Below, in pieces: positions 1 through 30,896 of a DNA stretch of 30,896 nt. The notes below the pieces were generated by a model, which was not told the origin of the DNA, searched no databases, and saw only the letters and a program-made list of their open reading frames with translations. Origin of the DNA: a virus. Made by a program: the position numbers and the translations under genes. The stretch covers positions 1 to 30,896 of IMG/VR virus record IMGVR_UViG_3300010392_000061; one strand, written 5' to 3'. Numbering within the stretch: the first letter of the stretch is position 1; each line of letters starts with the position of its first letter.

Positions 1-2
1 CA

Positions 3-116
3 TGTATGGAAATTTCCGTTGTTTCCCTTAACGAAGAAACTAACATTGCCGATGTTGACATCCCACAGCGTAATGCTAATTGGGGATGGGACATGGCTTA
101 CGTAATGGAGGCATAA
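3..116 (+). CDS. 3' end of a truncated unknown gene
   Basis: The reading frame is open from the left edge to a TAA at 114-116 and encodes 37 residues ending in WGWDMAYVMEA. The true start lies outside the window. The short acidic, Trp-containing tail does not let me assign a family. Its last codons contain the GGAGG ribosome-binding sequence (107-111) used by the next gene, so the two are probably translated in sequence. The next ORF continues in the same frame directly after this stop codon. Confidence 0.5.
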   Translation, partial: CMEISVVSLNEETNIADVDIPQRNANWGWDMAYVMEA

Positions 117-305
117 ATTCAAACTTACGTTACTGTAATTTACAAAAAAGTGCCAAATACAGGCTATACAAAGTTAGTGGGCGTTTACTCTACTAAAGAG
201 CTCGCTGATGAAGCAGGTATAAAAGCTGTTGAGAAAAAAGGTGATAGCTTTTGGTATACTGTAACCAACAAACGACTTGACCATTACGAGGATTCTCTTG
301 TATGA
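117..305 (+). CDS. small conserved-type phage protein, apparent ATT start
   Basis: This 62-residue protein (begins with codons for IQTYVTVIYKK, ends HYEDSLV) has no ATG in frame. An ATT at 117 directly follows the previous gene's TAA and sits 5 bases after a perfect GGAGG (107-111), which makes it the best start; the only other candidate, GTG at 150, has no Shine-Dalgarno sequence. The frame is the same as the upstream gene, so stop-codon readthrough or an ATG-to-ATT change are alternatives. The composition (a beta-rich start, then a helix with ADEAGIKAVEKKG) looks like a folded small protein. I do not recognise its function. Confidence 0.6.
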   Translation: MQTYVTVIYKKVPNTGYTKLVGVYSTKELADEAGIKAVEKKGDSFWYTVTNKRLDHYEDSLV

Positions 306-352
306 TGATAACCCCTGAATTTCTTCAAGCTCTTGCTGCTGAACCAGTGTAG
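302..352 (+). CDS. possible 16-residue mini-ORF coupled to the gene before it
   Basis: An ATG at 302 overlaps the preceding stop in an ATGA arrangement and has a GAGGA at 288-292, nine bases upstream. It would give MMITPEFLQALAAEPV and stop at TAG 350-352, ten bases before the UV endonuclease. It may be a real microprotein, a leader that couples translation to the next gene, or a chance ORF. Length alone makes it uncertain. Confidence 0.27.
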   Translation: MMITPEFLQALAAEPV

Positions 353-361
353 TATATAATT

Positions 362-1387
362 ATGTTTACAAATGACACACAACGTATCGGCTTCGCATGT
401 AAGTACATGCACTCCGATCAATCGCTTAAGAAGAAAGAGCTTGAAGAAATTCAGCGTCCTTTCAATACCAAGTCTACAACTGTTGCGTGGCTTAATCGGC
501 AGACTCGCGAAGTAGCTGAACAGCGTCTGTGGGACATTATGGTCCACAACATTCAATCCTATTACAACTTGATCGAGTATGTAGGTAAACGTGAGCCTGT
601 GTATCGCATGGTACGCCTCGGCAGTGATTGCTTGCCTGTGTACACGCAAGATGATTGGCGCTACTACTGGCAGAAGCCCGACGTGGTTGCCTACTGTGAG
701 CGTGAGTTTGCTAAGGTAGGCGAACTTGCTCGCAAGCTTGATGTACGCTTGTCTATGCATCCCGGTCAGTTTACCGTGCTTGCTAGTGACAATCCCGACA
801 TTGTTGATCGCAGCATTGACGAGTTTGAATATCACATCAACATGGCACGTTGGATGGGATATGGCACACAGTGGCAAGACTTCAAGTGTAACGTACACAT
901 CTCCGGTCGACAAGGTCCCGAAGGTATTATCAAAGCACTGTTTCGACTGTCGCCCGAAGCTCGTAACTGTATTACTATCGAGAACGACGAGAACTCTTGG
1001 GGCCTTGATGCTTCGCTAGAACTTGAGAAACATGTTGCGCTGGTTCTTGACATACATCATTTCTGGGTGCGTGAAGGTTACTATCTACAAGCAGACAGCG
1101 ACGAGTTTAAACGTGTCGTTGACAGCTGGCGTGGTGTACGCCCTGCTATTCACTACTCGTACAGTCGCAATGAGCATTTGCCCGAGAGCTTTGCGCATGA
1201 CACGTTGCCTGTAATGAGTACGCTGCTTGAAGCAGGACACAAGAAGCAGAAGCTTCGTGCGCACAGTGACTTCTATCCTAACCGTGCTGCTAATGAGTAT
1301 GCGTTGTCGTTCCTCGAGCAAGCGGACATCATGTCAGAATCCAAATGTAAAAACTTAGCTGTTGAAGACTTGGTTAGTCTGATGTAG
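362..1387 (+). CDS. uvsE: UV-damage endonuclease (UvdE/UvsE family)
   Basis: The 341-residue protein matches the UVDE TIM-barrel family, which nicks DNA 5' of UV photoproducts to start excision repair. Visible family features are the N-terminal RIGFACKY (8-15), LSMHPGQFTVLAS with the metal-ligand His133 (130-142), DEFEYHINMA (153-162), ITIENDE (204-210), LVLDIHHFW (227-235), AIHYSYSR (262-269) and AHSDFY (300-305). Its length is normal for the family. There is no clear Shine-Dalgarno before ATG 362, which lies just after an AT-rich TATATAAT stretch. Its last 14 bases overlap the end of a convergent minus-strand gene. Such repair genes are common in marine T4-like phages and would protect phage DNA in sunlit water. 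Confidence 0.9.
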   Translation: MFTNDTQRIGFACKYMHSDQSLKKKELEEIQRPFNTKSTTVAWLNRQTREVAEQRLWDIMVHNIQSYYNLIEYVGKREPVYRMVRLGSDCLPVYTQDDWRYYWQKPDVVAYCEREFAKVGELARKLDVRLSMHPGQFTVLASDNPDIVDRSIDEFEYHINMARWMGYGTQWQDFKCNVHISGRQGPEGIIKALFRLSPEARNCITIENDENSWGLDASLELEKHVALVLDIHHFWVREGYYLQADSDEFKRVVDSWRGVRPAIHYSYSRNEHLPESFAHDTLPVMSTLLEAGHKKQKLRAHSDFYPNRAANEYALSFLEQADIMSESKCKNLAVEDLVSLM

Positions 1388-1928
1388 CTTCTGCTGCTGC
1401 TGCGTCTTCGGCTTCCATAGCTTCAAGTAAGCATGTTTCGAATATCCAAATTGCCATTAGGTAGGACGGCATTGGCTTTGATGATGGATTGTCCATCATC
1501 CAGTATGTTTGATACTTGTACGCATCTAGCTCTGCGGCGATTGAACAGTTGTAGCTAACATCGTTAATATACTGTAGGTAATGAACTAACTCGTGTACTA
1601 CTACATCAATATGCTCGTTACTAGTCCAGTCGAAATCGTCGAGTAAAAAAATGGTACCTTCGCCTTCACTTCGAAATATGCCGTCAATTGATACTAAATC
1701 TTCTTGATTTTGTATCCAATTATCTAGCCCGTAAAAATAAGCGCCTAATTGATCTTGCGTGGCATAAACAACAGCAGGCAGTGGCTCGCCATTGTATTCA
1801 AACATCAGCGAGTCTTCAGCAAGCCATTCTATATGCTCGAGCATAATTCTTTCTTCGGTTTCTCTGTCTACTGCGCCTGCAACGCTGGCAACAAGTAATG
1901 ACAAACTAGCAACAAAAATTTTAAACAT
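1374..1928 (-). CDS. secreted HExxH zinc-metallopeptidase-like protein
   Basis: Starting at the ATG on 1928-1926 gives 184 residues beginning MFKIFVASLSLLVASVAGAV, a typical Sec signal peptide (basic n-region, hydrophobic core, AGA-like cleavage site). A longer upstream start at 2042 exists but would bury the signal peptide and overlap the divergent gene. The mature part has VVVHELVHYLQY, an HExxH zinc site, followed by a Cys and AAELDAYKYQ, which could supply the third ligand (Glu); this resembles small DUF6647-type proteins. The C-terminus is Ala/Glu-rich. It is one of only two minus-strand genes here, converges with and overlaps the UV endonuclease by 14 bases, and diverges from the coiled-coil gene at 1978. 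No Shine-Dalgarno is evident. A role in envelope or exported-protein cleavage is inference. Confidence 0.72.
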   Translation of the reverse strand: MFKIFVASLSLLVASVAGAVDRETEERIMLEHIEWLAEDSLMFEYNGEPLPAVVYATQDQLGAYFYGLDNWIQNQEDLVSIDGIFRSEGEGTIFLLDDFDWTSNEHIDVVVHELVHYLQYINDVSYNCSIAAELDAYKYQTYWMMDNPSSKPMPSYLMAIWIFETCLLEAMEAEDAAAAEATSD

Positions 1929-1957
1929 ACTGTATATATACAGAATAAATACAGTAT
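1927..1957. promoter_or_regulatory. operator-like dyad array between divergent genes
   Basis: This short divergent spacer holds a perfect 14-base palindrome CTGTATATATACAG (1930-1943) and a 9-base inverted repeat ATACTGTAT (1927-1935) / ATACAGTAT (1949-1957). Together they give three CTGTAT-type half sites. A late promoter box (1944-1951) sits between the second and third half sites. A DNA-binding regulator acting on both genes would fit, but no such protein is identified here. Confidence 0.5.
1944..1951 (+). promoter_or_regulatory. T4-type late promoter box
   Basis: AATAAATA matches the NATAAATA late promoter consensus of T4-like marine phages (T4 itself: TATAAATA). It lies 27 bases before the ATG at 1978 and is followed by CAGTA, as is the box at 2241. 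It probably drives the coiled-coil protein and the Fe-S carrier. Confidence 0.6.
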
Positions 1958-1977
1958 CAAACGAAAAAGGATTCGAA

Positions 1978-2274
1978 ATGAATAGCCAATTCCTACGACA
2001 GATGTACAGCACTACGTCTAGCTCTGTTAGTAAAAACCCCAACAGAGTTATGGGCGGGCTTCGTGCGCACGGTCTTAACAGTCATACAGTTATCGCAGAA
2101 GACGGTAGCGAGCAGTCTGTTCCGTCGCAGCGCTACGTAGAAACACTAGAACAAAAAGTTACAGAGCTTAACGCAACTGTTTCTAATTTAGAAAAGCAAA
2201 TACAAAAATTAAACCGCACGGTTAACAATCAACAGAATCAAATAAATACAGTAACGAGGAATTTAACACAATGA
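1978..2274 (+). CDS. small coiled-coil phage protein
   Basis: The frame is open from 1792, but ATG 1978 is the likely start because AAAGGA (about 1965-1970) precedes it and the late box at 1944 lies upstream; this gives 98 residues starting MNSQFLRQMYSTTSSSV. Residues about 55-95 are rich in heptad-spaced hydrophobics with many Gln/Asn (ETLEQKVTELNATVSNLEKQ and onward), a coiled coil that would form oligomers. The N-terminus is Ser/Asn-rich and flexible. The gene ends with an ATGA overlap to the Fe-S carrier. Late promoter and location suggest a virion or assembly role, but no family is recognised. Confidence 0.75.
   Translation: MNSQFLRQMYSTTSSSVSKNPNRVMGGLRAHGLNSHTVIAEDGSEQSVPSQRYVETLEQKVTELNATVSNLEKQIQKLNRTVNNQQNQINTVTRNLTQ
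2241..2248 (+). promoter_or_regulatory. T4-type late promoter box inside the 3' end of the coiled-coil gene
   Basis: AATAAATA here is followed by CAGTA, so 13 bases are identical to the box at 1944-1956. It lies 23 bases before the Fe-S carrier ATG (2271) and just ahead of its GAGGA ribosome-binding site. It could give the Fe-S carrier and the giant fibre gene their own late transcript. Confidence 0.45.
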
Positions 2275-2612
2275 CCATCTTGTCTTTAACAGACAACGCA
2301 AAGAAAAAAATCGATGAACTAAGTTCGAGCAACACGGCTGTGAGTCTTAGTATTAAAGGTGGCGGTTGTGCTGGTTTTGAGTATAAATGGGATGTGATTG
2401 ACAATAATCAGATCGAAGCAGGTAGTGAAGTTGTTGAGGCTAATACTGGGAAACTAGTAGTAGATCCTACAAGCATTATGTTTTTAGTAGGAACTGAAAT
2501 AGACTACGAAACTGTTGCGTTCGGTCAGATGTTTAAAATTATTAACCCTAACGCAAAAGCAGCGTGCGGATGCGGCACTAGTGTAGATTTCGACTTAGAA
2601 GCAATGAATTAA
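2271..2612 (+). CDS. A-type iron-sulfur carrier (IscA/ErpA/HesB family)
   Basis: The 113-residue protein has the whole family pattern: GGGCAGFEY with Cys33 and the C-terminal ACGCGTSV with Cys99 and Cys101, that is C-x65-C-G-C. Length and the FxxNPNAKAACGCGxSF-like ending are typical. A-type carriers accept Fe-S clusters from the assembly scaffold and pass them to target apoproteins in the cytoplasm. It is translationally coupled to the coiled-coil gene (ATGA at 2271-2274) and followed 12 bases later by the giant fibre gene, so it sits in a late structural operon. The target is unknown; the phage 7Fe ferredoxin at 20013 is one candidate. No Isc or Suf scaffold is encoded here. Confidence 0.92.
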   Translation: MTILSLTDNAKKKIDELSSSNTAVSLSIKGGGCAGFEYKWDVIDNNQIEAGSEVVEANTGKLVVDPTSIMFLVGTEIDYETVAFGQMFKIINPNAKAACGCGTSVDFDLEAMN

Positions 2613-2624
2613 TCGGAGACAAAC

Positions 2625-5600
2625 ATGTCAAGACAAGTAGTAGACATCGGTATTGAAGGCAACGACGGTACTGGCGATAGCATTAGAGAAAGTTTTCGTA
2701 AGAGTAACGAAAACTTCCAAGAGCTTTACGCAGTATTTGGATTAGGTGGCCAGATTAGCATCACTAATATGAGTGATGTTCCTGATACTCTAGAAGCAAA
2801 TAAGATTCTTATAGTTAACAGTGCAGGCACTGCTGTTACGCTTTCGGAGTTTGCTTCAGATAATGCGCTAGACAGTAATGACGCAAATACTGTTCAAATC
2901 GACACACTGAGTATACCAGGTAAGATTATCTTAACTACTACATTTGGTCAGTTAGAAGACGATGCTGTTGCTCCTACGCTAGGCAACCACCTTAACGCAA
3001 ACGGCTTTGCTATAGGCGGAGTTGAAATAAGCGACGCTGCTGCTGATGCGCTTAACGCACTACCTGGTAACAGCACTACTTACACTGCCGACGACTTAGT
3101 TGCTCCTAGAAAGTATCTTGACCAACGTTATGCTCCGTACGAAGGTGCGCATAGAATTAGCACAACAGAACCAAGCGCTAGTGATCATGCATTAACTGTT
3201 ACGCAATACCAAAACAATAATGCGTACATCGCAAGCCACGGTATTACTAGCCAGCAAAACGGCTTGCCGTTTGTGTTCGACGTTACGTTTACAGCGCCTA
3301 CTAACCTAGTAGACGGTACTACATACTATATACGCTACGTTAACGATAACGAGCTTGCGTTATTTGCTGCAGAAGCAGACGCAAAGTCACTAAGCGCAAC
3401 TGCGCTAAACAACAAGATTCTAATTGGTAACACCGCTGTTGCTAGTGAAGATTCTCACACACTTACTGATGCTGCTTATGACTCTAGCTTAGCCGGCAAC
3501 TGGTTAAACAATCAAGTGCTGCCACGTGATGCGGTTGTAAGACGTCAAGGCGACACTATGACTGGTGCGCTATATCTAAATGATCACCCAGGCGAACTTG
3601 CTGGTTCTGGTACTCCTAACGGTACAGCAGACTTACAAGCTGCTAGCAAGTTCTACGTTGACAACAAAGCTACATCAAGTAGCAGTATAATCTACGTTAG
3701 TCCACTAGGCGATGACCTACAGACTAATACCCCTGCCGGCAAGGAAGGCTCTAGCTTGTCTTACGCATTTAAGACACTAGGCGCTGCTGCTGAACATGCT
3801 AGTGAGCTTGTAAGCAACGCACAAGAAACAACTGGTCCGTACGTACAAACACTAACGCACACTAACTTTACGGTTAACAGCACAGTAAGTTCTGCTAGCG
3901 TAGCAACTGCGCAGGCACCGAACACTGACGATAAAATCAAAGACAACAAAGAATACCTAGTTGAAGAACTTAAAGGCTTTGTTCAGTTTACATACCCTAG
4001 CTACTCGTTCGACGAAAGACAGTTTGACCGAGATTACGGTGACTTAATTGAAAGCTTCCGCTTCGACCTTAACCGTGGCACAAACGCAAACACCCTTACC
4101 AAGCGTTTTGCTCAAAAGTTCTATAGTGAAGTAAACAGCCGTGTTAACATCAAGCAGCACTTAACTGAAAACAATGCTGCTGTTGATAAGCTGTACGATA
4201 TTATCAACGACAGTATTTTTGAAAACCGCGGTTTCCAAGAAAAGACAGTTTCTAGCATTACAAAGAAAAGTAGTAATGTTGCTGCTGTTGTAACCACTAC
4301 TACTGCCCACGGGCTAGTCGACGGCAACATTGTTAAGTTTACCAACGTAGCAGGCATGACTGAAATCAACAATCAGTTTGCTTATGCGAAGTCAGTAACT
4401 TCGACAACATTTGAGCTTTACGCAGACAGCGCACTAACTACGCTGTTTGACAACAGCGCATACACTGACTTTACCAACGACGGTAATGCTAGATCTGCGC
4501 TGCGCTATCAGCAGTACTACCAGCAAGACACAACTGGCGCTAATGTAAACAGCACAGAAACAACTGTAGCAACGTCCTTACAAACACTAAAGGACCTTGT
4601 AAAGAACGTTTGGGAAAACGGCGCTGATGTAGCACAGGAAATTGTACACGGTGAAAAATACAAGATTGTACTTGTAAACAGCGGTGGACAACTTGACCAA
4701 ACTGATTCCGATAATGTTGACGCTTTGCCAAGTAAACTATTACGTGGTAAGACAAGCGGCGCTATTGGACAAATTACAAGCTTTGAAAACGACGCAACAC
4801 CGGGCTTTACTGACTTCTTCGTTAATATGCTATCTCCGCTAGACTTTATTGTAGGCGAGGAAGTTGAATACGGTTACAAGACTGTTACTAAGCAGGTAAC
4901 CATACAAGTCGAAGGCGGCGTATTTGAAGAAGACTTCCCAATTAAGATTCCAGCAAACACCAGTGTAATTGGTAGCGAGTTCCGTAGAACTGTGATCAAG
5001 CCACATAACGGTGTTTCTCAAAGTTCGCACGCTAGCACATACTTCTACAGAGATAATGAGTTCGACGGGCTTACTGTTGCTACAGAAGGTGTCGCAGTTA
5101 ACGATCAGCAAGGTAACGAAAAAGGTAAAGTAGGACGTCACTACTTATATCGTGCTGATAGAGCAAAGAATGTTGGCTCTGTAATTGCTAACACAGGTAG
5201 CTACACAACAGCAGCGAACATTCTACTAGAAAACAAAGAATACATTGTTGAAGAATCACTACGCTTCTTAGATACAAACTACAATAGCGTTACATATGAT
5301 GCTGAATCTTACAGAACAGACTTTAGAGCACTTGTTGATGCGCTTGCTGATGATTTACGTGACGGCGGCGATGCGCACAGTCTTGTAGTTCAAGGTTCTT
5401 ACCACGAAGTAGGTAACACTGATTACCTAAGCCGCTTTGGTGATAGTTCTACTGAAGTAGCAGTCGAAGCTACTATTGATAACGTGGCTGTATTAGCCAG
5501 CAACTTACTAAGTGCTACTGCTCCTGTTTACACAGACAGCAGCTACACAGCAGGCAACAGCGCAGTAACAAACATTGTATCACCGAACCTAAGCTTAGGC

Positions 5601-8600
5601 AGTGGAGAAAGTGGTACTGCTGCTATTGTAACAGCATTAACTGACAAGATTAACTTTGTATTCAGCATTGATTACAACCCACCACTACGCAACTGTGACA
5701 TTGATGCGTTCTTGCTAAACGATGCGTCTACTGTAGAAAACATCACAGTACAAGGACACAAGTCGTTTGCTATGGTTCTTGATCCAACCGGACAAGTACT
5801 AACTAAAGCACCATACATTGCTAACAGCTCTAGCTTAACGCAAAGCACAAACACTAAACTATTTGCCGGCGGTGTATTTGCTGATGCTTACACAGGCAAC
5901 ATTCCAGTTAAGATCAGAGGTAACTCAGGTACATTCGACGACGGAGCACGTGGCACTGTTAGTCTTAACGCATTTACTCTTTGGGTCGAAAGCGAAGACG
6001 TAGATGTTATCGGCGATAGCACAGGCCTAAGCACGCAAGGTCTAAAGCTAAAAGAGCCCCAAGTTCCTGCGGTGTTTTACACAGGTGGTGTGCGTTATCA
6101 AGTTAACGCTATTAGTAATTACGATCAAGACCTTGGTCGCTGTATTGTTTATTTAGATGCTAGTGCTAACGGTGGAACAGGATACACAGGCTCTGTTGAC
6201 GTTGACACTTACATTCAAAGCGGCGGTAGTCGTAGTGTTGAAATCAGTAACTTTGCTCAAAGCAACGATTTAGCATACGGTATTGCCGGTTCTAACGGCG
6301 CACAAATTACTGCTAATAGCATTGAAAGTACTTACACCCAAGCTGCGTTTTACGCTGCTGACGGTACTGACATTAAAGTTTCTAACTCTACAGTAAACTT
6401 TGGTAAGTTTGGTCTTGTAGCAGACGGTGCTGATCCAAACGAAATTCCAGATGATGTAGATCTAATTGGTAACTCTACACAAGCTGCCAAGGCTTACGTT
6501 GATGCTAGCTACACTGGTAACTTAAACGATGGCGCTATTGCTGTATATGACTGCGCTGTAGCACCAATGAAGGATAGTATTATAACTATTGATCACGGTA
6601 CAGCAGGTACACTTAACTATCGTGTTACAAGTGTAACTGATATTACTGCGGCAAGTCCTACGCCAGCGCCGTCGCCAACTGTACTAAACGCTAATGTTTA
6701 CCAACTACAGTTTGTTGCTGAGAATTCATCCACTACTGACTTCTATAGTACACTACAAGAAGCTGTTACTGATGATACTATTGTTGAAATTAGAAGCGGC
6801 AAGCAATTCCTTTACGACAACGTAGCAGCAGCAGGCTCACTTAACCCAAGACCAAACACAACTGTAACTTACGACGAGTCCGCAGACGTTGGTTATAAAG
6901 CAACTGCATTTGCTACTACTGACAACTACGGAAGCGCTCTAGCTGCTAACCGTGTACGAGCAACGTTTGATACTGACTACAAGTACATCGAACTTACTCC
7001 TAACACTACGCATAACGGTGGCGGATTCGGTAGCACTGCTAATGATACAAAACTAGCAATCGAAGTACTAACCGGCGGCGCTGCTCCGTTCTTAGACAGC
7101 ACAAGAATCGTTGGCAAGGTATTTGCGCACGCAGGTAAGAGTCATTACATCACAACTTACAAGAATGTAACTACGCTAGAAATGGCAAGTGCTGTTTCGT
7201 TTACTGCTGGTGATACTGTAACACAAGATGTTACGGGTGCTACTGGTACAGCACTAAAGACTGTATCAAGCGGTACAACTGTACACGTCTATGACGTGAC
7301 TGGCACGTTTAACACAACTAACACTATTTCCAGTGTTGTTCCGACTACAGTTAGTGTAAACAACTTTGCTTATATTGAATTCAACATAAGCGACGCAAGT
7401 GTAAGTGGATCTAACATTAACCCATCACCGCAGGCTGCTGGTTTAAACACTGCGATTACAACTACAAGAAAACTGTTCGCAGGTGTTCCAACTGGTGCTG
7501 ACGCAAGCGTAGTTGAAAACACAGCAATTATCCGTTCTACAAATACAGTATTTAAGAATGTAGGCGCAGGTTCGTTTAACGAAACCAACTATCCAAACGA
7601 TATTCTTGGCGATCCTGAGAATACACAAGATCCTACAACATTTACTGATTCCCCAGCTGCTTCTACTGCTGAAGTTTGGGAGCGTGGTCAAGGTAGAGTG
7701 TTCTGGACAAGTACTGACCAGTTTGGTGTATTCCGTGTAGGTCAATTCTTTAACGTAGACCAAGCAACTGGTGACACTACTATTGAAGGTGGTGTTGGTA
7801 TTTCCAATGCGGTGAGCCTTGGATTTTCCGCTGGTACAACAGTTAACGAATTCTCAACTGATACAAGTATGACCGGTGTTTCCGATAGTGCTGTACCGAC
7901 CGAGAAAGCTGTTAAGACATACATTGACCGACGTTTACACCTAGACGAATCCGGATCGGTGATTGCCGGCGGCGATAAGATCGGTCCAGGTTACCTCGAC
8001 CTTGAAGGTAACGCTACGATGGCTGGCGACCTTAACATGGGTAGCAGTTTCCGTATTACTAACCTTACTACAAACAGCGGCGTAACTACCGACGCTGCTA
8101 ACGTAGCATACGTTAACTCTAAAGTAGCTGAGTTTGATAGCATTAGCGAACTAGCTGATACTAGTATTAGTTCAGCTGCTACAAGCGACTTCCTGGTGTA
8201 CAACGGCAGTGCTTGGGAAGATGCTGCTGTTACAGGCGACGTAACACTTACACGCACAGGCGCTAACGCTGTTACAAGTGCTATTACAGCAGGCGCTATT
8301 GTTAACAACGACGTAAACGCTAGTGCTGCTATTGCGCAAAGCAAACTTGCTCTTGATGATGCTACTACAAGCGCTAAAGGTATTGCTAGTTTTGCTAGCG
8401 CACACTTTACAGTAACGTCAGGTGCTGTTGATATTGCTGCTAACAGCATAGCTAAGGCAGACATTGAACAAATTGCTACAAGCACTGTACTTGGCAGAAC
8501 GACTGCTGGTACAGGTAATGTAGAAGAGATTGCCATTAGCAGTCTAATTAGCGCAGGCGGTGCTGTTGTAGATGCAGACTTTACAGCAGACAACACTGGT

Positions 8601-9584
8601 TCAAAGGTACTAACACAAGTTGCGTCTGGGTCATACGGTTTAACTAACTTGTCAGCTACAACGTCTAACAACTCTGTAGTTAAGCGTTCAGCAACTGGTG
8701 AAGTAGATGCTACTGCTTATCAAATTGATGGCAGCCAGATACTTGATGTAGACGGCACTGATACTGTACTTAAAACTACAGCAGGCGGCGTGCTGCTAAG
8801 AGGCGAAGGTGCTAGCAGCCCTGTACTAGAAACAGGCGGCGCAGTTCAAGTAGGCGACATTGCCAATGTAGCTAACAGCACATTCCAAAATGCTAGTAGT
8901 TATAGCGCAAACACAAGTAAGCTAGCGTCTACTTGGATTTACACAAACTTCTTAGAAGCTGCTACTGAAAAAGATGCTACTAGTACTGGTATTGGCTTAG
9001 GAGCAGGTGGCGGATTTGCTGAGTCTGCTGCTGACGCTATTGTTGCTGTATCTAATGGCAATGTTAAAGTTGTAATCAACGATAGCGGGCTAGAAGTTGC
9101 TGCTGGTTCTTACGTAAAAACTAATACAATTACAACAGGCGCAAGCGGCACTGCTGGTACTATTACTGGTAACTGGAGCTTAACTGTTGGATCTAGATTT
9201 GAAGCTACTTATGCTGATATCGCAGAATACTACGAAGCTGATCATACATACGAAGCAGGCACGGTACTTGTATTCGGCGGCGAGAAAGAAGTTACCGGTT
9301 GTACTGAACATCGGTCTACAAAAGTTGCCGGCGTAGTTTCTAACAATGCTGCGTTTACTATGAATCAAGACTGCCCAGGCATTGCTGCTTGTATTGCTCT
9401 TGTAGGACGTGTTCCAGTAAACGTAATTGGTCAAGTAAGCAAAGGGGATATGTTAGTTGCTAGTGCTGTTCCTGGTTATGCTATAGTTGATAACGACCCT
9501 AAAGTTGGAAGTGTGATCGGCAAAGCAATTGAAGATAAGATCGATAACGACAAAGGTGTAGTTGAAACACTAGTCGGCAAGTAA
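2625..9584 (+). CDS. giant tail-fibre/adhesin-like virion protein (2319 aa)
   Basis: This is the largest gene in the window. The N-terminus (5-38) carries the module IGIEGNDGTGDSIRESFRKS...NFQELY shared with other fibre genes here. Further parts are a TMTGALYL fibre motif (about 310), a first helical repeat (440-503), a beta-helix-like stretch VEGGVFEEDFPIKIPANTSV (about 761-780), a second copy of the helical repeat (869-929), long Ser/Thr/Asn/Ala-rich beta repeats, a VFRVGQFFNVDQATGDTTI region (about 1701), a second fibre motif MAGDLNMGS (about 1800), a TTSAKGIASF motif (about 1913), and a C-terminal YADIAEYYEADHTYEAGTV...VAGVVS domain (about 2195-2250) seen at the end of many phage fibres. 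A good GGAG precedes the ATG. It probably makes a trimeric receptor-binding or decoration fibre; the exact virion position is not determinable. Confidence 0.85.
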   Translation: MSRQVVDIGIEGNDGTGDSIRESFRKSNENFQELYAVFGLGGQISITNMSDVPDTLEANKILIVNSAGTAVTLSEFASDNALDSNDANTVQIDTLSIPGKIILTTTFGQLEDDAVAPTLGNHLNANGFAIGGVEISDAAADALNALPGNSTTYTADDLVAPRKYLDQRYAPYEGAHRISTTEPSASDHALTVTQYQNNNAYIASHGITSQQNGLPFVFDVTFTAPTNLVDGTTYYIRYVNDNELALFAAEADAKSLSATALNNKILIGNTAVASEDSHTLTDAAYDSSLAGNWLNNQVLPRDAVVRRQGDTMTGALYLNDHPGELAGSGTPNGTADLQAASKFYVDNKATSSSSIIYVSPLGDDLQTNTPAGKEGSSLSYAFKTLGAAAEHASELVSNAQETTGPYVQTLTHTNFTVNSTVSSASVATAQAPNTDDKIKDNKEYLVEELKGFVQFTYPSYSFDERQFDRDYGDLIESFRFDLNRGTNANTLTKRFAQKFYSEVNSRVNIKQHLTENNAAVDKLYDIINDSIFENRGFQEKTVSSITKKSSNVAAVVTTTTAHGLVDGNIVKFTNVAGMTEINNQFAYAKSVTSTTFELYADSALTTLFDNSAYTDFTNDGNARSALRYQQYYQQDTTGANVNSTETTVATSLQTLKDLVKNVWENGADVAQEIVHGEKYKIVLVNSGGQLDQTDSDNVDALPSKLLRGKTSGAIGQITSFENDATPGFTDFFVNMLSPLDFIVGEEVEYGYKTVTKQVTIQVEGGVFEEDFPIKIPANTSVIGSEFRRTVIKPHNGVSQSSHASTYFYRDNEFDGLTVATEGVAVNDQQGNEKGKVGRHYLYRADRAKNVGSVIANTGSYTTAANILLENKEYIVEESLRFLDTNYNSVTYDAESYRTDFRALVDALADDLRDGGDAHSLVVQGSYHEVGNTDYLSRFGDSSTEVAVEATIDNVAVLASNLLSATAPVYTDSSYTAGNSAVTNIVSPNLSLGSGESGTAAIVTALTDKINFVFSIDYNPPLRNCDIDAFLLNDASTVENITVQGHKSFAMVLDPTGQVLTKAPYIANSSSLTQSTNTKLFAGGVFADAYTGNIPVKIRGNSGTFDDGARGTVSLNAFTLWVESEDVDVIGDSTGLSTQGLKLKEPQVPAVFYTGGVRYQVNAISNYDQDLGRCIVYLDASANGGTGYTGSVDVDTYIQSGGSRSVEISNFAQSNDLAYGIAGSNGAQITANSIESTYTQAAFYAADGTDIKVSNSTVNFGKFGLVADGADPNEIPDDVDLIGNSTQAAKAYVDASYTGNLNDGAIAVYDCAVAPMKDSIITIDHGTAGTLNYRVTSVTDITAASPTPAPSPTVLNANVYQLQFVAENSSTTDFYSTLQEAVTDDTIVEIRSGKQFLYDNVAAAGSLNPRPNTTVTYDESADVGYKATAFATTDNYGSALAANRVRATFDTDYKYIELTPNTTHNGGGFGSTANDTKLAIEVLTGGAAPFLDSTRIVGKVFAHAGKSHYITTYKNVTTLEMASAVSFTAGDTVTQDVTGATGTALKTVSSGTTVHVYDVTGTFNTTNTISSVVPTTVSVNNFAYIEFNISDASVSGSNINPSPQAAGLNTAITTTRKLFAGVPTGADASVVENTAIIRSTNTVFKNVGAGSFNETNYPNDILGDPENTQDPTTFTDSPAASTAEVWERGQGRVFWTSTDQFGVFRVGQFFNVDQATGDTTIEGGVGISNAVSLGFSAGTTVNEFSTDTSMTGVSDSAVPTEKAVKTYIDRRLHLDESGSVIAGGDKIGPGYLDLEGNATMAGDLNMGSSFRITNLTTNSGVTTDAANVAYVNSKVAEFDSISELADTSISSAATSDFLVYNGSAWEDAAVTGDVTLTRTGANAVTSAITAGAIVNNDVNASAAIAQSKLALDDATTSAKGIASFASAHFTVTSGAVDIAANSIAKADIEQIATSTVLGRTTAGTGNVEEIAISSLISAGGAVVDADFTADNTGSKVLTQVASGSYGLTNLSATTSNNSVVKRSATGEVDATAYQIDGSQILDVDGTDTVLKTTAGGVLLRGEGASSPVLETGGAVQVGDIANVANSTFQNASSYSANTSKLASTWIYTNFLEAATEKDATSTGIGLGAGGGFAESAADAIVAVSNGNVKVVINDSGLEVAAGSYVKTNTITTGASGTAGTITGNWSLTVGSRFEATYADIAEYYEADHTYEAGTVLVFGGEKEVTGCTEHRSTKVAGVVSNNAAFTMNQDCPGIAACIALVGRVPVNVIGQVSKGDMLVASAVPGYAIVDNDPKVGSVIGKAIEDKIDNDKGVVETLVGK
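3942..4133 (+). repeat. internal protein repeat, copy A (giant fibre residues 440-503)
   Basis: The encoded segment starts DNKEYLVEELKGFVQFTYPS and continues with FDERQFDRDYGDLIESFRFD and a Gly/Asn turn, ending FYSEV. It aligns with copy B at 5229-5411: both have NKEYxVEE, an aromatic Tyr-rich link, an acidic (F/Y)DxxxxxxD(Y/F) segment, then a helix ending DL plus Gly. DNA identity is low, so the duplication is old. Confidence 0.55.
5229..5411 (+). repeat. internal protein repeat, copy B (giant fibre residues 869-929)
   Basis: The encoded segment starts ENKEYIVEESLRFLDTNYNS and continues YDAESYRTDFRALVDALADD, then LRDGGDAHSL, ending GSYHEV. It is the divergent second copy of the element at 3942-4133, about 430 residues downstream, each near a beta-rich spike-like segment. 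Confidence 0.55.
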
Positions 9585-9590
9585 TAAATA
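9583..9590 (+). promoter_or_regulatory. T4-type late promoter box
   Basis: AATAAATA overlaps the giant gene's stop codon (TAA 9582-9584) and lies 18 bases before the next ATG (9609). The following bases are also AT-rich, then an AAGAGAG ribosome-binding stretch. Likely drives the fibre gene at 9609. Confidence 0.6.
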
Positions 9591-9608
9591 TATAAAAGAG
9601 AGCGTAAC

Positions 9609-10421
9609 ATGGCTAACAGATATCCACTAATAGTTGACTCAACTGATTCAAATAAGATTAAGGAACTCCCCTCAGGAGACAACCTTAATCTTACAGGAAG
9701 CAGTGTAAGCAGCGTACTAAACATAACAGCTACCGGTGTAGTAACAGCGCCTAGTGTTGTTGTTGACTCCGCTACTGTCGGCGGCGCAACTATTAAGAAC
9801 GTGGCAACTACTGCTAACTACACAGATCTTAATAACCGCCCTACTGCGCTAAGTGACTTTACAAACGATATTAACGCAGTTTCATCAGGTGCTAACGTAA
9901 GCATACTAACAAACGACGCAGGTTATTTAACAACAGTATCATTTGCTAACTTAACAAGCAAGCCTACTACACTTGCTGGATACGGTATTACTGATGCGCT
10001 AACAACTGGGTCTAATAACAGTTTGCTTGTTAACGACGCAGGGTATATAACAGCGAGTGATCTACAAAACGGAGTCATAACTGTTGATGTAAACAATACC
10101 GGTGACTTAGTTGGCTCTGTATTTGCCGACGATAGCACTGTAATGATTGACAGCATACTAGCCGCTGTAAATCTCGACGGTACTGTACGTGGCAATGTTA
10201 TTCCAAACAACAACGGTGTACATAATATTGGGTCTGATTCTAATAAGTTTAACATAATAACAGCTACTACAGTTACAGGCAAAATAGAAGCTACTACTGG
10301 CTCGGCTCCTACAGCAAACGCAGACCCAGGTAATACTGGTGAAATAAGATACGACGACAGTTTTATATACATTAAAACAGCAAGCGGCTGGAAAAAAGCA
10401 GCACTAAGCGCAATAGTTTAA
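9609..10421 (+). CDS. tail-fibre-like protein
   Basis: The 270-residue protein is made of short fibre repeats: TTANYTDLNNRPTALSDFTN (about 67-86) and ANLTSKPTTLAGYGITDAL (about 117-135), forms of the SLTGKPTTLxGYGITDA repeat of phage tail fibres, followed by LLTNDAGYLT/LLVNDAGYIT pairs. Residues about 168-182 contain GSVFADDSTVMIDS, a motif shared with the fibre gene at 30426. The C-terminus, NTGEIRYDDSFIYIKTASGW followed by KKAAL, is the end module of many fibre proteins. It lacks the NDGTGD N-terminal module and starts MANRYPLIVDSTDSNKIKEL, a common start in phage fibres. It follows the giant fibre gene under its own late box and is probably a virion fibre or fibre-connector. Confidence 0.8.
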   Translation: MANRYPLIVDSTDSNKIKELPSGDNLNLTGSSVSSVLNITATGVVTAPSVVVDSATVGGATIKNVATTANYTDLNNRPTALSDFTNDINAVSSGANVSILTNDAGYLTTVSFANLTSKPTTLAGYGITDALTTGSNNSLLVNDAGYITASDLQNGVITVDVNNTGDLVGSVFADDSTVMIDSILAAVNLDGTVRGNVIPNNNGVHNIGSDSNKFNIITATTVTGKIEATTGSAPTANADPGNTGEIRYDDSFIYIKTASGWKKAALSAIV

Positions 10422-10432
10422 CGGAGAGATAA

Positions 10433-11116
10433 ATGACAGTACAATCAATTAACATAGGCACAATCGCAAACGACGGTACTGGCGATAACTTACGTGTTGC
10501 GTTTGAAAAAGTAAATCAAAACTTTCTTGATCTTGATGATCGTTTCTCGTTTACTAATAGTGTTGAAAACTTGGGCAGCGGCTCGGGTGTGTTTTACAGC
10601 AAAGAAAATAATATATTGTATTTCAAATCTTTAGTAGCAGGCTCTAATATAGCGCTAAGCACTACTGATAACGAAATAACAATTAACAGTAATGAAAGCT
10701 TTACTATTCAAGCTGACAGCGATAGTGTTAATATTGCCGGCACTAGTAAGTCTTTCGGCATAAAAGGCGTTGGCAATGTTAATGCTGGCATTTCAAGCAA
10801 CGATATTCAAATATCGCTAGATCCAACTGGCCTTGTTGCTCTTGATACTGCTCCTGCGCTAGGTGGCAACTTAGACGCTGGTAACTTTAGTATTACAAAT
10901 GTCACTGGCATAACTGCTTCTACATTTACTGGTAACTTAGTTGGTACTGTAAACGGTATTGGTATTACAAGCTCGTTTGAAGATTTAAATCTTGGCGGGA
11001 TTGTTTATCAAGTTACTACTAGCCAAGAATATGTAATAGCAACATTGGATCTAGACTACGGTACATTTACTGCTCCCGGAGCTTTAAACAGCGACTTTGG
11101 AAGCATCGTATCCTAA
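10433..11116 (+). CDS. tail-fibre-like protein with NDGTGD N-terminal module
   Basis: The 227-residue protein begins with INIGTIANDGTGDNLRVAFE followed by KVNQNFLDLDDRF, the same N-terminal module as the genes at 2625 and 30426. The rest is beta-rich: a segment with IQADSDSVNIAGTSKSFGIK and the fibre motif APALGGNLDAGNFSITNVTG (about 142-161), then FTGNLVGTVNGIG. A CGGAGAG ribosome-binding site lies at 10422-10428. It is eleven bases downstream of the previous fibre gene and probably co-transcribed with it. Most likely a short virion fibre whose N-terminal module attaches to the particle; its partner is not identifiable. Confidence 0.8.
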   Translation: MTVQSINIGTIANDGTGDNLRVAFEKVNQNFLDLDDRFSFTNSVENLGSGSGVFYSKENNILYFKSLVAGSNIALSTTDNEITINSNESFTIQADSDSVNIAGTSKSFGIKGVGNVNAGISSNDIQISLDPTGLVALDTAPALGGNLDAGNFSITNVTGITASTFTGNLVGTVNGIGITSSFEDLNLGGIVYQVTTSQEYVIATLDLDYGTFTAPGALNSDFGSIVS

Positions 11117-11122
11117 TAAATA
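11115..11122 (+). promoter_or_regulatory. T4-type late promoter box
   Basis: AATAAATA overlaps the preceding TAA stop (11114-11116). It is followed by AGGAG (11127-11131) and the two candidate ATGs at 11135 and 11138, so a very short leader is expected. Confidence 0.6.
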
Positions 11123-11134
11123 CAATAGGAGTAT

Positions 11135-13936
11135 ATGATGCAAGCTGAACAAATCTGGACTAAGAAATCAGGCAATACAATTGCTACTGTGAACGAAAAC
11201 GATATTGTTTCGATTGACCTTCCGTTAATAGACAGTGTTGACTCTACAGCAATTCAAGTTGAAGTCATTAGTGGGAAGCTACCGTCTGGTCTTAGAATAG
11301 ATGGTAATCAAATTACAGGGACGCCAGTTGAAGTACCGATAGAGACTAAAGTTAGGTTTGTACTAAGAGCTACATACAACAGTCATACATTTGATCGTAC
11401 ATTTAACATTGTTGTTGTGGGATCCGACTTGCCTGTATGGAAAACTCCAGAAGATTTATTACCTGCTGGTCCTAACGATCAATACTTTGTGTTAGACAAC
11501 TCGTACGTTGATTTTCAACTGGTTGTCGAAGACGAAGATATTCGGGCAGGGCAAGTTCTGCGTTACAGTTTAAAAAGTGGACAAATACCTCCGGGCTTAG
11601 TGCTAACACACGATGGTAAAATTCAAGGTGTAGTTGACCCTATACTAGCAATTGAAAAAAGTATCAAAGGCGGCTACGACGCTGCGCCTTACGATTACGG
11701 CGCAGGAACGGGCTATGACTGGTATAGTGCCATTGCTAATTCAACAAATGGGTACGACAGTTACTACTATGATCTAGTAAAGTATGATATTTCTGTAAAT
11801 ACCCGTACACCTAAAAAGCTAAACAGATACTACCAATTTACAGTTGACGTAACTGACGGCGAAAACGTAGTACCGAGAACATTTAGAATTTTTGTAGTCG
11901 GCGATGATTTCTTCACTGCTGACATTACAACAATGCAGGCTGGCACAGGTACATTTACTGCTGATGCTTCTAAACTGCGCAGGCCAATTTGGCTTACTCC
12001 GGGCGACTTTGGTTACCGTAGAGCAAACAACTATATCTCACTTCCGTTACAGGTAATCAATAACAGTACACTAGGTGGGCTTGTTTGGTATCGTATGGAA
12101 GAAATCAACGACGACGGTACTGACAGTGTGCTGCCGCCGGGCCTAGGACTTGACTTCCGTAACGGCTACATTGTAGGACGCACACCTTACCAAAAAGGTA
12201 TTACTGAAACTTATAAGTTTACAGTATCGGCCATACGTGTAAGCTTTGACTCCGAGCGTGTAGAGCTACAACAGAAAACAGAAGAAGCAGCAGCACTAAA
12301 CAGCGCTACACTAAAAATTAGCAAAACTGAAAAAGTCACTGCTACTGATCTTATAGGCAGAACATTTACAGTTGAAGGTAACACTTACAAAATTCTGTTA
12401 GCCGACCTAAGCCATGCAGACTATGATCTGATCACGCTTACTTACGGTACACGCACAGTTATGCCAAAGGGCACTGCTATTAACCTAGGCATTTTTGATC
12501 TAACAGAAGCAGAAGAAGCCAAGAGTACAAAAACGTTCACGGTTAACTTGTTAGGCGAAGTAAACAGTGAAATTTCTTGGTTAACTGCTAGCGACCTTGG
12601 CAGTGTAAGCGCGAACTACACAAGCACAAAGCGAATACAAGCATCCACTAGTGTTCCTAATGCTACGCTAGTATATCGTGTACAGTCAGGTGACTTGCCC
12701 CCAGGCATGCGTCTTGACTTTAGCGGCGAGCTCATTGGTACAGTAAAAAGCTTCGGCAACACAAGCGAACAAGGACTTACTGTTTTTGATAACGGTACTA
12801 CCAAGTTTGATGCTAATACTACACGCATGGATCGAAAGTTTGAGTTTACTGTAGAAGTTAAAGATCACTTTGGTTATAGCATAACTACACGTAAGTTTAC
12901 ACTAGTTGTAGATGACCCAAACAGTAAAGAATTTAGTAACCTACATCTAAAGCCAATGCTTACAAGAAAACAGCGTGACGCATTTAGAGATATCATCGGT
13001 GACCCTCAAATATTCTTGCCAGAGCAACTGTACAGACAGAATGATACTAACTTTGGTATACAATACGATCCTACAGTTCTGTTGTACGCTGGTATTGAAA
13101 CTAAGAACATGCGTTACTATGTAGCAGCAGCAAATTTGTACGGTAAGCGCAAAACATACAGCATAGGCAGGTTAAAAACCGCAGTAGCGAAAGAACCCGG
13201 CACTCAAAACATTATCTACGAAGTTGTATACTTAGATTTGGTTGACCCAAACGAAACACTAATCAATCGCAAAACACGCAAGTCTTACACGCATCAAGAT
13301 CACACTCCGTTGTTAGTCAACAGTAGTCACTATGACGTTACTGACGAAACATACGATAGCGACCCTTATGAGCTAGTAGTTACTACTAGAGAACAAGGCG
13401 ATGTTGTTGTTGACTTTACTAGCAGTTTAGACATAGAAACTAGAGACAACGGCACACTACAATACTTGTTAGCACATCAACTATTTGTGTACAGTCGACT
13501 AGGCAACATACTAGAGACTAGTTTACAAACAGTTGGGTCTAGTACAAACTACGAATTGCGCCCAAGCAATCCAAACGTAGTTACTGTAGACATAGACTTG
13601 TATACAGCTGATGGCATTTACAAAAACAAAAAAACAATATCTAGTATTACTAACTTAAGAGAAGAAATACTCAAAATAGGCGAGACTGAAAAAGACTTTT
13701 TGCCTTTATGGATGCAGACTCCGCAAACTACTATTGCTGAAATAGGCTACGTGCCGGCTCTAGTACTTTGTTACTGTAAGCCAGGCGGAAGCGCACTAAT
13801 CAAAGAAAAAATAGAAGACCAAAAAATAGACTTTAAACAGTTTGAACTAGATATTGATCGAGTAGTAATTGACAACGCAGAGTCGAACGCAGATGATCAA
13901 TATCTAGTGTTCCAAAATAAAGAGTATGTGGTTTAA
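11135..13936 (+). CDS. large virion protein with Ig-like (He_PIG/cadherin-like) repeats
   Basis: The 933-residue protein carries four copies of the putative-Ig signature, a Leu/Ile-Pro-Pro/Ser-Gly-Leu/Met turn followed by a Gly-x-Ile/Leu-x-Gly strand: SGKLPSGLRIDGNQITGTP (46-64), SGQIPPGLVLTHDGKIQG (148-165), LPPGLGLDFRNGYIVGRTP (about 332-350) and SGDLPPGMRLDFSGELIGT (about 517-535). Such domains are common in phage tail and adhesin proteins. The C-terminal 300 residues form a different domain with PLWMQTPQTTIAEIGYVPAL and PGGSALIKEK, and no catalytic motif is seen. The AGGAG is 3 bases from ATG 11135 but 6 from ATG 11138, so translation may start at the second Met. A late box precedes it. 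It is probably a baseplate- or fibre-associated structural protein. Confidence 0.78.
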   Translation: MMQAEQIWTKKSGNTIATVNENDIVSIDLPLIDSVDSTAIQVEVISGKLPSGLRIDGNQITGTPVEVPIETKVRFVLRATYNSHTFDRTFNIVVVGSDLPVWKTPEDLLPAGPNDQYFVLDNSYVDFQLVVEDEDIRAGQVLRYSLKSGQIPPGLVLTHDGKIQGVVDPILAIEKSIKGGYDAAPYDYGAGTGYDWYSAIANSTNGYDSYYYDLVKYDISVNTRTPKKLNRYYQFTVDVTDGENVVPRTFRIFVVGDDFFTADITTMQAGTGTFTADASKLRRPIWLTPGDFGYRRANNYISLPLQVINNSTLGGLVWYRMEEINDDGTDSVLPPGLGLDFRNGYIVGRTPYQKGITETYKFTVSAIRVSFDSERVELQQKTEEAAALNSATLKISKTEKVTATDLIGRTFTVEGNTYKILLADLSHADYDLITLTYGTRTVMPKGTAINLGIFDLTEAEEAKSTKTFTVNLLGEVNSEISWLTASDLGSVSANYTSTKRIQASTSVPNATLVYRVQSGDLPPGMRLDFSGELIGTVKSFGNTSEQGLTVFDNGTTKFDANTTRMDRKFEFTVEVKDHFGYSITTRKFTLVVDDPNSKEFSNLHLKPMLTRKQRDAFRDIIGDPQIFLPEQLYRQNDTNFGIQYDPTVLLYAGIETKNMRYYVAAANLYGKRKTYSIGRLKTAVAKEPGTQNIIYEVVYLDLVDPNETLINRKTRKSYTHQDHTPLLVNSSHYDVTDETYDSDPYELVVTTREQGDVVVDFTSSLDIETRDNGTLQYLLAHQLFVYSRLGNILETSLQTVGSSTNYELRPSNPNVVTVDIDLYTADGIYKNKKTISSITNLREEILKIGETEKDFLPLWMQTPQTTIAEIGYVPALVLCYCKPGGSALIKEKIEDQKIDFKQFELDIDRVVIDNAESNADDQYLVFQNKEYVV

Positions 13937-13939
13937 CAA

Positions 13940-13947
13940 GATAAATA
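13940..13947 (+). promoter_or_regulatory. T4-type late promoter box
   Basis: GATAAATA lies just after the stop of the Ig-like gene (13936) and 15 bases before ATG 13963, with CGGAG in between (13951-13955). It likely starts the transcript for the following fibre gene and the small genes behind it. Confidence 0.6.
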
Positions 13948-13962
13948 TTACGGAGACAAAAA

Positions 13963-14523
13963 ATGGCCAGTAACATTACCGCAGATAACATTGATGCTAA
14001 CTTTCCTGTCGCAGGACAAGATAATAACAGCCAAGGTTTTAGAGATAACTTCAACCTTACAAAAAATAGCTTAGTCGCAGCTAAGAGTGAAATCGAAGAC
14101 TTGCAGACTAACACCGCTAAGACCAACGGCGATAACAACTTCGCTGGTAATAAGCTTACTAACTTTCAGCAAGAAAACTTCACTGAAACAGTTTATAGCT
14201 ACGGTGCTATATCCAATGACCTTGACATTGACTGGGAGTTTGCTCCGTATCAATTGCTACAGGCAGGCGCAGATATTACACTTACCCTTATTGATTGGCC
14301 TAACTCACCAAAGCACGGTAAGCTAAAGCTACAGATTACCGGTGACGGTACTGAAAGAACTATTAGCTGGATAGCAGGCAACGGCGGCACTATCAAGAAA
14401 GATTCTAGTTGGCCAGCATCCTTTACTGTAACCAGCATTAACGATCCTGTGTTTGTTGAGCTTTGGACTACTAACGGTGGTGTAACTGTGTTCGCAAGAT
14501 ACCTAGGACAGTACACAAGCTAA
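13963..14523 (+). CDS. short fibre-like virion protein
   Basis: The 186-residue protein starts MASNITADNIDANFPVAGQD followed by NNSQGFRDNFNLTKNSLVAA, which looks like a divergent version of the fibre N-terminal module (charged Gly loop, FRxxFxxxxxxL helix). A helical segment EIEDLQTNTAK leads into a beta domain with DIDWEFAPYQ, ITLTLIDWP, KLKLQITGDGTERTISW and ELWTTNGGVTVFARYLGQ. This C-terminal fold (WP-containing strand, TIxW, WTxxGG) recurs in marine phage structural proteins. The gene has its own late box and CGGAG ribosome-binding site and ends in a TAATG overlap with the next gene. Probably a virion fibre or spike component. Confidence 0.77.
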   Translation: MASNITADNIDANFPVAGQDNNSQGFRDNFNLTKNSLVAAKSEIEDLQTNTAKTNGDNNFAGNKLTNFQQENFTETVYSYGAISNDLDIDWEFAPYQLLQAGADITLTLIDWPNSPKHGKLKLQITGDGTERTISWIAGNGGTIKKDSSWPASFTVTSINDPVFVELWTTNGGVTVFARYLGQYTS

Positions 14524-14750
14524 TGAATCCTTTTGTAGACGGCGCTTCGGAACTTAGCGAAGCTCAACTTATAGACAAAATCGAGGATCTATCTCGAAAG
14601 TACTTCATGACGTCGAATCCTCAAGTGCGTGAGCAAATGGCTTCAATACTTGACATGTATAAACTTGAGTTCGAAGAAAGAAAAGTTCGATCTCAACAAA
14701 GACAAGATGACGACAATAAAGATCTTGACAACTTAATCAACATCAACTAA
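14523..14750 (+). CDS. small acidic helical phage protein
   Basis: The 75-residue protein begins MNPFVDGASELSEAQLIDKI and appears all-helical, with a charged C-terminal tail (KVRSQQRQDDDNKDLDNLININ). It overlaps the fibre gene stop (TAATG), implying coupled translation. The pattern GASELSxxQLxxKIxDLxxKYxxxxNPQVxxQMxxxLDMY looks like a small conserved phage protein, but I cannot name a function. No cysteine, membrane segment or catalytic motif is present. Confidence 0.7.
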   Translation: MNPFVDGASELSEAQLIDKIEDLSRKYFMTSNPQVREQMASILDMYKLEFEERKVRSQQRQDDDNKDLDNLININ

Positions 14751-14759
14751 ACTAATACT

Positions 14760-15290
14760 ATGCTTATAAAAACTGACGACCTCGGTGTGCCTCGTTTTAC
14801 GAATAACGATCTAATAGACATGATTTATCAGGGCAATGCTGATAAATGTCATGTAGTTCTCTGCGATCCAAGTGATGAAATAGACAAGTTCAATGCTGCT
14901 ATGGATGAACAAGGACTGAGTAAACTACAGAAGTATATTTCGTTAGACGTAGATCAAAAGACCTTTGACACAGTATGTCAATCAGAATGGCTAATGCCTC
15001 AGGAATACAAAGATATTAATGTACACAATTACGTACTGAGTAAAGCTAAAACGCCGTGTTCGCAGGATGTTCAAGATCGTATATGGGAAGAACTAGCAGA
15101 ATTTGAAGAACACGGAATGCTGGATCTATTACGCTATATGATTTATCTTGTAGACTTTATGCGAGAGAATAATATTGTATGGGGTGTTGGTAGAGGTAGC
15201 TCAGTAGCAAGCTATGTGTTATACTTGCTAGATGTACATCGCATAGACAGTTTTAAGTATAATTTAGACTACAAAGAGTTCTTAAGATAA
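14760..15290 (+). CDS. DnaE-like fragment protein (polymerase III alpha palm motif, stand-alone)
   Basis: The last 70 of 176 residues match bacterial DNA polymerase III alpha: DRIWEELAEFEEHGMLDLLR (106-125), then YLVDFMRENNIVWGVGRGSS (129-148) and YVLYLLDVHRIDSFKYNLDY (152-171), corresponding to the DnaE stretch with GPGRGSAAGSLVAY and IDPLxYxLLFERFL. In DnaE the catalytic aspartates follow soon after this point; here the protein stops at EFLR, so it lacks the active site. The first 100 residues (LIDMIYQGNADKCHVVLCDP and on) are not recognised. Length and intact frame suggest a real gene, not a decaying polymerase. It may bind nucleotide or DNA, or interact with the host replisome; that is inference. 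Confidence 0.75.
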   Translation: MLIKTDDLGVPRFTNNDLIDMIYQGNADKCHVVLCDPSDEIDKFNAAMDEQGLSKLQKYISLDVDQKTFDTVCQSEWLMPQEYKDINVHNYVLSKAKTPCSQDVQDRIWEELAEFEEHGMLDLLRYMIYLVDFMRENNIVWGVGRGSSVASYVLYLLDVHRIDSFKYNLDYKEFLR

Positions 15291-15312
15291 GTAACATACA
15301 AAGGAGAATACC

Positions 15313-15567
15313 ATGGTAGAAAAATCAAAAGGTAGACCACAACACAGAACTATGCGTGGCACAGTCATTGATATGGACATGCTACGTAAAAAGAATGAAC
15401 TTACTCCGGCAGTAGGGCTAGGTATGAAAGTAAACGCACGGGGAGATGAAATCGGTCCCGGCGGCAAGAATATTCGTACCCGTGACGAAGTATTAGCTGA
15501 TTATTACAAAAACAATGATGCAGTAGTAGTAGCCGACCCAGGCAAAGCAAAACCAGACGAGGAATAA
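15313..15567 (+). CDS. conserved small phage protein, unknown function
   Basis: The 84-residue protein has MRGTVIDMDMLRKKNELTPA and VNARGDEIGPGGKNIRTRDE followed by VLADYY, a strongly patterned sequence (RGxxIDMDxLRKxNELTPAVG...VNARGDExGPGGK) that I associate with small proteins of T4-like phages but cannot name. An AAGGAG (15300-15305) precedes ATG 15313. It ends one codon boundary before the GroES-like gene (TAA then ATG), so the two form one translation unit. The basic and Gly-rich core with a flexible acidic tail would suit a protein- or nucleic-acid-binding accessory factor. Confidence 0.75.
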   Translation: MVEKSKGRPQHRTMRGTVIDMDMLRKKNELTPAVGLGMKVNARGDEIGPGGKNIRTRDEVLADYYKNNDAVVVADPGKAKPDEE

Positions 15568-15954
15568 ATGAAAACATTTACATCTAAAGTAAAAGCAATC
15601 GGTGACAAGGTTCTTGTTTCGGATATGGATTTTGGTGAACAGAAAACCAAAGGTGGCTTAATTTTAGGCAGCGACGACGGCAAGAGCCGCGGCGTACACG
15701 CACGCTGGGGTCGTGTATTTGACAAAGGCCCACGCAACACAGACGACTATAAAGTTGGTGATTGGATTCTAATCGAACACGGGCGGTGGACTCGTGGTGT
15801 AGAGTTTGATACCGAAGGCTTTACAGGTACTATTCGTATGGTAGAAAATACTGCTGTACTTGGATACAGTGAGACAAAGCCTGACGATGTATTGTTTGGT
15901 ACTGAATACAACGACGGCGAGCACATGACCGTTGACCCAAGCGATTTTGTTTAA
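15568..15954 (+). CDS. GroES-like co-chaperonin
   Basis: This 128-residue protein has the GroES beta-barrel pattern: IGDKVLVSDMDFGEQKTKGG (11-30) followed by LIL, then GRVFDKGP and YKVGDWILIEHGRWTRGVEF. The segment EQKTKGGLILGS corresponds to the GroES mobile loop, and the GG-LIL tripeptide matches GG-IVL, which docks on GroEL. It is longer than host GroES (about 95 residues), with a C-terminal extension (about 100-128). T4 gp31 is the classic phage equivalent, needed with GroEL to fold the major capsid protein. A phage co-chaperonin would act with host GroEL in the cytoplasm. It follows the previous gene directly and shares one base with the next. Confidence 0.85.
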   Translation: MKTFTSKVKAIGDKVLVSDMDFGEQKTKGGLILGSDDGKSRGVHARWGRVFDKGPRNTDDYKVGDWILIEHGRWTRGVEFDTEGFTGTIRMVENTAVLGYSETKPDDVLFGTEYNDGEHMTVDPSDFV

Positions 15955-16163
15955 TGAGCGGTCAGCGACGCTGGCTTAAAGTATGGGCAAGAACTGTCGG
16001 AATGCCGATCGGCATTAACGATGACGACAAACCAGAATTCTTGCCCATCTCTCAAACAGACGTAAAGAAAGCGCTAGCATTCCGAACATTCTGGATTGCG
16101 TTACACGTTGTTACTTGTTTTGCTATTATAGCAGGTAATGGCCGAACACTAGGGCTTTGGTAA
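15954..16163 (+). CDS. small single-span membrane protein
   Basis: The 69-residue protein has a basic N-terminus (MSGQRRWLKVWARTVGMPIG), a polar middle (NDDDKPEFLPISQTDVKKAL) and one transmembrane helix near residues 43-61 (TFWIALHVVTCFAIIAGNG). The positive N-terminal part suggests it stays inside. ATG 15954 overlaps the last base of the GroES gene stop. Function unknown; single-span phage proteins of this size can be holin or antiholin components or superinfection factors, but nothing here proves that. Confidence 0.7.
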   Translation: MSGQRRWLKVWARTVGMPIGINDDDKPEFLPISQTDVKKALAFRTFWIALHVVTCFAIIAGNGRTLGLW

Positions 16164-16187
16164 TGAATAAAACAGGACAGAAGCACT

Positions 16188-16401
16188 ATGAAACCTAACA
16201 CAAAGTTTAATCTTACAGTTAGAGATATAGAAATAATTGAATCGGCACTAATGGCAAGCAGGGCGCCGAGGGATGGCTATTGCTCAAGGAGCAACTAGTG
16301 TCACGCTCAAAAAAGAAATGCACGAAATACAAGAACTACTAGGTCGATTACATAATCAAAAGAGATGGTATACACCTAAAGACTTTACTCCGGGAGGATA
16401 G
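16188..16401 (+). pseudogene. frameshifted small phage gene
   Basis: Read from ATG 16188, the frame gives MKPNTKFNLTVRDIEIIESA then LMASRAP and stops early at TAG 16296-16298. The frame one base over continues with MAIAQGATSVTLKKEMHEIQ, ELLGRLHNQKRWYTPKDF and ends at TAG 16399-16401. The two halves fit as a single 71-residue protein (an N-terminal TVxDIExIExAL part and a C-terminal ELLGRLHNQKxWYxPK part) joined around 16255-16275, in the G-rich stretch with GGGCGCCGAGGG. The total span of 214 bases is one over a multiple of three, so a single-base insertion explains it. A sequencing or assembly error, a true mutation, or programmed frameshifting are the options. Confidence 0.6.
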
Positions 16402-16404
16402 TAT

Positions 16405-16602
16405 ATGCGTATTTTTAGTAAGCATAAACCAAAGTCTAATAAAGAAAGGCGTCCACGCACTTTGTTAGAAAAAATGGACGAAACAAAGTTCAATCCGTAT
16501 GAACGAAAGAACGGCGAAGCTATGACCGAAATTGAAAAAATGGATCAAGGCTTCAACGGAAAAACTTACACAATAAACGGAATCGAAGGCGATTTTAGTT
16601 GA
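16405..16602 (+). CDS. small basic unknown protein
   Basis: The 65-residue protein begins MRIFSKHKPKSNKERRPRTL, very basic, and ends KTYTINGIEGDFS. GGAGG (16393-16397) lies seven bases before the ATG and within the last codons of the frameshifted gene. The basic start suggests nucleic-acid or membrane-surface contact. Its stop TGA (16600-16602) lies inside the -35 box of the next promoter. No family recognised. Confidence 0.65.
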   Translation: MRIFSKHKPKSNKERRPRTLLEKMDETKFNPYERKNGEAMTEIEKMDQGFNGKTYTINGIEGDFS

Positions 16603-16627
16603 CTTTATGTGTTGCTCTTGCTATAAT
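16599..16627 (+). promoter_or_regulatory. near-consensus sigma70 promoter ahead of mazG
   Basis: TTGACT (16599-16604) and TATAAT (16622-16627) are separated by 17 bases, five of six plus six of six consensus positions. The expected start is near 16634, 28 bases before ATG 16662. It probably drives the MazG to ThyA block with unmodified host RNA polymerase, as early or middle phage promoters do. The -35 box overlaps the upstream gene's TGA. Confidence 0.8.
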
Positions 16628-16654
16628 AGCTAAAGTTAAAAGCAACACATAAAG
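16603..16654. repeat. 14-base inverted repeat around the mazG promoter -10 box
   Basis: CTTTATGTGTTGCT (16603-16616) and its exact complement AGCAACACATAAAG (16641-16654) are separated by 24 bases that contain the TATAAT box and the expected transcription start. Because the left arm is upstream of the start point it cannot form an RNA hairpin in this transcript, so it looks like a DNA-level operator. The right arm runs into the AAAGGA ribosome-binding site (16651-16656). Confidence 0.7.
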
Positions 16655-16661
16655 GACTAAA

Positions 16662-17084
16662 ATGACTAACATCGTAGATCTAAACAAATACAAAGACTTT
16701 GTAGACGAAGTAACCAGCAACGAATCTAAATCCACTGTTGACATGTACAATCGCATGATCGATATGGAAACAGGTAAAGACGGTGCTGAAGTAAACAGCG
16801 CACGGCTTGTCACTGGTGCTATTGGCTTGGCAAGTGAAGCAGGCGAGTTTGCTGAAGTTGTAAAGAAAATGGTCTTTCAAGGCAAACCTTGTGATGAAGA
16901 AACTGTTTTTCATATGAAGCGTGAGCTTGGTGATATTATGTGGTACTGGGTAAATGCTGTAAACGCAATCGGCGAAGATCCTAATGAAGTAATTGCTGAA
17001 AATGTACGTAAACTAGAAGCACGTTACCCTGGTGGTAAGTTTGATGCTTTCTACAGTGAAAACCGAGAAGAAGGAGATCTTTAA
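16662..17084 (+). CDS. mazG: MazG-type nucleotide pyrophosphohydrolase
   Basis: The 140-residue protein has the single-domain MazG pattern: GLASEAGEFAEVVKKMVFQG (55-74) with Glu59 and Glu62, and MKRELGDIMWYWVNA (85-99) with Glu88 and Asp91, the ExxE...ExxD magnesium site. The C-terminal ENVRKLEARYPGGKFDAFYS is typical of the phage form. The family cleaves NTPs to NMP and pyrophosphate; in phages it has been linked to modified or non-canonical nucleotides and to host alarmone levels, though the substrate cannot be read from sequence. It is the first gene behind the strong promoter at 16599, has an AAAGGA site, and overlaps the next gene by one base (TAATG). Confidence 0.88.
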   Translation: MTNIVDLNKYKDFVDEVTSNESKSTVDMYNRMIDMETGKDGAEVNSARLVTGAIGLASEAGEFAEVVKKMVFQGKPCDEETVFHMKRELGDIMWYWVNAVNAIGEDPNEVIAENVRKLEARYPGGKFDAFYSENREEGDL

Positions 17085-17281
17085 TGTCATTTACGTCTCG
17101 CACAGAATACACCGAGTGGGCTTTAGATCTGCTCAATAAGTATGGAGTTAAAGAACCCGGCACTTATACTGCTGACGAACTCAAGCACTATAATCCAAAC
17201 ATTCCTGAATCGTTCATCGACGACTACACAGGGAACGCAAACAACTACGACACTTATAAAGTTGATATCAAAAAGGTGTGA
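17084..17281 (+). CDS. small unknown phage protein
   Basis: The 65-residue acidic protein begins MSFTSRTEYTEWALDLLNKY and contains KEPGTYTADELKHYNPNIPE and SFIDDYTG. It overlaps MazG by one base with a GGAGAT site at the MazG end, and sits four bases before the NADAR gene, so the three are translated together. No motif is recognised. Its position between MazG and NADAR makes a nucleotide- or defence-related accessory role conceivable, but nothing in the protein shows it. Confidence 0.65.
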   Translation: MSFTSRTEYTEWALDLLNKYGVKEPGTYTADELKHYNPNIPESFIDDYTGNANNYDTYKVDIKKV

Positions 17282-17284
17282 GTA

Positions 17285-17785
17285 ATGTATAACGAACATT
17301 GGGAATACGAAAACGATGAAATGATTCTGTTTTGGGACGGAATCTTTTCTAATTGGTACCCAGCTGGTTTTGTAATTGAAGGCGTTGAGTATAACTGTGT
17401 TGAGCAGTACATGATGGCTGAAAAAGCTCGCTTCTTCAACGACACTGAAATCGAGCAGAAGATCATGAAAGCAAAGTACCCGGATGAGCAAAAGAGGCTC
17501 GGACGCAAAGTACGCAATTTTGATGCTGCCGCTTGGATGTCAGTGTGTAGAGAAAAAGTACTGCCGGGTATCGTTGCTAAGTTTAAATCCCATCCTGCTC
17601 TCAAAAGGCTGCTACTTGACACAGGTGATAAAATTATTGCCGAGGCGTCGCCCGAAGATAGAATCTGGGGCATTGGGCTACACCCAGAAGATGCTAAAGC
17701 ACAAGATCAAGCTAACTGGGATGGTCTTAATATTCTCGGTGAGTTAACAATGGAAGCTCGCAAGCAACTAAAGGAAAATGCGTAA
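17285..17785 (+). CDS. NADAR (YbiA-like, DUF1768) family glycosidase
   Basis: The 166-residue protein has the full NADAR pattern: FWDGIFSNWYPAGFVIEGVE (21-40 region), NCVEQYMMAEKA, KLGR-like RLGRKVRNFDAAAW, LLLDTGDKIIAEASPEDRIW followed by GIGL, and NWDGLNILGELTMEARKQL. Family members cleave N-glycosidic bonds: YbiA-type acts on riboflavin intermediates, and some NADARs remove ADP-ribose from guanine bases in DNA or RNA, reversing DarT-like toxins. In a phage the second role, counter-defence or NAD-derived repair, is an attractive inference. It lies in the early-type block immediately behind MazG and its small neighbour. Length is normal and nothing appears truncated. Confidence 0.88.
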   Translation: MYNEHWEYENDEMILFWDGIFSNWYPAGFVIEGVEYNCVEQYMMAEKARFFNDTEIEQKIMKAKYPDEQKRLGRKVRNFDAAAWMSVCREKVLPGIVAKFKSHPALKRLLLDTGDKIIAEASPEDRIWGIGLHPEDAKAQDQANWDGLNILGELTMEARKQLKENA

Positions 17786-17959
17786 ATGGAAGATCTTAGT
17801 AAAGAAATCGAATTACTAACTTTAAAAGTAGAAAAACTTCAATTGACATTAGATGCACTAGATACTAAACTAACTAAGCATATAGGATTTATTGATAGCA
17901 CTTACGAAGGCTTAAAAAATCCAATTAACGCAGCAAAGAGGCTTTTAGGAAAAAAATGA
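17786..17959 (+). CDS. 57-residue coiled-coil protein preceding the clamp loader
   Basis: ATG 17786 directly follows the NADAR stop (TAA 17783-17785) and gives a protein starting MEDLSKEIELLTLKVEKLQL, with heptad-spaced Leu/Ile/Val, then HIGFIDSTYEGLKNPINAAK and RLLGKK. The N-terminal 30 residues form a coiled coil; the C-terminal half is amphipathic, with a YExLKNPI motif I associate with short phage proteins. It ends in an ATGA overlap with the clamp loader (17956-17959), so the two are translationally coupled. Possibly an oligomerising partner; function unknown. Confidence 0.7.
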   Translation: MEDLSKEIELLTLKVEKLQLTLDALDTKLTKHIGFIDSTYEGLKNPINAAKRLLGKK

Positions 17960-18876
17960 AAGAACTTTGGGTAGAAAAATACCGTCCGAAAACAGTAGAC
18001 GGTTATGTGTTTCGTGACGAAGCACAGCGCAATCAAGTAAACACTTGGATAAAAGAAAAGACTATTCCGCATTTGCTGTTTAGCGGCAACGCAGGCATTG
18101 GCAAGACTACACTTGCTAAACTGCTGTTTAACGAACTTGATCTTAATCCGCTTGACATTCTTGAGATCAACGCAAGTCGTACAAACTCTGTAGACGACGT
18201 TCGTGACAAGATTGTAAACTTTGTACAAATGATTCCGTTTGGCGATTTCAAAGTTGTACTGCTTGATGAGGCAGACTATTTGTCTCCTAACGCACAAGCA
18301 GCGCTTCGTGGTGTAATGGAAGAATATCATAGCACCGCACGTTTTATTCTAACGTGTAACTATCCAAACAAAATCATTCCTGCTATTCATTCACGTTGTC
18401 AGGGCTTTCACATTGCTAAGATCGATCAAACAGAGTTTACTGCTCGTGTTGCTGAGATTTTGATCACCGAAGGCACTGTGCCTGATCTCGATGTACTTGA
18501 TACTTACGTAAAGGCTACATATCCTGATCTGCGTAAGTGTATCAACATGGTACAGCAAAATATTGTCGACGGCACGCTTGTTACTCCGCAGCAAGGAGAC
18601 AGCGGCGAAACTGATTGGAAACTTGACATGGTTGAGTTGTTCAAAGCAGGCAAGATCCAAGAAGCTCGTAAGATGCTGTGTGGCTCAGTGCGAGCAGAAG
18701 AAATGGAAGAAATTTATCGTTGGCTATACGATAATATTGAGCTGTTCGGAAATGAACAGCAACAAGACCAAGCAGTGCTAATTATTAAGCAGGGCTTGGT
18801 TGATCACACCCTTGTAGTAGATCCAGAAATTAATCTAGCTGCTACGCTTATCAGATTAGCACGTTTAGGAGAATAA
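17956..18876 (+). CDS. 44: sliding-clamp loader ATPase (T4 gp44-like)
   Basis: The 306-residue AAA+ protein has LWVEKYRPKTVDGYVF (4-19) as in RFC/gp44, Walker A GNAGIGKTT (44-52), Walker B VVLLDEAD (100-107), AAxRGxMEEY (115-124), sensor-1 LTCN (132-135) and the SRC motif (146-148) that supplies the arginine finger. A helical collar follows (about 230-306). In T4, four gp44 subunits with one gp62 load the gp45 clamp onto primer-template DNA. No gp62 or gp45 gene is visible in this window. It is coupled to the 57-residue gene before it and one base from thymidine kinase after it, placing replication and nucleotide supply in one transcript. Confidence 0.93.
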   Translation: MKELWVEKYRPKTVDGYVFRDEAQRNQVNTWIKEKTIPHLLFSGNAGIGKTTLAKLLFNELDLNPLDILEINASRTNSVDDVRDKIVNFVQMIPFGDFKVVLLDEADYLSPNAQAALRGVMEEYHSTARFILTCNYPNKIIPAIHSRCQGFHIAKIDQTEFTARVAEILITEGTVPDLDVLDTYVKATYPDLRKCINMVQQNIVDGTLVTPQQGDSGETDWKLDMVELFKAGKIQEARKMLCGSVRAEEMEEIYRWLYDNIELFGNEQQQDQAVLIIKQGLVDHTLVVDPEINLAATLIRLARLGE

Positions 18877-18877
18877 T

Positions 18878-19429
18878 ATGCGAGGACAATTAGATGTTTA
18901 TGTAGGCCCTATGTATGCTGGCAAGACCAGTAAGCTGTTACAGCTCGTTCTTTGGCTCGGTCATCAGCGCAAAAAAGTTCTAGTGATTAAGCCAAGTAAA
19001 GATGATCGTTACAGCGAATCTGAAATTGTTACACATAATCAGCTAAGTCATCCTTGCGTAAGCGTCGGCTCTATTGTAGAGTTTGATCAAGATCATAATG
19101 TAAAGCCCAAGCACTTTGATACTATTTGTCTCGATGAGGCACAGTTTTTTGAAACAAAAGAAACTTTGAAAATTGTAGAGAAATGGCTTAGTGCTGGGGT
19201 TAACGTAGTTGCTGTCGGCCTCGACCAAGACAGCAGGGGAGTGCCATTTGAAACTGTAGCGTTGCTTATGGCTCTCTCAGACCGTGTAGAAAAGATTGCA
19301 GCAGTGTGTACCAAATGCGGTACATCTGCTACAAAAACGTACAGACTCAAAGCTAGCGGTGACCGTGTACAGGTAGGCAGCAAAGGTATGTACGAACCTC
19401 GATGTGTAGAGCATTGGGAACCAAAATAA
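18878..19429 (+). CDS. tdk: thymidine kinase
   Basis: The 183-residue protein is a type II (TK1-like) thymidine kinase: P-loop GPMYAGKT (10-17), TICLDEAQFF (82-91) with the catalytic-base Glu87, GLDQDSRGVPF (114-124) forming the nucleoside lid region, and a zinc site from Cys144-x2-Cys147 with Cys176 and His179. It phosphorylates thymidine or deoxyuridine to the monophosphate, salvaging nucleosides released from host DNA. An AGGAG site (18869-18873) lies just upstream at the clamp-loader end. Length agrees with the family. It acts beside ThyA and DHFR encoded downstream. T4 also carries tk. Confidence 0.94.
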   Translation: MRGQLDVYVGPMYAGKTSKLLQLVLWLGHQRKKVLVIKPSKDDRYSESEIVTHNQLSHPCVSVGSIVEFDQDHNVKPKHFDTICLDEAQFFETKETLKIVEKWLSAGVNVVAVGLDQDSRGVPFETVALLMALSDRVEKIAAVCTKCGTSATKTYRLKASGDRVQVGSKGMYEPRCVEHWEPK

Positions 19430-19477
19430 CTCTACAAACACACAAACAAAACTTCGAGAAAATTTAGTTAATATCAA

Positions 19478-20032
19478 ATGATTTATATCTTAGCAGCTCT
19501 TGAGGATGAGCTTTCAACCAATCCAAATCCTAAAAAGTACACTATCGTCTATACAGGCGTTGGTAAGGTAAATGCTACTCATGTAGCTACTATGATATCC
19601 CTTCGCGATGACTGCGAAAAAATCATTAACTATGGCACTGCCGGCGCATTCAGTAAGTTACACGTCGGCAGTTTACTCGAAATTGGTGTTGTTCGACAAA
19701 GAGATATTGACGCTCGTCCGTTGGTGCCTCTAGGAACAACACCGTTCGATCAATTTCACGCTAATGATATTAGAATATCAGATGTACACGAATACAGTGT
19801 AAGCACAGGTGATAACTTTGTAACAGCACAGCCTGAATTAACAAGCGACTGTGTAGATATGGAAGCATACGGTATTGCTAAAACATGTCGGTTGACAGGA
19901 ACCCCATTTGAATGTTATAAGTATATTACGGACCTAGCTGACGAAAATGCTGCCGAGGCATGGCATGAGAATGTTAGCAAAGGTGAAGATAAGTTTTGGA
20001 AAAGAATGAAGTATGACATACGTAGTAAATGA
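19478..20032 (+). CDS. nucleoside phosphorylase/nucleosidase-like protein (MTAN superfamily)
   Basis: The 184-residue protein has the purine nucleosidase pattern: [16 protein letters not shown] (25-40), [10 protein letters not shown] (50-59), then [13 protein letters not shown] with the Met-Glu nucleoside-binding pair, and [14 protein letters not shown] with the catalytic Asp. The closest match is the methylthioadenosine/S-adenosylhomocysteine nucleosidase group, but at 184 residues it is shorter than the usual 230 or so, with less sequence between the core and the Met-Glu motif. It likely cleaves a purine or deoxynucleoside N-glycosidic bond; the substrate is open. A 48-base spacer without clear promoter or Shine-Dalgarno precedes it. 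Its 3' end overlaps the ferredoxin gene by 20 bases. Confidence 0.82.
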
Positions 20033-20354
20033 TCAATGTATTCGCTGTAAGCATATGGACTGCGTTGACGTCTGTCCAGTAGACTGCTTTTACGAAGGCG
20101 AAAATATGCTTGTAATTAATCCTGACGAATGTATTGATTGCGGCGTATGCGAGCCCGAATGTCCTGCTGATGCTATTTTACCTGACTCGGCAGATGGCGC
20201 AAAGGAATGGGTAGAATTTAATCAAAAGTGGAGCGAACATTGGCCTAACATTACTGCGATGCGCTCTGAAGATGTACCGGCTGATGCTGCTGAGTGGCAC
20301 GGTATACAAGGCAAGTTGGAACACTTCTCAGACAAGCCAGGAAAGGGCGACTAA
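20013..20354 (+). CDS. 7Fe ferredoxin (FdxA type, [3Fe-4S][4Fe-4S])
   Basis: The 113-residue protein has nine cysteines, at 9, 12, 17, 21, 25, 40, 43, 46 and 50. The series matches Azotobacter ferredoxin I (8, 11, 16, 20, 24, 39, 42, 45, 49) shifted by one. Cys9/17/50 should hold the 3Fe cluster and Cys21/40/43/46 the 4Fe cluster. The sequences [20 protein letters not shown] and [19 protein letters not shown] are typical, and the long C-terminal tail with WSEHWPNIT is characteristic of proteobacterial FdxA. It would carry electrons in the cytoplasm. It starts inside the nucleosidase gene (20-base overlap, no strong Shine-Dalgarno) and shares TAATG with DHFR. It was probably acquired from a proteobacterial host; the redox partner is unknown. 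Confidence 0.93.
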
Positions 20355-20839
20355 TGATTAGAGCTATTTTAGCGTGCGACGATGCGTGGGGTATCGGCAA
20401 AGACGGTGACTTACCGTGGCCTCATAATTCAGCAGATTTAAAATGGTTTAAAAACTGTACTACTGGGATGCCAGTTATCATGGGACGACGCACTTGGGAT
20501 AGTCTGCCTATAAAACCTTTGCCCAATCGTGACAACTATGTACTGTCACGTAGCTTTCCGTTCGACGCACCGGGAGCAATAAACTTAGAGCCTAATCCAG
20601 TAAAGCAAATAATAGAGCTAGGCAACAAACAAGATATCTGGATCATAGGTGGCGCACAGATACTTAATAGCTGTGTAAGCATTATTGATGAATTTTGGCT
20701 TAGTAGAATAAAAGGCACATATCAGTGTGATGTATTCCTTCCTCGTACTATAATTGAAGAGCAGTACTCTATGTACTATGCTCAGCCAACAGATGGCATT
20801 TACGTAGAAAAATGGAGGAAACTACCGAGCAATGCCTAA
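20354..20839 (+). CDS. folA: dihydrofolate reductase
   Basis: The frame is open from 20294, but the true start is ATG 20354, which overlaps the ferredoxin stop (TAATG) and begins exactly at the DHFR fold: [20 protein letters not shown] (1-20), PWP, then Asp28 as catalytic acid, VIMGRRTWDSLPIKPLPNRD (41-60), NYVLSR and WIIGGAQIL (96-104). This gives 161 residues, the usual size. It reduces dihydrofolate to tetrahydrofolate with NADPH, regenerating the cofactor that ThyA, encoded shortly downstream, oxidises. T4 pairs frd and td in the same way. The 3' end runs close to or into the next small gene depending on its start. Confidence 0.93.
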   Translation: MIRAILACDDAWGIGKDGDLPWPHNSADLKWFKNCTTGMPVIMGRRTWDSLPIKPLPNRDNYVLSRSFPFDAPGAINLEPNPVKQIIELGNKQDIWIIGGAQILNSCVSIIDEFWLSRIKGTYQCDVFLPRTIIEEQYSMYYAQPTDGIYVEKWRKLPSNA

Positions 20840-20858
20840 AAATAAAGGAAGACAAAAG

Positions 20859-21023
20859 ATGAAACGTGGATGCCATTCTCCAAACGGCTGCTACTGTACC
20901 GGAGCCTGTGAAGAAGAAGTTGTAGGTATTAACGCTTTCATCGTCAACCAAGAAGCTGAGGAAGAATTGGGATACATTCTTCCCGGCGAACTTAAACCAC
21001 ACGAACGTAAGGACGATGAATAA
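20859..21023 (+). CDS. small Cys-rich unknown protein
   Basis: ATG 20859 has AAGGAAG seven bases upstream and is preferred; it gives 54 residues starting MKRGCHSPNGCYCTGACEEE. An in-frame ATG at 20832 would add nine residues and overlap DHFR by eight bases, with only a distant GGAGG. Four cysteines fall in the first 17 residues (CHSPNGCYCTGAC), a knuckle that could bind zinc or another metal. The rest is acidic (QEAEEELGYILPGELKPHER). It sits between DHFR and a TAATG overlap with the next gene. Function unknown. Confidence 0.65.
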   Translation: MKRGCHSPNGCYCTGACEEEVVGINAFIVNQEAEEELGYILPGELKPHERKDDE

Positions 21024-21235
21024 TGATTAAGTCAGTACATCACAAGTATGGCACAATGATTGATCCGCCTTCTGGATGGAGGTATGGTTTCCCTAAGCAT
21101 TTACCAGACGGTAAAGATTATAAAGAGATGCTTCGTGAAAGCGGTTATCCAGAAAAAGATATTGATCTTGCTATGAAACATTCACGAATGTGGCTTACCC
21201 ATGTCGGGTTTAGTTTAGTAAAGAATGAAGATTAA
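21023..21235 (+). CDS. conserved-type small phage protein
   Basis: The 70-residue protein contains [20 protein letters not shown] (13-32), [20 protein letters not shown] and [10 protein letters not shown]. The dense aromatic and Pro/Gly pattern suggests a compact conserved fold that I associate with T4-like marine phages, but I cannot give a function. It shares one base with the gene before it and one with thyA after it (TAATG), so it is translated with the thymidylate cassette. Confidence 0.72.
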
Positions 21236-22089
21236 TGAAACAATATTTAGAAGCACTTAAACACATACTAGAAAACGGCGAATCTGTTGAAGATCGCACA
21301 GGCGTAGGCACAACCGCAGTGTTCGGTTATCAAATGCGTTTCGATCTACAAGAAGGCTTTCCTGCTGTAACAACTAAAAAGCTAGCGTGGCGTAGCGTAG
21401 TAAGTGAGCTACTTTGGTTCTTAGAAGGCAGCAGCAACGAACGCAGACTAGCTGAAATTCATTATGATCAACCTCGTGAAGAACTAGTAGGCAAAACAAC
21501 TATTTGGACTGCTAACGCCGATGCCCAGGGTGTTGCGCTCGGATATCGTAATACAGATACAGAGAAACAGCTAGGACCAGTATACGGTGTACAATGGCGA
21601 AACTGGGATAAGATTGATCAAATCACAAAGCTAATAAGTGACCTTCAAACGAATCCTAATTCACGTAGGCATATTTTAAGTGCGTGGAATGTTTCCAAAA
21701 TTGACAAAATGGCACTGCCTCCTTGCCATACACTAGCACAGTTTAGTGTAATTAACGGCAAGCTTAGTTGTCAGCTGTATCAACGTAGTGCTGACATGTT
21801 TTTAGGTGTGCCATTTAACATTGCTAGCTACAGTTTGCTTACTCATATGCTTGCGCAGATATGTAATCTAAAAGTAGGAGACTTTGTTTGGAGCGGTGGC
21901 GATTGTCATATCTATAATAATCATATTGCTCAAGTTACAGAGCAACTAGTCCGTGAACCTAGCTCGTTGCCAGAACTAACAATGCCAAAGTTCAATAGTT
22001 TAGAAACACTGCTAACAACAAAGCCAACTGACTATATGCTAGAAAATTACAACCCTATGCCTGGCATCAAAGCAGAGATGGCTGTATAG
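21235..22089 (+). CDS. thyA: thymidylate synthase (ThyA type)
   Basis: The 284-residue protein shows classic folate-dependent thymidylate synthase: [19 protein letters not shown] (20-38), [10 protein letters not shown] (59-68), [12 protein letters not shown] (113-124), RRHILSAWN (144-152), the catalytic Cys164 in [26 protein letters not shown] and [10 protein letters not shown]. It methylates dUMP to dTMP using methylene-tetrahydrofolate, producing dihydrofolate for the DHFR at 20354. It is slightly longer than E. coli ThyA (264) but nothing is missing. It is translationally coupled to the upstream gene by a one-base overlap and followed directly by a small unknown gene. Confidence 0.96.
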
Positions 22090-22305
22090 ATGCCGTTTGT
22101 AGGTTGGGACACCCAACGAAAAACTAAATGGCGGCAAAAGTTTGCTTGGTGGCCTACTAGGTCAGCAACGGGGAAAGCGATTTGGCTTTCCCCTTACTAC
22201 TTGAAAACTATAGAAATAGTAAGGGGAAATTCCGATACTATAGAATCTATAGGCACTGTATATACTTATAATGAATTCTTAAAGTATGTACTAGTGCGTG
22301 CTTAG
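22090..22305 (+). CDS. small unknown Trp-rich protein
   Basis: ATG 22090 directly follows the thyA stop and gives 71 residues, starting MPFVGWDTQRKTKWRQKFAW, with WPTRSATGKAIWLSPYYLKT and ending YNEFLKYVLVRA. It is basic and aromatic in the first half. A perfect 9-base-pair hairpin (22170-22193) lies inside the coding region. The last four bases overlap the convergent phoH stop. The ribosome-binding site is weak, suggesting reinitiation after thyA. Function unknown. Confidence 0.6.
   Translation: MPFVGWDTQRKTKWRQKFAWWPTRSATGKAIWLSPYYLKTIEIVRGNSDTIESIGTVYTYNEFLKYVLVRA
22170..22193 (+). repeat. perfect hairpin inside the small gene after thyA
   Basis: GGGGAAAGC (22170-22178), a six-base loop GATTTG, and GCTTTCCCC (22185-22193) form an uninterrupted nine-pair stem with four G-C pairs at the base. 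The downstream bases TTACTACTTG do not make a proper U-tract, and the opposite strand also lacks one, so it is not a standard intrinsic terminator. It could slow transcription, protect mRNA ends or bind a regulator near the end of the early-type block. Confidence 0.5.
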
Positions 22306-22982
22306 TCGTAAATCCTTAGTACATCAGCAACCACAGGGTGACGTTCGATATCATAATGATCAAACATAACTGTTTCAATATAGTTACTGTGTTTACTATT
22401 TAATTTACCTAAGAAATCCATTAAGCCGTTGTCTTGAGCACGGTCTGTCTGTGCTAAGTCACCAGTTACAACCATCTTACTGTCATCGCCAATACGTGTT
22501 AGCAACATCTTCATTTGATTAGATGTAGCGTTCTGCATTTCGTCAGCAATAATGTAACTGTCTTTGAAAGTTCTACCACGCATGTAAGCTAGTGGTGAAA
22601 TTTCAATAACTGATTCACTCATCATAGAATGAATTTCTTTGTTAGAAAAATGCTCTTTAAACACATCAAATATAGGACGTGTCCACGGTGCCATTTTTTC
22701 TTCTAGTGTGCCAGGCAGAAAACCTAAGTCCTCATCTACGTTTACTACTGGTCTTGTGATAACAATTTTATCTACTTCTTTTTCTTTAAATGATTTAATT
22801 GCTGCTTTTACAGCTAATAGCGTCTTGCCTGTTCCTGCTGGTCCTATTCCGAATACAATGTGTTTTTTAAAGTCTGTTAGTTGTATTATGTATTCATGTT
22901 GTTTTTGATTTCTCGGTTTCAACTGGATACTGTTATGATTTTGGTAGTTTGGTCCTGCTTTAGCTTTACGCTTCATACCCAT
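22302..22982 (-). CDS. phoH: PhoH-like ATPase
   Basis: The 226-residue protein has the PhoH fold: HIVFGIGPAGTGKTLLAVKA (41-60) with Walker A GPAGTGKT (47-54), VITRPVV, LGFLPGTLEEKMAPWTRPIF, PLAYMRGRTF, YIIADEMQNATSNQMKMLLT with the Walker B Asp-Glu, and VTGDLAQTDR. This single-domain form is widespread in marine phages; host PhoH is phosphate-regulated in E. coli and the family is linked to RNA-related ATPase activity, but the phage role is unsettled. ATG 22982 is supported by AAGGAG on the minus strand (plus 22990-22995). It is read opposite to its neighbours from a late promoter at 23036-23043 and overlaps the convergent small gene by four bases. Confidence 0.94.
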   Translation of the reverse strand: MGMKRKAKAGPNYQNHNSIQLKPRNQKQHEYIIQLTDFKKHIVFGIGPAGTGKTLLAVKAAIKSFKEKEVDKIVITRPVVNVDEDLGFLPGTLEEKMAPWTRPIFDVFKEHFSNKEIHSMMSESVIEISPLAYMRGRTFKDSYIIADEMQNATSNQMKMLLTRIGDDSKMVVTGDLAQTDRAQDNGLMDFLGKLNSKHSNYIETVMFDHYDIERHPVVADVLRIYD

Positions 22983-23035
22983 TAAAGGTCTCCTTGTTAG
23001 CGGTGCAACAGAGCACCTATACTCTCCCGCAAAAA

Positions 23036-23043
23036 TATTTATA
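23036..23043 (-). promoter_or_regulatory. exact T4 late promoter box for phoH
   Basis: On the minus strand this reads TATAAATA, the exact T4 late consensus, about 53 bases before the phoH start codon. The predicted leader includes a small hairpin, GGTGC/GCACC with a six-base loop (23002-23017), between the promoter and the AAGGAG site. Confidence 0.65.
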
Positions 23044-23077
23044 TCAGTCGATAAAGAGAAATATACAGCTATTGCTT

Positions 23078-23085
23078 GATAAATA
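23078..23085 (+). promoter_or_regulatory. T4-type late promoter box
   Basis: GATAAATA lies 19 bases before ATG 23105, with AGAGGA (23091-23096) as ribosome-binding site. It points away from the phoH late box 35 bases to its left, so the 122-base divergent spacer has a late promoter in each direction. Confidence 0.62.
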
Positions 23086-23104
23086 CTATTAGAGGATAAA
23101 AACT

Positions 23105-23644
23105 ATGTATGATGTTGAACGACTTTTAAATAATATTGACAGAGTGTATAACAGTACAACAGCTCTTCAAATTCTCAAAGATTTTGAGCGAGTGCTTGAC
23201 GAATACTTTGATATTTACGTTTACGATAACTGGGACAACGGCGAGCTTCTACAAGGGCCGATGGCTAGTAAGTATTGGGTAACTTGTTACTTTATGTGGC
23301 CCGATAAGAAAAGACCAGACGAGGCAGCTATCAAGCGCCTGCGCAGTAATAAAGTGTTAGTTAAAACAGGCACAAGTTACTTTGTGACTCCTAAGAAGAT
23401 CAAGCACACAGATGATGTTCGCCCTGGTACTAAAAAAGGCAAGCTTCTTAGAGAGAAGATTTATATTGTAGGTATTAAGATGCCTAAGTCTTTGATGAAG
23501 AGTGTTTACGGTGGTCAAGACATTTTTAACAAAGACGAAGTTGAACAAATGGACGCAGGGCAGCAGCCGCCAGTTGAAGATATTGCTACTGACGATATGG
23601 CAGGCCTCGGCGGCGCTGATCCACTAGCAATGGGCGGAGTATAA
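23105..23644 (+). CDS. conserved-type phage protein, probably late/structural
   Basis: The 179-residue protein starts MYDVERLLNNIDRVYNSTTA and has an aromatic core IYVYDNWDNGELLQGPMASK followed by YWVTCYFMWPDKKRPDEAAI, then PGTKKGKLLREKIYIVGIKM. The C-terminal 35 residues are acidic and Gly/Met-rich (DDMAGLGGADPLAMGGV), as in disordered tails. I associate this pattern with T4-like marine phages but cannot name the role. The late box at 23078 supports late expression, hence a virion or assembly function by inference. It is one base from the next gene, to which it supplies a GGAG. Confidence 0.75.
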   Translation: MYDVERLLNNIDRVYNSTTALQILKDFERVLDEYFDIYVYDNWDNGELLQGPMASKYWVTCYFMWPDKKRPDEAAIKRLRSNKVLVKTGTSYFVTPKKIKHTDDVRPGTKKGKLLREKIYIVGIKMPKSLMKSVYGGQDIFNKDEVEQMDAGQQPPVEDIATDDMAGLGGADPLAMGGV

Positions 23645-23645
23645 A

Positions 23646-24359
23646 ATGGGGTTAAGTCAAGGTGATCTTAAGGATCTTGTAAAAAAGACGTTTGACATTG
23701 ATACGTACTCTAGTAAGATGGGCGAAGACAAAAACATTGTTACTATTTCGTTTGATGTTAGCTCCGAACCGCCTGCTAAAGATCTAGTAAAATTTCTAGA
23801 AGCAGGCTATCACTTTATTCTAGATAGCGCAGTATCAAGCGGCGAACAAGACGATGGCCACTTTAGAGTGTTTTCTGAAATAGCTAGAGACAAGTCGGCT
23901 ATTAATCATATTTTAGAAATACTATCCGGCGTTGAAAAACTTACAGACAGTAACGACTACAAGTTTAGATACTACAAAAACTTTAAAAGTGTGCCGGCTA
24001 CAGAAGAAAATCTAACCAAGCAAGTTATTACTGACCCTGATCGCTACGGTGTAGATTTAAAAGTAGCTGAAAATCACAACATAGATAATTTCTTTAAAAA
24101 GAGCTTTCTTGATAGTATTAAGATCGATGAAAATATTCTAACACTTAAAAAGGTATATTCCGATCCGATCCAATTTAATGTAATTGACTTTGCTACTCAT
24201 AATGAAGTACATGCTAATCTTACAGAATCGTATAACTTTAACGACTTTGGTGAAATAATCTTTATGGTAAAATATCTAGGTGACTATGATATTACCAAAT
24301 ACGGTAACAAACTTATTATTGAAAATAACGGCTACTGTTTAGTAGCAGAAAGGTTGTAA
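23646..24359 (+). CDS. unknown phage protein, co-transcribed with the gene before it
   Basis: The 237-residue protein begins MGLSQGDLKDLVKKTFDIDT and is a mix of charged helices and strands (KNIVTISFDVSSEPPAKDLV, KFRYYKNFKSVP, EIIFMVKYLGDYDITKYGNK). No signal peptide, membrane span, metal site or ATPase motif is evident. It shares the late transcript from 23078, starts one base after the previous stop, and is followed after one base by the i-spanin gene. A structural or assembly role is the simplest inference from its position. Fold prediction would be the useful next evidence. Confidence 0.72.
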   Translation: MGLSQGDLKDLVKKTFDIDTYSSKMGEDKNIVTISFDVSSEPPAKDLVKFLEAGYHFILDSAVSSGEQDDGHFRVFSEIARDKSAINHILEILSGVEKLTDSNDYKFRYYKNFKSVPATEENLTKQVITDPDRYGVDLKVAENHNIDNFFKKSFLDSIKIDENILTLKKVYSDPIQFNVIDFATHNEVHANLTESYNFNDFGEIIFMVKYLGDYDITKYGNKLIIENNGYCLVAERL

Positions 24360-24360
24360 A

Positions 24361-24846
24361 ATGTTAAGAGCAAAGCTAATGCTAATTATAGTAGCAGCTC
24401 TAATACCATTAGCACTTGGAATATTTTGGTATGTAAATCACTTACAGACCCAGCTAGATATCTCAAGGGCAAACGAAGCAAAGCTTCAGCAAGCAGTAGC
24501 GACTAACGAAGAAACAATTAAAGTATTACAAAGAGATTTTAAACTTGCGACTGAGGAGCTACAAAAAGTAAACGACGAGTTCGCAGCAATACGCAAACAA
24601 AATCAAAACCTAATAGGCAAACTAGAACGACACGACTTAGGGTTACTAGGCGAAGCAAAGCCGGTGTTAGTAGAACGTATTATTAATCGTGCTACTGTAA
24701 AAGCCAACAGATGTATTGAAATTCTTAGCGGTGATGATCTTACAGAAGATGAACTAGCTGCCGAAAGTGGCAACTCATTTAACAGCGAGTGTCCGTGGTT
24801 ATGGCAGCCGCCAGTATCAGAAGAAGAGGAGAAAGTAAATGATTAA
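24361..24846 (+). CDS. putative i-spanin (Rz-like inner-membrane lysis protein)
   Basis: The 161-residue protein has a short basic N-terminus, one transmembrane helix at about 6-26 (LMLIIVAALIPLALGIFWYV), and then a long Gln/Glu/Lys-rich coiled coil to about residue 92 (QTQLDISRANEAKLQQAVAT and onward), the layout of a type II inner-membrane spanin. The C-terminal part contains AKPVLVERIINRATVKANRC and NSECPWLWQPP. Its last eight bases overlap an outer-membrane lipoprotein gene, as Rz and Rz1 genes do. Together they would fuse inner and outer membranes in the last step of lysis, implying a Gram-negative host. No endolysin is recognised in this window. Confidence 0.8.
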   Translation: MLRAKLMLIIVAALIPLALGIFWYVNHLQTQLDISRANEAKLQQAVATNEETIKVLQRDFKLATEELQKVNDEFAAIRKQNQNLIGKLERHDLGLLGEAKPVLVERIINRATVKANRCIEILSGDDLTEDELAAESGNSFNSECPWLWQPPVSEEEEKVND

Positions 24847-25189
24847 AGTAATTTTAGCTTCTCTAGCATTACTGGCACTTACTAGTTGCGGAGGTAACTT
24901 AGTTACTCCAATACAAGTAACTAGTGCGCCAACTGAGCGTCTAAAACTAACACTGCCTGATATTGACACAGTAGATCAAAAAGAAGTGTCATGGGTGCTA
25001 CTCACTGAAGAAAACTATGAACAATTATTTGCCGAACTTGAAAAGTCTGGTGAACCTGTTGTATTTTTCTCGTTATCAGACGAGGGTTATGCTAACATAT
25101 CAATTAACTATCAAAACGCAAGACAGATAATACAGCAGCAGCAGGCTATAATAGCAGCATATGAAAATTATTACGTTAATGTAGAATAA
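24839..25189 (+). CDS. putative o-spanin lipoprotein (Rz1-like)
   Basis: The 116-residue protein begins MIKVILASLALLALTSCGGN, a lipoprotein signal peptide with lipobox LTSC, giving Cys17 as the lipidated residue; Gly at +2 favours the outer membrane. The mature part is mostly helical with EENYEQLFAELEKSGEPVVF and ends in a Gln-rich helix (QNARQIIQQQQAIIAAYENY). GAGGAG precedes the ATG within the i-spanin gene, and the eight-base overlap couples the two. It is longer than lambda Rz1 and not Pro-rich, closer to the separate-gene o-spanins of T4-like phages. Confidence 0.78.
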   Translation: MIKVILASLALLALTSCGGNLVTPIQVTSAPTERLKLTLPDIDTVDQKEVSWVLLTEENYEQLFAELEKSGEPVVFFSLSDEGYANISINYQNARQIIQQQQAIIAAYENYYVNVE

Positions 25190-25191
25190 CT

Positions 25192-25356
25192 GTGTACGTT
25201 ACTCCGTGTGTTGGCTTATGTAACATTATAGAGGGTGTTTGCGTAGGCTGCGAGCGATCTAGAGAGGAGATTGCTCGATGGAAAACGTATACTGATGACG
25301 AAAGATTAGTCATCATGAAAAGACTAGGTTACGGAAGGCGTAAAACTAGAAGATAA
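25192..25356 (+). CDS. DUF1289-like Cys-rich mini-protein, GTG start
   Basis: The frame from GTG 25192 gives 54 residues, starting VYVTPCVGLCNIIEGVCVGC followed by ERSREEIARWKTYTDDERLV, ending MKRLGYGRRKTRR. The CxxxC...CxGC pattern with ERSxxEIxxW and the Arg-rich end matches DUF1289, small proteins common in proteobacteria whose role is unknown; the four cysteines suggest a zinc or Fe-S site. No ATG is available near the N-terminus and no clear Shine-Dalgarno is present. It starts three bases after the o-spanin stop, so reinitiation is plausible. The downstream gap to 25381 holds only a GGGGAGGG ribosome-binding site. Confidence 0.68.
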   Translation: MYVTPCVGLCNIIEGVCVGCERSREEIARWKTYTDDERLVIMKRLGYGRRKTRR

Positions 25357-25381
25357 GGTATATTTTTCGGGGAGGGAAACA

Positions 25382-25852
25382 ATGTACGAATATAGAGCAT
25401 ACGTAGTAAAAGTTATCGACGGAGATACAGTTGATGTCGATATTGATCTAGGTTTTGGAGTAATGCTTAAGGACGAACGTGTTCGTATAATGGGCATTGA
25501 CACACCAGAGTCGAGAACAAGTGACAGAGTAGAAGACTTGTTCGGCGAAGCTGCTAAAGCAAGACTAAAACAAATACTCGGCGACGAGTGTATTCTAAAA
25601 ACTCAAGTTAACAAACACGGCGAAGACATGAAAGGCAAGTTCGGACGAATCCTCGGCGACTTTATTGCGCAGGACGGACGAATGATTACTGAAATCATGA
25701 CCCAAGAAGGACATTGTGTGCCGTACTTTGGCGGATCAAAAGAAGACACGCAAGCAGCACATGCCGTTAACAGAGAACGTTTGTTAAATGAAGGTATTGT
25801 TAGTCGAGAAGACTACGACGCTGCTATAAAGAAAATGGAAGCGAAAAAGTAA
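25382..25852 (+). CDS. thermonuclease-like (SNase fold) nuclease
   Basis: The 156-residue protein has VIDGDTVDVDIDLGFGVMLK (11-30), RVRIMGIDTPESRTSD (33-48) and GKFGRILGDF (85-94). Residues Arg35, Asp40, Thr41, Glu43 and Arg89 correspond to the calcium-binding and catalytic set of staphylococcal nuclease (Arg35, Asp40, Thr41, Glu43, Arg87), so it should be active on DNA and/or RNA with calcium. It has no signal peptide, so it acts in the cytoplasm or is freed at lysis; host DNA breakdown or recombination are possible roles. A strong GGGGAGGG precedes ATG 25382, and it ends immediately before the EF-hand gene. Confidence 0.88.
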   Translation: MYEYRAYVVKVIDGDTVDVDIDLGFGVMLKDERVRIMGIDTPESRTSDRVEDLFGEAAKARLKQILGDECILKTQVNKHGEDMKGKFGRILGDFIAQDGRMITEIMTQEGHCVPYFGGSKEDTQAAHAVNRERLLNEGIVSREDYDAAIKKMEAKK

Positions 25853-26194
25853 ATGGGGAAATCACTCGAAAAGGATTCGATATATAATCAGTTCGACGAA
25901 GACGGTGACGGAATTGTAACAGACGAAGAGATGGCAAAAGCTGAGCGTATGATTCAAATCGAAAACGACGATAAGAAACAAGATGCTCAGCGTATGATGG
26001 CATGGTTTGCTTTGTTTGGCATGTTGCTGTATCCGTTTTCGATAATCGGCACAAGTTTATTCGGATTAGAAACCGCAGGTGGGTTACTTAAAGACATAGC
26101 GCCTACATACTTTGTTTCTGTTGCTGCTATTGTTGCTGCTTTTTACGCCAAAGAAGGTGTAGAAAATTTTAACAAGAAGAAGGATAGCAAATAA
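25853..26194 (+). CDS. EF-hand membrane protein
   Basis: The 113-residue protein carries a canonical EF-hand loop DEDGDGIVTDEE (15-26), with Asp at positions 1, 3 and 5, Gly at 6 and Glu at 12, so calcium binding is likely. Two hydrophobic segments follow: about 48-70 (AWFALFGMLLYPFSIIGTSL and on) and about 84-103 (APTYFVSVAAIVAAFYAKEG). The C-terminus is basic (FNKKKDSK). It directly follows the thermonuclease gene, whose enzyme family is calcium-dependent, and lies about 660 bases after the spanin pair. A two-span small protein near spanins could be a holin or calcium-gated membrane factor, but that is inference. Confidence 0.75.
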   Translation: MGKSLEKDSIYNQFDEDGDGIVTDEEMAKAERMIQIENDDKKQDAQRMMAWFALFGMLLYPFSIIGTSLFGLETAGGLLKDIAPTYFVSVAAIVAAFYAKEGVENFNKKKDSK

Positions 26195-26202
26195 GTATTA
26201 GT

Positions 26203-26994
26203 ATGGACGACTACTATACAATACTTAATATAGACAAAACAGCCAGTCAGGATGAAATTAAATCAGCTTACAGAAAGCTGGCGTTAACTAGTCATCCTGA
26301 CCGCGGCGGCGATCCTAAAAAGTTTTCAAAAATAACAGAAGCATATAACACACTAAAAGATCAAGACAAGCGTAGTCAATACGACTTTACGTTTAAACAA
26401 AGTGATAGTTTTGATAGCTGGCTTAACCAAACCTTTTACTATAAGCGTATGCAGCATAACCAAAACATACTTGTTGAGCAAGTTATAAACTTTAGCGATC
26501 AATTTACTGATAAACATGTCGACATTAGCTACGAGTTGCCCAGTGGAAAAACCAAAGACATTACTATTAAAATTCCTAAAGGTATTCGTGACAATCAAAA
26601 GCTAACATTTGCCAACTTAGGCGACGATTCAAATCCGCATATGCCGCCTGGTAAATTGATAATAGCAATAAGAGTTCAGGGAGACTCAGACTGGAAGCGT
26701 GACTCCGGTGATAGTATATCATCTACAATCATTGTTAACATATTAGATTTAATGCTTGGCGCTTCGGTGCCCGTAACAATACCAACAGGGCGTGAGTTTT
26801 CTGTAACCATACGAAAAGGCACAAAGCCCGGCACTGTACTAAATATTTCAGGCTACGGTATTCCTAATATTTCTACAGGAATCGCAGGCAATGTACTATT
26901 AAAAATCGAAGCTGTCATGCCCGATGTTCACGACGAAGAAATTATAGAAAAACTTTCACACGTTCGTGACTTGATTTACACAAAGAACACTTGA
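26203..26994 (+). CDS. DnaJ-like co-chaperone (CbpA/type II)
   Basis: The 263-residue protein has an N-terminal J domain (about 3-64) with DDYYTILNIDKTASQDEIKS and the HPD motif (31-33) that stimulates DnaK, followed without a zinc-finger domain by a C-terminal substrate-binding region: KDITIKIPKGIRDNQKLTFA, GLGDDS-like NLGDDSNPHMPPGKLIIAI, MLGASVPVTIPTGREFSVTI and KPGTVLNISGYGIPNI. It therefore resembles class B (CbpA-type) DnaJ. It would recruit host DnaK to phage or host substrates. Its TGA stop lies inside the -35 box of the promoter for the ClpA-like gene, so the two chaperone genes are neighbours but have separate regulation. Confidence 0.9.
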   Translation: MDDYYTILNIDKTASQDEIKSAYRKLALTSHPDRGGDPKKFSKITEAYNTLKDQDKRSQYDFTFKQSDSFDSWLNQTFYYKRMQHNQNILVEQVINFSDQFTDKHVDISYELPSGKTKDITIKIPKGIRDNQKLTFANLGDDSNPHMPPGKLIIAIRVQGDSDWKRDSGDSISSTIIVNILDLMLGASVPVTIPTGREFSVTIRKGTKPGTVLNISGYGIPNISTGIAGNVLLKIEAVMPDVHDEEIIEKLSHVRDLIYTKNT

Positions 26995-27018
26995 CTTTTA
27001 GCGCAAAAGTGTTATTAT
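26991..27018 (+). promoter_or_regulatory. sigma70-like promoter for clpA
   Basis: TTGACT (26991-26996) with TATTAT (27013-27018) at 16-base spacing; TATAAG at 27016-27021 is an alternative -10. The -35 box overlaps the DnaJ stop TGA (26992-26994), the same arrangement as the promoter at 16599, and both read TTGACTTT. A 7-base inverted repeat, AACACTT (26986-26992) / AAGTGTT (27007-27013), flanks the -35 to spacer region. Confidence 0.6.
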
Positions 27019-27044
27019 AAGAACATTAACAAAAAAGGTAGCAT

Positions 27045-29276
27045 ATGCTAAACACAACTGAAGAAGTACAATTGGCTTTTGAAAAAGCTAATAGAGACGC
27101 AAGCAAACTCAAGCACGAGTATCTAACTCTTGAGCACTTGACCTTTGCTATCATGTGTGTCGAAGAGTTCGGAGTGACTCTAACTGAACTAGGCATTGAC
27201 TACGAAAGCCTTAAGAATCGGCTAGAGAATCATCTACTCAACGAATGCGATGATATTGTAATAGAAGGGAAGATTAAAGCAAAGAAGACACGGGCAGTTG
27301 AACGTGTAATGCAACGCTCGTTCGCACAAGCACTGTTTTCTAATCGAGATAAAGTTAGCTTAGCTGATATTATTCTAAGTCTTCTTCACGAAAAGAACTG
27401 CCTTGCTACTTACTATTGTATTCAAGCCGGTGTTACCAAAGACAAGATGGCTGAGTTCTTATACAGTGAGTTTATGTTTGAAGAAGGACTGGCTGCCGCC
27501 GGCGGAAAGCACGCAAACCCGCTTGAACGTTATACTGACAACTTAACCGAAATGGCTGCTAACGGAGAAATTGATCCAGTTATCGGTCGTGCTGAAGAAA
27601 TTGAAAGTATTGCTCTATCGCTTAGCCGGCGTTCTAAAAACAACGTAATGCTTGTTGGCGACCCTGGCGTAGGTAAAACTGCTATTGCCGAAGGACTCGC
27701 ATATCGAATTGTTAATAAAGAAGTTCCTAAGTTCCTCGAAGAGTACGAAGTGTTTAGTCTTAAGATTACTACTCTTCTCGCCGGTACTCGCTACCGTGGC
27801 GAATTTGAAGAACGTATGGACGCACTGCTTGAAGATCTCATCCAGCACGAAAAAGCTATTCTGTATATTGACGAAGCACATATGATGAACGGTGCCGGAG
27901 CGGGACAAAGTGAAAATCCAAACGATCTTGCTAACATTCTTAAGCCAGCTCTGTCTAAAGGTACTATCAAAGTTATCGGTAGCACTACGTGGGATGAGTT
28001 CCGCAAGCACTTTGAAAAAGACACTGCGCTTATGCGACGCTTCCAACGTGTAAGTGTTGAAGAACCAAGTGAAAAAGATACAGTAGCTATCCTTGCTGGT
28101 ATTAAGAAGTACTACGAAAAGTATCACAAAATTAAGATTCACAAGAACGCACTTACTCGTTCTGTTGAACTTAGTGTAAAGTATCAGCATGATAAAAAGC
28201 TTCCTGATAAAGCAATTGATCTTATTGATCAAGCGTGCGCACGTTTTAATCTACTCGACGGCTTTGAAGGCAAGCGAGTAGTTAAGGCTTCTGAGATCGA
28301 AGTTGAAATGGCTAAAGTTCTCAAGATGCCTGTTGAAAACATTCGCGAGCGTGAAACTACAAGCCTTGCTAATCTTGAGTCAAACATCAAGAGCTATGTA
28401 TACGGACAAGATGTTGCTATTGAACAAGTAGTAGACAAGATCCTTGTAGCACAAGCAGGCCTTAAGGATCGTAACAAGCCAATTGGTAGCTTTGTGTTTA
28501 TGGGCCCAACTGGCACAGGTAAAACTGAAACTGCTAAGCAAATCGCAGACAACTTAGGCGTAGAACTTGTACGTTTTGATATGAGTGAATATCAAGAGTC
28601 ACACAGTGTATCTAAGCTGCTGGGTTCTCCTCCGGGTTACGTAGGTTATGGCGATAGTTCAGGCAAGCTGATTAATAAGCTACAAGAACATCCTAACTGT
28701 GTACTGTTGCTCGACGAGATTGAGAAAGCGCATCCAGACATCAGTCAGATCCTGCTACAGGTAATGGACTATGGTAAGATCTCCGGCAGTAACGGTAAAG
28801 AGATTGACGTGTCTAACTGTGTATTGATTCTTACTACAAACCTTGGCGCTGCTGACAGTGAAAAGAACACAATCGGCTTTGGTGATGCTGCGCAGAAAGT
28901 GTACAAAGACGCTGCGTTTAAGAAATTCTTCTCGCCAGAGTTTAGAAACCGTCTTGACAAAGTTGTTACGTTTAACTACCTTGAAGAATCTGTAATTGGT
29001 AAGATTGTTGACAAGTTTATCAGCGACCTGCGTGTTACACTTAAAGGCAAGGGCGTAACTGTAAAACTTGATAAGACCGCTAAAGCGTATCTTATGAAAC
29101 ACGGTTATCATCGTGAAATGGGCGCTCGTCCGCTAGGCCGAGTCATTGACGAGAAGATTAAGACTCCGCTCAGTAAAGCAATCCTGTTCGGCGAGCTTAA
29201 AGACGGTGGCACTGTAACTATTAGCGCAGCTAAGAACATCACTCTGTCTTACGAAAGCAACCAAAATGTTACATGA
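27045..29276 (+). CDS. clpA: ClpA-like AAA+ unfoldase
   Basis: The 743-residue protein has ClpA architecture: an N domain (1 to about 145; adaptor-binding in host ClpA), D1 with Walker A GDPGVGKT (205-212) and Walker B ILYIDEAH (272-279), and D2 with Walker A GPTGTGKT (487-494), Walker B VLLLDEIEKAH (553-563), the pore loop GYVG (531-534), and the closing GARPLGRVIDEKIKTPL. It lacks the long ClpB middle domain, so it is a protease-type unfoldase. NTIGFGD holds an IGF tripeptide (610-612) at the place of the ClpP-docking IGL loop of host ClpA. No clpP gene is visible here, so it should pair with host ClpP. An AAGGTAG site precedes the ATG; it overlaps the next gene by 11 bases. Confidence 0.93.
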   Translation: MLNTTEEVQLAFEKANRDASKLKHEYLTLEHLTFAIMCVEEFGVTLTELGIDYESLKNRLENHLLNECDDIVIEGKIKAKKTRAVERVMQRSFAQALFSNRDKVSLADIILSLLHEKNCLATYYCIQAGVTKDKMAEFLYSEFMFEEGLAAAGGKHANPLERYTDNLTEMAANGEIDPVIGRAEEIESIALSLSRRSKNNVMLVGDPGVGKTAIAEGLAYRIVNKEVPKFLEEYEVFSLKITTLLAGTRYRGEFEERMDALLEDLIQHEKAILYIDEAHMMNGAGAGQSENPNDLANILKPALSKGTIKVIGSTTWDEFRKHFEKDTALMRRFQRVSVEEPSEKDTVAILAGIKKYYEKYHKIKIHKNALTRSVELSVKYQHDKKLPDKAIDLIDQACARFNLLDGFEGKRVVKASEIEVEMAKVLKMPVENIRERETTSLANLESNIKSYVYGQDVAIEQVVDKILVAQAGLKDRNKPIGSFVFMGPTGTGKTETAKQIADNLGVELVRFDMSEYQESHSVSKLLGSPPGYVGYGDSSGKLINKLQEHPNCVLLLDEIEKAHPDISQILLQVMDYGKISGSNGKEIDVSNCVLILTTNLGAADSEKNTIGFGDAAQKVYKDAAFKKFFSPEFRNRLDKVVTFNYLEESVIGKIVDKFISDLRVTLKGKGVTVKLDKTAKAYLMKHGYHREMGARPLGRVIDEKIKTPLSKAILFGELKDGGTVTISAAKNITLSYESNQNVT

Positions 29277-29958
29277 AGTAATAGCAAGCGGACTGTTCTA
29301 TAACAAATACAAATACAAACTTGAGCTAATAACTTGTATAGGGCATTTGTTTCGTTCGGCAGATCGTGTTCAAGCTCGTGAAACAATCGACTTTGCTAAG
29401 CAATACATGAATAGCAGCGCTAACTGGGACGAAGCTCTCGAACAAGCAGGGCCCGGAGCGCTGCGGTACCCGACTAAATGGACCCTACGTCGATTTCAAC
29501 CAACTTCTACAGATATCCAAGATTGCGAAAAGCTGTATAACTTCTTAACCGTAACTGCTCCGGATACAAAAACAAGAGTAGAACTAAACAATCTTAGTCT
29601 CTACTCTAATGAGGAAGGCAAGGTTCGTGATATTGCTAAGGAGTTGTCATGTGTACATAAGTTACATGTTCAAAAGAATGATAACATAGAACCTAATACT
29701 ATCTATCATAGTTTTGCCGATCAGTACAAATATAAAATCACTGTAGGGAAAATACACGACACTGCCCTTGCTGCTTATCTCGAAACAAATAATAACACTT
29801 ATGTACGTGCCGGAACAAGCACTATAGAAGCAATAAGAAAGAACAAAGCTCAGTATTACGGCACATACTACTTTTATGTACGTGACGATAAAGTTTTAAA
29901 CGTAGTTTCTATGTTTGGCTTTGAAATAAAAAGACTCGACAAGTTGCTTCCTAAGTAA
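29266..29958 (+). CDS. unknown protein following clpA
   Basis: The 230-residue protein begins MLHEVIASGLFYNKYKYKLE and starts inside the clpA 3' end (11-base overlap), so the two are co-translated. It has an alternating basic/aromatic composition, with RVQARETIDFAKQYMNSSAN, KWTLRRFQPTSTDIQDCEKL and a C-terminal STIEAIRKNKAQYYGTYYFY followed by VRDDKVLNVVSMFG. No known domain, membrane span or metal site is recognised. Coupling to ClpA raises the idea of a substrate adaptor, but only position supports it. Confidence 0.7.
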   Translation: MLHEVIASGLFYNKYKYKLELITCIGHLFRSADRVQARETIDFAKQYMNSSANWDEALEQAGPGALRYPTKWTLRRFQPTSTDIQDCEKLYNFLTVTAPDTKTRVELNNLSLYSNEEGKVRDIAKELSCVHKLHVQKNDNIEPNTIYHSFADQYKYKITVGKIHDTALAAYLETNNNTYVRAGTSTIEAIRKNKAQYYGTYYFYVRDDKVLNVVSMFGFEIKRLDKLLPK

Positions 29959-29962
29959 AACA

Positions 29963-29970
29963 GATAAATA
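29963..29970 (+). promoter_or_regulatory. T4-type late promoter box very close to a start codon
   Basis: GATAAATA ends only five bases before ATG 29976, and no Shine-Dalgarno lies between. With the usual late-start distance, the transcript would begin at or beside the ATG, so the message may be leaderless. Confidence 0.55.
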
Positions 29971-29975
29971 ACACT

Positions 29976-30413
29976 ATGCCAGGAAACAGTGTTACAATTT
30001 TATCATCACAAGTCCACCCAGGGGACAGTTCAGTTCAAGCTGCGACAAGCGACAAAGTAAAAGGAGACGGATACTTTGGTCGCTCGGACGGTTTACATAC
30101 TGTACAAATCAACCTTACTAATTTCTCAGGAGAGATTGCTATACAAGGCAGTCTTGCTATAGAACCCACTGACGAAGATTGGTTTACTGTTGAGCTTTCG
30201 TCAGTTGACCCAACTACTTTGCTAATTGCTACAGTAGACACTACCGGAGCTATTACTGCTTCTAATGATAATAAAATAACACTGTCGAGTGTTAGCTACG
30301 ACGGTGAGAATTCTAATGTAAACTACAACTTTACTGGTAACTTTGTATGGCTTAGAGCTGTAGTAAGCGGGTGGAAGACAGGTAGTATCAGTAGCATATT
30401 AATGAATTATTGA
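29976..30413 (+). CDS. small beta-rich virion-type protein
   Basis: The 145-residue protein begins MPGNSVTILSSQVHPGDSSV and has GYFGRSDGLHTVQINLTNFS and GEIAIQGSLA, then EDWFTVELSS and FTGNFVWLRAVVSGWKTGSI. The all-beta pattern with GxIxIQGSL and a WLRAxVxxW strand looks like a carbohydrate-binding or decoration fold of phage structural proteins. It sits under a late box at the start of a fibre block, 12 bases before the fibre gene at 30426. Role in the virion is inferred from context. Confidence 0.72.
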   Translation: MPGNSVTILSSQVHPGDSSVQAATSDKVKGDGYFGRSDGLHTVQINLTNFSGEIAIQGSLAIEPTDEDWFTVELSSVDPTTLLIATVDTTGAITASNDNKITLSSVSYDGENSNVNYNFTGNFVWLRAVVSGWKTGSISSILMNY

Positions 30414-30425
30414 GGGTAAGAGGGA

Positions 30426-30896
30426 ATGACGCAAGAACACATTAACATAGGTTCAGCAGAAAGAGCAGGCGACGGCGAAAGCTTACGCAGTGCGTTTGCT
30501 AAAATCGAAAGTAACTTTATCGAACTCTACGCTCGTCAAAGCACTGCCGACGGCAACACTTTATCTCTTGATCTAATAGGCAATGTATTAGGCGACGACA
30601 GTACTGTAATGGTAGATTCGTCTAATAATACTATTATTGCTACAGGTGGCATTACAGGCAATGTAACCGGACAAGTAAGTGATCTATCTAATCACTCGTT
30701 ATCAGCGCTGAGTAATGTAAGTGATACAGTACCAAACACTGGACAAGTGCTAAAATGGAATGGCTCAGAATGGGAAGCAGGCTTTGACGCAGGAACCGGT
30801 GGCAGTGGTGGCGCTATTACTGTTGCCGGTGACGATAGCACACAGCGTACAATTAACAGTGGCGAAACACTTAGTATCTTAGGTGACGCAAATATA
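30426..30896 (+). CDS. tail-fibre-like protein, truncated by the window edge
   Basis: The frame is open from ATG 30426 (GAGGG at 30412-30416) to the end, giving 157 residues so far. It starts MTQEHINIGSAERAGDGESL then RSAFAKIESNFIELYARQ, the third clear copy of the fibre N-terminal module. Then follow LIGNVLGDDSTVMVDSSNNT, ITGNVTGQVSDLSNHSLSAL, the fibre motif PNTGQVLKWNGSEWEAGFDA and DDSTQRTINSGETLSI. The DDSTVMVD motif matches the fibre gene at 9609. The full protein is probably a long fibre; the end lies outside this window. Confidence 0.85.
   Translation, partial: MTQEHINIGSAERAGDGESLRSAFAKIESNFIELYARQSTADGNTLSLDLIGNVLGDDSTVMVDSSNNTIIATGGITGNVTGQVSDLSNHSLSALSNVSDTVPNTGQVLKWNGSEWEAGFDAGTGGSGGAITVAGDDSTQRTINSGETLSILGDANI

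Follow-up and report, generated by a model that had tools for sequence, protein, structure and literature searches.

The virus fragment analyzed here (the window; a linear record of 30.9 kb, 30,896 nucleotides in full) encodes an intact NADAR protein of the YbiA class, although the gene is carried by a phage. The gene is accessory cargo in a variable slot between GroES and a clamp loader, and a sigma70-type promoter set within a hairpin would drive the operon that contains it. The full account (an accessory NADAR acting on guanine-ADP-ribose, a MazG that trims dNTPs and a hairpin-embedded promoter switch) is given about an even chance of being right; in it, we infer the substrate, the counter-defence role, the timing and the translational switch. 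The first-pass annotation had read NADAR and MazG as a possible counter-defence pair behind a strong promoter. Its ADP-ribose-class NADAR and its promoter stand, the latter conserved; the pair is not supported.

Genomic context

The order GroES, clamp loader, PhoH (minus strand), virion genes, DnaJ and Clp ATPase is common to the window and to PA5oct, a Pseudomonas jumbo phage of the Arenbergviridae (287 kb). The closest clamp loader in the phage collection is that of PA5oct (55.6% identical), which also carries a MazG-like gene in the syntenic block; no NADAR was found anywhere in the PA5oct genome. The source is probably a marine phage related to PA5oct, in which a replication and nucleotide operon would begin at MazG and continue into the clamp loader. 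The nucleotide and replication block comprises the clamp loader, TK, nucleoside phosphorylase, DHFR and ThyA, and has tail-type, virion and chaperone genes on either side, an arrangement shared with PA5oct; the label "early-type block" for these genes is presumptive. The features discussed are listed in Table 1.

Table 1. Features around the NADAR gene, with positions in the window
Feature	Positions	Strand	Basis and remarks
Sigma70-type promoter, TTGACT-17-TATAAT, extended -10	16599..16627	+	11/12 matches
Inverted repeat, 17-nt arms, 94% complementary	16603..16654	+	Encloses the -10 element; homologues with covariation
MazG-type NTP pyrophosphohydrolase, 140 aa	16662..17084	+	PF03819, PHROG_229, metal motif
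65-aa protein	17084..17281	+	ORF; start overlaps the MazG stop codon; no family match
NADAR protein, 166 aa, YbiA (glutamate) class	17285..17785	+	PF08719, residues, AF2 model, 8bau
57-aa coil-like ORF	17786..17959	+	Missing from L001, L002 and L004; present in L007
Clamp-loader AAA+ ATPase	17956..18876	+	Pfam AAA and DNA_pol3_delta2; right border of the variable slot

Three further loci in the window were recorded. Inside the nucleotide operon (19478-20354), a gene of the nucleoside phosphorylase family precedes one for a ferredoxin with 4Fe-4S motifs, and the ferredoxin is kept across the lineage. The sole match of a 176-aa protein (14760-15290) is to part of DNA polymerase III alpha (PF07733), and this stand-alone fragment is conserved in the lineage. 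Upstream of the large tail-type genes, positions 362-2612 hold genes for the UV-endonuclease UvdE and an iron-sulphur cluster carrier.

Identity and class of the NADAR protein

The ORF at 17285-17785 matches the Pfam NADAR model (PF08719) with an E-value of 7.4e-49 and 166.6 bits (cut-off 35.1) and PHROG_1017 with an E-value of 4e-48, which bears out its earlier naming as a NADAR. Alongside this profile score above the curated cut-off, the protein has a predicted YbiA fold and the catalytic Glu and Lys of the superfamily. Residues E40, K47 and E120 align to E43, K50 and E125 of the Phytophthora nicotianae NADAR 8bau, which serve in ADP-ribose coordination or catalysis (PMC11543638); the active-site residues of the ADP-ribose class, whose loss the first-pass annotation had named as a refutation, are kept. 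These three residues, together with W84, D125 and W128, are invariant across 16 relatives. The position of R93 in 8bau is occupied by C88, with R89 adjoining. The AlphaFold (AF2) model, with a pLDDT of 95.2, aligns to ADP-ribose-bound 8bau with Z 22.6 and rmsd 1.5 and to E. coli YbiA (2b3w) with Z 17.1, and weakly (Z 7.9) to 8bat, a NADAR from Geobacter lovleyi placed in the DarT1-linked group (PMC11543638).

NADAR classes are told apart by the catalytic residue, which is Glu in YbiA, Asp in the DarT1-linked proteins and His in phage gp30.3 (PMC11125620). The last-strand Glu, E120 (E125 in P. nicotianae), assigns the phage protein to the YbiA subfamily. It shares with 8bau and 2b3w the fold, this catalytic Glu, the ADP-ribose contacts E40 and K47 and the lack of extra domains; it differs from them in its phage origin, with 31-35% identity across the structural alignment, and its substrate is a predicted one. 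The DarT1-linked (BC4488) antitoxin class was considered and rejected: the superfamily fold is shared, but E120 replaces the catalytic Asp and the structural distance to 8bat is large. In the 31 kb fragment no ART or DarT1 gene lies beside NADAR, whose neighbors are MazG, small ORFs and the clamp loader. A gp30.3-type assignment was likewise rejected. Both are phage NADARs, and T4 gp30.3 is active in vitro on guanine-ADP-ribose (PMC11125620), but gp30.3 has His at the position of E120, its aligned identity is 19%, and the Phage_30_3 match of 17.2 bits falls below the cut-off of 36.

MazG and the 65-aa gene

The MazG product matches PF03819 with an E-value of 2e-9 and 38 bits (cut-off 22) and PHROG_229 with an E-value of 1e-48, and its ExxE...ExxD metal motif is intact (E59xxE62...E88xxD91). 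It most likely trims dNTPs. A cyanophage enzyme of the same phage MazG-type pyrophosphohydrolase group prefers dGTP and dCTP and ignores ppGpp (PMC6850273); it comes from another phage lineage. Because that enzyme is inactive on ppGpp, action on signalling nucleotides, as proposed earlier, is not the default reading for this MazG.

MazG and NADAR are 200 bp apart with the 65-codon ORF between them, and starts and stops overlap or nearly touch. The intervening protein has no family in Pfam or PHROGs, in keeping with its first description as an unknown of 65 residues. Its gene belongs with the clamp loader, however, and not with the supposed pair: it stands beside the clamp loader in the NADAR-less loci L030-L033 and L108, and directly before it in L030, L032 and L033, where the locus reaches that gene. 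Presence of the 57-aa coil-like ORF downstream of NADAR varies among the closest relatives.

Distribution of NADAR and MazG

Relatives were gathered by NADAR, MazG and clamp-loader searches. L001-L004 and L007 (98% or 86% identical) are the only ones with NADAR in the position between the 65-aa gene and the clamp loader, while L030-L033 encode a MazG 83-92% identical and no NADAR. Any NADAR was present in one of 50 related records, there far from MazG, and absent from the other 49. Outside the lineage, no relative of the window MazG was found in the 20 NADAR loci L005-L024. The general Pfam MazG model matched in 3 of 17 NADAR records outside the lineage, one of them below cut-off, at distances from NADAR of about 4.5, 23 and 44 kb (coordinates read by hand), and in none of these 17 contigs does MazG adjoin NADAR. 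MazG is a lineage gene at the clamp-loader locus, also in PA5oct.

A dedicated pairing of NADAR with MazG for early counter-defence is therefore very improbable. The two genes are close, probably belong to one operon and have a single strong promoter ahead of them, yet the adjacency is confined to five near relatives, each gene is common without the other, and the phage MazG that has been tested is inactive on ppGpp (PMC6850273). The conserved neighborhood expected of a counter-defence gene pair was not found. Since MazG occurs without NADAR in relatives and NADAR occurs elsewhere without an adjoining MazG, the two are neighbors by circumstance.

The variable slot

The interval from GroES to the clamp loader ranges from 65 to 4555 bp over 94 loci, several of which are near duplicates or one contig retrieved a second time, and its cargo changes from locus to locus. 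Small cargo genes would be swapped in and out here, NADAR being one of them; as NADAR is absent from most relatives and confined to five, it is accessory cargo. Other cargo includes exoribonuclease, Bax1-like, PRA-PH/MazG-like, NT5C, TupA ATP-grasp, QueC-like and class I aldolase-like genes. Enrichment of the slot in counter-defence genes was considered and was not seen in the cargo survey.

In L003 extra genes lie on either side of NADAR. Positions 8501-9317 of that locus hold a duplicated 5' stub of the clamp-loader gene (about 33 codons), then two extra ORFs, then the intact copy; the duplication is likely a recombination seam of the slot. In L135 (7013) and L165 (6407) a strong slot promoter stands directly before an apparent tRNA gene (GGCTGTAGCTCAGCTGGATAG).

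The hairpin promoter

The strong sigma70-type promoter claimed for this block is real and is kept in relatives, being conserved in L026-L031. It is the sole site of such quality in 14.5-22.5 kb; sites with at least 9/12 matches occur overall at chance frequency (19 found, 18.3 expected). The 5' arm of the inverted repeat consists of the end of the -35 element and the spacer, TATAAT belongs to the loop region, and the 3' arm extends into the MazG Shine-Dalgarno sequence AAAGGA (16651-16656), covering it in part. On folding, the mean unpaired probability of the MazG ribosome site was about 0.23 in read-through RNA versus 0.91 for transcripts beginning at the predicted start. Swapping the 5' arms before folding made no distinction, since CTCCT, which is fixed, suffices for pairing with AGGAG; the evidence for the hairpin therefore rests on covariation.

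Within 3.5 kb upstream of the clamp loader, the hairpin-promoter element was found at 67 of 92 loci. Unique strong promoters in the lineage number 65 in the slot and 14 elsewhere, and stems of at least 12 occur at 32 of the 65 and at none of the 14, compared with 1.5-1.7% of controls. A consensus pattern scan of IMG/VR returned at least 120 stretches, a set without the window's own element, whose arms start CTTT and not CTCCT. Pairing beyond the fixed CTCCT/AGGAG averaged 5.14 paired bases in 85 distinct elements versus 1.13±0.20 after arm swap. Among 40 sequences, 83 double-change cells were counted versus 30.9±4.4 after shuffling, a value reached in 0 of 500 shuffles; the sequences are related by descent and the counts are not independent events. 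The covariation signal collapses when the alignment is slid, and a structure count in the wrong register, taken as a negative control, gave no signal. Read by eye, the hairpin is preserved in L030, where several changes are compensatory and there is one bulge. Downstream of the element, the first gene is exoribonuclease-like (27), a small protein (22) or MazG (13). No consensus hairpin promoter was seen by eye in the clamp-loader region of PA5oct. Homologues of the window element (16599-16656) were recorded in L115, L143, L173, L184 and about 80 further loci.

As a conserved structure the hairpin promoter is strongly supported; its function is what we infer. RNA reading through from upstream would fold and hide the MazG ribosome site, while RNA started at the promoter, lacking the 5' arm, would leave that site free and allow MazG to be translated. 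T4 genes e, soc, 49 and I-TevI have hairpins at their ribosome sites, and the late promoters of gene e lie inside the 5' strand (PMC3014915). The arrangement predicted here is of the gene e type, in which the hairpin has a promoter in its 5' strand and longer transcripts have their Shine-Dalgarno sequence hidden: the Shine-Dalgarno sequence is covered, the predicted start lies inside the hairpin and the pairing is conserved. It differs from the T4 hairpins in that the promoter is of the sigma70 type, covariation extends across a marine lineage, and the element occupies one locus, before the clamp loader. A limited literature search gave nothing relevant on AdfN or on read-through hairpins.

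Readings of the hairpin and of the NADAR protein

The hairpin could instead be an intrinsic terminator or a palindromic operator, which is the less favored reading but one with some weight. In several relatives TTTT, a U-run in RNA, directly follows the AGGAG arm, and an operator could likewise flank the -10 element as this repeat does; termination could be a second function of some copies. The window copy, however, has no T-run and its 3' arm covers the Shine-Dalgarno sequence. G-U pairs make up 33% of the non-Watson-Crick cells versus 17% after shuffling, a bias more in keeping with RNA than with a palindrome in DNA, and the arm sequences differ widely, which argues against one shared repressor. 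The reading as a lock on the ribosome site, in which a marine phage lineage would head its clamp-loader operon with a sigma70-type promoter in a covarying hairpin, translate only from transcripts started there, keep read-through silent and place swappable cargo (NADAR, exoribonuclease, MazG) behind the lock, is regarded as evenly poised between right and wrong.

The NADAR protein is a predicted N-glycosidase on ADP-ribosyl-guanine or a related N-riboside. Its most likely role is to remove guanine ADP-ribose put on by a host ADP-ribosyltransferase: it would cleave ADP-ribosyl-guanine, whether in DNA or in RNA, at its N-glycosidic bond and so undo the host marks, in counter-defence or repair, alone and not as a partner of MazG. 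In vitro, guanine-ADP-ribose on DNA is hydrolyzed by YbiA, DarT1-linked and T4 NADARs alike (PMC11125620), and the activity extends to RNA (PMC11833690). The YbiA and T4 proteins, active in vitro, nevertheless gave no antitoxin protection from DarT1 in cells (PMC11125620); complementation there was confined to DarT1-linked proteins and an EPEC NADAR (PMC11125620, PMC11833690). A YbiA-like protein from a myxobacterium gives rescue from YarT, its own toxin (PMC11125620, PMC11833690). A counter-defence role is plausible and unproven. A metabolic role, in which a YbiA-like N-glycosidase would clear reactive riboflavin intermediates or damaged N-ribosides alongside TK, DHFR, ThyA and MazG, is considered unlikely. 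The class is that of YbiA, which is assigned to riboflavin intermediates in work cited by PMC11543638 and PMC11125620, and the operon neighbors are nucleotide enzymes; against this, no riboflavin gene was recognized within the window, every NADAR class tested, YbiA included, acts on guanine-ADP-ribose (PMC11125620), and sporadic gain and loss resembles arms-race cargo more than housekeeping. Equally improbable is a breakdown of small ADP-ribose-derived immune signals (cADPR variants) in place of nucleic-acid adducts. From context, phage NADARs have been held to target mainly low-molecular-weight ADP-ribose derivatives (PMC9503650), a proposal made without direct evidence for phage NADARs, whereas the activity measured in the family is on guanine adducts (PMC11125620, PMC11543638, PMC11833690).

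Implications

NADAR domains occur in 27% of myoviruses (PMC9503650), and the protein described here extends a known phage pattern. As optional cargo and not a partner of MazG, it is worth testing alone against defences that ADP-ribosylate guanine. The promoter hairpin is the more unusual feature of this region and could be tested with simple reporters; if the reading is true, an entire lineage would be using a device known from a few T4 genes.
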